From the NCBI GenBank assembly GCA_902524245.1, contig CABZCN010000001.1:248001-312000 (forward strand): 64,000 nucleotides of DNA. The letters run 5' to 3'. Each line of letters starts with the position of its first letter. Positions within the stretch are counted from its first letter, which is position 1. Made by a program: the position numbers and the translations under genes. The notes beneath the pieces were generated by a model, which saw nothing but the letters and a program-made list of their open reading frames with translations, searched no databases and was not told where the DNA came from. This stretch comes from an uncultured Alphaproteobacteria bacterium. Lineage in GTDB: Bacteria > Pseudomonadota > Alphaproteobacteria > HIMB59. Shown here piece after piece: positions 1-64,000 of the stretch.

Positions 1-180
1 AATAGTTAATGCTAAACCTACAAGGCCCAAGACTGCAAACCTTTCAAGAATAGCGAAACTGATATTGTGACTAAAGAAAACCTCTATATTAATTGCAAAG
101 AATACATAAACACAAAATGATAATAAGATTGCAAAAGAGAGATCCACATCTTTTGTAATCTTTTTTAAAAAATTATCCAT
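1..180 (-). CDS. CUT2 sugar ABC transporter permease, second subunit (partial, N-terminus only)
   Basis: The gene runs off the left edge, so only the first 60 codons are visible. Translation starts MDNFLKKITKDVDLSFAILL and continues as alternating hydrophobic stretches, which fits the first transmembrane helices of an RbsC/YjfF-like permease. Its ATG overlaps the stop codon of the neighbouring permease (TAATG at 178-182), so the two are translationally coupled. System 1 would then be binding protein, ATPase, permease, permease, the two-permease layout known from YtfQRT-YjfF-type importers. The family call rests on position and hydrophobicity, since the diagnostic EAA-like loop lies outside the window. 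Confidence 0.75.
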   Translation of the reverse strand, partial: MDNFLKKITKDVDLSFAILLSFCVYVFFAINIEVFFSHNISFAILERFAVLGLVGLALTI

Positions 181-1220
181 TATTCCTGAGCCCTACTTCC
201 TTTAGCAAATAAACCAAAAACTATGATGCTAAACACGATCATTAAGCCCACACCAACTATTCTAGGTCCACTATTAAATCCTTGTAAAACCATCATATTA
301 TCAACCATAGCAATAAAAATTGCTCCCAAACTAGTCCTTAAAGTAGATCCATAACCACCCATTATTGAATTTCCACCAACCATGACAGTTGCTATAACGA
401 GTATTGTCATATCACCTGATGATCCAAATTCTGCAGAAAAATAATTAGATTGAGCACTATCCATTTGAGCAACAAAAGCTACTGCAACAAATGCACAACA
501 AACAGAACAGATTGTGAAAACAATTATCGCCATGGAAAAATTTTCATGGCCAGTGGCTTTTCCAGCAGCTTTGTTTGCTCCAACTAAATAAACTTTCCTT
601 CCAAAATTTGTATGTCTTAAAACTATCTCAGCTGCAATGGCAATTAAAATAAAAGACCATGTGATACTTGGAAGACCCAAAAAAGAACCAGTTCCTAACC
701 ATTCTGCATCATGAGGTCTTGTAAAGTTTATTACAAGGTTATCACTCCACCATGCACCAATACCATATAGGATGCCTGCTCCACCTAATGTTACAACAAT
801 TGGGTTGCCTCCCATTCCAACAAAATATCCTTGTATTACTCCACTTACGACACCTACTGCTAAAGCAGCTAATAGTGAAACTAAAAAGTTTCCTGCAAGA
901 TCCGGTGATCCAAAACCAGTAGCCATACCCATAGCAAAAGTAACACCACAAATTGATGCTGTTTCTTTTAATGACAATAAAAAAAAATTTCCTGATAAAG
1001 TTACAAATGTAAGTCCTATAGCCATAATGCCATATAGTGCTGCATCTCTGATAATTGCTTTAAAATTGGTTATTGTTAAATAATTTTCTGTAAAAAAAAT
1101 TCCATATATAAACATCACAGCAAAAAGTGACAATAAAATAGCAAGAAGTGTGCGATCCTTATAGAATTGCAAGAACTTTGCAGAAAAAGGTAATTGATTA
1201 TTTTCGATGATAGCGCTCAT
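180..1220 (-). CDS. CUT2 sugar ABC transporter permease, first subunit
   Basis: This is a 346-residue inner-membrane permease of the RbsC/XylH class, predicted to form the sugar channel of system 1. About eight to ten hydrophobic segments are visible, and the C-terminal part has the family pattern VMVGGNSIMGGYGSTLRTSL (around residues 276-296). The usual N-terminal signature GGIDLSVGS, present in other permeases of this window, is degenerate here: SGNFFLLSL near residues 76-84. Its start overlaps the ATPase stop by four bases (ATGA, 1217-1220). Two non-identical permeases in one operon suggest a heterodimeric channel. The substrate is unknown; a neutral sugar or polyol is likely. Confidence 0.9.
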   Translation of the reverse strand: MSAIIENNQLPFSAKFLQFYKDRTLLAILLSLFAVMFIYGIFFTENYLTITNFKAIIRDAALYGIMAIGLTFVTLSGNFFLLSLKETASICGVTFAMGMATGFGSPDLAGNFLVSLLAALAVGVVSGVIQGYFVGMGGNPIVVTLGGAGILYGIGAWWSDNLVINFTRPHDAEWLGTGSFLGLPSITWSFILIAIAAEIVLRHTNFGRKVYLVGANKAAGKATGHENFSMAIIVFTICSVCCAFVAVAFVAQMDSAQSNYFSAEFGSSGDMTILVIATVMVGGNSIMGGYGSTLRTSLGAIFIAMVDNMMVLQGFNSGPRIVGVGLMIVFSIIVFGLFAKGSRAQE

Positions 1221-2725
1221 AGGTTTGTCTCGTTAAATGGATCAGTAATCTCTTTGAGAATAACAGGTGTTTTAATTTTTTCTAATCGGTGTTCATCAAT
1301 CATCATTCCTCTATAAAATGTAATCACTCTGTCAGGGAGATATGTGATTTCTTGGATATCAGTAGAGGCAAAAATAATTGTAATTCCTCTTGCTGCTAAT
1401 TCTCTCATTCTTTGATATATCTCTGATTTAGCACCAACATCAACACCTCTTGTCGGCTCATTCACAAGCAATACATCGGGCTTGATTGAAAGCCATTTTC
1501 CTAATGCTACTTTTTGTTGATTTCCGCCACTTAAAAGACCTGACTCATCGTGCATTCTTTTGACATCAATTAAGAACTCTTTTGCTAAATTTCTGGAATA
1601 ATTATCCTCAGAACTGCCAAAGTTAAAACCATATTTTGATATCGCACCAAGTGCTGGGGAGGTTAAATTCTCAAATATTGGACGTCCAAGAAAAAGACCA
1701 TCTTTTTTTCTATCGGAGGAGCAATATGCAATTTTTTTCTTTATAGCATGACTTGGTGATTTAGGTAAAAAGGTTTCACCGTTCAAAGTGAGTGAACCTG
1801 ATCTAGATTGAAGTGCACCTGCTATGGAGGCTAATACTTCACCTGCTCCACTACCAAGTTGCCCAGAGAGCCCAAGTATCTCTCCCTTGAAGGCTGAAAA
1901 ACTAACCGGCTCTAGAACGCCATCAGGCCAAAGTTCTTTTACTTCTAATTTTGGATCATCACTTATATGGTCAGCTTTTGATGGGAACATATTTGCCAAT
2001 TCTCTTCCAAGCATAATTTCAACTAGTTTATTTACATCAATATCTTTAGTTTCTTGAATACCTTGACTTACTCCGTCTCTTAATATTGTTATTCTTTTTG
2101 TAATCTTAAAAATTTCGTCCAGTCTATGACTTACATAAATTATTGATTTACCATTTGCAGCAAGACGCTCAACCATTTCTAAAATTCTTCGACTCTCTGC
2201 TTCACCTAACGCAGCTGTAGGCTCATCTAAAATTAAAATTTTTGCTTCTCTCGAAATTAGTCTAGCTACTTCTACCAAATGTTGTTCACCAACAGATAAT
2301 AAATTTATTCTAGTAGTTGGGTCTACTTCAGTTAATCCAACTTCATCAAGATATGGGCGTGCCATTTTTGCCAATGTATTAAGAGTGGCAAATTTTTTTA
2401 CTTTAGCTCCAGTAAGAAAAATATTTTCTGCAACTGACATATTAGGTATCAAACTTAATTCTTGTTGAGCAATAGCAATGCCAGACTCCTCTGCTTGTGA
2501 AGGCGTTTCAAATTTTACTTCTTTACCATTGATTTGATAGCTGCCTTTAAAACCAGGGTCAAATCCACTTATAATTTTAACAAGAGTTGATTTCCCAGCT
2601 CCATTTTCTCCAACTAGTCCCATAATTTCACCTTCGTTTATCTCAAAATTTGCTTCTTTTAGAGCCTGTATGGCCCCAAAAGTCCTAGAAACTTTTGAAA
2701 TTTTAAGAATTGGATTTGTGGACAT
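1217..2725 (-). CDS. CUT2 sugar ABC transporter ATPase, tandem ABC domains
   Basis: This 502-residue cytoplasmic ATPase drives sugar import and has two fused nucleotide-binding domains, as in RbsA and MglA. Domain 1 has an intact Walker A (GENGAGKST, residues 39-47), a signature variant LSVGEQ (about 143-148) and Walker B LILDEP (about 164-169). Domain 2 has LSGGNQQ and VNEPTRG near residues 395-425, but its Walker A position reads GQLGSGAGEV. This degenerate second P-loop is normal for the family and implies one main hydrolytic site. The gene follows the binding-protein gene after a strong hairpin and is coupled to the first permease by ATGA. The start ATG at 2725 has no clear ribosome site. 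Confidence 0.93.
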   Translation of the reverse strand: MSTNPILKISKVSRTFGAIQALKEANFEINEGEIMGLVGENGAGKSTLVKIISGFDPGFKGSYQINGKEVKFETPSQAEESGIAIAQQELSLIPNMSVAENIFLTGAKVKKFATLNTLAKMARPYLDEVGLTEVDPTTRINLLSVGEQHLVEVARLISREAKILILDEPTAALGEAESRRILEMVERLAANGKSIIYVSHRLDEIFKITKRITILRDGVSQGIQETKDIDVNKLVEIMLGRELANMFPSKADHISDDPKLEVKELWPDGVLEPVSFSAFKGEILGLSGQLGSGAGEVLASIAGALQSRSGSLTLNGETFLPKSPSHAIKKKIAYCSSDRKKDGLFLGRPIFENLTSPALGAISKYGFNFGSSEDNYSRNLAKEFLIDVKRMHDESGLLSGGNQQKVALGKWLSIKPDVLLVNEPTRGVDVGAKSEIYQRMRELAARGITIIFASTDIQEITYLPDRVITFYRGMMIDEHRLEKIKTPVILKEITDPFNETNL

Positions 2726-2762
2726 ATTAAAGAAGATTGTACACCTTATTTATTTATAAAAC

Positions 2763-2788
2763 ACACACAGGGATAGTTCCCTGTGTGT
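2763..2788 (-). promoter_or_regulatory. Intercistronic hairpin after the binding-protein gene of system 1
   Basis: This is a perfect 11-bp stem (2763-2773 with 2778-2788) around a four-base loop, rich in GT/AC and capped by GGGA/TCCC. It lies 26 bases past the binding-protein stop and 37 bases before the ATPase start. On the transcribed strand it is followed by GTTTTATAAAT, not a clean T-run. It is therefore better read as a partial terminator or 3'-end stabiliser than as a full stop. The likely effect is more binding-protein mRNA than transporter mRNA. Confidence 0.75.
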
Positions 2789-2814
2789 AAAAATTGTTAT
2801 GAAAAGACTAAAAC

Positions 2815-3858
2815 TTAGTCCCAAGCACCTGAGCAAAGCTCGTTGATGCCATATAACTTACCATCAAAACCTCTAAGTGCTGTGAAGTCCATAGTGGCAC
2901 CAGTCACTGAAGGGTTAGGTGTAAAGTTAATGTAGTTTGCTAGCTTACCGTTCTCCATGTACTCTTTAACAAGAGCTATAGCTAATTGACCTTCATGAAG
3001 AGGTGACTGTAGAGTAGTACCAAATTGCTTTCCATCAGTAATCATCTGCTTATCACCGTTACACACAGTACCAACTGTAATGACAGCATCACTATCTACA
3101 CTACCACTTTTGCCAGTACCTGCATACCAGTCAACGTTATAACCAGCTTCTTCTAAAGCCTTAATACCACCAGTTAAGATCGCATCGTCCATACCATATA
3201 CAAAATGAATTCCCTGATCTTTAACTTTAGCTATTAGCTTAGCTGCTCCTTTATAACCGTTAGCCTGTCCAAATCCCTCACCGATGTCACCGATAAGATT
3301 TAAGTCAGTTCCAGCGATAGCTTGTTTAAAAGCATTTATTGATAAGCCATATCCACCGTAAGAGTGAGGATATGATAATGCAATTACATTATATCCATCT
3401 CCACCAGCAGCTTGTTTCATCTTCATAGCTTTAACCATCATCTCACCTGCGTTATAAGCACGAAGACTATCATCTGGTCCGGCATATCCAAAGATGAATG
3501 CTTTATCTTGCTCATTAGGTAACTGATTGATTTTTAAAACTGGTACTCCAGTTTTAGCAAGCTTTCTTAACGAACCTAAACCTGCAACAGCATCAGGTGG
3601 CCACCAAATAAATACATCAGGTAGTGCACCACTTGACAAGTATTGTTCTACTTGTTGGTTTTGCTCTGCTTGGTTATAGTTGTTTTCAAAAACAGTAATA
3701 TCATAGCCATATTGCTCTGCTGTAGCTTTAATACCTTTAACGAACGCACCAACATAAGCCTCAGATGATGCAGCATTAAAAGACACGATTTCAACTGCCT
3801 TAGCTGAACCGAAAGAAAAGCACATTAGAACAGCTAATACTTTTATTAATTTGTTCAT
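2815..3858 (-). CDS. Periplasmic sugar-binding protein of system 1 (RbsB-like, PBP type 1)
   Basis: This is a 347-residue exported protein with a Sec signal peptide: lysines, a hydrophobic core and cleavage near FGSAKA-VE at about residue 21. The mature part has the type-1 periplasmic-binding-protein layout, with an N-lobe start VEIVSFNAASSEAYVGAFVK, a central hinge region and a second lobe containing FVYGMDDAILTGGIKALEEA. A consensus AGGAGG lies just upstream of the ATG, which marks a highly translated gene. It heads the operon and is divergent from the winged-helix/binding-protein fusion regulator. The ligand cannot be read from the sequence. Confidence 0.92.
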   Translation of the reverse strand: MNKLIKVLAVLMCFSFGSAKAVEIVSFNAASSEAYVGAFVKGIKATAEQYGYDITVFENNYNQAEQNQQVEQYLSSGALPDVFIWWPPDAVAGLGSLRKLAKTGVPVLKINQLPNEQDKAFIFGYAGPDDSLRAYNAGEMMVKAMKMKQAAGGDGYNVIALSYPHSYGGYGLSINAFKQAIAGTDLNLIGDIGEGFGQANGYKGAAKLIAKVKDQGIHFVYGMDDAILTGGIKALEEAGYNVDWYAGTGKSGSVDSDAVITVGTVCNGDKQMITDGKQFGTTLQSPLHEGQLAIALVKEYMENGKLANYINFTPNPSVTGATMDFTALRGFDGKLYGINELCSGAWD

Positions 3859-3905
3859 ATTGATCCTCCTAATATCCTTATGAAGAAATTATCCATGATT
3901 TATTA

Positions 3906-3940
3906 AGAGATTTAATCTCTAATATATTCAAATTGAATAT
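3906..3940. promoter_or_regulatory. Two adjacent palindromes, probable operators in a divergent promoter region
   Basis: The 112-bp gap between the system-1 binding protein and the regulator holds two perfect inverted repeats. One is AGAGATT-T-AATCTCT (3906-3920) and the other ATATTCAA-A-TTGAATAT (3924-3940). The second overlaps where the -35 of the regulator gene should lie, upstream of TATAAT at 3952-3957. This fits autoregulation plus control of the transporter operon. Binding by the neighbouring regulator is inference. Confidence 0.5.
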
Positions 3941-3951
3941 TTTAATGAATT

Positions 3952-3957
3952 TATAAT
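3952..3957 (+). promoter_or_regulatory. Putative -10 element of the regulator gene
   Basis: A perfect TATAAT ends 13 bases before the ATG at 3971. Transcription would begin about 7 bases before the start codon, so the mRNA leader is too short for a normal ribosome site, and none is seen. Confidence 0.45.
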
Positions 3958-3970
3958 ATAATACCTACAA

Positions 3971-5656
3971 ATGAATAGAAACGAGATTACCACTCTTTTA
4001 AAATTCGTTGATAAAACAAGACTTTTATTTAACAGATCTATTTCAATTAAAACAATTGACGCTGATTGGAATATTTTTTCTTATGTTATTATTAACCATC
4101 TAGACAATAAAATTACCACTACTACGAGTATCATCCAGGCATCAGGTTTGCCATTTGCAACTGGATTGAGAAGAGTAAAAAAACTTATTCAAGAAAAAAA
4201 ATTAATACAAAGATCAAAAACAAAATCAGGTAAATCGTTTTCTATACATCCAAGTAATAATCTCATTAAAGAATTCACGGATTATTTACTTTCAATCAAA
4301 AAAGAGGTGGCCCTGAACTTAGGTTACAGTGATTTTAATGATAATTATTTTTTTGGAACTTCTCTGTCTGCAGGAAATATTATACCTGCACCAAATGTTA
4401 TAATTAATCAAAATAAAAAATACAAAAAAATTAACTTTCTTGCCAATGATAATCCCACATTTAAAGTGATAGATAAGAATATTGATTTTTTTGAATACAT
4501 ACTCGATTGTGAAATTGAACTTATTATTGAAGGTGATTTGAAAAAACTACTTAATGTAATAATTAAAAATTCCTCATCAAATAAAAAGTCTAAATTTGAC
4601 ATAGTTGCTTTTAATATTCCATGGATTGGACAGTTAACTAAATTAAATTGCCTTCTTCCTTTGAATAATTTTGTTAAAGATGTTGGAATAAATTTGAATG
4701 ACTTTCACTATTCAGGAGTAAGATCAAGTTCTTTTAATAAAAAACTTTATGGGATTCCGATCGAAGCAATTCCTGATCTGTTATTTTATAGAACAGATAT
4801 TTTTCAAAAATATGCTTTGAGTCCACCAAAAACATTTCAGGATTTACTCCATGCTTGTGAGGTATTAAAAGGTGACAAACAGATAGAAAGTCCTATTTCT
4901 TGGCCAGCTAAAAAAGGTCAACCACTTGCTACTAGTTTTATTTTAGCAATGGCAAATTATGGAAAACCATATGTAAACCTTAGGTACATTGGGAAGAATA
5001 TTTATGATTTAGATGTTGAAAAAATACTATTAAAAGCAAATTTTTTATCTGATGCATCTTTTGAAGCAGCTAAAATGTTGAAAAAATTGACTTTGTACTC
5101 TCCAAATGAATTATCTGCTCATTCCAATGATGAATGTGTTGAATATTATAGTCAGGGTAAATCAGCTATGGCAATGAATTGGAGTAGTAGGGCCCATTTG
5201 TTCGAACTAAATGAGGCTTCACCTGCATATAAAAAAACTGGTTATTTACCAAGACCTGCTGGAAATTCCTCTTTTCAAGTATCTCCAATAGGTGGGTTTT
5301 CATTAGGCATACCCTCAAATATCTCTCCTGAAAAAATACCTTTTGTTATGAAAAATATTCGTAATTTTGTCTCTCCTGAATTTATAAAATATTATATTGA
5401 GCATGGTAGTTTATCATCTCCCGTTTTTAGTGTCGTAAATGATCCCGAAGTGAGAGCTTTAAGTCCAATATTTAATGAAATTGATAAAATGGAAAAGGAG
5501 GAAAAAATTATAGAATGGGCAAGATATCCTTTGCCAACCTATTCAAATATTATTGAAGATGTTGGTCATAAAATTTATGAGTATATTTTTTTGAATAAGG
5601 ATTTGGAAACTACACTAAAGAGTTGTCAACAAAGTGCCCAAAAGTATTTAAATTAA
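3971..5656 (+). CDS. Winged-helix / solute-binding-protein fusion, probable sugar-responsive transcriptional regulator
   Basis: The product is 561 residues with no signal peptide or transmembrane segment, so it should be cytoplasmic. Residues about 33-98 look like a MarR-type winged helix: a recognition-helix region near SGLPFATGLRRVKKLIQEKK and a wing near RSKTKSGKSFSIHPS. From about residue 152 to the end it resembles family-1 extracellular solute-binding proteins (MalE/UgpB type). Visible examples are FDIVAFNIPWIGQLTKLNCL, YGIPIEAIPDLLFYRTDIF, GKSAMAMNWSSRAH and PIGGFSLGIP. It is divergent from the system-1 transporter, and its stop lies one base from the convergent SDR gene. The inferred role is a one-component sensor that reads a cytoplasmic sugar with a captured binding-protein fold. 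The domain calls come from reading motifs, not a profile search. Confidence 0.7.
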   Translation: MNRNEITTLLKFVDKTRLLFNRSISIKTIDADWNIFSYVIINHLDNKITTTTSIIQASGLPFATGLRRVKKLIQEKKLIQRSKTKSGKSFSIHPSNNLIKEFTDYLLSIKKEVALNLGYSDFNDNYFFGTSLSAGNIIPAPNVIINQNKKYKKINFLANDNPTFKVIDKNIDFFEYILDCEIELIIEGDLKKLLNVIIKNSSSNKKSKFDIVAFNIPWIGQLTKLNCLLPLNNFVKDVGINLNDFHYSGVRSSSFNKKLYGIPIEAIPDLLFYRTDIFQKYALSPPKTFQDLLHACEVLKGDKQIESPISWPAKKGQPLATSFILAMANYGKPYVNLRYIGKNIYDLDVEKILLKANFLSDASFEAAKMLKKLTLYSPNELSAHSNDECVEYYSQGKSAMAMNWSSRAHLFELNEASPAYKKTGYLPRPAGNSSFQVSPIGGFSLGIPSNISPEKIPFVMKNIRNFVSPEFIKYYIEHGSLSSPVFSVVNDPEVRALSPIFNEIDKMEKEEKIIEWARYPLPTYSNIIEDVGHKIYEYIFLNKDLETTLKSCQQSAQKYLN

Positions 5657-5657
5657 A

Positions 5658-6479
5658 CTATTTTATTTCCATTTTTTCTGCAGGCTGAGGAGGTGCAAAA
5701 GGATATCCTCCCCACACCGACTGGTCAAAGTTTACAACAGAACCTGTCATCATACCTGAATCATCAGATGCTAAAAATGTAACTGCTTTAGCTACCTCTT
5801 TTGGATCAAGCAACCTTCCAAATGGTTGAGCTTTACCAGCATCTTCTAACCAATTTTCTGAGGCACCATGATATTTTGTTTGTATCTCATGTTCTCCATC
5901 TGAAGCCATCCAACCAATATTTAACTGATTAACTCTAATTTTATTTTTTAACAAAGCGAATGCTGTATTCCTTGTTAATGTTGCAAGTGCCCCTTTTGAT
6001 ACGCAATAAGTTGATATGAATGGTTGGCCAGTCATAGCTGCCACAGATCCAATATTAATAATTGAACCCTCTATGTTTTGTTCAATCATAATTTTCACTG
6101 TATCTTGTATAAGAAAATAAGGGCCTTTTAAGTTGGTGCCAATCATTTTATCGAACAGTTCTTCGCTCGTATTAACAATATCTCCCCTATCAGTAATACC
6201 GGCAGCGTTTACAAGAACATCCAATCTCCCAAATTCTTGTTTGGCAACTGAAACTGCATTTCTACACTCTTGGACCTCTCCAAGGTCTGTTTTTACAAAA
6301 ATTACTTTACACCCAGTTTCATCTTGAATTTTTTTTGATACATCATTTCCTTTATCCTCTTTTCTACCAATTGTGACAATACCTTCAGCTCCGCTATCGG
6401 CAAAATTTTTTGCAATTGCTGCTCCTAAACCTTGCGTTCCTCCAGTCACTAGTGCAAACTTTCCCTTAATACTATTCAT
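5658..6479 (-). CDS. SDR-family NAD(P)-dependent oxidoreductase, inositol/sugar cluster
   Basis: This is a 273-residue classical short-chain dehydrogenase. The Rossmann motif is TGGTQGLG (residues about 13-20). NAAG lies near residue 91, and the catalytic serine region (NIGSVAAM) is followed by YCVSK around residues 156-160. The length is usual for the family. The start overlaps the end of iolE by eight bases, so they are coupled and the substrate is probably an inositol-pathway ketone or alcohol. The C-terminal tail PFAPPQPAEKMEIK is longer than in typical members. The exact substrate is unknown. Confidence 0.85.
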   Translation of the reverse strand: MNSIKGKFALVTGGTQGLGAAIAKNFADSGAEGIVTIGRKEDKGNDVSKKIQDETGCKVIFVKTDLGEVQECRNAVSVAKQEFGRLDVLVNAAGITDRGDIVNTSEELFDKMIGTNLKGPYFLIQDTVKIMIEQNIEGSIINIGSVAAMTGQPFISTYCVSKGALATLTRNTAFALLKNKIRVNQLNIGWMASDGEHEIQTKYHGASENWLEDAGKAQPFGRLLDPKEVAKAVTFLASDDSGMMTGSVVNFDQSVWGGYPFAPPQPAEKMEIK

Positions 6480-7383
6480 CTCTATAATCCTCTATTTCAT
6501 ATCCATACATACTTAAGCATTCTACAAGTTCTTTATTTCCAATTTTAGCATATTCAAATGGGTTCGCTTTGGCGGGATCTTGCTCTGCCTCAACAATGAA
6601 CCATCCTTCGTAATTATTATTTGATAATGTCTCAACTACTTCCTTAAAATTAATATTTCCATCTCCAGGCACTGTGAAGGCTCCCTCTAATACAAAATCT
6701 AAAAAACTTTTTTTTGATCGATCTAAATTATTTACAACCTTTGAGCGAATGTCTTTAGCATGAAAGTGATTTATTCTTTTTGCGTATTTATTTATTACTC
6801 TCAAAGAGTTGCCTCCTGCAAAGGTCATATGGCCTGTATCAAATAAGATTTTTACTGCCTCACCTGTGTGGTTCATCAATTTATCAAGCTCATCCTCAGT
6901 CTCAATCGCTGTACCCATGTGATGATGAAATGAAATTGGCACACCAAAATCTGCACAAAATTCTGCAAATAATGTTAGTTTCCTTCCATACTCTTTAAAA
7001 TCCTCACTATGTATTTTTCTTTTTGTGTTTAAAGGAGCATGTCTAATATTTTGGATAGTTCCAGATGTTTCTCCATATGCTAAAACTGCTGCGCCTAGGT
7101 CTCTGAAGAGAGTGAGTTGTTGAAGGACTTTATCTTTTTCATTTTCTAAGTCATTATCTAGCACAGTTCCTGAATACCACCCTGATGCCAAGTATAGTTG
7201 GTGATTTTTTAAAATTGGACCAAGTTTTTCAGGAGTTTTTGGAAATTTTCCACCTGTTTCCACACCAGTAAATCCAGCAAGTTTTGACTCACTAAGGCAG
7301 GTATCCAGAGAAGTCTCTCCTCCAAGTTCAGGTAAATCATCATTGGACCATGCTATAGGTGCTATTCCCAATTTTGCTTTCAT
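6472..7383 (-). CDS. iolE: Inosose dehydratase (IolE)
   Basis: IolE dehydrates 2-keto-myo-inositol (scyllo-inosose) to a trihydroxycyclohexanedione, step two of inositol breakdown in the cytoplasm. The 303-residue product opens with the family pattern KLGIAPIAWSNDDLPELGGE. The remainder is a xylose-isomerase-like TIM barrel with likely metal ligands in FHHHMGTAIE, LFDTGHMTFAGG and INHFHAKD, and a late GWFIVEAEQD. Length matches known IolE. The ATG at 7383 has a strong AGGAGG upstream. The gene is divergent from iolG, leaving a shared 116-bp control region. Confidence 0.9.
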   Translation of the reverse strand: MKAKLGIAPIAWSNDDLPELGGETSLDTCLSESKLAGFTGVETGGKFPKTPEKLGPILKNHQLYLASGWYSGTVLDNDLENEKDKVLQQLTLFRDLGAAVLAYGETSGTIQNIRHAPLNTKRKIHSEDFKEYGRKLTLFAEFCADFGVPISFHHHMGTAIETEDELDKLMNHTGEAVKILFDTGHMTFAGGNSLRVINKYAKRINHFHAKDIRSKVVNNLDRSKKSFLDFVLEGAFTVPGDGNINFKEVVETLSNNNYEGWFIVEAEQDPAKANPFEYAKIGNKELVECLSMYGYEIEDYRDE

Positions 7384-7442
7384 AAACCCCTCCTATGAAA
7401 AGATTATAGATAAATAAACCTTTTAAAGAATACTTAAATTTT

Positions 7443-7455
7443 ATTCAAAATGAAT
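7443..7455. promoter_or_regulatory. Palindrome ATTCA-N3-TGAAT in the iolE-iolG divergent region
   Basis: ATTCA AAA TGAAT is an inverted repeat differing by one base from the core of the palindrome at 3926-3938 (ATTCA AAT TGAAT) in front of the fusion regulator. A shared site in two divergent control regions of the same island suggests a common regulator. In such AT-rich DNA chance similarity is possible. Confidence 0.4.
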
Positions 7456-7485
7456 TTTTTTTTATTTCTAAAATTTAAAGAATAC

Positions 7486-7491
7486 TATAAT
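7486..7491 (+). promoter_or_regulatory. Putative -10 element of iolG
   Basis: A perfect TATAAT lies eight bases before the iolG ATG (7500). If used, transcription starts one or two bases before the start codon, giving a leaderless message. No -35 consensus or ribosome site is visible. Confidence 0.45.
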
Positions 7492-7499
7492 TCTGTGAT

Positions 7500-8504
7500 A
7501 TGAAAAAAGTTAGTATTGCAGTTATTGGGTGCGGGCGAATTGGCCAAATGCACGCTAAGAATATTCAACTTCATGAACAGACAAATTTAGTATGCATTTA
7601 TGACCCAAATGAAGAATTTGCAAAAAAAGTATCAAATGATTTAAACGTACTTGCTGTGGAAAATGTTGATGATATTTTTAACAATAATGATATTGATGCT
7701 ATTCTTATATCTTCCCCTACAAATACACATATTGATTTCATAGAGAGATCTGTTGCATCAAAAAAACCTGTTTTGTGTGAGAAACCTATTGACCTCGATA
7801 TAAAAAAAGTTGATGAGTTTTCAAGAAGACTTGAAGGTAATAAAGTTCCAATTCAATTAGGCTTTAATAGAAGATTTGATCCTGGTCATCAGGCTGCAAA
7901 AAAATCTTTTATTAATGGTGAAATTGGTGAGCTTCATCAATGTCTGATTACATCTAGAGATCCAGGTCTGCCTAGTTGGGATTATTTAAAAGTGTCCGGT
8001 GGGCAATTTAGAGATATGACAATTCATGATTTTGATTTAGCCCGTTTTATGCTTGGTGAAGAACCAGTTAAGGTATTTGCAATTTCTAATGCTTTAATAG
8101 ATCCAAAAATTAAATCTGAATTAAATGATAGTGACACCTTGATGATTATAATGGAAACAGCCTCGGGAAAACAATGTCATATAAACAACTCTAGATCAGC
8201 AACTTATGGATATGATCAAAGAGTTGAGTTGTTTGGTAGCAAAGGGATGGTTATATCTGAAAATAGAAAGCCACATGAATTGAAAAAATACAATTCAGAG
8301 TTTGTTGACAAGAGTGAACCCTATTTAAATTTTTTTATTGAGAGATACCAGGAGTCTTATATGAATTCTATTAGCTCATTTGTCGAAACAATTTTGGAAA
8401 AAAAGCCTGTATCTGTTGGTTTTGAGGACGGAAGAAGAGCTCTTCTCTTAGCTGAAACTGCTTATAAATCTGTCAAAAGTGGGAGGATGGAGAATATTGA
8501 TTAA
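7500..8504 (+). CDS. iolG: Inositol 2-dehydrogenase (IolG), Gfo/Idh/MocA family
   Basis: This 334-residue NAD-dependent enzyme oxidises myo-inositol to 2-keto-myo-inositol, the first catabolic step and the substrate of the neighbouring IolE. The N-terminal Rossmann motif is VIGCGRIGQMHAKN (residues 8-21). The conserved EKP lysine motif follows LCEKPIDL near residue 95, and the catalytic loop reads GGQFRDMTIHDFDLARFM. Length is normal. It is divergent from iolE across 116 bp and followed by an aldolase gene 75 bp later. Sugar-dehydrogenase relatives look similar, but the pairing with IolE favours inositol. Confidence 0.87.
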   Translation: MKKVSIAVIGCGRIGQMHAKNIQLHEQTNLVCIYDPNEEFAKKVSNDLNVLAVENVDDIFNNNDIDAILISSPTNTHIDFIERSVASKKPVLCEKPIDLDIKKVDEFSRRLEGNKVPIQLGFNRRFDPGHQAAKKSFINGEIGELHQCLITSRDPGLPSWDYLKVSGGQFRDMTIHDFDLARFMLGEEPVKVFAISNALIDPKIKSELNDSDTLMIIMETASGKQCHINNSRSATYGYDQRVELFGSKGMVISENRKPHELKKYNSEFVDKSEPYLNFFIERYQESYMNSISSFVETILEKKPVSVGFEDGRRALLLAETAYKSVKSGRMENID

Positions 8505-8514
8505 ATTTATGCAT

Positions 8515-8528
8515 TTATTCATGAATAA
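8515..8528. repeat. 14-bp perfect palindrome between iolG and the aldolase gene
   Basis: TTATTCATGAATAA reads the same on both strands. It lies 11 bases after the iolG stop and 52 bases before the aldolase start. No T-run follows, and the half-site ATTCA/TGAAT matches the palindromes at 3926 and 7443 but without a spacer. It may be a protein-binding site for the aldolase promoter. Confidence 0.35.
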
Positions 8529-8579
8529 TAAATAATTGTTATAATTATATTTTTAAATAATTTTGATATCTAACACTCA

Positions 8580-9401
8580 ATGATTGAAAACAAAGTAAAA
8601 GCTAAATGGCAAAAAAAAGAAGTGGTTGTTAATAGCTTTTTATCAATACCTAATACTTTTACTGCTGAAATTATGTCTGAGCAAGGTTATGACGCCCTTA
8701 CCATTGACTATCAACATGGGATGATTGGCTTTAGTGATTTATTTAAAATGTTGCAAAGTATTAGAAATAGTGGTGTCACTCCAATCTGTAGAGTTTCAGG
8801 ATTAGATCACGCAGTAATATCGAAAGTTATGGATGCAGGTGCTTTGGGTATCATTTGCCCAATGATTAATAATAAAGAGCAAGCACAAAAACTTGTTCAA
8901 GATTGTAAATATCCACCTGTAGGTATTAGAAGTTTTGGTCCGACGAGAGCTAACTTTTCCGTTAGTTCAAATTATTTTTATGAGTCAAATGAGGGAACGT
9001 TTTGTCTTGCCATGATAGAAACTCAAGAAGCATTTGATAATCTTGATGATATAGCATCCACTCCTGGTCTTGATGGCCTTTATATCGGGACAGCAGATTT
9101 AACAATAGGGCTGAACCAAGGAAATTTAACACCTGGGTTTGATCGAACAGAACCTGAAATGATTGAGTCTAAAAAGAAAATTTTAGATATTGCTCATAAA
9201 CATGGAAAAGTTGCATGTCTTCATTGTGGGACTCCAGAGTATGCTGCCAAGGCATCCGAATGGGGTTTTGATCTTGTAACAATTACAAATGATGTAAGGT
9301 TGTTATCTGGAGCAGCAGCCACTCATGTGAGAAAATTCAAAGAGCTTACTAATCAAAACTACGATGAGTCTGATAAAGATAATAATCCTAGCTCTTACTA
9401 G
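8580..9401 (+). CDS. HpcH/HpaI-family class II aldolase (2-keto-3-deoxy sugar-acid type)
   Basis: This 273-residue TIM-barrel enzyme belongs to the 2-dehydro-3-deoxyglucarate / 4-hydroxy-2-oxoheptanedioate aldolase family, which cleaves 2-keto-3-deoxy acids to pyruvate and an aldehyde with a divalent metal. Visible family motifs are YDALTIDYQHGMIGFSDL (residues about 39-56), GALGIICPMIN, PPVGIRSFGPTRANF, the metal-site glutamate in AMIETQEAFDNL, and GLYIGTADLTIGL. It follows iolG and ends eight bases from a convergent ATPase gene. In this setting it may take the place of the usual IolJ aldolase in a variant inositol or sugar-acid route; that is inference. Confidence 0.85.
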   Translation: MIENKVKAKWQKKEVVVNSFLSIPNTFTAEIMSEQGYDALTIDYQHGMIGFSDLFKMLQSIRNSGVTPICRVSGLDHAVISKVMDAGALGIICPMINNKEQAQKLVQDCKYPPVGIRSFGPTRANFSVSSNYFYESNEGTFCLAMIETQEAFDNLDDIASTPGLDGLYIGTADLTIGLNQGNLTPGFDRTEPEMIESKKKILDIAHKHGKVACLHCGTPEYAAKASEWGFDLVTITNDVRLLSGAAATHVRKFKELTNQNYDESDKDNNPSSY

Positions 9402-9409
9402 TAAAAATA

Positions 9410-10198
9410 TTATACAGCTTCAAGCTCTTTGGCCAAATCACCTATTTGAGCTCCGCCAGCCATTAAACGCTTAACATCATCTCCACCTAATTCTGATGAC
9501 TTTCCAGATCCTATTACTTCACCTAAGCTTAAGAATGTAAATCGATCAGCAATAAGTCTTGCGTGGATTTCATTGTGAGTAATCAAAATAATAGCTATAT
9601 TCCCTAATTGTTGGACTTTTTTAATAGTTTTTAAAACTTCCATTTGTTGTTTTTGCCCAAGTGCAGATGTAGGTTCATCCAAAATTAAAATCTTAGCACC
9701 AAAGTATATAGCTCTTGCAATAGCAAGTGTCTGTCTTTGACCACCTGACATAGTTCCAACTGGCTGAGTAGGATCTGAGATATTTATGCCAATTTTTCCC
9801 ATTTCAGTAATCGTAATTTCATCCATTTTTTTAAAATCTAATATTCCAAAAGGGCCAGGTCCTTTTTTTAATTCATTTCCCAAGAAAAAATTTCGTGTGA
9901 CAGAGGTCAAGGCATTAAGTGCCAGATCTTGATAGACAGTTCCGATACCTGCACTAGTTGCCTCTCTTGGAGAGCTAAATTTTACTTCACTTCCTCCAAC
10001 TTTAATAATTCCAGAAGTTGGCTGGTGAACTCCTGATAAAACTTTAATAAGAGTGGACTTTCCAGCACCGTTATCACCAAGTAATGCGTGAACTTCTCCT
10101 GGTAAGACATTTAAAGAGACACCATTTAAAGCTGTAAATGTTCCAAACTTTTTTACAAGATCTGTAATTTCTATAAATGGTGAATTATTGTTTTCCAT
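9410..10198 (-). CDS. Sugar ABC transporter ATPase of system 2, single ABC domain
   Basis: This 262-residue ATPase carries one nucleotide-binding domain, about half the size of RbsA-type enzymes, so the importer would use a homodimer. Walker A is GDNGAGKST (residues 41-49), the signature MSGGQRQ lies near 149-155 and Walker B ILILDEPTSALG follows. The C-terminal GEVIGSGKSSELGGDDVKRLMAGG resembles the FrcA branch of CUT2. It is last in the order binding protein, permease, ATPase, with two bases separating it from the permease stop. It ends convergently with the aldolase gene. Confidence 0.92.
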   Translation of the reverse strand: MENNNSPFIEITDLVKKFGTFTALNGVSLNVLPGEVHALLGDNGAGKSTLIKVLSGVHQPTSGIIKVGGSEVKFSSPREATSAGIGTVYQDLALNALTSVTRNFFLGNELKKGPGPFGILDFKKMDEITITEMGKIGINISDPTQPVGTMSGGQRQTLAIARAIYFGAKILILDEPTSALGQKQQMEVLKTIKKVQQLGNIAIILITHNEIHARLIADRFTFLSLGEVIGSGKSSELGGDDVKRLMAGGAQIGDLAKELEAV

Positions 10199-10200
10199 AA

Positions 10201-11784
10201 CTAAATACTACCCATAATTCGTTTTCTAATATTTTCGTTAGTCAAAGCAGAAGCTATGATTACTAACCCTAAGAATACTCTATAAAATGATCCGTCTATG
10301 CCTGGAATATAAAAGAATGCTTCTTTAGCAACACCAAATATAAATGCGCCTACAACAATACCGAGTATGGTGCCAAAACCTCCTGTTAAAACAACACCAC
10401 CAATCACAGCTGCAGCAATTGCCTCTAATTCTTTTAAATTACCTTTAGCCGCGTCTGCTGTATTAACTTCAAAAACTTGAGCGGTTGCAAAAATTGTTGC
10501 ACAAAAAGCAGAAAACATAAATAGAGATACTTTAACCTTATCTGTAGGTACACCATTTGCCTTGGCTGCACTCAGATTTCCACCAGTTGAGTAAATCCAG
10601 TTACCTGCTTGAGTTTTGCTCAGTACAATGTAACAAATAATCGCTAAAATTAGCCAAATCATGACGCAGGAATATAAACCAGAGGCAAACTGATTTCCAA
10701 AATTATTAGTGTTCCAGTCAATCGGGTAATAAAGCCAATCAAAAACAGGTTCTAAAATATCTCCACCAAAAAAATTCGCAACGGGGCGAGCAGTAATGAG
10801 AGAGTCAATGTAAACTCTTGCTATATCAACATCAGTAACTGTTTTTGGTACTACTGGATCGATTTGAAAGTTAGCAATTTTTTCTTGTATCATGCCAACC
10901 ATATAATCATTTCCACTTTGCTGAGCGTTTGCTAAAGCCTCTTGTAAAGGTTTAGTTCCTTTATCAAGCAAAATTTGTGTCTTGGCTTCGGCTACTCTTT
11001 GGTAAGTATATTCTAATCTATCTGTAATTGTTGCAACAGTATCAGCTGGTATATCTTTGGCTATAGCTACTAGATCAGCTTCCGGTAAAGCTTTTGCTTT
11101 TTCTCTTACCATTTCTCCATGGCCAGGAACATTTACAATATTTTTTATATCTGGAATCTCTGTGACAGTAGTCGCCCCTTTTGTCTGATCTGGTCTATGA
11201 TTAAAAGATCTTAGAGAAACTTCTGTTAATCCTCTGAGAAAAAATAAGCCCCCAAGTGTAACAATAAATGATGGCAAACCAGACTTCACAACAATAGTTC
11301 CTTGTAACCAACCAAAAAATAAAGTGAAGCATAAAGTTATAAAGATAGCTAAAATTGGAGAGACATCAGAGATGTGAAATAACGTGTAAAATTCAATATG
11401 AAAACCACCTTCGAAAGATATGTAAGGTATGATGACTGAAAAACCCCATCTTAAGATCATTGCCATGCAGGCACCAGCGAAACCAATCATTGATCCGATT
11501 GAAAGATCAAATTCTCCAGCGATTATTAATAAACCTGCTCCTATTGCAATTATACCTAATTGAGAAATAACTCTTAAAAAATTTCTAATACCAAGAGCAT
11601 TAAAACCCTCACCGGTAAAGGGGTTCCATGACATCTCCCCAGCTGGAATTGAAAAGTAGCCCAACATACCAAATAAAAGGAGCATCACTCCTATTGGACC
11701 GACTTCTGGTCTAGATATTAATGCTGTAAACCATGTCTTTTTTTGATGTCTATCTGACTCTTGTCTTTGAGTTGTAGCTGACAT
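10201..11784 (-). CDS. Sugar ABC transporter permease of system 2 with a large inserted loop domain
   Basis: This permease has 527 residues, against about 320-360 for ordinary RbsC-type proteins. The family signature reads AGEFDLSIGS (about 89-98), then LPSFIVTLGGLFFLRGL (170-186), and the normal C-terminal half resumes near 365 (AGNWIYSTGGNLSAAKANG, then VIGGVVLTGGFGT). Between them, residues about 196-335 are hydrophilic, charged and helix-prone. By comparison with RbsC topology this stretch sits in the periplasmic loop after the fourth or fifth helix, facing the binding protein. The adjacent ATPase and binding-protein genes show the system is complete. Role of the insert is unknown; docking or ligand gating is a guess. 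Confidence 0.9.
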   Translation of the reverse strand: MSATTQRQESDRHQKKTWFTALISRPEVGPIGVMLLLFGMLGYFSIPAGEMSWNPFTGEGFNALGIRNFLRVISQLGIIAIGAGLLIIAGEFDLSIGSMIGFAGACMAMILRWGFSVIIPYISFEGGFHIEFYTLFHISDVSPILAIFITLCFTLFFGWLQGTIVVKSGLPSFIVTLGGLFFLRGLTEVSLRSFNHRPDQTKGATTVTEIPDIKNIVNVPGHGEMVREKAKALPEADLVAIAKDIPADTVATITDRLEYTYQRVAEAKTQILLDKGTKPLQEALANAQQSGNDYMVGMIQEKIANFQIDPVVPKTVTDVDIARVYIDSLITARPVANFFGGDILEPVFDWLYYPIDWNTNNFGNQFASGLYSCVMIWLILAIICYIVLSKTQAGNWIYSTGGNLSAAKANGVPTDKVKVSLFMFSAFCATIFATAQVFEVNTADAAKGNLKELEAIAAAVIGGVVLTGGFGTILGIVVGAFIFGVAKEAFFYIPGIDGSFYRVFLGLVIIASALTNENIRKRIMGSI

Positions 11785-11819
11785 GATTAAATGTAAATAA
11801 ATACTCTCAGTAATTATTA

Positions 11820-11845
11820 AAAGTGGGCAATAAATTGCCCACTTT
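11820..11845 (-). promoter_or_regulatory. Intercistronic hairpin after the binding-protein gene of system 2
   Basis: A perfect 11-bp stem (11820-11830 with 11835-11845) has core GTGGGC/GCCCAC and loop TAAA. It lies 14 bases after the binding-protein stop and 35 bases before the permease start. On the transcribed strand the bases after the stem are TAATAATTACTGAG, not a poly-T tract. It matches the placement of the hairpins at 2763 and 23438 and probably limits expression of the membrane genes. Confidence 0.78.
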
Positions 11846-11859
11846 AAGATTAAATAAAA

Positions 11860-12762
11860 TTATCTATCAATACCTGCTAGTGCAGAAACTGATGATGCGT
11901 TTGACTTGTCAACAAATCCAGGTCCTGAAGGAATATTAGCACCTGGTAATAGTCCAGCACCGTTGTTGTACAGGTGAAGAACTACGATAGGCATATAACC
12001 TTGTAGACGTTGTTGTTGGTCGATTGTGTATGCAACTTTTCCTGAAGCGATTAAATCCATAACTTCTGGACTTAAGTCAAAACAAGAGTGGTGTACTGAC
12101 ATACCTAAATCATCAATAGCTTTTTGAACACCTGAACAAACGTGTGGTCCAACTGATAATACAGCATCGACGTCAGGGTTTGCTTGTAAACCAGCAGCAG
12201 CTCTTGTTGGGATTGAAGCAGGGTCATTAGAAGTGTCTACGTTAGTTGTTGGTAGAGCTTCTGCGTAACCGCCACATCTATCTGTAAGAGCAGTGTTGTA
12301 AGCTTCCTGAATCATGCAAAGTGCTTTAGTTGCACCTTCTGCTTTAGCTCTTTCACCAGCTTTTTGACCAGCAAGAAATTCAGGCTGACCAACGTGCATT
12401 AATGCGCCAAGAGAAGCTGAAGACTCTAAACCTGAGTTCATAGTAATAACTGGAATACCAGCAGCAACAGCATCTTTGATTGCTTGACCTAAAGCTTCTG
12501 GATCAGGAAGTGAAACTACCATACCATCAGGCTGAGTAGCAGCGGCAGCTGCAATTGACTTAGCCATGTCACCTAGGTCTCCAGATGGATTGAAAATGTA
12601 TTCAAAATCTGCACCTACGTGTCTAGCAGCATCTTCACCACCTTTTTGCACAACAGGCCAGAAAGGGTCTTTACCCTCACCGTGTGTAACCATTACAAAT
12701 CTCTCAGCAAAAGCAGAAAGAGATAGGAATGATACAAGAATTGTAAGAATTATTTTTTTCAT
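11860..12762 (-). CDS. Periplasmic sugar-binding protein of system 2
   Basis: This is a 300-residue exported PBP type-1 protein. The signal peptide is MKKIILTILVSFLSLSAFA, cleaved before ERF. The mature start RFVMVTHGEGKDPFWPVVQK resembles the RbsB/FrcB superfamily pattern. Two cysteines (CMIQEAY and DRCGG) and a later pair (HVCSG, HHSCF) could form disulphides. A strong AGGAGGA precedes the ATG. It heads the operon and is divergent, across 191 bp, from a TIM-barrel isomerase gene that may act on the imported sugar. Ligand unknown. Confidence 0.9.
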   Translation of the reverse strand: MKKIILTILVSFLSLSAFAERFVMVTHGEGKDPFWPVVQKGGEDAARHVGADFEYIFNPSGDLGDMAKSIAAAAATQPDGMVVSLPDPEALGQAIKDAVAAGIPVITMNSGLESSASLGALMHVGQPEFLAGQKAGERAKAEGATKALCMIQEAYNTALTDRCGGYAEALPTTNVDTSNDPASIPTRAAAGLQANPDVDAVLSVGPHVCSGVQKAIDDLGMSVHHSCFDLSPEVMDLIASGKVAYTIDQQQRLQGYMPIVVLHLYNNGAGLLPGANIPSGPGFVDKSNASSVSALAGIDR

Positions 12763-12842
12763 AAATTCCTCCTATGTTTATAAACGAATGCATATTAGTC
12801 AATTTTTGTGCTCAATTCCAAATAAATGTTGAAAAAAATCAT

Positions 12843-12896
12843 GCAAATAAGACATTTGCGACAAAAATATCATCTCAACTGTTCAATTCTTGAACA
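12843..12896. promoter_or_regulatory. Two palindromes in the 191-bp divergent region before the isomerase gene
   Basis: GCAAAT-N5-ATTTGC (12843-12859) and TGTTCAA-TTC-TTGAACA (12880-12896) are perfect inverted repeats. The second is flanked by CTCA and TGAG, extending its near-symmetry. They sit between the system-2 binding-protein gene and the isomerase gene and are good operator candidates. The half-sites differ from the ATTCA/TGAAT sites near iolG, so another regulator is expected. The rest of the gap shows only AT-rich promoter-like sequence. Confidence 0.45.
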
Positions 12897-12953
12897 ATGA
12901 GTTAATTAAAGTTATTGATAGCTAAAATAATTTAAATAATAGAAAATGTATTC

Positions 12954-13940
12954 ATGAAAAAACAAGAGTTTGGCGCAGGTATTTGGCATTTTGCCACCTA
13001 TCTAGATAGGTATGCAACAGATGGTTATGGCGAACCAAGAAGTGTACTTGATGCCATAGAACTTGCTGGACAAGTAAAAGACCTTTCATACGTAGATCTT
13101 AATTTTCCATACTTTGGAGGAAGTTACTCGAATGAGCAAATAAAAGAAGCTCTCGATAAAGCTAATTTAAAAGTGATTGGTATTACTCCTGAAATTTATA
13201 CAAGAGAATTCTCAAAGGGAGCGTTCACAAATCCTGATCCGGGTATTAGAAAAAGAGCGCATGAACTAATTACTCAAGCTTGCGAGGCTGTGAGATTTTT
13301 TAATGCCAAATATGTTAAGCTTTGGCCTGGACAGGATGGTTGGGACTATCCGTTTCAAGTTGACCATAAATCTTTATGGAAAAATTCGATGGATGGTGTG
13401 GGAAATTTAGCAAGTGAAAATAATGATTTAAATTTTGTAATAGAATATAAACCAAGAGAGCCAAGGGTAAAAATGAGCTATGACTCTGTTTCAAGAACTA
13501 TTCTTGGTATTGAAAAAATAGGTCTTCCTAATATCGGACTTCTTCTGGATTTTGGTCATGCTATTTATGGTGGAGAGTCAGCTGCTGACTCAGCTCAATT
13601 AGCTATTGATTATGGTAGGTTATTTGGAATGGATGTTAATGATAACTTTAGATCATGGGACGATGATCTTTTAGCTGGCAGTCTACACCCCATAGAGCTT
13701 TTTGAATTTTTTTATGTTCTAAGAAAAAATAATTGGGAGGGTGTTTGGCAACTGGATCAGTTTCCATTTAGAGAAGATAGTGTAGTAATGGCAAATATGG
13801 CTATAGATTTTTTAAAAGCTGTTGATAAAGCCCTAGATGATTTAGACATTGAAGCATTGACAAATGCTCAAGCAAATCATGATGCAATGGGTGCCTTGAA
13901 AGTTGCCCAAAAAGCTCTTTATAAACATTTAGCTAAATAA
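12954..13940 (+). CDS. Xylose-isomerase-like TIM-barrel protein, sugar isomerase/epimerase
   Basis: The 328-residue product looks like an AP-endonuclease-2/xylose-isomerase-like TIM barrel, which usually isomerises or epimerises ketoses at a divalent metal. Candidate metal ligands are in [11 protein letters not shown] (about 162-172), [13 protein letters not shown] (about 196-208), GMDVNDNF and [13 protein letters not shown]. Segments [11 protein letters not shown] and [17 protein letters not shown] are substrate-side loops. It is divergent from system 2, so it probably acts on that sugar. It meets an SDR gene 12 bases past its stop. The precise reaction cannot be assigned. Confidence 0.75.
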
Positions 13941-13952
13941 GAAAAATCTTTG

Positions 13953-14732
13953 CTACCAGCAAGTAAAGCCGCCATCAACAACTAAGTCTATACCTGTACA
14001 AAATGAAGATGCCTCAGTTGCTAAAAATATTGCGGGACCAACAATCTCATCAGGATTAGCCATGCGGTTCATAGGAGTACCACTTTCAAAAAGCTTTACT
14101 TGATCAACCATTTCTGGTCTTAAATTCATGGGTGTTTTTGTATATCCTGGGCTAATTGAGTTTACTCTTATTCCATATTCAACCCAATCCATCGCCAGAC
14201 TTTTTGTCAAATGAATAACACCAGCTTTTGAGGAATTATAATGTACTTGTTTAAGCCCCCTATTAACAATTATTCCAGACATTGATGCAATGTTAATTAT
14301 TGAACCTTTTTTTCTCTTAATCATTGATTTAGCCTCTTCTTGGCAAGAATAGAAAACACCAGATAAGTTTATATCGAACATATTTTGCCACTGATCTTGT
14401 GACATCTCCTCAGCTGGATTTGCATTTGCAATACCAGCACAATTTATTGCAACCTCAATTGGACCAAGTTCTTTTTCGGTTTTAAAAATTGCTTCTGCAA
14501 TACTTTTTTTATCTCTTACGTCAACTATACTTTTAACAAAATTTTGATCTTTGATTTCACTTTCTTTTAAAATAGTTTCTGTTTCATTCATTCCTTCTTC
14601 ATTTTGATCACATATCGAGACATTAGCCCCACTGTTATAAAAACCATTTGCAAGACTCTGGCCAATACCTCTCCCACCGCCAGTAATGAAAACAACTTTG
14701 TCTTTTAAATTAAATAAAGCTTTAAAATCCAA
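13953..14732 (-). CDS. SDR-family polyol/sugar dehydrogenase of system 3
   Basis: This is a 259-residue classical SDR. Motifs are TGGGRGIG (residues about 17-24), NCAGIAN near 96, the catalytic serine in IASMSGIIV, YNSSK near 165 and SPGYTKTPMN. The ending FCTGIDLVVDGGFTCW is typical of polyol dehydrogenases such as D-threitol or D-arabinitol enzymes. It is the last gene of the system-3 transporter operon, six bases after the permease. It would oxidise the imported polyol or its product. The substrate is inferred only from context. Confidence 0.83.
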   Translation of the reverse strand: MDFKALFNLKDKVVFITGGGRGIGQSLANGFYNSGANVSICDQNEEGMNETETILKESEIKDQNFVKSIVDVRDKKSIAEAIFKTEKELGPIEVAINCAGIANANPAEEMSQDQWQNMFDINLSGVFYSCQEEAKSMIKRKKGSIINIASMSGIIVNRGLKQVHYNSSKAGVIHLTKSLAMDWVEYGIRVNSISPGYTKTPMNLRPEMVDQVKLFESGTPMNRMANPDEIVGPAIFLATEASSFCTGIDLVVDGGFTCW

Positions 14733-14738
14733 ATATGA

Positions 14739-15695
14739 TTATCTTTCTTTTTTCTTGAAGGTATCTAAGGCGACAGCAAACACAATAACTGCACCAATGA
14801 CAACTCCTTGAACGAATGGAGAGAATCCTAGAAGGTTAAGACCATTTCTTAAAACACCTATGATAAAAACACCAACAATTGTTCCAGCAATACCTCCTAC
14901 TCCACCGTTTAGACTGGCCCCACCAATTACGACTGCTGCAATGACATCAAGCTCATATGTAAATCCTGCTTGAGGGACACACGTATTTAACCTGGCAGTA
15001 AGTAAAATACCAGCTATTCCACTTAGAAAACCTGAAATTGTATAAACAACAACTGTTGTTCCCTTAACATTTATACCAGATAATCTTGCTACTTCTGGAT
15101 TACCTCCAATTGCATAGAGATTTCTTCCTTCTTTTCTATATTTTAGTAAAAACCAACATAATATTGTTAAAAAAATAAATACTAACATTGTTACAGGAAT
15201 GAAACCAAAGTGTCTTACAACAGATAAGTTAGTAAGCCATTCTGGGAAACCATAAATTTGCTTTCCATCAGTAAAGATATTAGCCAAGCCTCGAGCAGCA
15301 GAAAGCATAGCCAAAGTGGCTATAAATGCGGGGAGTTTCAAATATGAGACAAGAAGACCGTTAATTAATCCAGCAATTGAACCTATGAATATCCCAATTA
15401 GGCATGCATAATGTAAAGGGACACCAAAGGCATCCCAAACCCAACCAGTTACCATCATTGATAATGCAAGAATAGAACCTACCGATAGATCAATTCCTCC
15501 GATTATAATCACTGCCGTCATACCGAGGGCCATAATTCCCAAAACCGTTACTTGGTCCAGTATGTTAATAAAATTTCTAGCAGAAAAGAAATAGGGCGAA
15601 GCTAGGGAAAAAAATATTGTTAAAACAATTAAACCCAAAAATGTTCCTTGGGTGCCTCTAAAAACTCTCTTTGTAAAATTAATAATATTTTCCAT
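14739..15695 (-). CDS. CUT2 sugar/polyol ABC transporter permease of system 3
   Basis: This 318-residue RbsC-type permease is of standard length. It has the full signature GGIDLSVGS (66-74), LKLPAFIATLAMLSAARGLA, AIGGNPEVARLSGINV and the C-terminal VIGGASLNGGVGGIAGT. About eight to ten transmembrane helices are expected. It sits between two dehydrogenase genes, 20 bases after one and six bases before the other. The transporter and its enzymes are therefore one transcription unit. Confidence 0.93.
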   Translation of the reverse strand: MENIINFTKRVFRGTQGTFLGLIVLTIFFSLASPYFFSARNFINILDQVTVLGIMALGMTAVIIIGGIDLSVGSILALSMMVTGWVWDAFGVPLHYACLIGIFIGSIAGLINGLLVSYLKLPAFIATLAMLSAARGLANIFTDGKQIYGFPEWLTNLSVVRHFGFIPVTMLVFIFLTILCWFLLKYRKEGRNLYAIGGNPEVARLSGINVKGTTVVVYTISGFLSGIAGILLTARLNTCVPQAGFTYELDVIAAVVIGGASLNGGVGGIAGTIVGVFIIGVLRNGLNLLGFSPFVQGVVIGAVIVFAVALDTFKKKER

Positions 15696-15715
15696 TTTAT
15701 TAAATCCTTATTGAT

Positions 15716-16501
15716 TTAGGACATTATTAATCCTCCATCAACATTTATAGTTTGACCAGTTATATAGTTAGCGTCATCAGATGCTAAAAAAGATACTAAT
15801 GCAGCTACGTCTTGTCCAGTTCCAACTCTTTTCATAGGAACATTCTGCTGAACCCAACTATTCATGAGCTCACCTTTTTTATAACCTCCTAAAATTTCTC
15901 CCCATTTGGAGTCGTTGTACGCCCACATGTCAGTATCTATTATACCTGGGCAAATTGCATTTATGTTTATACTTTCTGTTGCGACTTCTTTTGCTAAACT
16001 TTGGGTGAGGCCCATAACTCCAAATTTACTAGCTGCATAGTGAGGTGTATATATAAAGCCATCTCTTGCTTGACCAGAAGCCATATTAATTATGCTTCCT
16101 CCCTTTTTACTTTTCCTCATCTTCATAATCGCTTGCTGGCAGCAAAGAAAAACACCTTTTGTGTTAACATCTAAATTAAAATCCCATTCCTTTTCAGTTA
16201 AATCCTCAATTTTTGCAATTGTGATTACACCAGCATTATGAACAGATATATTTACCTCTCCATATTTTTTTTCTGCGAAATCGAATAGCTCCCTTACATT
16301 TGATTTATCAACTACGTCCGCTTCAAAAGATGAAGCCTCATAACCCATGTCTTTAAACTGTTTGCAAGTATCATTTACAAGAGCCTCATTGGATGAAAGA
16401 ACAACATTAGCTTTTTCTTTTGCAAACCTTAATGCTATTTCTTTACCAATACCTCTACCAGATCCAGTAATAATTACTGTTTTTCCCTCAAATCTTTGCA
16501 T
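15716..16501 (-). CDS. SDR-family polyol dehydrogenase lying between ATPase and permease genes of system 3
   Basis: This is a 261-residue classical SDR resembling sorbitol/galactitol-type dehydrogenases. Motifs are TGSGRGIG (residues about 12-19), NAGVITI near 90, MASGQARDG, YAASK near 156 and CPGIIDTDMW. The ending YITGQTINVDGGLIMS is canonical. Its ATG overlaps the ATPase stop (TAATG, 16499-16503), so it is translated together with the transporter. Placement inside the transporter gene order makes a link to the imported substrate likely. The identity of the polyol is not known. Confidence 0.85.
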   Translation of the reverse strand: MQRFEGKTVIITGSGRGIGKEIALRFAKEKANVVLSSNEALVNDTCKQFKDMGYEASSFEADVVDKSNVRELFDFAEKKYGEVNISVHNAGVITIAKIEDLTEKEWDFNLDVNTKGVFLCCQQAIMKMRKSKKGGSIINMASGQARDGFIYTPHYAASKFGVMGLTQSLAKEVATESININAICPGIIDTDMWAYNDSKWGEILGGYKKGELMNSWVQQNVPMKRVGTGQDVAALVSFLASDDANYITGQTINVDGGLIMS

Positions 16502-17988
16502 TAATTAGTTGCCTGTTTCATTATCTCAACTCTAGAAATGTTATCACTGTTTGTCAGTATATTTTTTTGAACACCTCTACTTAATATTAACATTCTATGT
16601 GATAAACCCACTACTTCCTCTAAATCAGAGCTTACAACAATAATTGATATTCCACTCTCTGATAATTGTTTCATAACTTGATAAATTGAGTGTCTTGCTC
16701 CAACGTCTATACCTCTTGTTGGCTCGTCAAAAATTAATACTTTGGGCTTTCTTGATATCCATTTCGATATAAGGAGTTTTTGTTGATTGCCACCAGATAA
16801 TTCGTTAGCGTTTTGATCAACACTTCCTTTGACACCCATTAATTCAATACCTTTCTTTGAAAAATTTTTTATTTTTTCAGGTGAAACCCAACCTGATTTT
16901 AAAAAAACATCAAAATTAGCTATAGATATGTTTTGAGAGTTTGATTGCTCGAGTAACAAACCAAGGCTTTTCCTATCCTCAGGCACCATCACAATTCCAT
17001 TTTTAATTGCATCTTGAGGTGAACTTATATTTATTTCATTATTATCAACAAATACTTTCCCAGATGTAATCTTATCTGCTCCGCAGATTGCTCTTACTAA
17101 TTCAGTTCTACCAGCCCCAACAAGACCAGCTATACCAAATATTTCTCCTTTATTAACTGAAAAATTAATATTTTCGAAACTTCCATCAATCGAATTCAAA
17201 TTTTCAACTCTAAGTGTCTCAGTGGTAGATTCATTTTCTATTGTTGGAAATATTCTATCGACATCTCTTCCAACCATATCATGTACTATTTTATTTATTG
17301 CAATGTTAGCGTTATCATATGAGGAAACTAAATTACCATCTCTAAGCACAATAATTTTATCAGCTATTTGTTCAATTTCTTCTAATCTATGACTTATATA
17401 TATGAAGGATACGCCCTCTTTTTTAAGTTGTCTTATTTTGTCAAAAAGAAAATTTGTTTCTGACTCCCCAAGTGAAGAGGTAGGCTCATCAAGAATAAGC
17501 AATTCAGAGTTTAATGTCAGTGCTTTTGCTATTTCAATCTGCTGCTGAGCTGACATTTTAAGGTTTTTGACAAGTTGTTTAGGTGATATTTCTAAACCTA
17601 ATCTTTTTAACTGCTCACTAGCAAGAGAATTCATTTTATTAAAATCTACTATTCCGTTTTTTGTGATCATTCTTCCAACAAATACATTTTCTGCAACTGA
17701 CAGTTCCTTTAAAAGCCTTGTCTCTTGGTGTATTAAACCAATACCTTTTTGAATTGCATTACCTGGAGATGATGGGTTGTAATCTTGACCCTTCCAAGTC
17801 ATAGTGCCTGAGTCATGATTAACTGAACCTGCTATAATTGATGAAATTGTTGATTTTCCTGCCCCATTTTCACCAAGTAGAGCGACCACCTCTCCAGGCC
17901 TCACTTCAAAAGAAACCTCATTTAAAACTTTGGCTGTGCCATAGCTTTTTGAGACTTTTTTGACTTCAAGCCCGAGATGATCGCTCAT
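16501..17988 (-). CDS. CUT2 sugar/polyol ABC transporter ATPase of system 3, tandem ABC domains
   Basis: This is a 495-residue RbsA/MglA-like ATPase. Domain 1 carries Walker A GENGAGKST (39-47), signature region MSAQQQIEIAKAL and Walker B LLILDEPTSSLGE. Domain 2 has the family's degenerate P-loop GLVGAGRTEL, then LSGGNQQKLLISKWI and LIFDEPTRGIDVGAR. It follows the binding-protein gene with only 37 AT-rich bases between them. A weak, AT-only 8-bp stem (17989-17996 with 18009-18016) lies there instead of the strong hairpin of the other systems. It is coupled to the following SDR. Confidence 0.93.
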   Translation of the reverse strand: MSDHLGLEVKKVSKSYGTAKVLNEVSFEVRPGEVVALLGENGAGKSTISSIIAGSVNHDSGTMTWKGQDYNPSSPGNAIQKGIGLIHQETRLLKELSVAENVFVGRMITKNGIVDFNKMNSLASEQLKRLGLEISPKQLVKNLKMSAQQQIEIAKALTLNSELLILDEPTSSLGESETNFLFDKIRQLKKEGVSFIYISHRLEEIEQIADKIIVLRDGNLVSSYDNANIAINKIVHDMVGRDVDRIFPTIENESTTETLRVENLNSIDGSFENINFSVNKGEIFGIAGLVGAGRTELVRAICGADKITSGKVFVDNNEINISSPQDAIKNGIVMVPEDRKSLGLLLEQSNSQNISIANFDVFLKSGWVSPEKIKNFSKKGIELMGVKGSVDQNANELSGGNQQKLLISKWISRKPKVLIFDEPTRGIDVGARHSIYQVMKQLSESGISIIVVSSDLEEVVGLSHRMLILSRGVQKNILTNSDNISRVEIMKQATN

Positions 17989-18025
17989 TAAAATAACTTA
18001 TATAAAAATTATTTTATAAATTTAA

Positions 18026-18976
18026 TTATGGATGACCATCGCCAATGAACTGATCTACGTTTTCAGGTGTTGTTAATGTAGATCCGTACAACATTTCACT
18101 TGGAATATATCTGCCTTCGATAGCATCAATAGCAAATCTTACAGCATTTCTTCCTATAGTTAATGTTTGTTGAGTCATTGTAGCTGCTAATAAAGTATTA
18201 TTATTTTTTAAATCTTGAAGAGCAGCTCTGTCACCATCAAAACCAACAACTAGAATATCATCTCTACCCATTGCCTTAGCTGCCTGAGCAGCACCTTGTG
18301 CAAGAGCATCACATCTTCCAAATAGGACAGTGATATCAGGATTTCTAGTTAACAAGTCTTGAGCAATAGAGACACCTTCGTCTCTACTCCACATTTTACT
18401 TGCTTGTTTTTCAACAGTGTTTAGGTCTGGAAATTGAGCAATAGCATTTTCAAATCCAGTGTCTCTGGCAATTTCAGGAGTAGATCCAAGCTGTCCTTGA
18501 ATAACTCCAACAACGCCCTTACCACCAGTTTGTTCTGCAACCCACATACCCATTTCATATGCAGCAACTTCACTGTCAGAAGCTATAAAAGAGTCACCAG
18601 GAGGGTTAGTTGTATTTCTATCAACTGTTATAACTGGTATTCCAGCCTCCTTAGCTTTTCTAATTTGAGCGTTACCGTCAGTATTACCGGATATGATTAG
18701 TATTAAAGCATCGATTTGCTTTACAAGTAAATCTTCAATCTGACTAACTTGTTTTGCGTCATCTCCACCAGAGTCTACAACAATTGCCTTGTGTCCAAGT
18801 CTACTGGTTTCTGCTTCAACTGACTCTTTGATAAAATTGAAAAAGTCAGCTTGCAAGTTCGCAGCTGCGAAACCGATAGTATATCCCTTACTATCGTGAG
18901 CAATGGCATTTCCACTTATAAGTGTAGAAAGACCAAATGCAAATAGAGTAAATATCTTAAGAAATGTTTTTCTCAT
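18026..18976 (-). CDS. Periplasmic sugar/polyol-binding protein of system 3 (RbsB-like)
   Basis: This 316-residue PBP type-1 protein has a long signal peptide ending near SGNAIA-HD (about residue 26). Mature motifs are YTIGFAAANLQADFFNFIKE, ALILIISGNTDG, IPVITVDRNT, GVIQGQLGSTPEIARDTGF and ILVVGFDGDRAAL, all typical of RbsB. The ribosome site is an extended AGGAGGAGGA. It heads the operon ATPase, SDR, permease, SDR, and is divergent from a split transketolase and an FGGY kinase. The enzyme set suggests a tetritol or pentitol ligand; this is inference. Confidence 0.92.
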   Translation of the reverse strand: MRKTFLKIFTLFAFGLSTLISGNAIAHDSKGYTIGFAAANLQADFFNFIKESVEAETSRLGHKAIVVDSGGDDAKQVSQIEDLLVKQIDALILIISGNTDGNAQIRKAKEAGIPVITVDRNTTNPPGDSFIASDSEVAAYEMGMWVAEQTGGKGVVGVIQGQLGSTPEIARDTGFENAIAQFPDLNTVEKQASKMWSRDEGVSIAQDLLTRNPDITVLFGRCDALAQGAAQAAKAMGRDDILVVGFDGDRAALQDLKNNNTLLAATMTQQTLTIGRNAVRFAIDAIEGRYIPSEMLYGSTLTTPENVDQFIGDGHP

Positions 18977-19038
18977 CTTATTCCTCCTCCTTATAAATTA
19001 AGACTAATGGATATTGCTTTAATATGCAATGAATGCAT

Positions 19039-19044
19039 TATAAT
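19039..19044 (+). promoter_or_regulatory. Putative -10 element of the transketolase-kinase operon
   Basis: TATAAT lies 19 bases before the ATG at 19064, beside the 8-bp palindrome AATGCATT (19032-19039). The 87-bp divergent gap must hold both promoters. AATGCATT or a close variant (GAATGCATA) also occurs in front of the system-2 binding protein at about 12785. It may be a weak shared element. Confidence 0.4.
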
Positions 19045-19063
19045 ATTACAAGGGTAAAAAAAA

Positions 19064-19897
19064 ATGGCTAAGAATAGTGATTATTTAGAAAAAAAATCTC
19101 TTGAGTACAGAAAAACAGTTTTAGAAATTATTTATAATTCTGGTGCTGGACATACTGGAGGTAGCTTGTCATGTGTGGATATATTAAATGTGCTGTATAA
19201 TAATTTTTTAGAAATTTCCCCAAAAAATTTCTCCAAAAAAAATAGAAATAGATACATTCAAAGCAAAGGACACTCTGTTGAAGCCTTATATACAGTTTTG
19301 TGTGACCAAGGATTTTTTACAAGAGAAGAACTTAATACTTTAAATAATTTTAATTCTCATTTTATTGGGCATCCTACAAAAAAAGTACCTGGCATTGAAC
19401 ACAATACCGGAGCTCTTGGCCATGGTCTTTCAGTTGCTGTTGGTTTAGCTATAGCTCAAAAACTTGATAAAGAAAATTTTAAGATTTATACACTTCTAGG
19501 TGATGGAGAATTATCTGAAGGCTCTGTTTGGGAAGCGTGCAGTACTGCACATAAGTACAAACTTGATAATCTTGTAGTAATTATAGATAGAAATAAGCTT
19601 CAAATAACTGGAAAAACTGAGGATGTTAATCCAATAGAACCTTTAAATGAAAAATTTCTATCATTTGGTTTTAATGTTAAAGAAATTGATGGAAATAATA
19701 TTGAGGAATTAATTACTGCTTTGGAGGAAATACCATTTAATACAAATACACCAAATGCTATTATAGCAAATACTGTAAAAGGCTCAGGTGTGAGCTTCAT
19801 TGAAAATCAAATAAGTTGGCATCACAAAGTTCCATCAAAAGAAGAGTTCGAGAAAGCTAATTTAGAACTAGAAAGTCGATTAAAATCCTATGAGTGA
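19064..19897 (+). CDS. Transketolase, N-terminal subunit
   Basis: This 277-residue polypeptide holds the thiamine-diphosphate pyrophosphate-binding half of a split transketolase. Motifs are GHTGGSLSCVDIL, SKGHSVEALY, GHPTKKVPGIEHNTGALGHG and the ThDP/Mg site GDGELSEGSVWEACSTAHKY (about 146-165), followed by WHHKVPS. The partner C-terminal subunit is the next gene, overlapping by eight bases. Split transketolases are known, and many occur in carbohydrate islands. Here it probably processes a ketopentose or ketotetrose phosphate made from the system-3 substrate. Confidence 0.92.
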   Translation: MAKNSDYLEKKSLEYRKTVLEIIYNSGAGHTGGSLSCVDILNVLYNNFLEISPKNFSKKNRNRYIQSKGHSVEALYTVLCDQGFFTREELNTLNNFNSHFIGHPTKKVPGIEHNTGALGHGLSVAVGLAIAQKLDKENFKIYTLLGDGELSEGSVWEACSTAHKYKLDNLVVIIDRNKLQITGKTEDVNPIEPLNEKFLSFGFNVKEIDGNNIEELITALEEIPFNTNTPNAIIANTVKGSGVSFIENQISWHHKVPSKEEFEKANLELESRLKSYE

Positions 19898-20837
19898 AAT
19901 TACAACAGGTAAAGCAAATTTAGAAATATTTGGAGAAACTCTTTTGGAAGAAGGTAAAAAAAATAGTAACCTTATTGTTGTAACAAGTGACTCGAGAGGC
20001 TCAGGAAAGATTGTGCCTTTTGGAAAAGAATTACCAGATCAAATTATAGAGGTTGGTATTGCTGAACAAAATTTGGTTGGTGTGTGTTCTGGGCTTGCAG
20101 CTGGAGGCAAAATTGTCTTTGGCGTTTCTCCTGCAAGTTTTCTAACAGCTAGATCATTAGAGCAAATTAAAAATGATGTGGCTTACTCAGATCAACCCGT
20201 AACTTTGGTAGGAATAAGTGCAGGAATAAGCTATGGTCAACTTGGTTCTACTCATCATTCTTTGCATGATTATGCAGTATTGCGAACGATAAATAACCTG
20301 ACTATTGTTTCGCCAGCCGATAATTTTGAAGCATCTGAAGTTATTAGGAAGGCCGTGTCTTTTAATAAACCTCTATATATAAGGTATGGAAAAAAACCAA
20401 TGATCGATCTTCACAAAAAAGGTTCTAATTTTGAAATAGGTAAAGCCTCTATCATTTGTGAAGGAAATGACATAACGATTATTGCAACAGGTGAAACTGT
20501 ACAAAGAGCTTTTTTAGCAAGTAGGATACTTAAAGAAGATGGGGTTAATGCAGAAGTCATTAGTATGCACACTATTAAGCCTTTTGATGAGGATGCATTA
20601 ATGAAATCAATCAAAAAAACTAACTGTTTAATTTCAGTTGAGGAACATAGTATATATGGCGGACTAGGTGAGTGTTGTGCAAGCCTTCTTTTACAAGCAG
20701 GATATAATATAAAATTTAAAATTTTAGGTATACCTGATGAATATATGATCAATGGCTCTCAAGGTGATGTACTAGATCATTACAATATGAGCCCAGAAAA
20801 AATTTCTGATATATCAAAAACTCTACTAAACCAATGA
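19890..20837 (+). CDS. Transketolase, C-terminal subunit
   Basis: This 315-residue partner subunit holds the pyrimidine-binding and C-terminal domains. The catalytic glutamate lies in QIIEVGIAEQNLVGVCSGLA (residues about 51-70), the substrate loop in ISYGQLGSTHHSLHDYAVLR, and the C-terminal domain has EEHSIYGGLGE. Together with the upstream gene it makes a full-length transketolase equivalent. It overlaps the kinase gene by four bases (ATGA, 20834-20837), so the three genes form one translationally coupled operon. Confidence 0.92.
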   Translation: MSEITTGKANLEIFGETLLEEGKKNSNLIVVTSDSRGSGKIVPFGKELPDQIIEVGIAEQNLVGVCSGLAAGGKIVFGVSPASFLTARSLEQIKNDVAYSDQPVTLVGISAGISYGQLGSTHHSLHDYAVLRTINNLTIVSPADNFEASEVIRKAVSFNKPLYIRYGKKPMIDLHKKGSNFEIGKASIICEGNDITIIATGETVQRAFLASRILKEDGVNAEVISMHTIKPFDEDALMKSIKKTNCLISVEEHSIYGGLGECCASLLLQAGYNIKFKILGIPDEYMINGSQGDVLDHYNMSPEKISDISKTLLNQ

Positions 20838-22309
20838 GTTATATCACTGTTGACTCAAGTACTTCATCTACAACAGTTTTAGTATTTGATGAAAAATTAG
20901 AAATATTAAAAAAGTTTCAAAAAGAACACTCTCAAATAGTTACTGAAGAAGGTTACATTGAACACGACCTAGAGGAGATTTATCAGAATTTATTAGAATT
21001 AGTTAAAAAAGCTTCAGAGATATTACCAAATCCTAAATTTATCAGCATCACAAACCAGCGAGAAACTTTTACTTTATTCAACGAAAAAGATGGGAAGCCC
21101 TTACATAACGCTATTGTGTGGCAATGTACTAGAGGTCAAGATATATGTGAAAAAATTTTAAACGATGAATTAAAGCGAACAAAGATTATTAACAAGACAG
21201 GTTTAAAACCAAATACTTTTTTTTCAGGTAGTAAATTAAAATGGATTTATGATGAAAAAGAAGAAATAAGAAGAAAAATTGATAATGGAGAAATACTATT
21301 TGGAACAATTGAAACATATTTAATTTATAGACTTACTAATATGGAGTCATATGTCTCGGACACGACAAACGCATCCAGAACCCTGTTATTTAATTGTTTA
21401 ACTAATGAATGGGATCAAGAATTATTGAATATTTTTGATATTAAAAAAATTAAACTTCCAAAAGTAATTAATAGTTCAAATATCTTTGGAGAAAGTAACT
21501 TTAATAAAATTTTTAATAAAATAATACCTATCATCGGAGTAGCTGGTGATGCGCAAGCATCATTATTTGCTAATTTTTGTTTCAATAAAGGAGATACTAA
21601 AATAACTACAGGCACAGGTTTTAATATTCAAACTAACATTGGTAATGAAATGTTTATTGATGAAAAATCGCTTACTTCTCTTGCATTCACTCATGAAAAT
21701 AAAAATATCTATGCACTTGAATGTTTAAATTCCTATGCGGGAGGAACAATTTCTTGGTTAAAAAATAATTTAGGATTAATAAAGACAGTTGAAGAAAGTG
21801 AGATTTTTTCTAAAAAGGAAAAAGATAATAATGGGGTATATTTAATTCCTGCGTTTTCTGGTTTAGGCCCACCCTATTGGAACTCTGAGGCCAGAGCAGC
21901 CTTCTTTGGAATTAGTGCTTCAACTAATACTAATCACTTAATTAGAGCAGGTCTTGAGTCAGTAGCGTATCAAATGGTTGTTTATCTTGAATTCATGAAA
22001 AAAACTCAAAACATGGAATTAAACAATCTATCCATCGACGGAGGAATGGTTAAAAATAAATTTTTCCTCCAAATTCTTAGTGACTTGTTAGAAATTGATT
22101 TAAGTATCCCTGAACTTGAGGAAATGTCCTCATACGGAGCTCTTCTTTTTGGAATAAAGCATTTTCATAACATAAAAAATTTAGAGGATTTAAGGGATTT
22201 CAAGATAAAAAAGTCAGTCATAAAGCCAAATAATAATAATATTATCAAACAGTCATATAGATCTTGGAAAGAGATTGTAGATAAACATTTCGTAAAAAAT
22301 CAAGAGTAA
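20834..22309 (+). CDS. FGGY-family carbohydrate kinase, glycerol kinase-like
   Basis: This 491-residue enzyme phosphorylates a polyol or sugar with ATP. The N-terminus YITVDSSTSSTTVLVFDE and the motifs ITNQRETFTLF, AIVWQCTRGQDICEKI, DTTNASRTLLFN and GDAQASLFAN resemble glycerol kinase. The C-terminal actin-fold motif is LSIDGGMVKNKFFLQILSDL. Its operon contains transketolase and faces a transporter with two polyol dehydrogenases. The in vivo substrate may therefore be a tetritol, pentitol or ketose rather than glycerol. It starts within the stop of the transketolase C subunit. Confidence 0.85.
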   Translation: MSYITVDSSTSSTTVLVFDEKLEILKKFQKEHSQIVTEEGYIEHDLEEIYQNLLELVKKASEILPNPKFISITNQRETFTLFNEKDGKPLHNAIVWQCTRGQDICEKILNDELKRTKIINKTGLKPNTFFSGSKLKWIYDEKEEIRRKIDNGEILFGTIETYLIYRLTNMESYVSDTTNASRTLLFNCLTNEWDQELLNIFDIKKIKLPKVINSSNIFGESNFNKIFNKIIPIIGVAGDAQASLFANFCFNKGDTKITTGTGFNIQTNIGNEMFIDEKSLTSLAFTHENKNIYALECLNSYAGGTISWLKNNLGLIKTVEESEIFSKKEKDNNGVYLIPAFSGLGPPYWNSEARAAFFGISASTNTNHLIRAGLESVAYQMVVYLEFMKKTQNMELNNLSIDGGMVKNKFFLQILSDLLEIDLSIPELEEMSSYGALLFGIKHFHNIKNLEDLRDFKIKKSVIKPNNNNIIKQSYRSWKEIVDKHFVKNQE

Positions 22310-22384
22310 AAATTTAAAATTTAACTAGCAAGTTATAGTGTCAATAAGATATTGTGTCTGTACTATATAAAGGAGGAAATAACT

Positions 22385-23416
22385 ATGAGAAAATTATCTC
22401 TAGTTCTAGCTTCATTAATGGCTGTTGCGTTTACTTTTGCAACTGTTCCCGCTAAAGCTGGAAGCCATGCTATTGAAGCTTGCTTGATTACAAAAACGGA
22501 TATCAATCCTTTTTTTGTTAAAATGAAAGAGGGAGCTAAAGCTAAAGCTGATGAGCTTGGCATTAAACTCTCAACATTTGCTGGAAAAATTGATGGTGAT
22601 CACGAAACTCAGGTTAAAGCTGTTGAAACTTGTATCGCTTCAGGTGCTAGTGGTATTTTAATTGCTGCATCAGATACAAAAGCCATTACTACACCTCTTC
22701 AACAGGCAAGAGATGCTGGATTATTGGTGATAGCACTTGATACACCTTTAGAGCCAATCACAGCTGCAGACTCAACTTTTGCAACTGATAACTTCAAAGC
22801 TGGTAAGTTAATTGGTGAGTGGGCTGCTGCTTCTTTTGGAGATACATCTAAAGCAATCATCGCAATGTTAAATCTTAACATTAGCCAACCATCTGTTGAC
22901 GTTCTAAGAGACCAGGGTTTCTTAACTGGTTTTGGTATTGATACAAAAGATATCACTAGATGGGGAGATGAGGATGACCCAAGAATAGTTGGTAATGAGC
23001 CAACTAATGGAAATGAAGAAGGTGGAAGAGACGCAATGGAAAAACTTCTTCAAAAAAATCCTGACATTAACGTAGTTTATACACTTAATGAACCTGCTGC
23101 AGCAGGTGCATACGAGGCACTTAAGGCTGCTGGTAAAGCCGACGATGGAATTTTAATTGTTTCTGTTGACGGTGGTTGCCCTGGTGTTCAAGATGTTAAA
23201 GATGGTGTTATTGGTGCTACTTCACAACAATACCCACTTTTAATGGCATCTCTTGGTGTTGAAGCTATTAAAGCTTGGGCTGAAAATGGAACTAAGCCTG
23301 CAAATACTCCAGGCCTTGACTTTTTTGATACTGGTGTAAACTTAGTTACTGATCAGCCTGCATCTGGTGTACCTTCTATTGATACAAAAGAGGGTATGGA
23401 TAGATGTTGGGGCTAA
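22385..23416 (+). CDS. frcB: Fructose-type periplasmic binding protein (FrcB-like), system 4
   Basis: This 343-residue exported protein is similar in order and sequence feel to FrcB of the rhizobial fructose/mannose/ribose importer. Signal peptide ends near VPAKA-GSHA. Mature motifs are [60 protein letters not shown] and [13 protein letters not shown]. An upstream TTG in frame at 22352 was rejected because AGGAGG (22371-22376) sits exactly for the ATG at 22385, and the signal peptide starts there. A strong hairpin follows, then the permease and ATPase genes. Fructose is the likely ligand by homology and by the fructokinase in region 2. Confidence 0.85.
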
Positions 23417-23437
23417 AGTCCTAAATAATTTAAACAT

Positions 23438-23469
23438 TAAAATAGGGTGGCTCTTGCTGCCCTATTTTA
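23438..23469 (+). promoter_or_regulatory. Intercistronic hairpin after frcB
   Basis: The stem pairs 23438-23451 with 23456-23469: ten perfect pairs (TAAAATAGGG with its complement) plus four inner pairs including two G-T wobbles, loop TCTT. It begins 21 bases after the frcB stop and ends 19 bases before the permease ATG. Its lower stem supplies a TTTTAT run, so partial termination is plausible. This is the third such hairpin after a binding-protein gene in the window. Confidence 0.78.
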
Positions 23470-23488
23470 TATATAATAAGACACCAAC

Positions 23489-24571
23489 ATGAGTGATATT
23501 TCAAAGGATTTACAGGATCAACCAAAGTTCCAAGATGAAATAGGTTCCAAGGATCAAGATCATCATACTTTTGAACTAGAAAAACCAAATACTCTAAAAA
23601 AAATTCAAAACTTTCTTCATGGTAATCCGACTATGGTACCAGTTATTATCCTTTTTGTAAGTGTTGCAGCTTTTGGTCTTATAGCTGGAGGGAAGTTTTT
23701 CTCTGCCTTTAACTTATCATTAATTATTCAGCAAGTAACTATTGTTGGAATTTTAGCAGCAGCTCAAACTTTAATAATTTTAACTGCAGGAATTGATCTC
23801 AGCGTTGCTGCCATAATGGTGCTTGCTTCAGTATTTATGGGAAAGCTATCTGTACAAATGGGACTACCTACTTCTTTCGCAATAATGGTCGGAATGGCAA
23901 GCGGTGCAATATGTGGATATATAAATGGATGGTTAGTAACTAAATTTCGTCTTCCACCCTTCATAGTAACTTTAGGAACTTGGAATGTATTTTTTGCACT
24001 AGTAATATTTTTTAGTGGTTCACAATCAATAAGAGCAAGAGATATTGAAGCTAATGCACCTTTACTTCATTTCTTTGGAAAAAGTGTCAAGGTCTATGGT
24101 GCTCAATTTACTTATGGATCATTTTTAATGATTTTAATATTTATAATTTTGTGGTTTGTGCTTAACAAAACAGCTTGGGGTAGGCACGTTTATGCAGTAG
24201 GTGATGATAAAGATGCTGCTGAACTATCAGGAATTAGAACAGATAGAATGCTATTGTCTGTATACACTGTCGCCGGTGTAATACTAGCTTTAGGTGCATG
24301 GGTTTCTATTGGAAGAGTTGGTTCAGTTTCTCCGACTAGTTTTTACGAGGGTAACCTTGACTCGATAACTGCAGTTGTGATAGGAGGAACTTCATTATTT
24401 GGTGGAAGAGGTTCTATAGTTGGTGCTTTGTTCGGTGCTTTGATCGTTGGTGTTTTTAGCTCTGGTCTATCCATAGCTGGTTTAGATGTTTTATGGCAAA
24501 GATTTGCACTAGGATGTTTAATTATTATGGCTGTTGGGCTTGATCAGTGGATAAGGAGGATATCAAATTAA
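23489..24571 (+). CDS. frcC: Fructose-type ABC transporter permease (FrcC-like)
   Basis: This is a 360-residue CUT2 permease. A hydrophilic N-terminal extension of about 45 residues (rich in D, Q and E) precedes the first helix. The signature is AGIDLSVAA (100-108), followed by LPPFIVTLGTWNVFFALVIF, GDDKDAAELSGIRT and VIGGTSLFGGRGSIVGA. Length and the extended N-terminus fit FrcC. It is expressed downstream of frcB through the hairpin region. The stop codon overlaps the ATPase start (TAATG, 24569-24573). Confidence 0.87.
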   Translation: MSDISKDLQDQPKFQDEIGSKDQDHHTFELEKPNTLKKIQNFLHGNPTMVPVIILFVSVAAFGLIAGGKFFSAFNLSLIIQQVTIVGILAAAQTLIILTAGIDLSVAAIMVLASVFMGKLSVQMGLPTSFAIMVGMASGAICGYINGWLVTKFRLPPFIVTLGTWNVFFALVIFFSGSQSIRARDIEANAPLLHFFGKSVKVYGAQFTYGSFLMILIFIILWFVLNKTAWGRHVYAVGDDKDAAELSGIRTDRMLLSVYTVAGVILALGAWVSIGRVGSVSPTSFYEGNLDSITAVVIGGTSLFGGRGSIVGALFGALIVGVFSSGLSIAGLDVLWQRFALGCLIIMAVGLDQWIRRISN

Positions 24572-25335
24572 TGCAACCTGTATTACAAGCAAAAGCAATT
24601 AATAAAAGGTATGGTAAAGTCGTGGCTTTAGATAACGCTGATTTAGAACTTTATAAGGATGAAGTTTTGGGAGTAATTGGTGATAATGGTGCAGGAAAAT
24701 CAACATTAATTAAAGCTCTTTGTGGAGCAGTTCAGCCAGACTCAGGAGAGATTTTGTTAGATGGAAACAAAGTTACTTTTGGTTCTCCAATTGAGGCAAG
24801 GAAAACAGGTATCGAAACTGTTTATCAGAACCTAGCTCTTTCCCCAGCACTAACTATTGCTGATAACATGTTTTTAGGCAGAGAAATTCATAAAAAAGGT
24901 TTTATGGGTAAATTCTTAAGATTTTTAGATCAATCAGGTATGCAAGAACTTGCTCGAACAAAATTATCAGAGTTGGGTTTGTTAACTATTCAAAATATTA
25001 ATCAACAAGTTGAAACTCTATCAGGTGGACAAAGGCAAGGTGTTGCAGTTGCTCGAGCTGCTGCATTTGGAACAAAAGTTATAATTATGGATGAGCCTAC
25101 TGCAGCACTTGGTGTAAAGGAAAGTAGAAGAGTTTTAGAATTAATTGTTGAAGTAAAATCTAGGGGAATTCCGATTATTCTTATTTCTCATAATATGCCT
25201 CATGTCTTTGAAGTTTCTGATAGAATACACATACACCGTTTAGGTAAAAGACTTTGTGTCATTAACCCTAAAGATAATTCAATGTCTGATGCAGTCGCTT
25301 ATATGACTGGTGCTAAAGAACCGCCAACTTCTTAG
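24571..25335 (+). CDS. frcA: Fructose-type ABC transporter ATPase (FrcA-like), single ABC domain
   Basis: This is a 254-residue single-domain ATPase. Walker A is GDNGAGKST, the signature is LSGGQRQGVAVARAAA, Walker B is VIIMDEPTAALGV, and the H-loop region is LISHNMPHVFEVSD. The start at ATG 24571 was preferred over an in-frame GTG at 24547, because AAGGAGGA at 24553-24560 is correctly spaced for 24571. The gene overlaps frcC by one base. Its 3' end overlaps the convergent kinase gene by four bases. Gene order B-C-A followed by a kinase matches rhizobial frcBCAK, although here the kinase is inverted. Confidence 0.88.
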   Translation: MQPVLQAKAINKRYGKVVALDNADLELYKDEVLGVIGDNGAGKSTLIKALCGAVQPDSGEILLDGNKVTFGSPIEARKTGIETVYQNLALSPALTIADNMFLGREIHKKGFMGKFLRFLDQSGMQELARTKLSELGLLTIQNINQQVETLSGGQRQGVAVARAAAFGTKVIIMDEPTAALGVKESRRVLELIVEVKSRGIPIILISHNMPHVFEVSDRIHIHRLGKRLCVINPKDNSMSDAVAYMTGAKEPPTS

Positions 25336-25961
25336 TTTGCTAAATTATAGTCAGCTAGAATACTATTCTTATAAACATTCACACCATTTGGCAAATCATT
25401 TTCAAAAACTTTTTGTTTAATCTCTTCTTCTGGTATGTTGTAACTTCTCCACCTTTCTAAGAGTCTTTTTTCTAAAATTTCATGTTTAGTGGAAATCATT
25501 ATAGTTGAATTGAAAAATTTATGTAATTCCCTCCAAGGATTTATCTTTAATAAAATATAATTACCCTCTACAATAACAACTCTGGTTTCTTTAGAAATAA
25601 TCACTGCTGAAGATCTTGACAATTCAAGAGAACGATCGAAAATAGGTATAGCTACATCATCTTCATTTTGTAATCGAAATAAAAAATTTAAAAAACCCAT
25701 TACATCAAATGTCTCTGGAGCACCTTTTTTTAAAAGAAGACTCTTTTGCTTTAAAATTTGGTCATCATAATGGAAACCATCCATTTGAAGGATACTAGAG
25801 TTGTGTCCCTTCAAAGTAAGATCGTTCATTAATTTTTCAGATATTGTACTTTTTCCAGAGGCAGGTGGACCAGAAAGAGCAATAAAATAGCGGTATTTTA
25901 TATCATTTTTGAGATTATTAAGGAGTTTAATTAAAAGCTCATTGTAATTTAAATCTGACAT
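25332..25961 (-). CDS. frcK: P-loop sugar/nucleoside kinase (FrcK-like)
   Basis: This 209-residue P-loop kinase has Walker A GPPASGKST, a DGFHYDD substrate loop, GAPETFDVMGF, Walker-B-like VVIVEGNYILLK and RLLERWRSY, as in the PanK/uridine-kinase-like family that includes FrcK. The ATG at 25961 was chosen over an in-frame TTG at 26000, because the latter adds 13 residues encoded within the end of xylB. It is co-oriented with xylB and converges on frcA. Sugar phosphorylation is likely, but the substrate is unproven; FrcK itself is only known as an accessory of the frc operon. Confidence 0.7.
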   Translation of the reverse strand: MSDLNYNELLIKLLNNLKNDIKYRYFIALSGPPASGKSTISEKLMNDLTLKGHNSSILQMDGFHYDDQILKQKSLLLKKGAPETFDVMGFLNFLFRLQNEDDVAIPIFDRSLELSRSSAVIISKETRVVIVEGNYILLKINPWRELHKFFNSTIMISTKHEILEKRLLERWRSYNIPEEEIKQKVFENDLPNGVNVYKNSILADYNLAN

Positions 25962-25975
25962 AGTTTTAAAAAAAA

Positions 25976-27421
25976 TTAGTAAATATAATAATTTTTCCAA
26001 TCATTAAATCGATCTTTTAGTAGTGAATTTAGACTTGAGTCCTTTTCAATTATTTTTTTTACAGTCGGTGATTTTAAAACTTCGTTGTGATCTAAATTAT
26101 TAAAACCTAAAAAAGCTAATCTTGCAGCTCCATATGCTGCCATTGCATCTGATGCTTCAGTGATTGCTAAATCTCTATCTAGTATTGAGGCCAAAAGTTT
26201 TATCCAATATTCATTATTTGAACCACCACCTACTACAAATAAATTATCGAGCTTTATTCCTGTTTTAGAGAGTGCTAGGTAATTATCTTTAAGTCCAAAT
26301 GATATTCCCTCTATCAAACTATAAACTAATAGAGATCTATTTGTTTCAATACCCATATTATGAAAACTTGCTCTAACATGAGGGTCGTTGATTGGTGTTC
26401 TTTCTCCAGTCAAATAAGGTAAATAGTATGGGGAGTTGTTTATTAAATTTTCCGAAAGCATCGAATTTTTTAATTGATCAGTAATTTCTTTTAACGATGA
26501 ATTAAAAGTATTTATAAACCAATTAATATTTGAAGTACAAGAGAGCATTACTGACATTAAATGCCATGTTTTTGGCAAACAATGACAAAATGAATGAATA
26601 GCATCATCATAATTTTTTAAAAATTTTTTTGTAGAGCCAAAAATAACACCTGAAGTGCCAAGAGAAATCGATGCATCACCCTCTTCATATAAACCTAGAC
26701 CAACTGCAGCTGCTGCATTATCTCCTGCTCCACCAAAAACTTTGCAATTAATATTGAGGTCATATTTTTCTGCAATATTTTTCCTGATAATTCCAGTTTG
26801 ATCAGTCCCTTCACAAATATTTGGCATTTGTGAAATATCCATAAAACCTGCATCAAGTAATTTTTTTGACCAATTTCTATTTTCAATATCTAGCCAATAA
26901 GTTCCGGAGGCGTCAGACAAATCACTAAAAAATTCACCAGTTAAGTAAAACCTCAAATAATCTTTGGGCAGTAAAACTTTATGAATTAATTTAAAATTTT
27001 CAAATTCATTATTTTTTATCCATAGTAATTTAGGTGCAGTAAATCCTGGCATAGCAATGTTTCCTGCAATATCCATGACTGATGTATCTTCCATAATGTC
27101 TTTACACTCATTATGACTTCTCGTGTCATTCCACAAAATACAAGGCCTAATTACTTGATGATCTTTATCAATACATGTAGCTCCATGCATGTGTCCTGAA
27201 AATGAAATTGATTTAATTTCGTTTAATCTTACTTTTTCTTTTAATTGTCTAAGACACTGTTCTAATGCTTTAATCCATAGAGAGGGATCTTGTTCAGACC
27301 AACCACTTTTTGGATTTGATAATGATATATCTTTACTCGAAACGTTATGTATTATTTCTTGGTCATCTCCAATAATTAGACATTTCATTGAAGAGGTCCC
27401 TAAGTCTATTCCTAAATACAT
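25976..27421 (-). CDS. xylB: Xylulokinase (XylB-like, FGGY family)
   Basis: This 481-residue kinase phosphorylates D-xylulose to xylulose 5-phosphate. It starts MYLGIDLGTSSMKCLIIGDD; further motifs are SGWSEQDPSLW, ISFSGHMHGATCIDK, RPCILWNDTRSHNEC, GGAGDNAAAAVG and LFVVGGGSNNEYWIKLLASI. The aspartate in GGAGDNAA corresponds to the catalytic base of the family. The length is normal. D-lyxose isomerase, about 2 kb away on the same strand, would feed D-xylulose to it. Divergent from the aldolase-like gene at 27494. Confidence 0.88.
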   Translation of the reverse strand: MYLGIDLGTSSMKCLIIGDDQEIIHNVSSKDISLSNPKSGWSEQDPSLWIKALEQCLRQLKEKVRLNEIKSISFSGHMHGATCIDKDHQVIRPCILWNDTRSHNECKDIMEDTSVMDIAGNIAMPGFTAPKLLWIKNNEFENFKLIHKVLLPKDYLRFYLTGEFFSDLSDASGTYWLDIENRNWSKKLLDAGFMDISQMPNICEGTDQTGIIRKNIAEKYDLNINCKVFGGAGDNAAAAVGLGLYEEGDASISLGTSGVIFGSTKKFLKNYDDAIHSFCHCLPKTWHLMSVMLSCTSNINWFINTFNSSLKEITDQLKNSMLSENLINNSPYYLPYLTGERTPINDPHVRASFHNMGIETNRSLLVYSLIEGISFGLKDNYLALSKTGIKLDNLFVVGGGSNNEYWIKLLASILDRDLAITEASDAMAAYGAARLAFLGFNNLDHNEVLKSPTVKKIIEKDSSLNSLLKDRFNDWKNYYIY

Positions 27422-27469
27422 TTAATTATTATATAATGTTAAGATTAATTTTTCTATTTATAGTATAAA

Positions 27470-27475
27470 TATAAT
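27470..27475 (+). promoter_or_regulatory. Putative -10 element of the aldolase-like gene
   Basis: TATAAT is 18 bases before the ATG at 27494, inside a 72-bp divergent gap with xylB. The opposite strand also has a TATAAT-like stretch near 27430-27436 suited to xylB. No operator palindrome stands out in this gap. Confidence 0.35.
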
Positions 27476-27493
27476 GATGGTAATTTTGAATTT

Positions 27494-28483
27494 ATGAAAA
27501 AGTCGCTTGATTTAAAACTCCAAAGAATCAGAAAATATAACTTTACTTCAAAAGATTTTATTATTGCAGATGCCAAAGACGCTGATATGGGAGGTGGAAT
27601 ACCTGCACCTGGAAAAAAAAGAAATAAAAATGGTTTGATTTTAAGTCAATATAAAAATTTAAAAGATTATTTAGATATGATGGAGTCTATAACTAAATCT
27701 AAACTTGTGGACATTATGCTTATGTCTGCATCCAATGCAGAGTTATTATTTAAAAAAGGAATTTTTAAAAATTCACCAGTAACTCCCGCTGTTAGAATGA
27801 ATGATACATCTGATATTTGGGATATCAGACATGGAAATTATAAAAAAGAAATGGCTACACCTTTTCGAACTGCTAATTTAAAAAATATAAAAAAATTTGT
27901 GAATCTTGGGTTATTTTCGGTTACATTTTCCAAAAGTCTGGAGCATGATCTAGAAATGTTAAATGCTTATAGAAAATTTAGACAAGAAGCTGAAATAAAT
28001 AATTTTAATTATTTTTTAGAGGTTTTTAATCCCCAAACAAAAACTGGCTTAAATCAAATTCAATTAGGCGAATATGTGAATGACTGTATCCTTAAGACAC
28101 TCGCTGGTCAGTTAAAAAGCGAAAGGCCTTTGTTTCTTAAAATGCCTTATAATGGACCTAAAGCTATGGAAGAATTAGCAAGTTATGATCCAGAAAATCT
28201 TATAGTAGGCATTCTCGGCGGCAAAAAAGGTACAACAAGAGATTGTTTTGAACTTATTTCAAAATCTTCTAGATATGGAGCAAAAGTTGCATTATTTGGT
28301 AGAAAAATTAATTTAGCTGAGGACCAAATGCTGATTATAAAAATAATGAGAGATGTTGTTAGCGGAATGGACCCAATTGAGGGAGTTAAATTTTATCATG
28401 ATCAACTCATTAAAAAAAAAATTAAACCAGATAAAGCCTTAAGCAAAGATTTAGAAATCACTGAAAAAGTACTTAAGCTCTAA
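27494..28483 (+). CDS. Uncharacterised TIM-barrel protein, possible class I aldolase
   Basis: This is a 329-residue soluble protein of unassigned family. Its layout suggests a beta/alpha barrel: repeated strand-like cores at FIIADAKDADMGGG, VDIMLMSASNAELLF, FSVTFSKSLEHDLEML, FLEVFNPQ, PLFLKMPYNGPKAMEEL, LIVGILGG and GAKVALFGRKIN. The lysine in FLKMPYNG is placed like the Schiff-base lysine of LacD/DeoC-type aldolases. It stands among pentose genes and ends directly against the PfkB kinase gene (28483|28484). Cleavage of a sugar phosphate is a guess; no firm family name can be given. Confidence 0.6.
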   Translation: MKKSLDLKLQRIRKYNFTSKDFIIADAKDADMGGGIPAPGKKRNKNGLILSQYKNLKDYLDMMESITKSKLVDIMLMSASNAELLFKKGIFKNSPVTPAVRMNDTSDIWDIRHGNYKKEMATPFRTANLKNIKKFVNLGLFSVTFSKSLEHDLEMLNAYRKFRQEAEINNFNYFLEVFNPQTKTGLNQIQLGEYVNDCILKTLAGQLKSERPLFLKMPYNGPKAMEELASYDPENLIVGILGGKKGTTRDCFELISKSSRYGAKVALFGRKINLAEDQMLIIKIMRDVVSGMDPIEGVKFYHDQLIKKKIKPDKALSKDLEITEKVLKL

Positions 28484-29464
28484 TTAGAGAAATTTAATTT
28501 TCGGTATATTACCACTAGAGAATTCTGTTTTAAGAATTGAACTTGCAGCTGAATGAGCCTTTTGTAAAATTTTTTTTATACCCCAATCTTCATGTATTCC
28601 ATATAAGCAAGCTGCACAAAATGCATCACCAGCGCCCACCTTACTAACTATCTGAGTATTTTTTAATAATTTTGATTTATACCAGTGAGAAAGTTTATTC
28701 TTATCTTTCCATAAAGTGAGTTGGGGTGAATGTAAAACAACAGCTTTATTTACTCCACAATCTAAAAGATAATTAACTGCAGATTCAGCATTTTTTCTAT
28801 TAAATTTACTTTTAAAAATTATTTTGAAACCTGTAGCTAGCTCAGCTTCTATTTCATTTAAGAAGAGATAGTCACAATATTTTGCCGCACTTCTGATAAT
28901 TTTTTTATAGTTTTTATGATCATAAGATGCAAGATCTAAACAATTCAACATTCCCATTTTTTTTGTTTTTTTTAAAACTGAACACAACTTAGTTTCATTA
29001 TTATTGTTTAATTCATCTAATTCACCGAGAAAAGTCAAATATCCTACGTAGAAAATTTTTGGTTTATAATTTTTTATGTCTGATAATTTTATATTTCGAT
29101 AGCTTAGTTTTTCATTAGCTCCTGGATAATGAAAAAAGGTTCTCTCACCTCCACCTTGAGACATTATCAATGTATAGGATGTTTTAATTTTTTTTAGAAC
29201 AGTTAAATATTTTGAAATGATATTATTTTTTTTATTATGTTTTTTTATTATATCTGCTTCTTTATCTTTACCTATACAACCAAGAGCAATTTTGGGATAC
29301 TTAAAACCTAAATATTCCAAATTTGTTAAAACATTTGAAGGCCCTCCACCAACACCGTCTATTTTTCTTTCAACTATTGATGTTTTTCCTTCAGATGGCC
29401 AATTTTTAATTTTGTAAGATATGTCTACACACCAAATACCTGAGGCAATTATTCCTTTTTTCAT
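28484..29464 (-). CDS. PfkB-family sugar kinase
   Basis: This 326-residue ribokinase-fold enzyme phosphorylates a sugar with ATP. It has the N-terminal substrate motif DGVGGGPSNVLTNLEYLG (about 36-53) and the C-terminal anion-hole and catalytic motif KVGAGDAFCAACLYGI (about 277-292). The length is normal. It follows the D-lyxose isomerase gene by five bases on the same strand, so the pair may process an aldose or ketose. It has many lysines and long AT-rich loops, in line with base composition. Substrate unknown. Confidence 0.82.
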   Translation of the reverse strand: MKKGIIASGIWCVDISYKIKNWPSEGKTSIVERKIDGVGGGPSNVLTNLEYLGFKYPKIALGCIGKDKEADIIKKHNKKNNIISKYLTVLKKIKTSYTLIMSQGGGERTFFHYPGANEKLSYRNIKLSDIKNYKPKIFYVGYLTFLGELDELNNNNETKLCSVLKKTKKMGMLNCLDLASYDHKNYKKIIRSAAKYCDYLFLNEIEAELATGFKIIFKSKFNRKNAESAVNYLLDCGVNKAVVLHSPQLTLWKDKNKLSHWYKSKLLKNTQIVSKVGAGDAFCAACLYGIHEDWGIKKILQKAHSAASSILKTEFSSGNIPKIKFL

Positions 29465-29469
29465 TAATC

Positions 29470-30135
29470 TTATATTTCATTCCATAATGGGTGTAAAATC
29501 TCTTCATCTTCCTCAACCTCAGTAAACCTTCCCACACTTTCTAAAAAATAGTTATCTTTGTTATCATCGTTAACTTGAGATACCTCTCCTGCCATAACCA
29601 TTCCTGAACCCTCAGCTGAGTAAAATTTATGATATATATTTCTTTCAACAGTGACGCTTTGACCTCTTTTTAAAATCAATGGTTCTCTTGGTGCAATAGA
29701 AACTATTTCACCATCAACAAGAACGTCAATTTTAGTGTTTAATTCAATTTGATTTGAGTCGACTTCTAAAAATTCAATTACTAACTCTCCGCCTCCCCGA
29801 TTAATTATATCTTCCAGTTTTACCTTATGGCTATGAAAAGGAATTTCTTGACCCTCCCTCATAAATAATAATTTTTCTGCATAGGGTTTGTCATCATTAT
29901 TACCCTGTATTCCATTCCTTATACAAAACAAGGTTATACCTTTTTTTTCAAATTCCCCTTTACCAAAATCAGTAACATCCCAGCCCATTTGATGATTTTT
30001 TAAATAATTTTTTAAATTGGGATTATTGTTGTACTCTTCTTTAGACCAATAGCCCCATTTAGGTAGAACCCACGAATATCTATCAATCATGTCTTTAGCT
30101 TCAGATATTGCAGCATTTATTTCAGATCTTTTCAT
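29470..30135 (-). CDS. D-lyxose isomerase
   Basis: This 221-residue cupin-type aldose isomerase belongs to the family of the E. coli O157 D-lyxose isomerase, interconverting D-lyxose and D-xylulose or D-mannose and D-fructose. It opens MKRSEINAAISEAKDMIDRY and has YSWVLPKWGYWS. The Mn-binding motif HSHKVKLED has H101, H103 and E108, and a later histidine, H169, lies in NIYHKFYSAEG. Length matches. Next to PfkB kinase and near xylB, it would supply D-xylulose. The exact sugar preference is not visible. Confidence 0.85.
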   Translation of the reverse strand: MKRSEINAAISEAKDMIDRYSWVLPKWGYWSKEEYNNNPNLKNYLKNHQMGWDVTDFGKGEFEKKGITLFCIRNGIQGNNDDKPYAEKLLFMREGQEIPFHSHKVKLEDIINRGGGELVIEFLEVDSNQIELNTKIDVLVDGEIVSIAPREPLILKRGQSVTVERNIYHKFYSAEGSGMVMAGEVSQVNDDNKDNYFLESVGRFTEVEEDEEILHPLWNEI

Positions 30136-30169
30136 TTCAACTTAGATTATCAAAAAAATAAATAATTGA

Positions 30170-30175
30170 TATAAT
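30170..30175 (+). promoter_or_regulatory. Putative -10 element abutting the hydroxyacid dehydrogenase gene
   Basis: TATAAT ends six bases before the ATG at 30182. Transcription from it would begin at the start codon itself, a leaderless mRNA. The 46-bp divergent gap holds no ribosome site for this gene. Confidence 0.42.
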
Positions 30176-30181
30176 CAAGTA

Positions 30182-31198
30182 ATGAAAACAATAATTGTTG
30201 ATCCTTTTCCTAGACAAATGGATCTTATCTTCTCTAAAGATAAGCTTGTTTATTTAAAAAAAAATTTCAAACTTATAAATGCGCCAATAAAAAATAAAAA
30301 AAATTTTTATGAAAACAACATATCAACAGCAGATTTTATAATTGGACAACCTGACCTTCCTAATTCAATTTTAAAAAAGGCTGCAAAACTTAAAGCTATA
30401 TTCAATGTTGAGAGCAACTTCATGGATAACATGGATTACGAGTATTGTTTTAGAAATGGTATCTATATTTTATCCACTGCTCCTGTTTTTGCTCAAACAG
30501 TTGCTGAAATTGCAGTTGGTTTTACTTTATCACTTAAGAGGGAAATTCATAAATCACATATAGATTTTATTAATAACAAAGAACAATATGGATTAGAAAG
30601 CAACATGAATTGTAGTTTATTGCAGAATAACACTGTCAGTTTTATTGGTTTTGGAGATCTGGCCAAAAAGTTAAAACCTTTGTTAGAGCCTTTCACAAAT
30701 AATTTTCTTGCATACGACCCATGGCTTCCAAGTAAGTTACTTGAGGAAAATAATTGTAAAACTAAGTCTCTTAATGAAATATTTAAAAAATCAGATGTGA
30801 TATATATTCTAAGTTCGATAACGACAAAAAACAAACATATGATTGATAAAAAGCTACTAGATCTGATGAAACAAAATTCTTGTTTACTAATTTTAAGTAG
30901 AGCTAATGTAGTGAATTTTAAAGACCTACTACAAATTTCAAAAAAAAGAAAAATAAAAGTTGCAACAGATGTATTTCCTGAGGAGCCAGTAAAAAAAGAT
31001 GATCCCATACGTAAATCTAAAAATATTCTTTTCTCAGCACACAGAGCTGGAGCTCTAAAGTCTGTATTTTATGAAATGGGCGAAATAGTGTTTGAAGATT
31101 TAAAACTTATAAATAAAGGTCTCCCTCCAAAGTTGTGCAGGAAAGCAGAGCTAGAGACTGTCAGAAAGATAAGATCAAAACCAGTAAAGATTAATTAA
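30182..31198 (+). CDS. D-isomer-specific 2-hydroxyacid dehydrogenase family protein
   Basis: This is a 338-residue NAD(P)-dependent oxidoreductase. The N-terminal catalytic domain is followed by a Rossmann core VSFIGFGDLAKKLKPLL (about 150-166), where the usual GxGxxG reads GFGDLA. The catalytic triad is visible as arginine in LILSRANVV, glutamate in DVFPEEPV and histidine in LFSAHRAGAL. Length is normal. It opens a co-directional run with fucU, a PfkB kinase and an aldo-keto reductase. It may reduce or oxidise a sugar-derived 2-hydroxyacid; the substrate is unknown. Confidence 0.85.
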   Translation: MKTIIVDPFPRQMDLIFSKDKLVYLKKNFKLINAPIKNKKNFYENNISTADFIIGQPDLPNSILKKAAKLKAIFNVESNFMDNMDYEYCFRNGIYILSTAPVFAQTVAEIAVGFTLSLKREIHKSHIDFINNKEQYGLESNMNCSLLQNNTVSFIGFGDLAKKLKPLLEPFTNNFLAYDPWLPSKLLEENNCKTKSLNEIFKKSDVIYILSSITTKNKHMIDKKLLDLMKQNSCLLILSRANVVNFKDLLQISKKRKIKVATDVFPEEPVKKDDPIRKSKNILFSAHRAGALKSVFYEMGEIVFEDLKLINKGLPPKLCRKAELETVRKIRSKPVKIN

Positions 31199-31237
31199 TT
31201 AAGTTGAATTTAAGGAATTAATTTAGTTCTATATAAT

Positions 31238-31696
31238 ATGCTTATTAAAATTGATCCTATTCTTAGTCCAGAGGTTCTGCATACTTTAAGAGCGATGGGA
31301 CATGGAGATAAATTAATTTTATGTGACTCAAATTTTCCTGCCTATTCGATGAACTCCAGAGTTCATCGTATTGATGGAGTAAATGCTGCAAGAGCTGCCG
31401 AGGCTATACTCTCCGTATTTCCTCTAGATAGCTTTATCGACTCCCCTATTCAAAGGATGGAAATTGATGGAAATCCAGATCAATTAAATGAAGTTCACCA
31501 AGAAATAATTGACATAACTAAGAAAATTTCAGGAGAGCATTGGAAAATTTCATCCATTGAAAGGTTTAAATTTTATGATGAAGCCAAAAAGGCGTTTGCC
31601 ATAATAACAACAAACGAAACTAGACCATTTGGATGCTTTATCTTAACTAAAGGAGTTGTTAAACCTGATGGTAGTGTTTGGGTACTAGATAAGTGA
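31238..31696 (+). CDS. fucU: RbsD/FucU-family sugar mutarotase
   Basis: This 152-residue protein interconverts sugar anomers (fucose, ribose or related). The catalytic histidine lies in LRAMGHGDKLILCDSNFPA (residues about 18-36), the family hallmark. The late segment ETRPFGCFILTKGVV is also typical of FucU. TATAAT (31232-31237) directly abuts the ATG. If that hexamer were the promoter it could not serve this start, so transcription probably arrives from upstream. Its stop overlaps the next gene (GTGA, 31693-31696). Confidence 0.88.
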   Translation: MLIKIDPILSPEVLHTLRAMGHGDKLILCDSNFPAYSMNSRVHRIDGVNAARAAEAILSVFPLDSFIDSPIQRMEIDGNPDQLNEVHQEIIDITKKISGEHWKISSIERFKFYDEAKKAFAIITTNETRPFGCFILTKGVVKPDGSVWVLDK

Positions 31697-32598
31697 GTAT
31701 TTGTGTATTTGGGATATTCGTTGCAGATCTATGTTTTTTTGCAAATGATATTCCAATACCAGGCCAAACGATATTAGGAAAAAAATACATCATCGGACCA
31801 GGTGGTAAAGGGTCTAACCAAGCAATAGCAGCAGCAAGAGCTGGAGGTAATGTATCATTTATAAGTAAAGTGGGTAAAGATAGCTATGCCGATCTTGCAA
31901 TCTCGTTATATGAGAGAGATAAAATAAATTATGATGGTTTGGTTATCTCTGAAAATGAATCAACTGGGGCCGCAGGTATTTTCATTAATGAAAAAACTGG
32001 GCAAAATGCAATAAATGTCGTTCCAGGAGCTGCTAGTACAATCGATAAAAAGTTAATCGACTCAAAGTTAAATATAATAGAGTCTTCTGATGTTTTTTTA
32101 ACTCAGTTAGAGACACCAAAAGAGGCAACAATCTATGCTCTAAAAAAAGCGAAAAATTTTAATTGTACAACAATTCTTAATCCAGCACCCGCCAGTGATA
32201 TAACTGATGATAACTTTCAATATTTTGATTTTTTTACCCCCAATGAAACGGAAGCAAGTTTTTATTACGGCCAATCAATTAAAAATGAGGAAGATTGTAA
32301 AAAAGCTGGAAATTTTTTTTTAGATAAAGGGATAAAAAATATAATAATTACACTCGGAGAAAATGGTTGTTATTTTAAAAACAATAAAGAGGAGTTTATA
32401 GTACCTGCTTCAAATCTAAAAAAACTAGTAGTTGACACAACAGGTGCGGGAGATGCTTTTAATGGGGCTCTAAGTGTGGCAATCTCACAAAATAAAAACT
32501 ACAAAGAAGCTATTGAGTTTGCTAATCTTGTGGCAGGTATTTCTGTTACAAGGGAGGGAGCAGCAAATTCAATGCCATACAAAGAGGAGTTACTTTAA
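31693..32598 (+). CDS. Ribokinase-like PfkB sugar kinase
   Basis: This 301-residue kinase is close to RbsK. It has the substrate motif IGPGGKGSNQAIAAARAGG (about 36-54), FISKVGKDSYAD, TILNPAPASD, FTPNETEA and the ATP/catalytic motif DTTGAGDAFNGAL (about 247-259). It begins with GTG overlapping the fucU stop, so mutarotase and kinase are made together. D-ribose or a related furanose is the natural guess. No ribose transporter gene adjoins it, but FrcBCA-type importers can carry ribose. Confidence 0.87.
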   Translation: MSICVFGIFVADLCFFANDIPIPGQTILGKKYIIGPGGKGSNQAIAAARAGGNVSFISKVGKDSYADLAISLYERDKINYDGLVISENESTGAAGIFINEKTGQNAINVVPGAASTIDKKLIDSKLNIIESSDVFLTQLETPKEATIYALKKAKNFNCTTILNPAPASDITDDNFQYFDFFTPNETEASFYYGQSIKNEEDCKKAGNFFLDKGIKNIIITLGENGCYFKNNKEEFIVPASNLKKLVVDTTGAGDAFNGALSVAISQNKNYKEAIEFANLVAGISVTREGAANSMPYKEELL

Positions 32599-32600
32599 AA

Positions 32601-33626
32601 ATGCCATATATTTCAGACAAAAATCGCTATCAAAAAATGCATTATAGAAAATGTGGTGATAGTGGTTTAAAACTACCTATATTGTCAATAGGGTTATGGC
32701 ATAACTTTGGTGGCAATGGAATGGCTTCAGAGTCTAAAAAAATTCTTTTTGAGTCTTTTGATGCAGGAATTACTCATTTTGATTTAGCAAATAATTATGG
32801 ACCACCTTATGGCAGTGCTGAGTCTAATTTTGGAAAAGTCATGAAAAATGATCTTGGAAAATACCGTGATGAGTTAATAATATCGTCTAAAGCAGGTTAC
32901 GATATGTGGGATGGACCATATGGTGAATGGGGTTCAAAAAAACATATAATTGCTAGTTGCGATCAAAGTTTAAAGAGGATGAAACTGGATTATGTAGATA
33001 TATTTTATTCTCATCGTTTTGATCCAAATACACCTCTTGAGGAAACAGCTGATGCTTTAGAAAGTATCTATAAAGCTGGTAAGGCCCTGTATATTGGTGT
33101 CTCTTCATACTCCTCCAATAAGACAAATAAAATGATTTCAATTTTAAAGAGCAAAGGTATCAAATTATTAATTCATCAACCTTCTTATTCATTAATCAAT
33201 AGATGGATTGAAAAAGATTTAACAAAAACTCTCATAAAAAAAGGGGTTGGTTGTATCGCCTTTTCTCCACTAGCCCAAGGTTTTTTATCTAATAAATATT
33301 TGAAAGGAATTCCCAAAGTTTCAAGGGTTAATGAAAATAGCTCTTTCAGCAAAAATTTAATAACGAAAAAAAATACTAAAATTATTAATGAACTCAGTAA
33401 AATTGCGAAAAAAAGAAATCAATCTCTATCCCAAATGGCTATAGCATGGGTATTAAATAATCGTGCAATAACTTCTGCTTTAATTGGAGCTAGAACCGTA
33501 AAACAGCTTAAAGAAAACTTAGCTACACTTGATAATTTAAAATTTTCAAAAAAAGAAATAAAAGAAATAAATAAAGCTGCAAAAGAGGGTGATATAAATA
33601 TATGGGCTCCTTCTAGTGCCCATTGA
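32601..33626 (+). CDS. Aldo-keto reductase, YghZ/GpR-like
   Basis: This 341-residue NADPH-dependent reductase has a TIM barrel resembling E. coli YghZ (L-glyceraldehyde 3-phosphate reductase). Visible residues include aspartate and tyrosine of the tetrad in HFDLANNYGPPYGSAE (about 53-68), lysine in IISSKAGYDMW and histidine in DIFYSHRFDPN. The cofactor end is SALIGARTVKQLKENL. It starts two bases after the ribokinase stop and is probably the last gene of that operon. It may detoxify or reduce a sugar aldehyde. Confidence 0.87.
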   Translation: MPYISDKNRYQKMHYRKCGDSGLKLPILSIGLWHNFGGNGMASESKKILFESFDAGITHFDLANNYGPPYGSAESNFGKVMKNDLGKYRDELIISSKAGYDMWDGPYGEWGSKKHIIASCDQSLKRMKLDYVDIFYSHRFDPNTPLEETADALESIYKAGKALYIGVSSYSSNKTNKMISILKSKGIKLLIHQPSYSLINRWIEKDLTKTLIKKGVGCIAFSPLAQGFLSNKYLKGIPKVSRVNENSSFSKNLITKKNTKIINELSKIAKKRNQSLSQMAIAWVLNNRAITSALIGARTVKQLKENLATLDNLKFSKKEIKEINKAAKEGDINIWAPSSAH

Positions 33627-33659
33627 ATAATTCAAATTTTTTATTATCTCACTAATAAA

Positions 33660-34667
33660 TTAAATTTTAATCCACTTTTTTTTCTTAATAGACATAAAAA
33701 TTGCATCTAATACTTTCATATTTTTTTTTGCATCTAATAATCCATAATCTATTTTAGTTTTATAAATTAATTCATTAGAAAATTTTGTAACTTGATGCTC
33801 ATATTGATCAGTCGCTGGAAATACTTTTATTGTATTTTCTCTTAGATAGATTGATTTTCCATTGTAGATAACAACTGTAGTTGGTTTATTCGCAATTGCA
33901 TTGAAAGGATTTTCAATAACAACTGTTTTTTTTGTGCCTAGAATTAATACTTGTTGTGAATATGTGCTTTGTGTAGCAACTGTAAAGGTTGAGAAAAAAT
34001 CTCCAAAATCTAACAATGCGGATGATAAAATATCAGTTTTAAATTTTTTATCATTTTTAGAAGTTGCAATAACTCTTTTTGGTTCTTTATCTAATAGAAA
34101 TCTTGATATGACAGTCGGATAACATCCAATGTCATAGATGGCGCCTCCACCAAATTTTTTGATATTTCTGATATTTTTTGGATTTTTATTATTGTATGAA
34201 AACACTGTCGAAATACTTGATATTGATCCGATCTTACCTGATTTTATATATTCTTTAACCCATCGCCATTGAGGATGATGCCTGACCATAAATGCTTCTT
34301 TAACAACAACTTTATTTTGGGAGGCAATTTTTATTAATGGGTCTATATCTTTTGATTTTAAAGATAATGGTTTCTCTAATAGGAGATTTTTTTTATTTTT
34401 ACAGGCCTCAATACTTGATTTTATATGTAAATGGTTCGGAAGAGGGTTATAAATTACATCTACATCTTTGTCTTCATATAATTCTTTATAAGAGCCATAG
34501 CTTTTTGGTATTTTAAATTTTTTTGTTAAGGCTTTAGCACTGGATAAATTTCTACTAGCTAGCGCTATTACCTGACTATTTTTAGATTTTTTTATTGCGG
34601 GTATTACGTGCTCCCAACCAATTTTAGCAGTGCTTAATATACCCCAATTAATAATTCTTTTTTTCAT
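33660..34667 (-). CDS. Gfo/Idh/MocA-family oxidoreductase
   Basis: This is a 335-residue NAD(P)-dependent sugar dehydrogenase. Rossmann start WGILSTAKIGWEHVIPAIKK (about 9-28), the EKP motif LLLEKPLSLKS near 95 and the catalytic-region GGGAIYDIGCYPTVISRFL (about 171-189) are all present. It differs clearly from IolG in the window. It is transcribed alone, divergent from the Mak-PFK operon across 91 bp. AT-rich with runs of lysine codons. Substrate unknown; a xylose- or glucose-type pyranose is possible. Confidence 0.86.
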   Translation of the reverse strand: MKKRIINWGILSTAKIGWEHVIPAIKKSKNSQVIALASRNLSSAKALTKKFKIPKSYGSYKELYEDKDVDVIYNPLPNHLHIKSSIEACKNKKNLLLEKPLSLKSKDIDPLIKIASQNKVVVKEAFMVRHHPQWRWVKEYIKSGKIGSISSISTVFSYNNKNPKNIRNIKKFGGGAIYDIGCYPTVISRFLLDKEPKRVIATSKNDKKFKTDILSSALLDFGDFFSTFTVATQSTYSQQVLILGTKKTVVIENPFNAIANKPTTVVIYNGKSIYLRENTIKVFPATDQYEHQVTKFSNELIYKTKIDYGLLDAKKNMKVLDAIFMSIKKKKWIKI

Positions 34668-34758
34668 AAAAAAAATTTAAACCTATTTGACTACAATCCA
34701 TACATATATTTAAAAGATTTCATACATATATTTTATAACTTATGGTATCTATTTAAAA

Positions 34759-35682
34759 ATGAGTGATTTTAAAATAGGCATTGATTACGGTGGTACCAAA
34801 ATTGAGGGTATTTTAATAGACTCAAATGGTAAAGAAATTCTAAGAAAAAGATCTACTTATGAAAAAAATTACGAAAGTGGTTTAAATACCGTAAAATCTT
34901 TAGTTTCAGAATTTGATAAATTTACAGATCAACAAAATTCTGTAGGAGTTTGCATACCAGGATTTTCTTCATATGAAACTGGCTTAGTAAATAATGCTAA
35001 TTGTATATGGATTAATGACAAACCATTTCATAAAGACTTAGAAAAAAGTTTAAATAGAGAAATTCGTATCATGAATGATGCTAACTGTTTTGCATTATCT
35101 GAAGCTATCGATGGCTCTGGGGCAAATTATAAGTCAGTTTGGGGTGTAATTATTGGATCTGGTTTTGGCGGGTCATTTGTTTATGAAAAGAAAGTCATTG
35201 AGGGCGTTAACCAAATTGCAGGAGATTGGGGACATCAACCATTACCCTATCCTACTGAGGAGGAAATTAATTCAAATGTCCAATGTAATGTAGGGAATTG
35301 CAAAAGACCCTTATGTGCTGAGCAATTTATATCAGGAATAGGTTTTACAAAATTATTTAACGAGAAATATGGCACCAGTTTAAGAACAAGAGAAATAGTC
35401 GCTTTGGAGGCAAATGGAGATGAAAGAGCAAAAAAAGAATTTGAATTATATGAAGATCGTTTTGCCAGATTAATATCAGTAATGATAGGTATCGTTGACC
35501 CTGAGGTAATAGTTTTTGGTGGAGGTATGTCAAACGTTGGTAGACTTTATGACAATATACCTAAATTACTTCCTAAATACACATTTAGTGATAAGATAAG
35601 AAATAAGATCTTACGTAATACTCACGGTGACTCCAGCGGTGTTAGAGGGGCAGCGTGGTTGTGGGACTCAGATAAATTTTAA
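34759..35682 (+). CDS. mak: Fructokinase, ROK family (Mak-like)
   Basis: This 307-residue ROK kinase resembles E. coli Mak closely. Start IGIDYGGTKIEGILIDSNGK, then MNDANCFALSEAIDG with the catalytic aspartate, AGDWGHQPLP with the ROK histidine, VIVFGGGMSN and the ending HGDSSGVRGAAWLW. It would make fructose 6-phosphate from fructose, feeding the adjoining 6-phosphofructokinase gene with no gap. Odd point: the zinc motif, normally CxCGxxGCxE, reads CNVGNCKRPLCAE here (about residues 174-186), so one cysteine is shifted and there is an insertion. Confidence 0.87.
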   Translation: MSDFKIGIDYGGTKIEGILIDSNGKEILRKRSTYEKNYESGLNTVKSLVSEFDKFTDQQNSVGVCIPGFSSYETGLVNNANCIWINDKPFHKDLEKSLNREIRIMNDANCFALSEAIDGSGANYKSVWGVIIGSGFGGSFVYEKKVIEGVNQIAGDWGHQPLPYPTEEEINSNVQCNVGNCKRPLCAEQFISGIGFTKLFNEKYGTSLRTREIVALEANGDERAKKEFELYEDRFARLISVMIGIVDPEVIVFGGGMSNVGRLYDNIPKLLPKYTFSDKIRNKILRNTHGDSSGVRGAAWLWDSDKF

Positions 35683-36765
35683 ATGAAAAAAATTGGAATT
35701 CTTACTAGTGGTGGAGACTGTGGTGGTTTAAACGCGGCAGTTAGATCGATATTTTTTAGAGCAAAAAATACTTATCAGATGGAAGTTATGGGTATTCGTG
35801 ATGGCACTGTTGGTTTGATGCAAAGACCAGTGGCTTATGTACCATTAGACTATCAAACTTTTAGCGGTTCTCTTCTAAGACAAGGTGGTACATTTTTGGG
35901 AACAACAAGTAAAGGTAATCCTTTTAAATTTCCCATGCCAGACGGTAAATACAAAGATAGATCCCAAGACATTATTGATGGTTACAAAGAATTAGGTCTT
36001 GATGGGCTTATTGTTATAGGCGGAGATGGAAGCATGTCGATATTAACTGAAATTGCAAAAAGAGGTGACTTAAATATTGTAGCCATACCTAAAACAATTG
36101 ACAATGATGTTGGAGCCACTGAAAGCTCCATAGGGTTTAATACAGCTGTAAATGTTGCTACCCAAGCACTAGATAACTTACAAACAACTGCTGCAAGTCA
36201 TCAAAGAACGATGATTTTAGAAGTAATGGGGAGAGACGCAGGACACATAGCTATTAACGCTGGCATTGCAGGTGGAGCAGATGTAATCCTAATTCCTGAA
36301 TTAAATTACTCTATCAAAGGAATTGTCAATAAACTCACTGAAATGAAAAATAGAGGAATAGTTCATTCGCTGATTGTAGTAGCAGAGGCAGTAAAAACAG
36401 AAAGTGGAAAAAGTTATACTGTTGAATACGCTGATGGTCAAAAAAGATTAGGCGGTATAGGTAATTATCTTTCAGAGGAAATAATGAAAAGTACTGATAT
36501 AGAGTGTAGGGTTACTTCTTTGGGGCATGTTCAACGAGGTGCGCCCCCTACTCCACGTGATAGAATTTTAGCAAGTGCTTTTGGAGTTTATGCTGTTGAT
36601 TTAATAGCAAAAGGAAAATATGGAAGAATGGTTGCATGGAGAGATAGAAAAGTTGTTGATGTTCCAATTAGTGAAGGAATTTCTACTTATAAAGTTGTTG
36701 ATAGATCCGATCCTCTAATTGAAACTGCTTTAGCACTTGGGGTATATGTTGGTGATATAAAGTGA
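35683..36765 (+). CDS. pfkA: 6-Phosphofructokinase
   Basis: This is a 360-residue cytoplasmic PFK converting fructose 6-phosphate to the 1,6-bisphosphate. Motifs are GILTSGGDCGGLNAAVR (5-21), GGDGSMS (about 108-114), the catalytic loop PKTIDNDVGATESSIGF, MGRDAGHIA and LGHVQRGAPPTPRDR. GGDGS rather than GGDD suggests ATP rather than pyrophosphate as donor. It starts the base after the fructokinase stop and ends the base before the oxygenase start, so the three are one operon. PFK is not general in marine alphaproteobacteria, making this a complete upper EMP branch. Confidence 0.9.
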   Translation: MKKIGILTSGGDCGGLNAAVRSIFFRAKNTYQMEVMGIRDGTVGLMQRPVAYVPLDYQTFSGSLLRQGGTFLGTTSKGNPFKFPMPDGKYKDRSQDIIDGYKELGLDGLIVIGGDGSMSILTEIAKRGDLNIVAIPKTIDNDVGATESSIGFNTAVNVATQALDNLQTTAASHQRTMILEVMGRDAGHIAINAGIAGGADVILIPELNYSIKGIVNKLTEMKNRGIVHSLIVVAEAVKTESGKSYTVEYADGQKRLGGIGNYLSEEIMKSTDIECRVTSLGHVQRGAPPTPRDRILASAFGVYAVDLIAKGKYGRMVAWRDRKVVDVPISEGISTYKVVDRSDPLIETALALGVYVGDIK

Positions 36766-37596
36766 ATGTTTATACCAATAGAAAAAATTTCAAATCTTCA
36801 AGAATTTAAAAAAGATATTTTTAGTGGAAAAGTTTTTGTATTTCAAAAATCAAAAACTTCAAATGATTTAATAACCCAAATTAAAAATAAAATACAAAAT
36901 ATTTATGATGGTGAAATAGAAGAAATACACCATTTAAAAAATTCTGAGGATATAAGTAAGGATATTGTATCAAAATTAAAAAACCATGAAGATTTCAGAA
37001 AACTATTTTCAAACTTTTTATATGAAATTGGATATAATAAAGGTGAAACCTTTTGGGATCGATTTGTTGTAAGAGTAGCACCAGCAGAAAATAACTTACC
37101 TTACAGAGAAGCATCTAGAATAAATATTCATCGTGATACTTGGGGCACAAATTTGTATCAACAAATTAATTGGTGGGCACCAGTAAGCAATGTAGAGGAA
37201 AAAAATACTATGATTTTTTATCCAGATTATTTTGATGTTCCAGTAAAAAATACTACTTCGACTTGGGACTTAAACATTTATTTAGCCAATAGAAAAAAAG
37301 GCGATTTTTCTTATCCCTCTGCTCCACAATTAAAAGAGGACTTGCCCAGCAATATTAAGAAAATACCAGTAACTATAAAACCAGGAGAAATTTTATGTTT
37401 TTCAGGTGCTCACTTACATAGCTCATCAAAAGAAAAGTCTGAAAATACAAGGATAAGCTTTGAAATTAGAACTATTTGTGAAAACGACTTAAATAGTTCA
37501 GCTCAAGCCCCAAATGTAGACTGCGATTTGCAATGGAAGTTCCCTAAAATTTTTAAAAAAATTAATGACAATTCGCCCCTGAAAATAACTAGCTGA
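36766..37596 (+). CDS. Probable Fe(II)/2-oxoglutarate-dependent oxygenase-like protein
   Basis: This is a 276-residue soluble protein of uncertain family. A jelly-roll-type facial triad can be read: the HxD in SRINIHRDTWGTN (about residues 122-134) and a distal histidine in ILCFSGAHLHSSSKEKSENT, followed by arginine in RISFEIRT. QQINWWAPVSNVEEKNTMIFY resembles the strand between the metal ligands in phytanoyl-CoA-dioxygenase-like enzymes. It begins directly after the pfkA stop and ends 28 bases before soxB. The substrate is unknown. The oxygenase call is from motif spacing only. Confidence 0.6.
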   Translation: MFIPIEKISNLQEFKKDIFSGKVFVFQKSKTSNDLITQIKNKIQNIYDGEIEEIHHLKNSEDISKDIVSKLKNHEDFRKLFSNFLYEIGYNKGETFWDRFVVRVAPAENNLPYREASRINIHRDTWGTNLYQQINWWAPVSNVEEKNTMIFYPDYFDVPVKNTTSTWDLNIYLANRKKGDFSYPSAPQLKEDLPSNIKKIPVTIKPGEILCFSGAHLHSSSKEKSENTRISFEIRTICENDLNSSAQAPNVDCDLQWKFPKIFKKINDNSPLKITS

Positions 37597-37624
37597 TTAT
37601 TTTATTTTTTGCTAATTTGCTGAT

Positions 37625-38875
37625 GTGAAGAAAAAATATTCAATATTTAGCCTTGCTAAAAATGCACTATCTGGCCATAAAGACTGGCCAAAAATGTGGA
37701 GAAGCCCCGAACCCAGAGAGTTTTATGATGTCATAATAATTGGTGGTGGGGGTCATGGACTAGGAACTGCATATTACTTAGCAAAAGAACATGGATTAAA
37801 AAATATTGCCGTAATAGAAAAAGGTTGGCTTGGTGGAGGTAACACAGGTAGAAACACCACTATCATTAGATCAAATTATTTATGGGATGATAGTGCTCAT
37901 TTGTACGAACACTCTTTGAAGTTATGGGAAAACCTATCAAGCGAATTAAATTACAATGTAATGTTTAGTCAAAGAGGGGTTATGAATTTAGCCCATAACG
38001 AACATGATATAAAAGAAATTAAAAGAAGAGTTAGTGCAAATAATTTAAATGGTATTGATTCATTTTGGTTATCTAAAGAAGAAATTCAAAAAAAGGTTCC
38101 TATAATGAATACTGACAATCTTCGATATCCAGTGCTAGGTGCATCTTACCAACCTCGCGGTGGTGTAGCACGACATGATGCAATAGCATGGGGTTTTGCA
38201 ATGCGCGCTGATGAGATGGGAGTTGATATAATTCAAAATTGTGAGGCACATCAAATAAGGACTAAAAATGGAACAATAGAAGGTGTCGAAACTTCCAAGG
38301 GTTTTTTAAGGGCAAATAAAATTGGAGTTGTTGCTTCAGGTCATACTGGTGTTTTAGCAGAGAGTGCGGGTATCAGATTACCTTTACAAAGTAAGCCACT
38401 TCAGGCACTTGTTTCTGAACCAATTAAACCTATTATTGATACAGTGGTAATGTCCTCTGCAGTTCATGCTTATGTCAGTCAATCTGATAAAGGTGAATTA
38501 GTTATTGGAGCAGGAACCGACAGTTATAATTCTTTTACTCAAAGAGGTGGTTTTAACATTATTGAAGATACTATTCGAGCTATGGTCGAGCTTTATCCAG
38601 TATTTGGCAAAATGAAAATGCTTCGTCAATGGGGTGGTATTGTTGACATCTGCCCAGATGCTAGTCCTATTATTAGTAAATGTGACATTGAAGGTTTATT
38701 TTTTAATTGTGGCTGGGGCACAGGTGGTTTTAAAGCTACACCTGGAAGTGCAAATGTTTTCGCACATACCATTGCAAAAAATGAACCTCATCAAATTAAT
38801 AGTGCGTTTAATCTTGATAGATTTGCAAGTGGAAGATTAGTAGACGAACACGGTGCTGCTGCCGTAGCACATTAA
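37625..38875 (+). CDS. soxB: Sarcosine oxidase, beta subunit
   Basis: This 416-residue flavoprotein subunit of heterotetrameric sarcosine oxidase oxidatively demethylates sarcosine to glycine. FAD motif [20 protein letters not shown] (37-56). The histidine in [12 protein letters not shown] (H184) corresponds to the covalent FMN site of the family. C-terminal [15 protein letters not shown] and [13 protein letters not shown] are typical. It starts with GTG and lies 28 bases after the oxygenase gene. First of soxBDAG. Confidence 0.93.
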
Positions 38876-38880
38876 TAAAT

Positions 38881-39231
38881 ATGCTCATAATTAATTGCCC
38901 TTATTGCGGCCCGAGAGATCAATCGGAATTTTCAAATGGAGGAGAGGCACATGTAAAAAGACCCGATGGATCAAAAGAAATTGGTGATCGTGAGTGGGGA
39001 GAATACGTCTTTATAAGAGCAAATCCAAAAGGTTTGTTTTATGAGCGCTGGGTACACACACATGGTTGTCGCAAATGGTTTAATTGTGTAAGAGATACAT
39101 CTACTGATGAAATTTTGGTGACCTACAAGCTCGATGAAAAAAAACCAAATTTAAATAATTTTAAAAGTGTTGTTAAAACGCCCTCTGGTGAACCAGAAGT
39201 TGGGTCGGGTAATTTTACGGTTGAAAAATGA
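38881..39231 (+). CDS. soxD: Sarcosine oxidase, delta subunit
   Basis: This 116-residue zinc-binding small subunit has the family ligands visible: C6 and C9 in NCPYCGPRDQ, H59 and C63 in WVHTHGCRKWFN. Also typical is GDREWGEYVFIRANPKG. Slightly longer than the usual 90-110 residues. It begins five bases after soxB and overlaps soxA by four bases (ATGA). Confidence 0.93.
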   Translation: MLIINCPYCGPRDQSEFSNGGEAHVKRPDGSKEIGDREWGEYVFIRANPKGLFYERWVHTHGCRKWFNCVRDTSTDEILVTYKLDEKKPNLNNFKSVVKTPSGEPEVGSGNFTVEK

Positions 39232-42206
39232 AATCTATAAATTTAAAAGAAAATCAATTTATTCAGTTTCATCAAAAAATTAGCTTCAAATTCGATGGGG
39301 TCAAATATTTTGGCTACAAAGGCGATACTATAGCCTCAGCTATATTAAGAAATAATGTTAACCTTGTAGGAAGAAGTTTTAAGTACCATAGGCCAAGAGG
39401 AATTTATACTTGTGGTATAGAAGAACCAAATGCTCTAGTCCAAATAATTAGTGAATATTCCGAACCAAACACAAGAGCAACTATAAAAAAAATTTATGAA
39501 GGAATGGAAATTGAAAGTCAAAACAGATGGCCTTCTCTTGAAAACGATTTTGGAAGTATCAATAACTTATTTTCTCCAATTTTTACTGCTGGTTTTTACT
39601 ATAAAACGTTCATGGGGCCGCATAAGAAATTTTGGAAAAATTTGTATGAACCACTTATTAGAAGAGCCGCTGGATTAGGTAAACCTCCCAAAGATTTCAA
39701 AGGCATAAGCAATCATATCCATCATAACGTTGATGTTACAATTATAGGGGGAGGATTAAATGGACTTCTCGCAGCTAAATCTTTCATCAACTCAAATTAT
39801 GATGTGTTGTTAATTGACTTTGAGGAGCAACTTGGTGGTATTATAAATAATTCAAACAAAATATCATTAATTGATAATAAAGAGCCTAAAGATTGGTTAA
39901 AAGAAACTATACAAGAAATAGAAGACTCTAAGAATATAAAGATTTTAAAAAACACACTTGTAACAACTTATAATTACATTAATCATCTTATAGCCATTGA
40001 AGATAGATTTGTTGGCTCTAAACCGATAGAAGGAAAAGTTAATAGCACTTTACATAAGATACGCACAGGTCACACAATATTATGTAATGGACACATTGAG
40101 AGATTTTTATCTTTTCAAAATAACGATCTCCCAGGCATAATGCTAAGCTCTTCCTTTGAAAAATATATGTGCCGATATGGACTAGCACCTTCTAAAGAAC
40201 CTGTTATTTTCAGTAATAATTCGAATTCAAACAGCTTAGTTTATAGTCTTATAAAAGCTGGTTTAAAACCAAAAGCATATATCGACTCACGATCCGGGGA
40301 GGAAATTGAGCCAAATTTGTTTGACTTGATAAGAAAAAATGATGTTCCTCTCTATACAAATTCACAAATAAAAGGAGCATTTGGAAACAAAAAAATTGAA
40401 AAAATTCTTGTTGAGGATAGTTCTGGTGCCTTGAATGAAATTAAATGTGACTGCTTATGTTTGTCAGGTGGAATAAATCCAGATGTTCACTTGTTTACTC
40501 AATCAAAAGGTTTATTAGATTGGGATGAGAAAGATTTAACTTACAAACCATCAAAACCTTTTCAACCTACCATAACTCTTGGTTCTGCTTCAGGACAATT
40601 TAATTTTGATAATTTAAATTCTGATATAAATGAAAAATTGAAAACTTTTAAAGTCAAAAAATTAGACGTTAAACTCGAATTAAATACAAATGCTAAGTAT
40701 AACATTGAAAAATTGTGGGAGGTCTCTCCGCAAAAGAAATCATTATGGGCTAAATCATTTATTGACTTACAAAATGATGTAACAACTAAAGATATCCGTC
40801 AAGCAATAACAGAGGGTTTTGATAGAATTGAACATTTAAAAAGATATACAACAAATAGTATGGGAACCGATCAAGGTAAAATTAGTAGTATTAACGCACT
40901 GGGAATAGTTTCTGATCTTCTGGATAAAAAAGTAAATGAAGTTGGCACAACTATTTATCGACCACCCTATGCTCCTTTAAGTTTTTCTGCAATAGCTGGC
41001 AGAAATTGCTATGAGTTTTATGACCCAGAGAGAAAATCACCAATACATAATTGGCACTTAAAAAATGGTGCAATTTTTGAGGATGTCGGGCAATGGAAAA
41101 GGCCATGGTATTTTCAAATTAATAAAGATGAGTCGATGCATGATGCTGTTCAACGAGAGAGCAAAAATGTAAGAGAAAACGCAGGTATTTTAGATGGGAG
41201 CACATTAGGAAAAATTGAGATCAAAGGTGAGGATGCGTTGGAATTTATGAATTTAATTTACACAAACAGTTTTACTAAGATGAAACAAGGTTCTGCAAGA
41301 TATGCTCTTATGTTGGGGGAAGATGGAATGGTAAAAGATGACGGGATAATTTGTAAAATTTCTGATCAGCATTTTATTGCCACTACAACTACTGGAGGTG
41401 CTGCTACTGTTTTAGGTTGCATGGAGGAATATGCTCAAACCGAGTGGCCAAATTTAAAAGTTTTTATGAACTCGATTACAGAGCAATATGCAACTTTCAA
41501 CATCAGTGGACCAAAAACCAGAGAAATTATGAAAAAAGCCTTTCCAAATATCAATTTTAGCAATGAGGAGTTTCCATTTATGACTTTCCAATTTCATGAA
41601 TTTAATGGTGTTCCAATACGAATTCTAAGAGCAAGCTTTACTGGGGAGTTAGGTTACGAAATATATATTCCGTCAAATAGTGCCCCTAAAATTTGGGATA
41701 ACATTCAAAGTGTTGGAAAAGAATTTGGTCTTGCTCCCTACGGCACGGAGGCAATGCATCTTTTAAGGGCAGAAAAGGGTTACATTATTGTTGGCCAAGA
41801 CACAGATGGTTCTATAACGCCAATAGATTTAGGACTTAGCTGGATGATTGGTAAATCAAAAAAAGATTTTTTAGGTAAAAGATCACTTACTCGGTCTGAT
41901 ACTATAAGAGAAGATAGAAAACAACTTGTTGGTATTATTCCCTCAAATAAAACCGATAAACTAGAGGAAGGACAACATATCATTCTTGATAAAGAAATTA
42001 AGTCTCCTGTTCCAATGCTTGGTCATATTACATCTTGTTATTATAGTCCTACATTAGGTCATGATTTTGCATTAGCTGTTATCAAAAATGGCCACTCTAT
42101 GATTGGAACAAAAGCTTACGCTTCTACATCAAGTATGGGCACAACTGGTGTGGATATAGTAAAACCAGTTTTTTATGATGAAGGTAATAAAAGGTTAGTT
42201 TCATGA
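39228..42206 (+). CDS. soxA: Sarcosine oxidase, alpha subunit
   Basis: This is a 992-residue large subunit. The N-terminal ferredoxin-like domain contains GRSFKYHRPRGIYTCGIEEP (about 49-68). A NAD(+)-binding fold follows with VTIIGGGLNGLLAAKSF (about 168-184). The C-terminal third is a GcvT-like folate domain with TKMKQGSARYALMLGEDGM, RASFTGELGYEIYIP and LRAEKGYIIVGQDTDGS; it passes the methyl carbon to tetrahydrofolate. Length is standard. The central region is lower in similarity to what I know of SoxA than the two ends. It overlaps soxG by four bases. Confidence 0.93.
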   Translation: MKSINLKENQFIQFHQKISFKFDGVKYFGYKGDTIASAILRNNVNLVGRSFKYHRPRGIYTCGIEEPNALVQIISEYSEPNTRATIKKIYEGMEIESQNRWPSLENDFGSINNLFSPIFTAGFYYKTFMGPHKKFWKNLYEPLIRRAAGLGKPPKDFKGISNHIHHNVDVTIIGGGLNGLLAAKSFINSNYDVLLIDFEEQLGGIINNSNKISLIDNKEPKDWLKETIQEIEDSKNIKILKNTLVTTYNYINHLIAIEDRFVGSKPIEGKVNSTLHKIRTGHTILCNGHIERFLSFQNNDLPGIMLSSSFEKYMCRYGLAPSKEPVIFSNNSNSNSLVYSLIKAGLKPKAYIDSRSGEEIEPNLFDLIRKNDVPLYTNSQIKGAFGNKKIEKILVEDSSGALNEIKCDCLCLSGGINPDVHLFTQSKGLLDWDEKDLTYKPSKPFQPTITLGSASGQFNFDNLNSDINEKLKTFKVKKLDVKLELNTNAKYNIEKLWEVSPQKKSLWAKSFIDLQNDVTTKDIRQAITEGFDRIEHLKRYTTNSMGTDQGKISSINALGIVSDLLDKKVNEVGTTIYRPPYAPLSFSAIAGRNCYEFYDPERKSPIHNWHLKNGAIFEDVGQWKRPWYFQINKDESMHDAVQRESKNVRENAGILDGSTLGKIEIKGEDALEFMNLIYTNSFTKMKQGSARYALMLGEDGMVKDDGIICKISDQHFIATTTTGGAATVLGCMEEYAQTEWPNLKVFMNSITEQYATFNISGPKTREIMKKAFPNINFSNEEFPFMTFQFHEFNGVPIRILRASFTGELGYEIYIPSNSAPKIWDNIQSVGKEFGLAPYGTEAMHLLRAEKGYIIVGQDTDGSITPIDLGLSWMIGKSKKDFLGKRSLTRSDTIREDRKQLVGIIPSNKTDKLEEGQHIILDKEIKSPVPMLGHITSCYYSPTLGHDFALAVIKNGHSMIGTKAYASTSSMGTTGVDIVKPVFYDEGNKRLVS

Positions 42207-42724
42207 CTGAAGTAATCCGATCTGATGGTATTGAAATAAAAAAAAAAGTTATTCAACAAATTCTGTTAAGAGGATCTGGTGACTCAAAATTTAATAATCT
42301 TATAAATAAATCTTTAAAACTTTTACCACCATCAGATAATTTAAGGATAATTTCAAATGATAATTATACTTTAGCAAAAATGTCTTTTGATCAATGGAAT
42401 TTGATATTTGAAAAAGAAATTGAAAATAATAAACTCAACAAAATCTTAGCTGACTTAAATAAATCACCCTTAATATTGGCGACAAATATTTCTGACTCAC
42501 AAGTATTTTTTGAAATTCAGGGTAAAAATAGTTTTGATATATTAAATAAATTAACGCATTTTGACTTTAGAGAAAAATCCTTTAAAAAATCCACTGGTGC
42601 ACAAACATTATTAGCTAGAGTAGACTGTTCTATTTTTAATCTTGATCTAAAATTGTTACTTAGTTGTAATCGATCATTTGCTGACTATCTTGAGGATCGT
42701 CTTATTGACGCGGTTAACTATTAG
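42203..42724 (+). CDS. soxG: Sarcosine oxidase, gamma subunit
   Basis: This is a 173-residue small subunit, assigned mainly from its place as the last soxBDAG gene and from weak YgfZ/GcvT-type features: MSFDQWNLIF, ILNKLTHFDFREKSF and QTLLARVDCSIFNLDLKLLL. It is poorly conserved in general. It overlaps soxA by four bases. The following 58 bp contain a T-run and a promoter candidate for the next gene. Confidence 0.82.
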   Translation: MTEVIRSDGIEIKKKVIQQILLRGSGDSKFNNLINKSLKLLPPSDNLRIISNDNYTLAKMSFDQWNLIFEKEIENNKLNKILADLNKSPLILATNISDSQVFFEIQGKNSFDILNKLTHFDFREKSFKKSTGAQTLLARVDCSIFNLDLKLLLSCNRSFADYLEDRLIDAVNY

Positions 42725-42737
42725 GTTTTTTTTCATA

Positions 42738-42767
42738 TTGACATCAAATTTTGGAACTGATTAGGTA
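42738..42767 (+). promoter_or_regulatory. Promoter candidate before the dimethylglycine dehydrogenase-like gene
   Basis: TTGACA (42738-42743) is a perfect -35, with TAGGTA (42762-42767) as a weak -10 after 18 bases. GAGGA follows at about 42774, close to the ATG at 42783. This would let the flavoprotein be expressed apart from soxBDAG. Confidence 0.4.
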
Positions 42768-42782
42768 TTTTTAGAGGAATAA

Positions 42783-45257
42783 ATGGCAAGAAAATCAAGA
42801 ATAATTATCGTTGGCAGTGGTATTGTTGGAGCGAGCACCGCCTATCATTTAGCTCAATTGGGTTGGAAAGATATGGTCATACTCGATCAAGGGCCATTGT
42901 TTGAAACTGGAGGCTCTACGAGTCATGCACCAGGAGGTGTGTTTCAAACTAATCCTTCACGAATGATGTGTAAATTTGCGCAGTACACAGTTGACTTACT
43001 TAGATCCTTATCATACGAGGGAAAACCTTGTTTTCATACTGTTGGAGGAATTGAAGTATCGAAGACAAAAGAAAGACATCAAGACCTGTATCGAAAACTA
43101 GGTATAGCTCACAGTTATGGATTAACTGATGCAAAAATAATTACTCCAGATGAAGTTTTAAAAATGAGCCCCTATATTGATCCAGAAAAAATTCACGGAG
43201 GATATTATGTTCCAACTGATGGTTTAGCAGCACCTGTAAGGGCAGTTAGAGCAATGGCAAAATATGTGACTGATTTAAAAGCAGGGGAATTCTTTGGTGA
43301 CACAGCAGTTAATGGTTTTAAAATTCAGAATAATCAAATTCGCGGTGTACAAACATCTAAGGGTGATTATGAAGCCGATATTGTACTTGTCTCAACTGGT
43401 ATCTGGGCTCCAAAAATGGGAAGACTTGCTAACATATCATTACCTCTAGTTCCCTGCGAACATCAAATGGTGTGGTTAGAACCGTTTGAAGAATTGAAAG
43501 AATTTAAAGCTGATCACAAAGAAGCTTTGGTTGAACACGCATTGATGCGTCACCAAGATTACAGTCTCTATTTCAGACAATGGAATGATACTTATGTTAT
43601 TGGGAATTATCGACATGAACCAAGAATTTTAGAGTCAGAAGAATTAAAGAAACCTGAAGATGCTGAAGAAATGCCCTCTTTGGTGGACTTTAGACCTGAT
43701 GATTTTGAAGGTGCACATAAAGAGTCGAATTGGTTGTTCCCAAGATTTTCAGAAAAAAAACTTACAAAAAAAATTAATGGAATTTTTTCATTTACAACAG
43801 ATGGTAACCCTTTAATGGGCGAGACAAGTGTAAAAGGTTTGTGGACCGCTAATGCTGTATGGATAACACATGCGGGTGGTGTTGGAAAAGCTATGGCAGA
43901 ATGGATAGTGAATGGTGAGCCTGAACTTGATGTTCGTCAAGGAGATATCAATCGTTTTCATCAACATCATCATGTCAGGAAATATCTAAGGTCAAGAGGT
44001 AAGCAGAATTATAAAGAGGTATATGATATTATTCACCCGCTTCAACAAATGGAGCAGCCAAGACCACTAAGAAGAAGTCCATTTTATGCAAGGTTAGAAG
44101 GACAAAAAGCACATTTCTTTGAGACTATGGGCTGGGAAAGACCTCAATGGTATGAGTCAAATGCTGAATTAATGAAAGGTAAAAACTTTCCAAATAGAAC
44201 AGGCTGGGCTGCAAAATATTGGTCACCTATTCAAGCAGCTGAACACCTTGTAACGAGACAAACGGGTGCCCTATTTGATATTACAGGATTTGTGAAAATT
44301 GAAGTAAGTGGAAAAGGTGCTCTTAAATTATTGCAGAAAGTTTGCACAAATAATATTGATGTTGCCGTAGGTAAAGTTGTTTATAGCGTAATTTCTAATA
44401 TGTATGGTGGTATAAAGAGTGATCTTACTATTAGTAGACTTGAGGAAAATAAATTTTGGGTCTTGGCAGGAGCTGGGAATGGAATGATTGATATTAGTTG
44501 GCTTCGAGCAAATGCTCCTGACGATGGAAGTGTTCAGATCATAGATTGGACATCCTCTTTTGCAGGTATCGGCTTATGGGGACCAAATTCAAGATCTGTT
44601 CTTGAAAAACTGTGTGATGATGATGATGTATCTAACGAAGGTTTTCCATTTTTCCATATTAAAAAGATTTCAATCAGTAACATTCCTTGTGTTGCTGTAA
44701 GAATATCTTATATAGGTGAGTTAGGTTGGGAAATATATACACCTACTGAGTATGGGCTATCATTATGGGATGAACTTCGAGAGACCTCAAGAGAGTTCAA
44801 CATGATTTGCTCAGGTGCTGGTGCTTTTGAGTCACTCAGATTGGAGAAAGGCTATAGATCACTGGGTACAGATATTCATACTAATTACAACCCTTATGAG
44901 TCAGGCTTAGGCTTTACGGTAAAGCTTAAAAAAGATGATGAGTTTATCGGTAAGAATGCACTTCAAAAAATAAAAGAAAAACCAATTGAAAAGAGACTTA
45001 CATGTATGATTATTGATGACCCTGAAGGAATGGCCTTGGGCACAGAACCGATTTATTCAAATGGTAAAGCTGTAGGTTATGTTACAAGTACAAATTATGG
45101 CTATTTTGTTGATAAACACATTGTTTATGGATATTTACCAACAGAATTGTCAGAAAAAGGAAATAAGTTAGAGGTCGAGTACTTTGGCAAAAGGTATCCA
45201 TTAACAGTTACAGAGGAACCTTTGCTCGACCCAGAAAATAATAGATTAAAGTCTTAA
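42783..45257 (+). CDS. Dimethylglycine/sarcosine dehydrogenase-like flavoprotein with GcvT domain
   Basis: This 824-residue protein has an N-terminal FAD oxidoreductase domain (IIIVGSGIVGASTAYHLAQL, residues 7-26) and a C-terminal folate-binding GcvT domain from about 440. H48 in GGSTSHAPGG is the position of covalent FAD attachment in dimethylglycine dehydrogenase. FTTDGNPLMGE, TGALFDITGFVKIEVSGKGA, RISYIGELGWEIYTP and LEKGYRSLGTDI are family motifs. It would demethylate dimethylglycine or sarcosine and form methylene-tetrahydrofolate. Its place after soxBDAG fits stepwise glycine-betaine demethylation. It may alternatively act on another N-methyl amine. Confidence 0.88.
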   Translation: MARKSRIIIVGSGIVGASTAYHLAQLGWKDMVILDQGPLFETGGSTSHAPGGVFQTNPSRMMCKFAQYTVDLLRSLSYEGKPCFHTVGGIEVSKTKERHQDLYRKLGIAHSYGLTDAKIITPDEVLKMSPYIDPEKIHGGYYVPTDGLAAPVRAVRAMAKYVTDLKAGEFFGDTAVNGFKIQNNQIRGVQTSKGDYEADIVLVSTGIWAPKMGRLANISLPLVPCEHQMVWLEPFEELKEFKADHKEALVEHALMRHQDYSLYFRQWNDTYVIGNYRHEPRILESEELKKPEDAEEMPSLVDFRPDDFEGAHKESNWLFPRFSEKKLTKKINGIFSFTTDGNPLMGETSVKGLWTANAVWITHAGGVGKAMAEWIVNGEPELDVRQGDINRFHQHHHVRKYLRSRGKQNYKEVYDIIHPLQQMEQPRPLRRSPFYARLEGQKAHFFETMGWERPQWYESNAELMKGKNFPNRTGWAAKYWSPIQAAEHLVTRQTGALFDITGFVKIEVSGKGALKLLQKVCTNNIDVAVGKVVYSVISNMYGGIKSDLTISRLEENKFWVLAGAGNGMIDISWLRANAPDDGSVQIIDWTSSFAGIGLWGPNSRSVLEKLCDDDDVSNEGFPFFHIKKISISNIPCVAVRISYIGELGWEIYTPTEYGLSLWDELRETSREFNMICSGAGAFESLRLEKGYRSLGTDIHTNYNPYESGLGFTVKLKKDDEFIGKNALQKIKEKPIEKRLTCMIIDDPEGMALGTEPIYSNGKAVGYVTSTNYGYFVDKHIVYGYLPTELSEKGNKLEVEYFGKRYPLTVTEEPLLDPENNRLKS

Positions 45258-45275
45258 CTATTATATTTTAAAAAT

Positions 45276-46157
45276 ATGATCAAAGAAAATATTGTTTCTT
45301 TAGTTGATGGCTTTACTGTAGAGCTTAACCCAAAAGTAAGACACAAACTAAAGTCGATACCTTTAGATAAAAAAAATAATGTCTACATAACGTATCTACC
45401 TGATGCTACGGAAAACGACATTTTAGAAACTGTTGATTTTGTATCTAAACAAGAATTGACTCCTATTACTCATTTGCCTGCAAGGACAATGAAAGATTTA
45501 GATCATGTTTCAGACTTCCTAAAAGAACTTAGAAATAGAACAGATAGCAAAAAAATTCTTGTTATAGGTGGTGGAGGTAATCAAAATGGATCAGTATCAT
45601 CTTCTTTGGAAATACTAGAGTGTGGTTTATTAAAAGATAATGATTTTGAAGAGATAGGAATAGCCGGACACCCAGAAGGCTCACCTGATATTGATCAAAA
45701 TACTGTGAACGAATTTTTGAACAAAAAATATGAATTATCAAAAGATAAGGATTTAAATTTAGAACTTGTTACTCAATTTTTTTTTAATGCCGAACCATTT
45801 ATTAAATGGTGTAAATTTTTAGATAATTCAAATATAAAATTACCCGTCAGAGTAGGCTTTCCAGGCCCGGCATCTTTTAAAACACTTCTTAATTTTGGAA
45901 TAATGAGTGGTGTTGGAAATTCATTAAGTTTTTTGAAAAAGAACTCATCTAAAGTAACTGACCTTTTAACAAAAACTTCAAACGATGAAATGTTTATTGA
46001 ATTAGCAAACTTCTCTAAAGAACAAAGTTCATTTAAAAATTTTCACTGCTTTCCTTTTGGTGGCTTCGAGAAGACCTGTCATTGGTTAAATGCTCTTCAA
46101 AATGGTGATTTTACAATGGAAAATGACAAAATAGTCCTCCACAACAAAATCTTTTAA
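45276..46157 (+). CDS. Methylenetetrahydrofolate reductase-like protein (MetF family)
   Basis: This 293-residue TIM-barrel flavoenzyme of the MetF family interconverts methyl- and methylene-tetrahydrofolate. Recognisable parts are FTVELNPKVRHKLKSIPLD, PITHLPARTMKDL, ILVIGGGGNQNG, EIGIAGHPEGSPDID, LVTQFFFNAEPFIKWC and LPVRVGFPGPASFKTL. The 19-base gap from the flavoprotein gene and the methyltransferase gene downstream suggest a catabolic role, oxidising methyl-THF. It lacks the length of the housekeeping enzyme's insertions but has the glutamine and glutamate motifs. Confidence 0.82.
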   Translation: MIKENIVSLVDGFTVELNPKVRHKLKSIPLDKKNNVYITYLPDATENDILETVDFVSKQELTPITHLPARTMKDLDHVSDFLKELRNRTDSKKILVIGGGGNQNGSVSSSLEILECGLLKDNDFEEIGIAGHPEGSPDIDQNTVNEFLNKKYELSKDKDLNLELVTQFFFNAEPFIKWCKFLDNSNIKLPVRVGFPGPASFKTLLNFGIMSGVGNSLSFLKKNSSKVTDLLTKTSNDEMFIELANFSKEQSSFKNFHCFPFGGFEKTCHWLNALQNGDFTMENDKIVLHNKIF

Positions 46158-46237
46158 GTTCTAATTTTTCGATTGCATAGACCCTAAAAAGAAATTAATT
46201 TTCAAAAATTGCTACTGCATTTTTTATAGGAGGATAT

Positions 46238-47542
46238 ATGAAGCTAAAGCAACCAAGTTCAGTGGACCAATCTGACAGAAAAGTCCCATTTAATTTAAGG
46301 CAATCAGGACCAACACCTCAACAAATGCTTATATCTACTAGAGTTAGAAAAAATCCTTATTGGCATTTATCAGTCGAAGCAGGATGTTGGAGATGCACTG
46401 TATACAATAGAATGTATCATCCTAGAGGTTATGTAAAACCAGAGGATGGTGGTGCAATGGTTGAATATGATGCATTAGTTAATCACGTAACAATGTGGAA
46501 TGTAGCAGTTGAAAGACAAATCCGTGTAAAAGGACCTGATGCGTTAAAATTTACAAATTTTGTTATCACAAGAGATGCAACAAGAATTGAAGTAATGAAA
46601 GGAAAATATGTAATCCTTTGTAATGACAAAGGAGGAGTGTTAAATGATCCTATATTGCTCAGAATTGCAGAGGATGAATTTTGGTTTTCACTTTCTGACT
46701 CCGATATTATGTTTTTTCTTCAAGGCGTAAATCACGATAAAAAATTTAATGTAGAAATTGATGAAATAGATGTATCTCCTGTTCAAATTCAAGGACCAAA
46801 GTCAATCGATCTTATGGCAGATTTAGTTGGAGATGCTGTTAGAGACATTCCTTACTATGGCTTAATGGCAGCAAAAGTTGGAGGAAGAGATTGTATTATT
46901 TCCCAAACAGGTTTTACTGGGGAAAAGGGATATGAAATCTACCTCAGAGATGCAACTTTGTATGCAGATGATATGTGGAATGCGGTTTTAGAGGCTGGAA
47001 AGAAACATAGTCTAAAAGTAATAGCACCTGCACACCATAGAAGAATAGCTGCAGGAATTTTATCATGGGGTCAAGATCTTGATGCCGAAACTTATCCATT
47101 TCAATGTAACCTTGGCTACCAGGTTCCAAGAAAAAAACAAGGGGATTACATTGGTAAGCAAGCACTAGAGGCTATGAGAGCAAAAATCGAAGCAGGAGAA
47201 AAACCTTACAGTAACCAACTTGTTGGATTTAGATTAGGGGGTAAGCCAATTGATGAATATGCACCTGATTTTTGGCTCATATCTGAAGATGGATCAACAC
47301 CAATAGGTTATCTAACATCTCCTTGGTATTCTCCAGAATTGGAAACTAATATAGCAATGGGATATGTTCCTTATGAAAAAAAGGATATTGGTAATAAGTT
47401 TAAATTTCATCTCCCTGATCAATATTGTGATACACCTGGAACACCAGTTGATGGAGAGATAGTTAAAATTCCGTTTAGACCATCTGTTAATCCAAATGCA
47501 CGTGAAATTGCAAAGGAAGACGGAAGAGACTCAGCCTACTAA
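46238..47542 (+). CDS. GcvT/DmdA-family tetrahydrofolate-dependent methyltransferase
   Basis: This 434-residue aminomethyltransferase-fold protein has ISTRVRKNPYWHLSVEAGCW, YNRMYHPRGYVKPEDGGAM, VNHVTMWNVAVERQIRVKGP, YVILCNDKGGVLNDPI and TGFTGEKGYEIYL. It is related to the DMSP demethylase DmdA but is about 65 residues longer, so I do not call it DmdA. It probably moves a methyl group from an S-, O- or N-methyl compound to THF, with the MetF-like neighbour oxidising the product. AGGAGG precedes the ATG, so expression is probably high. It ends the operon before a strong terminator. Confidence 0.8.
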   Translation: MKLKQPSSVDQSDRKVPFNLRQSGPTPQQMLISTRVRKNPYWHLSVEAGCWRCTVYNRMYHPRGYVKPEDGGAMVEYDALVNHVTMWNVAVERQIRVKGPDALKFTNFVITRDATRIEVMKGKYVILCNDKGGVLNDPILLRIAEDEFWFSLSDSDIMFFLQGVNHDKKFNVEIDEIDVSPVQIQGPKSIDLMADLVGDAVRDIPYYGLMAAKVGGRDCIISQTGFTGEKGYEIYLRDATLYADDMWNAVLEAGKKHSLKVIAPAHHRRIAAGILSWGQDLDAETYPFQCNLGYQVPRKKQGDYIGKQALEAMRAKIEAGEKPYSNQLVGFRLGGKPIDEYAPDFWLISEDGSTPIGYLTSPWYSPELETNIAMGYVPYEKKDIGNKFKFHLPDQYCDTPGTPVDGEIVKIPFRPSVNPNAREIAKEDGRDSAY

Positions 47543-47554
47543 ACTATATATATC

Positions 47555-47583
47555 AAGCCCAGTCTATGTACCTGGGCTTTTTA
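47555..47583 (+). terminator. Rho-independent terminator after the demethylation block
   Basis: AAGCCCAG (47555-47562), a nine-base loop and CTGGGCTT (47572-47579) form a perfect 8-bp stem followed by TTTAT. It is 13 bases past the methyltransferase stop. This is the clearest intrinsic terminator in the window and marks the end of the one-carbon region. Confidence 0.88.
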
Positions 47584-47620
47584 TATTTGAATTTTAAAAT
47601 CTAGCTGTAATAATCTAATT

Positions 47621-47995
47621 ATGAATGTATCAAACATAATAAATAGTAAAAAGCTCTACAATCTATATGACCAAATTTTTGATTACTTTAACTTAGCTAT
47701 TTACGATTTAGAGTCTAAAATTGATACAAGCTTTGACTATAAAAATATTAAGCACAAATTAGAAACCTTTGCCGATAAACATTTTAAAAGTGCCCTTAAT
47801 GAATTCAATAGAGAAATATCATTGTTAAAAGATCAAATTCCTGATGATTTTTCAAAAATTGAAGAATTAAGCAACGAAATAAGAACATACTTCAACTCAT
47901 TTTTAGAAAAAAAACTTTTTGATTATAAAAAAATTAATGATTTAAAAGATAATCTTAAAAAGAATATCGATAAAATTAATAAAATTTATTCTTAA
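47621..47995 (+). CDS. Hypothetical small helical protein upstream of rmuC
   Basis: This is a 124-residue, lysine-, asparagine- and leucine/isoleucine-rich protein with no signal peptide or membrane segment. Heptad-like spacing in KHFKSALNEFNREISLLKDQ and in IEELSNEIRTYFNSFLEKKL suggests a coiled coil. No known family was recognised. It is 21 bases before rmuC on the same strand and probably co-transcribed, so a role with RmuC or nucleic acids is possible but unsupported. Confidence 0.6.
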   Translation: MNVSNIINSKKLYNLYDQIFDYFNLAIYDLESKIDTSFDYKNIKHKLETFADKHFKSALNEFNREISLLKDQIPDDFSKIEELSNEIRTYFNSFLEKKLFDYKKINDLKDNLKKNIDKINKIYS

Positions 47996-48015
47996 AAAGA
48001 ATTAAAATTTAAATT

Positions 48016-48978
48016 ATGAATTTGGAAATCATTATATTTGGAGGTCTTATAATTGTTATAATTCTTTTATTGATAACTATAAAAAAAATTAATGAAAAAC
48101 ATAAAAATAATCAAGATGTAGATCTTGATAAAATAAGTCAAAATTTAGAAAATTTATTTAATAAAACATTGGAGCAATCTGGTTACGTCAATTCAAAAAT
48201 AGATGAAATTGGCCACTTAACAAAAAAAATGACTAATGCCATGACAGCTAATATAGCTGATATGGGGAATATGGGAGAGGCAATACTAGAAAATATTCTA
48301 CAAGATTGTGGAATGACTAAAGATAGAGATTACAAAACACAGTATACTGACAAAAATGATGAGGGACAAAGCTTTAGACCAGATGTCGTAATTTTTCTTC
48401 CAGATAAAAGAAATATAATAATTGACTCTAAAGTACCTATGAAAGATTGGTATGAATTTCAAAATACTGATGATATCAAAATAAAAGAAAATTCGATTAG
48501 AAATTTTATAACTGCATTAAAAAATCACATTAACTCAATTAGCAAAAAAGATTATACAAATCTTTTAAAAATTAATTCTCCGGACTACGTTTTCATATTC
48601 ATGCCACATGAACATGCACTAATTACGGCACAAAGATACGATCAAAATATTGCTAATTATGCTCAGCAAAAACATGTAATTATAGTGGGACCATCAACAT
48701 TAATAATGTGTATGAAATTAGTTGAAAGCATTTGGCGTCTAGAAAAACAAAATAAAAACTCTAAAGAGATTGCAGATATTGCTGGGAATATGTTTGACCA
48801 AATAGCTAAAACAATAAATTTGTTAGAAAAAACTGAATCATCTATCACTAAATCTCTGGAAAATATAAGTACTACTAAAAATTATGTTAAAGAAGGTAGA
48901 GGTAGTTTATACAGTAGAGCTAATCAAATGAAAGAACTAGGTGCGAAGACAAAAATTGAAATTGATATAAAGGAATGA
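48016..48978 (+). CDS. rmuC: RmuC-family DNA recombination protein
   Basis: This 320-residue protein starts with one transmembrane helix (residues about 4-22), then a short helical region and the RmuC nuclease-like domain. Motifs are NMGEAILENILQDCGM (about 88-103), FRPDVVIFLPDKRNIIIDSK with the PD-(D/E)xK-like D and K, PDYVFIFMPHEHALITAQRY and VGPSTLIMCMKLVESIWRLE. RmuC is implicated in limiting DNA inversions. At 320 residues it is shorter than E. coli RmuC (475), lacking most of the N-terminal coiled coil. It overlaps the next gene by four bases. Confidence 0.88.
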   Translation: MNLEIIIFGGLIIVIILLLITIKKINEKHKNNQDVDLDKISQNLENLFNKTLEQSGYVNSKIDEIGHLTKKMTNAMTANIADMGNMGEAILENILQDCGMTKDRDYKTQYTDKNDEGQSFRPDVVIFLPDKRNIIIDSKVPMKDWYEFQNTDDIKIKENSIRNFITALKNHINSISKKDYTNLLKINSPDYVFIFMPHEHALITAQRYDQNIANYAQQKHVIIVGPSTLIMCMKLVESIWRLEKQNKNSKEIADIAGNMFDQIAKTINLLEKTESSITKSLENISTTKNYVKEGRGSLYSRANQMKELGAKTKIEIDIKE

Positions 48979-49943
48979 AAATTCTTGTTTACAGTTTTAA
49001 TGATAAATTAGGCGACGGTTTACAAAAAATATCATTTCTTCAAAAGTTAAAAAAAATATATCCTTCTTCTTTTATTACATATACCACAACAAACACAACA
49101 ACTCTAAAAAGCGTACTTTACCCTCTTTTAACTAATGTGATAGATGAATTCATTGAGGAAAACAACATCAGATCATCTTTGTTTGATTTATTTAAAAATA
49201 ATTTAAAATTTAAGAATAGTCATTTTGACTTAATTATCGATCTTCAAAAGGTAGTCTTAAGAACCTTGAATTTAAAAAAAATTAGCCACAAAGTGTTTTT
49301 TAGTGCTTCAGCAAATTTTTTGTTTTCAAACGTAAAAAATAACCAAAATTTAAAATTTAAAGGGATATATATTGAGAGATTCTATTATAATATATTAAGT
49401 CTCATCAATAATGAGTATTTTGAAGATATAGAAAATATAAATGTGCCTTATACAGAGGCACCTAAAATAATTAATCAGAAAAATAAGAAAATAATTGGCA
49501 TAGCACCAGGTGCAGGAAATCCCATTAGGGAATGGGGATTTGAAAAATATTTAGAAGTGGCTAAAAAATTAAGGCAAGATGATTATCGTGTCGTATTTTT
49601 TCTAGGACCAAACGAAAAAAAATATTTAGATTTATGTAGAACGAATAATTTTGATTGCCCAGAATGGAATGAGAAATCTATGATCTCGAAAAGTATTCTA
49701 TTTATTATGAATTTAGCAAAACAAGTCGATTGCTTATTATGTAATGACGGTGGAACCTCATGGATCTTTGAATTTGCTGGTATAAAAACATTTAAAATTT
49801 TTGGAGTTACAAATGAAAAGAAATTTGCAAGACCAAATTATTGTAAAACATTACAAGTAAAAGATTTTGGCTATAATTCTTTACAATCTTTCCCCACTGA
49901 CCTATACATAGCAGAATTAAATAATTATTTGAAAACTATATGA
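48975..49943 (+). CDS. GT9-like glycosyltransferase (heptosyltransferase family)
   Basis: This is a 322-residue protein with the two-Rossmann GT-B plan of heptosyltransferases. Start MKILVYSFNDKLGDGLQKIS (normally LGDhl), FDLIIDLQKVVLRTL, GIAPGAGNPIREWGFEKYLE and LLCNDGGTSWIFEFAGIKTF. It would add a sugar to lipopolysaccharide core or another surface glycan. Coupled to rmuC by a 4-bp overlap and to the following epimerase gene by another, so it belongs to a surface-glycan unit. Confidence 0.8.
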   Translation: MKILVYSFNDKLGDGLQKISFLQKLKKIYPSSFITYTTTNTTTLKSVLYPLLTNVIDEFIEENNIRSSLFDLFKNNLKFKNSHFDLIIDLQKVVLRTLNLKKISHKVFFSASANFLFSNVKNNQNLKFKGIYIERFYYNILSLINNEYFEDIENINVPYTEAPKIINQKNKKIIGIAPGAGNPIREWGFEKYLEVAKKLRQDDYRVVFFLGPNEKKYLDLCRTNNFDCPEWNEKSMISKSILFIMNLAKQVDCLLCNDGGTSWIFEFAGIKTFKIFGVTNEKKFARPNYCKTLQVKDFGYNSLQSFPTDLYIAELNNYLKTI

Positions 49944-50830
49944 TTAAGAAAAATATTCTTATAACTGGCGGTGCGGGATTTATAGGTTCAAATCTAGTTA
50001 AATTTATATTAAAGAAAAATATTGCAAGAAAAATTATTGTTTTAGATAATTATTCATCTGGTTCAAAATTAAATCATATCTCTAATAAGAAAATTACTTA
50101 TATAAAAGGAGATACAAAAAATATTCTTAATAATAAAAAAATTAAAAAATCTAAAATTGATTTAATATTTCACTTAGCAGAATTTTCAAGAATTGTTCAA
50201 AGCTTTCAGTATTTTGAAAAATGTTGGGAGTCAAATATGCAAGGAACAAAAAAGGTAATAGAATTAGCGTTGATTAAAAGAGCTAAATTTATTTATTCTG
50301 CATCATCTAGTAAATTTGGTCCGAAAACTAATGAATATCTATCACCTTACGCATGGACTAAAGCAAAAAATGTAGAATTAATAAAATGTTACAAAGAATG
50401 GTATGGTTTAGACTATGTGATTGCATATTTTTACAATGTCTACGGACCCAATCAAATTAAAAAACACTATATGTCTGCAGTAATAGGAATTTTTGAGGAT
50501 CAATTTATAAATAATAAACCTTTAACAGTGGTCTCTCCTGGAAACCAAAAAAGGGATTTCACACATGTATACGATATTGTAGAGGGGTTTATTAAAGCTG
50601 GTTTTTATAAAAAAAATCAAGAGTATCAATTGGCATCTGGAAAACTCTATACAATTATGCAAGTTGCAAAAATGTTTAAATCAAAGATCAAATTAATCCC
50701 TCAAAGACCCGGAGAAAGATTTTCTTCAAAAAGAGATGATTTATCTAAATCTCAAAAAGAATTAAATTTTAAGGCTAAATATAATCTGAAAAATTATATT
50801 TTAGGCTTTCTAAAAGAACATAGTAAATAA
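49940..50830 (+). CDS. NAD-dependent nucleotide-sugar epimerase/dehydratase
   Basis: This 296-residue extended SDR is of the UDP-glucose 4-epimerase class. Motifs are ILITGGAGFIGSNLVKFILK (5-24), VLDNYSSGSK, IFHLAEFSR, YSASSSKFGP, the YxxxK in SPYAWTKAKNVEL (about 133-145), FYNVYGPNQIK and DFTHVYDIVEGFI. Slightly shorter than GalE. It overlaps the GT9 gene and ends exactly where the convergent GT32-like gene ends (50830|50831). It likely supplies an activated sugar to the nearby transferases. Confidence 0.87.
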   Translation: MIKKNILITGGAGFIGSNLVKFILKKNIARKIIVLDNYSSGSKLNHISNKKITYIKGDTKNILNNKKIKKSKIDLIFHLAEFSRIVQSFQYFEKCWESNMQGTKKVIELALIKRAKFIYSASSSKFGPKTNEYLSPYAWTKAKNVELIKCYKEWYGLDYVIAYFYNVYGPNQIKKHYMSAVIGIFEDQFINNKPLTVVSPGNQKRDFTHVYDIVEGFIKAGFYKKNQEYQLASGKLYTIMQVAKMFKSKIKLIPQRPGERFSSKRDDLSKSQKELNFKAKYNLKNYILGFLKEHSK

Positions 50831-51652
50831 TTAAATTACACTCTCATTTCTAATATCAGCATATGACTGTACTAAATGATGTCTTACACGACATCCTTTC
50901 ATAGAAAAAATACCCTTATTATCAAAATATATTCCCGATTGAATAATATTATTACAACCATAGTTTTCAAAATAACTTCTGACTACTTTAGTAAATTGTC
51001 CAGTTGCAGTTAAACTTAATACTGCAGTTTTAGGTTTAAAAAATATTTTATTTTCATAAAATTTGTAGTCATTTACTATATTTTCAATCATCATTTTTGG
51101 TATTAAATGATTTTTTTTAAATCCTAATCCCCAGGTCAAAAAATTATTATGTGGAAATTTTAATAATAGAAATATTTTCTCACTTGGTGGAATAATACAT
51201 TCAACTGGTTCATTAGATAAAAATGCCTCCGTATCCTTTTCATGAAGAGACTTTATGGAAACACTGCATCCTTTACTAATATCAAAATAATACCCACCCC
51301 TTTCATACAAAATACAATGCCTAAAAATATCTGATTCCATTACTCCAAATTTAACATTTTTATAAACATGATGAATTTCATGAGAGGACCAGAATTTTTC
51401 CATGTATTCATCTCTTGCTGTTTTATCAAATAGTATGAAACTTAAGTCTTTATTGACATCTCTAAATTTTAAAATTTCCTGATAATGTGTTTTTCCAAAA
51501 AATTTATTTTCCCAAGTTTGATAAACAAATGGCGGTATAAGTTGATTATGTGTTTCATTTGAGATTTGATCTTTCAACTCTTTTAAAGGATATTCTGTTA
51601 TTCTTTTTATGTAATAATCGAAAAATTTTTCTATCTTTTTTAAACTATTCAT
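50831..51652 (-). CDS. GT32-like glycosyltransferase (capsular/sugar-binding DxD family)
   Basis: This is a 273-residue glycosyltransferase. [18 protein letters not shown] resembles the start of the Gly_transf_sug fold, and the nucleotide-sugar site is [20 protein letters not shown] followed by DIS. The usual DxD reads D-I-S, so the second acidic residue is replaced. The ATG at 51652 was chosen, because a longer in-frame start at 51706 lies within the tRNA-Ser gene. Five bases separate it from the tRNA 3' end, so it could be co-transcribed with lepA and the tRNA. Confidence 0.78.
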
Positions 51653-51657
51653 AACTT

Positions 51658-51747
51658 TGGCGGAGAGAGTGGGATTCGAACCCACGATAGAGTTGCCCCT
51701 ATACACGCGTTCCAGGCGTGCGCCTTAAACCACTCGGCCATCTCTCC
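51658..51747 (-). tRNA. tRNA-Ser (anticodon GGA)
   Basis: The class II tRNA is 90 nt including an encoded CCA (51658-51660). A seven-base acceptor stem GGAGAGA pairs with TCTCTCC, with discriminator G. The anticodon loop CTGGAAC places GGA at 51711-51713, reading UCC and UCU. It has a long variable arm and the TΨC sequence GGGTTCGAATCCC. It starts four bases after the lepA stop on the same strand, so it must be processed from the lepA transcript or have an internal promoter. Confidence 0.96.
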
Positions 51748-51751
51748 ATGA

Positions 51752-53551
51752 TTATTCATTATCACCTATTTTTAATGCCTCAAAAAAAGCAGTCTGCGGA
51801 ATTTCGACATTACCAAATTGTTTCATTCTTTTCTTTCCTTTTTTTTGTTTTTCCAAAAGTTTTTTCTTTCTACTCACATCTCCGCCATAAAGTTTAGCAG
51901 TCACATCTTTTCTAAAAGCTTTAATGGTTTCTCTTGCTATAATTTTTCCATAAATTGCAGCCTGAATTGGTATTTGAAAGTTTTGTCTTGGAATTAAATC
52001 TTTTAGCTTATTACAAATTCTTCTACCAATCGTTTCAGCTCTTGTTTTATGAACTATATTTGAAAATGCATCAACAGTTTCTGAATTAACAAGAATATTT
52101 AGTTTTACTAGATCTCCTTCAAAATAATCGTAGACCTGATAATCAAAACTAGCATAACCTTTTGAATAAGATTTTAATTTGTCATAAAAGTCTATAACGA
52201 TTTCATTCAAAGGTAATTCCATTTCTAGGATAGCTCTGTTGTTTTGTATGTTTAAGTTTTTTTGTTTACCTCTTTTTTCAATACAAAGTGTTATTACAGT
52301 GCCCAAATAATCCTGTGGGACTATTATAGTAGATTTAACCCATGGTTCTAAAATTTTATCTATTTCAGCTGGATCAGGTAGTTCAGAGGGATTTCTTATT
52401 ACAATTTCGTTTTTATTTCTGTCAATTACTTTATATACAACTCCTGGAGCAGTAGTAATTAAATCTAAATCAAATTCTCTTCTAAGCCTTTCTGTTGTAA
52501 CCTCTAGGTGAAGCAAACCTAAAAAACCACACCTAAAACCATAACCTAAAGCAGCACTAGTTTCATTTTCATATGTAAAACTTGAGTCATTTAAAGCAAG
52601 TTTTTCAAAACTCTCTTTGAGTCTCTCATAATCTGATGTATCAACAGGATATATCCCACAAAACACGACTGGTAATGAGGGCTTGAAACCTGGAAGTGGT
52701 TTTATTTTTTGATCATTTAATTCTGCTATTGTGTCACCGACCTTACAGTCAGCAACTGACTTTATACTAGCATTAATAAAACCTATTTCTCCTGGACCTA
52801 ATTCATCACAATAATTTATTTCAGGTGTGAAATATCCAATTCTATCGATATTGTATTGTTGATTATTAGATAAAAACTTAACCTTCATTCCCTTTTTCAT
52901 AACACCATCAAGAACTCTAACCAAAACTGTTACTCCTAAATAATTATCGTACCAACTGTCCACTAAGAGGGCCTTGAGATTTTTTTCATTTGTATTTGGA
53001 GAGGGTAGTTTTTCTACAATCTGATCTAATAAATCTTCAACTCCAAATCCAGTTTTTGCAGAAACGAGACGAGCTTCTGAAGTATCTATTCCTATTGTTT
53101 GTTCAATATCTTCTTTTACTCTTTCTGGCTCGGATGCAGGTAAATCTGCTTTGTTGAGAACTGGAAGTATCTCATGATTTACATCTATTGCCTGATAAGC
53201 ATTTGCGAGAGTTTGTGCCTCAACACCCTGAGTGCTGTCAACAACTAAAACTGAGCCTTCGCAAGCTGATAGTGATCTTGAAACTTCATAGGAAAAATCA
53301 ACGTGTCCAGGTGTATCAAGTATATTAAGTTGATATTCATCGCCTTTTTTATTCTTATAGTTTAATCTTACTGTTTGAGCTTTTATAGTAATCCCCCTTT
53401 CTCTTTCAATCTCCATTGAGTCCAAGACTTGGTCTTTTTTGGTCCTGTCATCCATCCCTCCACAAATTTCAATTATTCTGTCCGCCAGAGTGGATTTACC
53501 ATGATCAATATGAGCTATTATCGAAAAATTTCTAATTTTAGAAATTTCCAT
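51752..53551 (-). CDS. lepA: Elongation factor 4 (LepA), ribosomal back-translocase GTPase
   Basis: This is a 599-residue GTPase of full length. Motifs are [14 protein letters not shown] (G1, about 13-26), [13 protein letters not shown] (G2), [17 protein letters not shown] (G3), NKADLPAS (G4), and the LepA C-terminal [20 protein letters not shown] near 572-591. It acts on stalled or mis-translocated ribosomes. Its ATG overlaps the pheT stop (TAATG), and tRNA-Ser follows within four bases. Confidence 0.97.
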
Positions 53552-55944
53552 TAGCTTCTAATTTTTGCTTTAAATTTATTTGTTACTTTTTCTAAAATAT
53601 TTTTATGTAATTGTTCTAAATCTTTTTCTTCAAGAGTTTTTTCTTTAGATTGAATAGTAACCCTAAATGTTACACTTTTACTATCATCACCTAAGTCTTT
53701 TGCTACATATAAATCAAAAAATTCTACATTTTTGATTAAGTTTTTATCTAAACCTTTGACGTATCTCTGTACTTCATAAAGATTTTGCTCCTTTTCGAAT
53801 AAAAAAGAAAAGTCTTTTTCACTGTACTGAAATTGGGAGTCTAGGATATTTATACTGTTAGCTCTACTAATTGAGTCAATCGGAAGGTTTTCAAAAAATA
53901 ATTCAATTGCATAACAGTTTTTTAGTTTAGAAAATTCCTCCATAATTAATGGGTGAACTTTTCCATATCTAGCTATTAATTTTTTTCCCATAAATAGTTC
54001 GGCAGACTGACCTGGGTGATATGTATTTGAAGTTGATCTTGATATGTTAAATTGTTTTATGTCAAAATTTAATGAACTTATTAATATTGAGGTTAATTCT
54101 GTTAGAGAGTAAAAATTAAATTCTTCAGACTTGTAAATAGAGTTTGTATTTTTTTCAGTTGAAATAAGCAATGATAGAATATTTTCTTGTGATTGAGGTG
54201 AATTATAAATAGGTCCAATTTCAAATAATTGAATATTTTTATAACCTTTTTTAAAATTTAATTCTGCACTTTCTAAATGGTTAAATATCATTGAATTTCT
54301 CATATAAGATTGATCATCACTGATTGCATTTGAAATTTTTAAGGATTTATCTCCTTTAAGGATTTCTTGAGCTCTAATTGAGTGAAAAGAAAATGTTATA
54401 ACTTCAGAAATTCCATTAGATATTAGGGTTTTTTTAAGTTTTTTTATTGATTTATATTTCTTATTTGTTGATGAATTATCAATCTTATCAATATCATCGA
54501 TTGATACAGAGGGCACACTTTGTTTAATATTTTCGTATCCATAAATTCTTATGATTTCTTCAACTATATCGATTTTGTTTTTAACATCATTCCTCCATGA
54601 TGGTACTAAGACTTCACATTCCTTTTCATTACTTTTATTAATTTGAAATTTAAGATCTTTTAATATTTTGATTTGTTTTTGCGGATCTAGTTCTAAACCA
54701 ATAGTCTTATTAAAATAATCAAATTTATAATTTATTTTATGCTCAAAATTATCTAATTTTCCAGCTTCAATATTTTTACTTACTAAGCCCCCACATATTT
54801 TATTTATTAAATATGATGCATATTCCAAACCTTCAATGACCATATTTTTATCTAATCCTCTTTCAAAACGATACCTGGCATCTGAATTTATTCCAAGAGT
54901 TCTACCAGTTTGTGCAACACTATTCGGATTAAAAAGAGCAACCTCAAGAAATACATTTTTAGTATCATCTGTGCATCCGCTGTAGTCCCCTCCTATAATC
55001 CCTGCTATAGCGAGTGCATTATCTCCATCGGCTATCACGGTTGTATTTTTATCTAAAGTGTATTCTTTATTATCTAAAGCAAGAATTCTTTCATTCGCAT
55101 TTGCAAGCCTCATATCAAGTTTTTTTCCAATTTTATCTGCATCAAAAACGTGTAAAGGTCTTCCTAAATCAATAGTGATATAATTTGTTATATCAACTAA
55201 AGCGTTTATAGGTCTTAATCCAAGGCTAATAAGTTTTTTTTGTAACCATTCAGGAGATTTAGAATTATTTACATTTTTAAAATATCTACTTACTACATAT
55301 TCACAGCTATTATCATCATTGTTAATATTCCAAATGATTGGGCTTGCAAATTCTAACTGATTTATTTTTTTAAAATTCAAAGGCTTTAGTTTACCAACAC
55401 CTTTAGCTGAAAGATCTCTAGCAATACCTCTAACACCAAGGCAATCTCCTCTATTAGGTGTAATACCTATCTCGAAAATAGGATCATTTAACTTCAAAGC
55501 TTCAACTGCTGAGGTACCATTTTGAAAATCATCCAATAACTCAATAATGCCCTCATGATCATCACTTAAGTTAAGCTCCCTCTCAGACAAAAGCATACCC
55601 TCAGATATTTCACCTCGAATTTTTCCTTTTTTTAAATTTATCTGTGTTCCTGGAATATACATGCCATCTTTGGCAAATATTCCTTTTAGTCCCTTCTTTA
55701 CATTATTTGCTCCACAGATTACCTGATAGATATTGGTTCCATCATCAACTTTACAGATATTTAATCTATCTGCATTAGGATGTTTTCTAAAATCTTTTAT
55801 GGTTGCTACAACAAACTTTGAGTATTCTGAATAGTCAGTCAAGCTCTCAAGTTCAAGACCTAAATTTGTAAGAGCTTCACCAATTTCATTTGCATCTTTA
55901 TCTGTCTCTAAATGATCACACAACCAACTATAACTAAACTTCAC
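53551..55944 (-). CDS. pheT: Phenylalanyl-tRNA synthetase, beta subunit
   Basis: This 797-residue subunit charges tRNA-Phe together with PheS. The N-terminal tRNA-binding domain has [18 protein letters not shown] (about 53-70). The B3/B4 editing region has [20 protein letters not shown], and the catalytic-like B6-B7 region [20 protein letters not shown]. The C-terminal FDX-ACB domain ends [20 protein letters not shown]. It starts with GTG overlapping the pheS stop (TAGTG, 55942-55946). Confidence 0.96.
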
Positions 55945-56993
55945 TAAAAATCTCCTATTGTAAAGCCATTGCTAGCTATCCAATTTAAGTTTCCACTAAA
56001 AAATGATCTAATATCTGTTAGCCCATACTTTAACATTGTGATTCTGTCTAAACCCACTCCAAATGCAAAACCTTGATAGATATTCGTATCTACATTGCAG
56101 TTCTCTAGTACTATAGGGTTCACCATTCCACATCCAAGAATCTCAAGCCAACGATCGCCTTGACCTAATTGAATTTTGTTATTCACAATCTCGTAAGCAA
56201 TATCCATTTCAGCAGAAGGTTCAGTAAAAGGAAAGTAGCTAGGTCGAAATCTTACTTTTAAATTCTGAACATTAAAAAATTGTTTACAGAATTCAATTAG
56301 AGTGCCCTTCAAATCTCCCATATTTGCATTCTCATTAATAAACAAGCCCTCAACTTGATGAAACATTGGAGAATGTGTTGAGTCAGAGTCACACCTATAT
56401 GTTCTTCCAGGAGCAATTATTTTGACTGGGGGGTTTTGATTTAATAACGTTCTAATTTGAACTGGGCTAGTGTGTGTTCGTAAAACGTAGGGCTTACCTT
56501 CTTTATCCTTGTCATCTACATAAAATGTATCCTGCATTTCACGTGCAGGATGATTTTCAGGGATATTTAATGCTGAAAAATTGAAAAAATCTGTCTCGAT
56601 ATCAGGGCCTTCGGCAACAGAATAACCCATTGATCCAAAAATAGTGATAACCTCATCAAATGTTTTTGATATTGGATGAGCCTTCGAGGCTATAGAATTT
56701 GGTGGAGGGAAACTTATATCTAAATATTCGTTTTTTAATTTAGAGTTTATTTCTTCAATTTTTAAATCGTTAAATTTATTTTTGATAAGATTATCAACTT
56801 CAATTCTTAGTAAATTTAATTTTGAACCTGAAGATATTTTTTCTTCTAAAGAAAGATCCTTAAGACTTTTCAATAACTCAGTTATTTTCCCCTTTTTTCC
56901 TAGGTAAGCTACTTTAACGTTTTGTAATTCTTGTTGGCTAGAGCTTTGCTCTATTTCTTTAGTAACTTCATTTAGGACTTTTTTAATGTCCAT
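55944..56993 (-). CDS. pheS: Phenylalanyl-tRNA synthetase, alpha subunit
   Basis: This is the 349-residue catalytic subunit. N-terminal coiled-coil domain to about residue 85, then class II motifs: HPISKTFDEVITIFGSMGYS, DTFYVDDKDKEGKPYVLRTH, GRTYRCDSDSTHSPMFHQVE (motif 2) and GFAFGVGLDRITMLKYGLTD (motif 3). Usual length. Seven bases follow rplT, and it overlaps pheT. Part of the infC-rpmI-rplT-pheST order. Confidence 0.96.
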   Translation of the reverse strand: MDIKKVLNEVTKEIEQSSSQQELQNVKVAYLGKKGKITELLKSLKDLSLEEKISSGSKLNLLRIEVDNLIKNKFNDLKIEEINSKLKNEYLDISFPPPNSIASKAHPISKTFDEVITIFGSMGYSVAEGPDIETDFFNFSALNIPENHPAREMQDTFYVDDKDKEGKPYVLRTHTSPVQIRTLLNQNPPVKIIAPGRTYRCDSDSTHSPMFHQVEGLFINENANMGDLKGTLIEFCKQFFNVQNLKVRFRPSYFPFTEPSAEMDIAYEIVNNKIQLGQGDRWLEILGCGMVNPIVLENCNVDTNIYQGFAFGVGLDRITMLKYGLTDIRSFFSGNLNWIASNGFTIGDF

Positions 56994-57000
56994 TTTTAAT

Positions 57001-57360
57001 CTAGTTGGCTAAATTAGCCTTGGCTTTCTCAACAATTGATTTAAAAGCAGCGGGTTCATGAAATGCAATTTCAGAGAGAATTTTTCTATTGATTTCAATG
57101 TTTGCTTTTTTTAATCCATCAATAAATTTTGCATAAGTTAGACCATGTTCTCTAACACCGGCATTAATTCTTTGGATCCACAATCCTCTAAAATCTCTTT
57201 TCTTATTTCTTCTATCACGATATGCGTATTGGAGAGCTTTATCCATACTTTGTGTTGCTACTCTATAAACATTTTTTCTTCTCCCACGATGACCTTTTGT
57301 AAATTCAAAAACTTTTTTATGTTTAGCTCTTGCTGTAACACCTCTTTTAACTCTTGGCAT
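57001..57360 (-). CDS. rplT: 50S ribosomal protein L20
   Basis: This 119-residue, very basic protein starts [20 protein letters not shown] and contains [20 protein letters not shown] and [20 protein letters not shown]. Standard length. Binds 23S rRNA early in 50S assembly and, in other bacteria, represses its own operon. A GGAGAG ribosome site precedes the ATG; 16 bases follow rpmI. Confidence 0.97.
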
Positions 57361-57376
57361 AATATCTCTCCTTTAC

Positions 57377-57577
57377 CTATTTAGAATATGGCATCATTGA
57401 ATCAATTATTACTGATGCAGATTTTGATAAAACCCTTGTACCTTTAGAATTTCTGATAAAAGAGTTTGTTCTTTTGGACATGCCATGGCGTTTACCAACG
57501 TTTCCGACAACTAATTTTCCTGATGAGGATTTTTTAAAGCGTTTTTTGACGCTACTTTTTGTTTTAAGTTTGGGCAT
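57377..57577 (-). CDS. rpmI: 50S ribosomal protein L35
   Basis: This is a 66-residue basic protein. Sequence [20 protein letters not shown], then [20 protein letters not shown] matches L35. Good GGAG ribosome site upstream. Second gene of the infC operon. Confidence 0.96.
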
Positions 57578-57669
57578 TTAATCTCCTTTTGAGTAAATTA
57601 TTAAGGTCTTAAGGCATACCCTTTTAAAAGCCCCTTCAACCAACTGAGGTCAATTTGATATCATATAAT
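57578..57669 (-). promoter_or_regulatory. infC-rpmI spacer, possible L20-type leader
   Basis: The 92-base spacer is long for this compact genome. The transcribed strand carries GC-richer islands (GAAGGGGC, GGGTATGCC) and the repeated TTAAGG either side of TC. L20 represses rpmI-rplT through this position in other bacteria. I cannot draw a convincing pseudoknot by eye, so the leader call rests on location. Confidence 0.3.
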
Positions 57670-58215
57670 TTATTTGGGTGCAACTACGAGGAAAGCTTGT
57701 CTTCCTTCGATTTTAGGTTCCATTTCAACTCTAATAAGTTCTCCCAAATCAGTTTTTACTCTTTTAAGCATATCAATACCTAAATTAGAATGTTCCATCT
57801 CTCTACCCTTAAATCTCAAGCTGAATTTCACTCTGTTTCCCTCTTTTAAAAATTTCTGAGCATTTCTGATTTTAACTTGGTAATCATGCTCTCCTGTGCC
57901 AGGTCTAATTTTAAGCTCTTTAGTTTCAATTACTTTTTGTTTCTTTTTTGCTTCATTTTTTTTCTTCTGTTCTTGATACTTAAATTTTCCATAGTCTACT
58001 ATTTTACAAACTGGAGGATTATTATTTGGAGCTATCTCTACTAAATCCATACCTCTACCTTTAGCAATGTCTAAGGCTTCATTTTTTTTCATAACTCCTA
58101 ATTGCTCCCCATCATCAAGAATAACCCTAACATCCGCCGCAGAAATAAAATTATTTATCTTGTGGAGGTCTTTTTTGCCACGAAAATAATTATTTCTTTG
58201 GTAAGGTTTATTCAA
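57670..58215 (-). CDS. infC: Translation initiation factor IF-3
   Basis: This 181-residue factor keeps 30S and 50S apart and proofreads start codons. N-domain AADVRVILDDGEQLGVMKKN, MDLVEIAPNNNPPVCKIVDY and KYQEQKKKNEAKKKQKVIET as linker; C-domain ELKIRPGTGEHDYQVKIRNA. No ATG exists at the expected start. TTG at 58215 gives the coordinates used here, but ATT lies directly before it in frame (58216-58218). AUU is the known autoregulatory infC start in E. coli. No clear ribosome site precedes either codon. Confidence 0.94.
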   Translation of the reverse strand: MNKPYQRNNYFRGKKDLHKINNFISAADVRVILDDGEQLGVMKKNEALDIAKGRGMDLVEIAPNNNPPVCKIVDYGKFKYQEQKKKNEAKKKQKVIETKELKIRPGTGEHDYQVKIRNAQKFLKEGNRVKFSLRFKGREMEHSNLGIDMLKRVKTDLGELIRVEMEPKIEGRQAFLVVAPK

Positions 58216-58286
58216 AATATTATATGTAAGAGAAAAGAAAAGAACTTTGCAATTATAAATTTCCTAGTGATTGCTTAAATAAAATC

Positions 58287-58316
58287 ATTTTAGGATTATT
58301 AGCAAAGATAGGTCAA
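58287..58316 (-). promoter_or_regulatory. Promoter of the infC operon
   Basis: On the minus strand, TTGACC (58316-58311) and TAAAAT (58292-58287) are 18 bases apart, a near-consensus sigma-70 promoter. Transcription would start near 58280, giving about a 62-base leader for infC. The unit would run through rpmI, rplT, pheS, pheT, lepA and tRNA-Ser. Confidence 0.55.
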
Positions 58317-58329
58317 TTGTAAATATAAA

Positions 58330-59238
58330 TTATTTTAATATTTGTTCTATTTTATTGATAATAGTGTTCACACTAATATTTTTTACGTTAGATGCTGTAA
58401 TTTTATGTAAATTATTCCCTAGAGGGTAACATGATCGTGAAATTTCGTTATCATTTGCTAACCAAATTACGTTTTTATTTGTAAGACCTGCTATATGGGC
58501 TGGCCCTGTATCATTTGTAAGGATTAGCTCAGACGACATGCATAATTGATAGAAATCCTCAATCTTTGATTCATTAATTTTATTTTTAGAGTCTGGACAC
58601 AATTTAATTATTTCATTAATTGTATTTATATCCAAATCAGATCCTGTCAGATAAATTTCATAGTTTCTACTAACTAAATACTTTGCCACTTCAGCATATT
58701 TATCTGAAGGCCATTTTTTATATTCTCCAGATTTAGAGGTCCCTGGGATAAAAATTACTTTTTTTGATTGTTTTGTATTACCTTTAAGCATCCAACTTAA
58801 ATCAGGCTTTAAGTAGGTATTTATTTCCAAATATTTTAATTGTTCTTGATGATTTTTAGTGATGTGTTGAACACCAAGTTTTTTTTGCTTATATTTGTAA
58901 TCTGAAAATTTTCTTGCAGATAATATTTTACATTTAGTAAATATCTTAATAAACAAATTATAAATTTCTGTTCTTGTTGAGTTTTGTAAATCAATTAATA
59001 AATCTATTTTTTTTTCTTTAATTTTTTTCAAAATATTTTTTACTGAAGGGAAAATTGATATCCTATTATCAACTAAAATTTCATTCACATAAGGTAAGTT
59101 TCCAAAAATTTGTTTATAGTTAGACTGTGTAAGTAAATATATGTTCGAGTTTGGATAATTTTCTCTTAGTGTTTTAATAGCTCCAAATGATAAGACTAAA
59201 TCACCAAGTGAACCATGTTTAATTACTAGAATATTCAT
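58330..59238 (-). CDS. GT9 family glycosyltransferase (heptosyltransferase-like)
   Basis: This is a 302-residue GT-B enzyme. MNILVIKHGSLGDLVLSFGA is the classic WaaC/WaaF/WaaQ-type start; further motifs are IDLLIDLQNSTRTEIYNLF, VIFIPGTSKSGEYKKWPSDK, ELILTNDTGPAHIAGLTNKN. It would transfer a heptose or related sugar in lipopolysaccharide core synthesis. It overlaps the end of the GT4 gene by four bases and its stop is 114 bp from infC. Confidence 0.87.
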   Translation of the reverse strand: MNILVIKHGSLGDLVLSFGAIKTLRENYPNSNIYLLTQSNYKQIFGNLPYVNEILVDNRISIFPSVKNILKKIKEKKIDLLIDLQNSTRTEIYNLFIKIFTKCKILSARKFSDYKYKQKKLGVQHITKNHQEQLKYLEINTYLKPDLSWMLKGNTKQSKKVIFIPGTSKSGEYKKWPSDKYAEVAKYLVSRNYEIYLTGSDLDINTINEIIKLCPDSKNKINESKIEDFYQLCMSSELILTNDTGPAHIAGLTNKNVIWLANDNEISRSCYPLGNNLHKITASNVKNISVNTIINKIEQILK

Positions 59239-60329
59239 GAATTAATTAAATGATTATAAATGCCTAAAGTTTTTCTGCACATGAGATCAGATGAGTAATT
59301 TTTTTCTACATAAGATCTTCCTTTTTTTGATATTTCTTTATAATTTTTTAAAGCGTATTTAAAAGTTTTTTGGAATGATTTAAAAGAGTATACATCAAAT
59401 AACAAATTTTTATTAAAATTGAAAAGTTGCTCTTTAGTACCACCTTGATTAGGAGCTATAACAACTTTAGATACGGATAATGCCTCAGAAACAGTTCTAC
59501 CAAACCCTTCGGGTCTCTTAGAGATATTTACAACCAAGTATGCCTCTTGATACAGTTTTTTTACATCTAATGTGGGTTTATGAATTATAATTTTTTTTGA
59601 TATATTTAATTTATTAATTAGTAATTGTATTTTTTTTTCTTCTTTACTTTTATTTAAAGATATTATGTGAATATTGAATGTATCTTTGTGCATTTGCTGC
59701 AATAATGAAAAGTAATTTAGTAATAATTCATGCCCTTTCCAACTTGAAATTCTTGAGGGTATAAAAATATTTTTACTGATAAGTTTTTTTCTCGATGGTG
59801 AAAAGTAATTTGTATCTACACCTCTTGGAATAACATGTAGTTTAGTTTTATCATTAAATTTATGCTCATATGTTTTTTTGACAAAATTTGAGTTAAATAT
59901 AACAGCATCACCTTTCAATAAAAAACTGTTATACCAATCTTTTAAAAATGACTTTGAATCATATTTGTTGTGAACACTTGTAACAACTTTTATATTTAAA
60001 TTTTTAATATAATTAATAAGAAAAAAAGCTGGTGCTCTTGAAGAGATATGTACTAAGTTTATTTTTTTTTGTTTAATTAATTGATTAATTTGGTTTTTAA
60101 TTTTATTTTGATCGAAAATATTTTTAAATTTTAAATTATTTAATTTTATTATTTTTAGACCTTTAATATCAAAATTTTTGTTGCTACTTTCACATAAAAT
60201 ATAGTTATCAATTTTTTTTTTATTGAGATATTTTGCAATATCTCTAACACCAGTTTCAATACCTCCTATTCCCATAGATGGAATTATTTGTAAACAAGTT
60301 ATTTTTTTTGTATTTTTAATTTGTGTCAA
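59235..60329 (-). CDS. GT4 family glycosyltransferase
   Basis: This 364-residue GT-B transferase starts ITCLQIIPSMGIGGIETGVR and has KLHVIPRGVDTNYFSPSRK, IFIPSRISSWKGHELLLNYF and RPEGFGRTVSEALSVSKVVI with the EX7E-type nucleotide-sugar site. The start is TTG at 60329; no in-frame ATG exists before residue 19, and that one would cut the first strand. It overlaps the divergent hydrolase start by seven bases. Functions with the GT9 gene downstream in surface glycan synthesis. Confidence 0.85.
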   Translation of the reverse strand: MTQIKNTKKITCLQIIPSMGIGGIETGVRDIAKYLNKKKIDNYILCESSNKNFDIKGLKIIKLNNLKFKNIFDQNKIKNQINQLIKQKKINLVHISSRAPAFFLINYIKNLNIKVVTSVHNKYDSKSFLKDWYNSFLLKGDAVIFNSNFVKKTYEHKFNDKTKLHVIPRGVDTNYFSPSRKKLISKNIFIPSRISSWKGHELLLNYFSLLQQMHKDTFNIHIISLNKSKEEKKIQLLINKLNISKKIIIHKPTLDVKKLYQEAYLVVNISKRPEGFGRTVSEALSVSKVVIAPNQGGTKEQLFNFNKNLLFDVYSFKSFQKTFKYALKNYKEISKKGRSYVEKNYSSDLMCRKTLGIYNHLINS

Positions 60330-61048
60330 AACTAAGCTTTTATAAAAAAGATGATGTTAAAATATCTTATAGATATTACAAAAGAAGTAAAAAAACTCTG
60401 ATCTTTTTACATGGCTTATTATCAAATATGAGTGGTAAAAAGTCCAAATTTTTAAATAATTATTGCAAAAAAAATAAAATTTCATATTTGTGTTTTGATT
60501 TTCAAGGGCATGGCAAGTCTAGCGGTGAATTTACTAACTTTGGTATTAGTGATTGGTATAATGATTTAGACAATATTATAAAATACCTAAAAATAAAAAA
60601 TATTATTCTGGTTGGCAGCAGTATGGGTGGATGGGTTGCTATTATATATGCTTTGATACATCCAAGAAAAGTTAAGAAACTTATTGGCATAGCCCCTGCA
60701 CCAGATTTTACTACAAAGTTAATTTGGAAAAATTTTAATACTCATCAAAAAAATAAAATTAAAAATAATAAGATCGTTAAACAAAAAGTTAGTTCTGATT
60801 TTAATTATTATTACTCTCCAGCACTTTTTAAAAGAAGTAAAAAATATCTAATTGAAAAGATTAAGGGTAATTTTCTAGGAGAAACTATTTTCCTTCACGG
60901 GGGCCAAGATAAAGCTGTTCCATATGGATATAATGACATTTTCAATTTTAGTAATAAATTTAAAAACTTTAAGAATATTTTAATCAAACATGCAGATCAT
61001 AGCCTGTCTGATAAAGAGAGTTTAATAACACTATCTAAATTTATTTAA
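60323..61048 (+). CDS. Alpha/beta hydrolase
   Basis: This 241-residue alpha/beta-fold hydrolase shows oxyanion region LIFLHGLLSNMSGKKS (about 26-41), nucleophile elbow VGSSMGGWVAI (serine near 97), acid region FLHGGQDKAVPYGY and catalytic histidine in IKHADHSLSDKES. Probably an esterase or acylhydrolase in the cytoplasm. Start GTG at 60323; a nearby ATG at 60351 is out of frame. It is divergent from GT4 with overlapping starts and overlaps the gltB stop by four bases. Confidence 0.83.
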   Translation: MSKLSFYKKDDVKISYRYYKRSKKTLIFLHGLLSNMSGKKSKFLNNYCKKNKISYLCFDFQGHGKSSGEFTNFGISDWYNDLDNIIKYLKIKNIILVGSSMGGWVAIIYALIHPRKVKKLIGIAPAPDFTTKLIWKNFNTHQKNKIKNNKIVKQKVSSDFNYYYSPALFKRSKKYLIEKIKGNFLGETIFLHGGQDKAVPYGYNDIFNFSNKFKNFKNILIKHADHSLSDKESLITLSKFI

Positions 61049-64000
61049 GCTATTTTTGATTTTTTTGTAACTGGAAACTCTAGTTTATCAATCACTTCAT
61101 CAGGAACAACGTGAGCAAATTTTTTGATCTCAGAGTCATAATTTTCAATAATAAACTCTGCTCTTTTTGATTTAGTCTCTTTATAGAAATCTTTTAAAAG
61201 ATCAAGGAGGTGGTTTTTCCATTCTTTGTTATCTACTTCATAAAGTCCAATGGTTTCCATGTTCATCAAATCAGAAATATTCTTTTGTTCAGAGTAAATA
61301 AAAGCAGATCCACCAGTCATCCCAGCACCAAAGTTATCGCCAACATCTCCTAAAATAATTGCAGACCCACCTGTCATATATTCACAGCCATTAGCACCAC
61401 ATCCCTCTACAATTGCTAATGCACCGGAATTTCTGACACAAAATCTGTCACCTGCTTGACCAGAAGCATATAACCTTCCATCAGTCGCTCCATAGAGGGT
61501 GACATTTCCAATAATTACATTTTCATGGCTGGGTTGAGTAAATGAATTTCTTGGTTGAACGATAATTTTTCCTCCAGAGAGACCTTTACCTACATAGTCA
61601 TTAGCATCACCAAACACTTTTAAAGTAAGACCTTTGACGGCAAATGCTCCCAAGGACTGACCAGCTGAGCCTCTTAGTTTTAGGGTAACATGATCTTCAG
61701 ATAAGGTATTCATACCATATTTTCTTGTGATGATGGATGAAATTTTAGTTCCTATTGTTCTTAATGTATTTTGTATATTATATGTAAGTTCAATTTTTTG
61801 ACCTGAATTGATAAAGTATTTTCCGTCTTTTTCAAACTGATCGTCAAGTGTTTTTGGTACTTCATTTCGTTTTTTTGGTGAATGGTAATCATAGATTTTG
61901 CCATCATCAATCTTTGTTAATATTGGATTTAAGTCGAGATTATCTAGATCACTGGAACCATAATGAATTTGAGATAATAATTCTGTTTTACCAATAATAT
62001 CCTTTAAGGATTTGTAACCTAAAGAGGCAAGAATTTCTCTGACTTCTTCAGCAATAAATGAAAACAAATTTACAACTTTTTCAGGAGTGCCTCCAAATTT
62101 TTCACGAAGTTTTTCATCTTGGGTGCAGACGCCAACTGGACATGTATTTGAATGACATTGTCTAACCATTATACATCCCATTGCCACCAACGAGGCTGTA
62201 CCAATTCCATATTCCTCAGCCCCCAATATTGCTGCAATAACAATATCTTTTCCTGTTTTAATTCCTCCGTCTGTTCTAAGAAGAACCTTATCTCTTAAAC
62301 CATTCAAAGCTAAAATTTGGTGAACCTCACTTATACCTAATTCCCATGGAAGGCCAACATACTTAATACTTGACTGAGGGCTTGCCCCTGTTCCACCAGA
62401 ATGTCCTGAAACTAAAATTACATCAGCTTTAGCTTTTGCAACACCAGCAGCAACAGTTCCTATGCCTGATTGTGCAACTAGTTTTACACAAACTTTTGCT
62501 ATTGGATTGATTTGTTTTAAATCGTAAATAAGTTGAGCTAGGTCCTCTATAGAATAAATATCATGATGTGGGGGAGGACTAATAAGCGTTACACCTTTTG
62601 TACTATGTCTTAATTTAGCAATTAAATCAGTGACCTTAAAACCAGGTAATTGACCACCTTCTCCAGGCTTAGCACCTTGAGCAATTTTAATTTCTAATTC
62701 TGAGCAGTTATTCAAGTATTCTGCGGTCACACCAAATCTTCCGCTTGCAACTTGTTTAATCGCTGAGCTTGGATTATCACCATTTTTTAATTTGGAATAT
62801 CTTCTTGCATCCTCTCCTCCTTCTCCGCTATCTGACTTTGAACCTATTCTGTTCATTGCTATAGCTAAAGTTTCATGAGCCTCAGGGCTAAGAGCACCAA
62901 GTGAAATTCCAGGAGATACAAAGCTTTTTCTTATTTCAGAAATGCTCTCTACATTGTCCAAATTTATAGAATTACTACTTTCATTAAATTGAAGTAAATC
63001 CCTTATTTGAATTGGTTTGGAGCTATAAATTCTTGAGGTATATTTTTTATAAAGATTATATGAGTCTCTAGTTACAGCTTCTTGAAGCATATGTATTGAA
63101 ACACCCTCATAAGCGTGTGCTTCGCTATTAGCTCTAAATCTATATTCACCACCTATATCTAAAATTACATTATCAGATTTAAATGATACCTCATGCTGTC
63201 GCCTTACTCTTTTTTCTAATCCATCTAATCCAATACCAGAAATTCTAGAGGACATCCCTGGAAAGAAACTTTCTACCATGCTTCTGCTTAAACCAATTAT
63301 TTCAAAATTTCTTCCACCGCGATATGAACTGATTACTGAAATTCCCATTTTACTGATAATTTTTCTTAATCCTTTCTCTATGGATTTTTTAAAGTTTTTA
63401 ATTAGTTGAGGGTAATCAGTATTCTGATAAATATTTTTTCTATACCTATTTGCAATAAGTTTTTCCACTAGTGAAGCATTGACGGTAGTAGCACCAACAC
63501 CAATAAGTACTGCAAAGTAGTGTACATCAAGACACTCTTTGGAAGAGACGTTTAAAGAAGTAAAAGTCCTTAAATTATTTTTTATTAGATAACTATGAAC
63601 AGCGCTAGTGGCAAGTATCATTGGTAAAGCAATTCTGTCTTTATTAATGTTATTATCAGTTATAATTAGATGTTGAGAACCAGATCTTACTGCCTGTTCT
63701 GCCTCAGAGCATATTCTTTGAATTTCATTTAAAAAACTAGTCTCTTCATTCAATTTATAAGTGCAGTCAATCTCAGTTGTAAACTTTGATAAATGATTTT
63801 TAAGTTTTTCCAATTCATGATCTAGTAATAAAGGACTTTCTAAAAGTACCAAATTACATTGTTCAGAGTCTTCTTCTACAATGTTTCCTAAGTTTCCAAG
63901 CCTAGTTTTTAAACTCATTACAACTTGTTCCCTAAGGCTATCAATTGGAGGGTTTGTGACTTGAGCAAAATTTTGTTTAAAAAAACTATGAAGACCTCTG
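61045..64000 (-). CDS. gltB: Glutamate synthase (NADPH) large subunit, 3' portion
   Basis: The gene runs off the right edge. About 985 C-terminal codons are visible; the frame is open to 64000 and reads FFKQNFAQVTNPPIDSLREQ just before the first internal ATG at 63918, which is therefore not the start. The central domain, FMN-binding barrel (VLVSGHSGGTGASPQSSIKY) and 3Fe-4S cysteines in CIMVRQCHSNTCPVGVCTQD are present. The GXGXG helix has GGKIIVQPR and GDRFCVRNSGALAIVEGCGA. Converts glutamine plus 2-oxoglutarate to two glutamates. The amidotransferase domain lies beyond the window. Confidence 0.95.
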   Translation of the reverse strand, partial: RGLHSFFKQNFAQVTNPPIDSLREQVVMSLKTRLGNLGNIVEEDSEQCNLVLLESPLLLDHELEKLKNHLSKFTTEIDCTYKLNEETSFLNEIQRICSEAEQAVRSGSQHLIITDNNINKDRIALPMILATSAVHSYLIKNNLRTFTSLNVSSKECLDVHYFAVLIGVGATTVNASLVEKLIANRYRKNIYQNTDYPQLIKNFKKSIEKGLRKIISKMGISVISSYRGGRNFEIIGLSRSMVESFFPGMSSRISGIGLDGLEKRVRRQHEVSFKSDNVILDIGGEYRFRANSEAHAYEGVSIHMLQEAVTRDSYNLYKKYTSRIYSSKPIQIRDLLQFNESSNSINLDNVESISEIRKSFVSPGISLGALSPEAHETLAIAMNRIGSKSDSGEGGEDARRYSKLKNGDNPSSAIKQVASGRFGVTAEYLNNCSELEIKIAQGAKPGEGGQLPGFKVTDLIAKLRHSTKGVTLISPPPHHDIYSIEDLAQLIYDLKQINPIAKVCVKLVAQSGIGTVAAGVAKAKADVILVSGHSGGTGASPQSSIKYVGLPWELGISEVHQILALNGLRDKVLLRTDGGIKTGKDIVIAAILGAEEYGIGTASLVAMGCIMVRQCHSNTCPVGVCTQDEKLREKFGGTPEKVVNLFSFIAEEVREILASLGYKSLKDIIGKTELLSQIHYGSSDLDNLDLNPILTKIDDGKIYDYHSPKKRNEVPKTLDDQFEKDGKYFINSGQKIELTYNIQNTLRTIGTKISSIITRKYGMNTLSEDHVTLKLRGSAGQSLGAFAVKGLTLKVFGDANDYVGKGLSGGKIIVQPRNSFTQPSHENVIIGNVTLYGATDGRLYASGQAGDRFCVRNSGALAIVEGCGANGCEYMTGGSAIILGDVGDNFGAGMTGGSAFIYSEQKNISDLMNMETIGLYEVDNKEWKNHLLDLLKDFYKETKSKRAEFIIENYDSEIKKFAHVVPDEVIDKLEFPVTKKSKIA

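Follow-up and report, generated by a model that had tools for sequence, protein, structure and literature searches.

The window, a 64,000-nt stretch of DNA from an uncultured alphaproteobacterium, encodes a 561-residue protein in which a MarR-like winged helix is fused to a complete family-1 solute-binding protein (SBP) domain. We consider it likely (probability of roughly 0.7) that this protein is a one-component regulator of a carbohydrate or cyclitol uptake and catabolism cluster, with the winged helix acting on a conserved palindrome and a cytoplasmic flytrap serving as the sensor.

The regulator gene is a single open reading frame on the forward strand, running from the ATG at position 3971 to the stop codon at 5656 (561 codons, no internal stops), and its assignment combines the reading frame itself, Pfam, profile alignment and a model of the N-terminus. 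It comprises a MarR-like winged-helix domain (residues about 27–117, positions 4049–4321; delimited by model, Foldseek and conservation), a partly conserved linker taken from the homologue alignment (residues about 118–151, 4322–4423) and a complete MalE-like domain (residues about 152–561, 4424–5653; Pfam and profile alignment), all on the same strand. For comparison, we assembled 62 homologous instances in 59 loci, selected as matches of more than 380 residues, the window, L067 and L071 being the three loci that represent its genus. All 62 translate across both domains without a stop, and both domains of the regulator are under purifying selection (dN 0.15–0.32 in ten comparisons, with dS of 1.6–2.8 in eight of them and not computable in two), which together exclude a frameshift artefact and uphold the single fused gene assumed in the initial annotation. 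Pairwise distances of the winged helix and the SBP domain co-vary closely (Spearman 0.87 over 1,891 pairs), and the fusion is inherited as one unit. Conservation across the 62 homologues extends through every part of the protein, with R67 (100%), G87 (95%), H93 (92%) and P94 (98%) standing out in the winged helix, the last three within the wing motif GKSFSxHP (residues 87–94), G129 kept in 92% within the linker, and a mean majority-residue frequency of 0.63–0.66 along the length of the SBP domain.

Evidence for the N-terminal winged helix, a feature the initial annotation had called correctly, comes mainly from structure. The AlphaFold2 model of residues 1–126 (pLDDT 85.3, pTM 0.78) has the topology H-H-H-H-beta-beta-H, with four helices ahead of a two-stranded wing and one more helix after it. 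Among the 50 PDB matches listed by Foldseek, most are MarR-family regulators with probabilities of 0.95–1.00, at E-values of 0.004–0.043 (none below 0.001) and query TM-scores of 0.37–0.57. Sequence profiles point the same way more faintly. The first 150 residues of the window protein gave no Pfam match up to E 1, and 13 N-termini of the family gave only weak ones (HTH_24 in six, MarR_2 in five, MarR in two; best E 1.3e-4). No curated MarR or MarR_2 cut-off was reached by the window protein or by the two homologues with scores (MarR_2 14.7 against 27; MarR 15.4 against 24.6), and the full regulator matched the MarR regulator TcaR weakly over residues 3–85 (E 0.0065, 16.5 bits against a cut-off of 170). 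When a 13-member N-terminal profile was compared with the PDB, it met TubR (E 0.0018), a MarR protein (0.044) and a SlyA-like protein (0.073), as well as a ribosomal protein at chance level (0.13).

The C-terminal domain is recognized by Pfam, with SBP_bac_1 matching residues 201–450 of the window protein (E 4.3e-19, 70.1 bits against a cut-off of 26) and SBP_bac_8 reaching 62.9 bits against 27, as expected from the initial annotation. An 11-member family profile aligned residues 155–558 with residues 31–421 of the 422 of the solved protein 5iai (E 4e-45), whose ligand is presumably ribitol, and the binding protein is therefore complete; further PDB matches of this profile include 1eu8 (8e-36), 6dtq (1e-26) and 4rya, labelled ‘Sorbitol’ (3e-24). 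Since a full-length structure prediction from eight sequences was poor (pLDDT 49), the assignment of the SBP fold rests on sequence. In keeping with a cytoplasmic location, as originally suggested, the hydropathy of four members gave no hydrophobic leader or signal peptide: the regulator's highest 19-residue Kyte-Doolittle mean is 1.16 overall and 0.85 among residues 1–60, compared with 1.84 in the signal region of the SBP that belongs to the neighbouring importer. It is very improbable that the protein is an ordinary exported SBP with an odd N-terminal extension, a reading encouraged by the label ‘extracellular solute-binding protein’ carried by most plasmid-borne homologues (see below) and opposed by the missing signal peptide, the MarR-like N-terminal model, the importer's possession of its own leader-bearing SBP and the conserved palindrome described below.

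The regulator gene lies 112 bp from, and divergent to, a CUT2 importer operon on the reverse strand, which encodes a periplasmic binding protein with a signal-like leader (Peripla_BP_4; 2815–3858), an AraG/RbsA-like ATPase scoring below equivalog cut-offs (1217–2725) and a CUT2-type permease identified by the same gene order in relatives (180–1220). A second permease gene and an SDR gene prolong this operon immediately beyond the upstream edge of the window (L110). The claim of a CUT2 importer with its own binding protein beside the regulator is thereby borne out by Pfam and NCBIfam matches and by gene order in relatives. The sensor belongs to family 1 and is thus no copy of the importer's SBP, which is of the CUT2 type. 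On the other side of the regulator follow an SDR oxidoreductase (5658–6479) and the inosose dehydratase gene iolE (6472–7383; TIGR04379, 394.2 bits against a cut-off of 290) on the reverse strand, and the inositol 2-dehydrogenase gene iolG (7500–8504; TIGR04380, 396.6 bits against 355) and an HpcH/HpaI-type aldolase (8580–9401; PF03328, 89.9 bits against 25) on the forward strand. These iolE and iolG neighbours, together with the ‘Sorbitol’ label of 4rya, indicate a polyol or cyclitol ligand; more broadly, the ligand would be a sugar, polyol or cyclitol, and a cyclitol or polyol as the substrate is no more than a reasonable guess. The idea that an E1-type operon stands in for a missing IolD was weakened by an iolD gene scoring above cut-off about 100 kb away in the genome, in which an iolB-like gene scores below cut-off. 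Four CUT2-type importers occur within about 25 kb of this 1.37-Mb genome (180–3858, 9410–12762, 14739–18976 and 22352–25335), two of them recognized by a Pfam match of their SBP and the others by BLAST cross-matches.

A survey of homologues for kept CUT2 adjacency, which the initial annotation had called for, found a CUT2-type SBP or ATPase gene within 6 kb in 57 of the 62 cases. A divergent SBP gene within 500 bp and an M24 gene are each present in 37 of 62, and an IolG-like gene in 12. In the relative G111 (L073), the second permease and the SDR gene are followed by genes for an M24-family protein and an E1-type dehydrogenase; the best NCBIfam match of the M24-family protein is DddP, at 104 bits far under the cut-off of 600. 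A recurring catabolic operon adjoining the regulator comprises SDR, M24-family protein, E1-alpha and E1-beta genes (L073 13906–17974; L077 10309–16539), to which Tritonibacter and Phaeobacter add a lipoyl-domain protein and an aldehyde dehydrogenase.

Between the regulator and the SBP gene lies the palindrome ATATTCAAATTGAATAT (3924–3940, no strand assigned; candidate operator 1), with the core ATTCA-AAT-TGAAT at 3926–3938. In an alignment of 13 orthologues whose proteins are 62–100% identical, 15 of its 17 columns are invariant, compared with 12 of the 96 other intergenic columns, and the exact form ATYCA-N3-TGRAT is kept in all 13. The sole sigma-70-like promoter match between 3800 and 4000, TTGAAT-18-TATAAT on the forward strand (3933–3962), is a consensus match ahead of the regulator (one found, against 1.6 expected in shuffles), and its -35 element (TTGAAT, 3933–3938) lies inside candidate operator 1. 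A second candidate operator, ATTCA-AAA-TGAAT (7443–7455, no strand assigned), occupies the divergent intergenic stretch between iolE and iolG; it is kept in a clade with iolG 97–100% identical (a comparison made without L071) and is absent from the 77% relative L073, hence not genus-wide. These two are the window's only sites of the form ATYCAWWWTGRAT (at 3926 and 7443), both in the regulator cluster (0.34 expected; 6 of 100 shuffles reach two), and none was found at the window's other three CUT2-type importers. A third site, ahead of the SDR gene and some 0.86 kb outside the window on the upstream side, recurs in L067, L071 and L073, so that three of the genome's eight sites of this form fall in 8.3 kb at the regulator cluster. 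The remaining five are located within or bordering other ORFs, and genome-wide there is no excess of the palindrome (eight sites against seven for the reversed pattern).

Distant homologues carry palindromes resembling ATCCA-N3-TGGAT at the equivalent position. A scan of 11,264 palindromes (1,024 arms × 11 spacers), from which the window, L067 and L071 were left out, ranked ATCCA-N3-TGGAT first, with matches in 16 of 58 loci compared with four background matches in 736 kb; the p-value of 7e-26 treats the loci as independent and overstates that independence, because homologous loci are related. The runner-up was this site displaced by a single base, and the third, TGGAT-N8-ATCCA, is the gap between two sites 21 bp apart. 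Within the 600-bp start region, 25 of the 62 loci have an exact site (31 sites in about 37 kb), against nine exact sites in 825 kb of flanking background, an enrichment that is conservative since some background sites are probably real (position 7443 of the window, two of three in L078, and 10704 in L071). When 60 rearrangements of the arm were compared, the true arm scored best (25 loci), followed by ATCYA, which contains ATCCA (16 loci); the next arm scored 4 loci. A site with at most one mismatch is present in 35 of 37 divergent loci (exact in 22) and in 4 of 25 non-divergent ones (exact in 3); because loci lacking the divergent arrangement seldom carry it, the palindrome belongs to one branch of the family. 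An exact site at the regulator start is absent from 37 of the 62 loci, a group that takes in G277a, G503, each of the three G829 copies and 15 loci of the divergent set of 37; in G503, two sites instead precede the SBP gene of the operon.

The spacing of these sites is regular. Among sites with at most one mismatch, 17 pairs are exactly 21 bp apart, and no other single spacing occurs more than four times; the grouped distances of 82–83 bp and 103–104 bp are seen five and eight times, and each remaining distance once. Being two helical turns apart, the 21-bp pairs suggest two dimers side by side, and the further sites 82–83 or 103–104 bp away at some loci may indicate operator looping. The Tritonibacter mobilis homologue OMR53_RS21160 has an exact palindrome that belongs to a 21-bp pair. 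Such pairing was not seen at the site in the window or in its close relatives.

We also weighed whether the palindrome is the operator of another regulator of the same operons, the fusion protein binding elsewhere. It is by position that the palindrome is assigned to the fusion protein, and in G662 a nearby gene (L105 2952–3998) has an N-terminus that looks LacI-type by eye over 24 residues. A control of 30 CUT2-type SBP loci from genomes lacking the regulator (112 kb) contained no exact and five one-mismatch sites, and is weak, because only about 1.2 exact sites would be expected and the SBPs concerned share no more than 35% identity with the one linked to the regulator, of which no close relative was found in any of 20 regulator-free genomes searched. 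On balance, we regard a foreign operator as quite unlikely, given that the palindrome adjoins the regulator gene in nearly all divergent loci across many genera, leads the whole scan and, as a two-fold 13-bp site, is a fitting target for a dimeric winged helix.

The family is not confined to the window's genome. At the order level, E 1e-15 or better was reached in 37 of 162 genomes, several of these matches being ordinary SBPs or contig fragments, and matches spanning residue 1 to at least residue 548 are confined, within the order, to genus g1. In a sample of 385 genomes of the class, 13 have the N-terminal domain at E 0.001 or better; the eight genomes at E 1e-12 or better all have frames of 564–641 residues, and the weaker ones have 182–386 residues. 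A phylum sample yielded 28 of 398 genomes at E 0.001 or better and six at 1e-34 or better, one of them outside the class. Class and phylum matches weaker than E 1e-12 were followed for receiver-domain fusions, and G189 and G813 by gene order. At E 1e-12 or better, the domain was detected in 35 of the 198 genomes sampled from G314's alphaproteobacterial family; the order of G777 gave 15 of 150 and that of G662 1 of 145. Regions holding 41 regulators were fetched from 58 new matches in the family of G314 and the order of G777. The initial annotation had proposed a captured cytoplasmic sugar sensor: the conserved operator-like palindrome favours the reading as a cytoplasmic regulator, and the presence of the fusion in many Alphaproteobacteria and in one sampled genome of another class shows that the capture is not peculiar to this genome.

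Plasmids carry the family as well. In PLSDB, 80% or more of the query length is matched by 31 records (27–34% identity), of which 25 are annotated as ‘extracellular solute-binding protein’ and one as ‘ABC-type sugar transport system, periplasmic component’, the remainder having no feature (three) or no annotation at all (two). The surroundings were read in six of the 31 records; in those from Agrobacterium, Sinorhizobium and Loktanella (27–29% identical), the neighbours are other sugar-oxidation and transport genes, and the regulator family is therefore not tied to one substrate.

Several related arrangements were seen alongside. In two relatives, in G125 and G149, the winged helix occurs on its own, with no SBP domain; such stand-alone versions, of 144–146 residues, are encoded at L068 4400–4840 and L069 4813–5247 (both forward strand). 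In their neighbourhood are PF04199 cyclase-type genes and an SBP_bac_8 gene whose Tat-signal match is weak. The selection for more than 380 residues meant that such proteins could not enter the set of 62. In L079 (7507–8574, forward strand), and also in L061, L063 and L064, a Response_reg receiver is fused to a distantly related winged helix, a related DNA-binding module with a different input. L067 holds two paralogous fusion regulators in one cluster (2676–4370 and 10261–11961, both reverse strand), with an exact palindrome upstream of each, the second being 41% identical to the window's regulator. Two paralogues about 6 kb apart face each other across CUT2 genes in L101 (7080–16343) and L156 (5892–15125).

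In the mechanism that we propose, the MarR-like winged helix would bind ATYCA-N3-TGRAT in the divergent promoter of the regulator and the CUT2 SBP gene and ahead of the SDR gene lying beyond the importer genes, with the iolE/iolG promoter as a possible further target. It is the two-fold symmetry of the site that suggests dimerization of the winged helices. The family-1 flytrap, predicted to be cytoplasmic, would close on the imported solute or an early catabolite, and closure would alter the presentation or geometry of two winged helices. The regulator is probably autoregulated, and autorepression relieved by ligand would be the simplest sign of control, since candidate operator 1 covers the -35 element of the regulator's only promoter-like match, if that match is real. 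A rather unlikely variant, and the most serious of those considered, is that the family-1 domain of a DNA-binding regulator no longer reads the imported solute and serves oligomerization, another metabolite or a protein partner instead. The sensor is indeed of family 1 and not of the importer's own SBP family, the regular spacings of 21, 82–83 and 103–104 bp suggest contacts between oligomers, and the signal of SgrR is not simple either, this regulator being able to bind glutamate according to one study (PMC13060122). Against this stand the completeness of the SBP domain, its conservation along its length, the purifying selection acting on it and the proximity to CUT2-type genes in 57 of the 62 cases.

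With confidence only a little above even, we extend the proposed mechanism to an unrecognized class of regulators annotated as ‘extracellular solute-binding protein’; their family-1 flytrap would sense an imported sugar or cyclitol inside the cell and control CUT2 importers. A similarly modest leaning applies to its further parts, namely that the operators of the class would be ATYCA-N3-TGRAT sites, often in tandem 21 bp apart, and that the class arose by a separate recruitment of the binding-protein fold. If a regulator class with a defined operator is true, many CUT2 regulons become predictable, and the family would provide another separately testable case of a flytrap turned into a cytoplasmic switch beside LacI, LysR and SgrR; biosensor scaffolds for polyols would also be possible.

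Fusions of a DNA-binding domain to a periplasmic-binding-protein fold are familiar from LacI/GalR and Btr-type regulators, the sensor being a type-1 sugar-binding fold in LacI and a siderophore-binding fold in Btr (AraC type), neither of them family 1, and GntR-SBP_bac_1 fusions probably occur in Firmicutes. Among the titles and abstract openings listed by our literature searches, which covered few subscription papers, none described a winged-helix/SBP_bac_1 regulator. Compared with the MarR family, the window's regulator shares the winged-helix topology, the similarity of its model and a palindromic site at its own divergent promoter, and differs in that the MarR chains among the Foldseek matches listed have about 130–170 residues, to which it adds a 400-residue flytrap. 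The initial annotation regarded the architecture as non-standard; as a concept it has a precedent in SgrR and its Vibrio homologue DsvR, which the same study describes as an N-terminal HTH with a C-terminal SBP_bac_5 domain, SgrR being negatively autoregulated (PMC13060122); the unusual feature is that the solute-binding domain joined to a MarR-like one belongs to family 1. The likeness to SgrR and DsvR lies in the joining of an HTH and a solute-binding domain in one regulator; they use SBP_bac_5 in place of SBP_bac_1 and SBP_bac_8, and the gene context is sgrS/setA for SgrR and CUT2 importers here. Up to E 1, Pfam found no SBP_bac_5 in the window protein (only SBP_bac_1, SBP_bac_8 and a below-cut-off PI-PLC-Y), and no SgrR-type N-terminal model matched either the window protein or 13 N-terminal domains of the family (24 families matched). 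In two-component systems, SBP_bac_1 is listed as a sensing domain in an Azospirillum survey (PMC4618731). Among known systems, the C-terminal domain is close to CUT1 SBPs, and its alignment takes in almost all of 5iai, 1eu8 and 4rya and, in 6dtq, begins at residue 79; these are transport components, whereas the window's regulator has no signal peptide by hydropathy and is encoded beside an importer of the CUT2 type.
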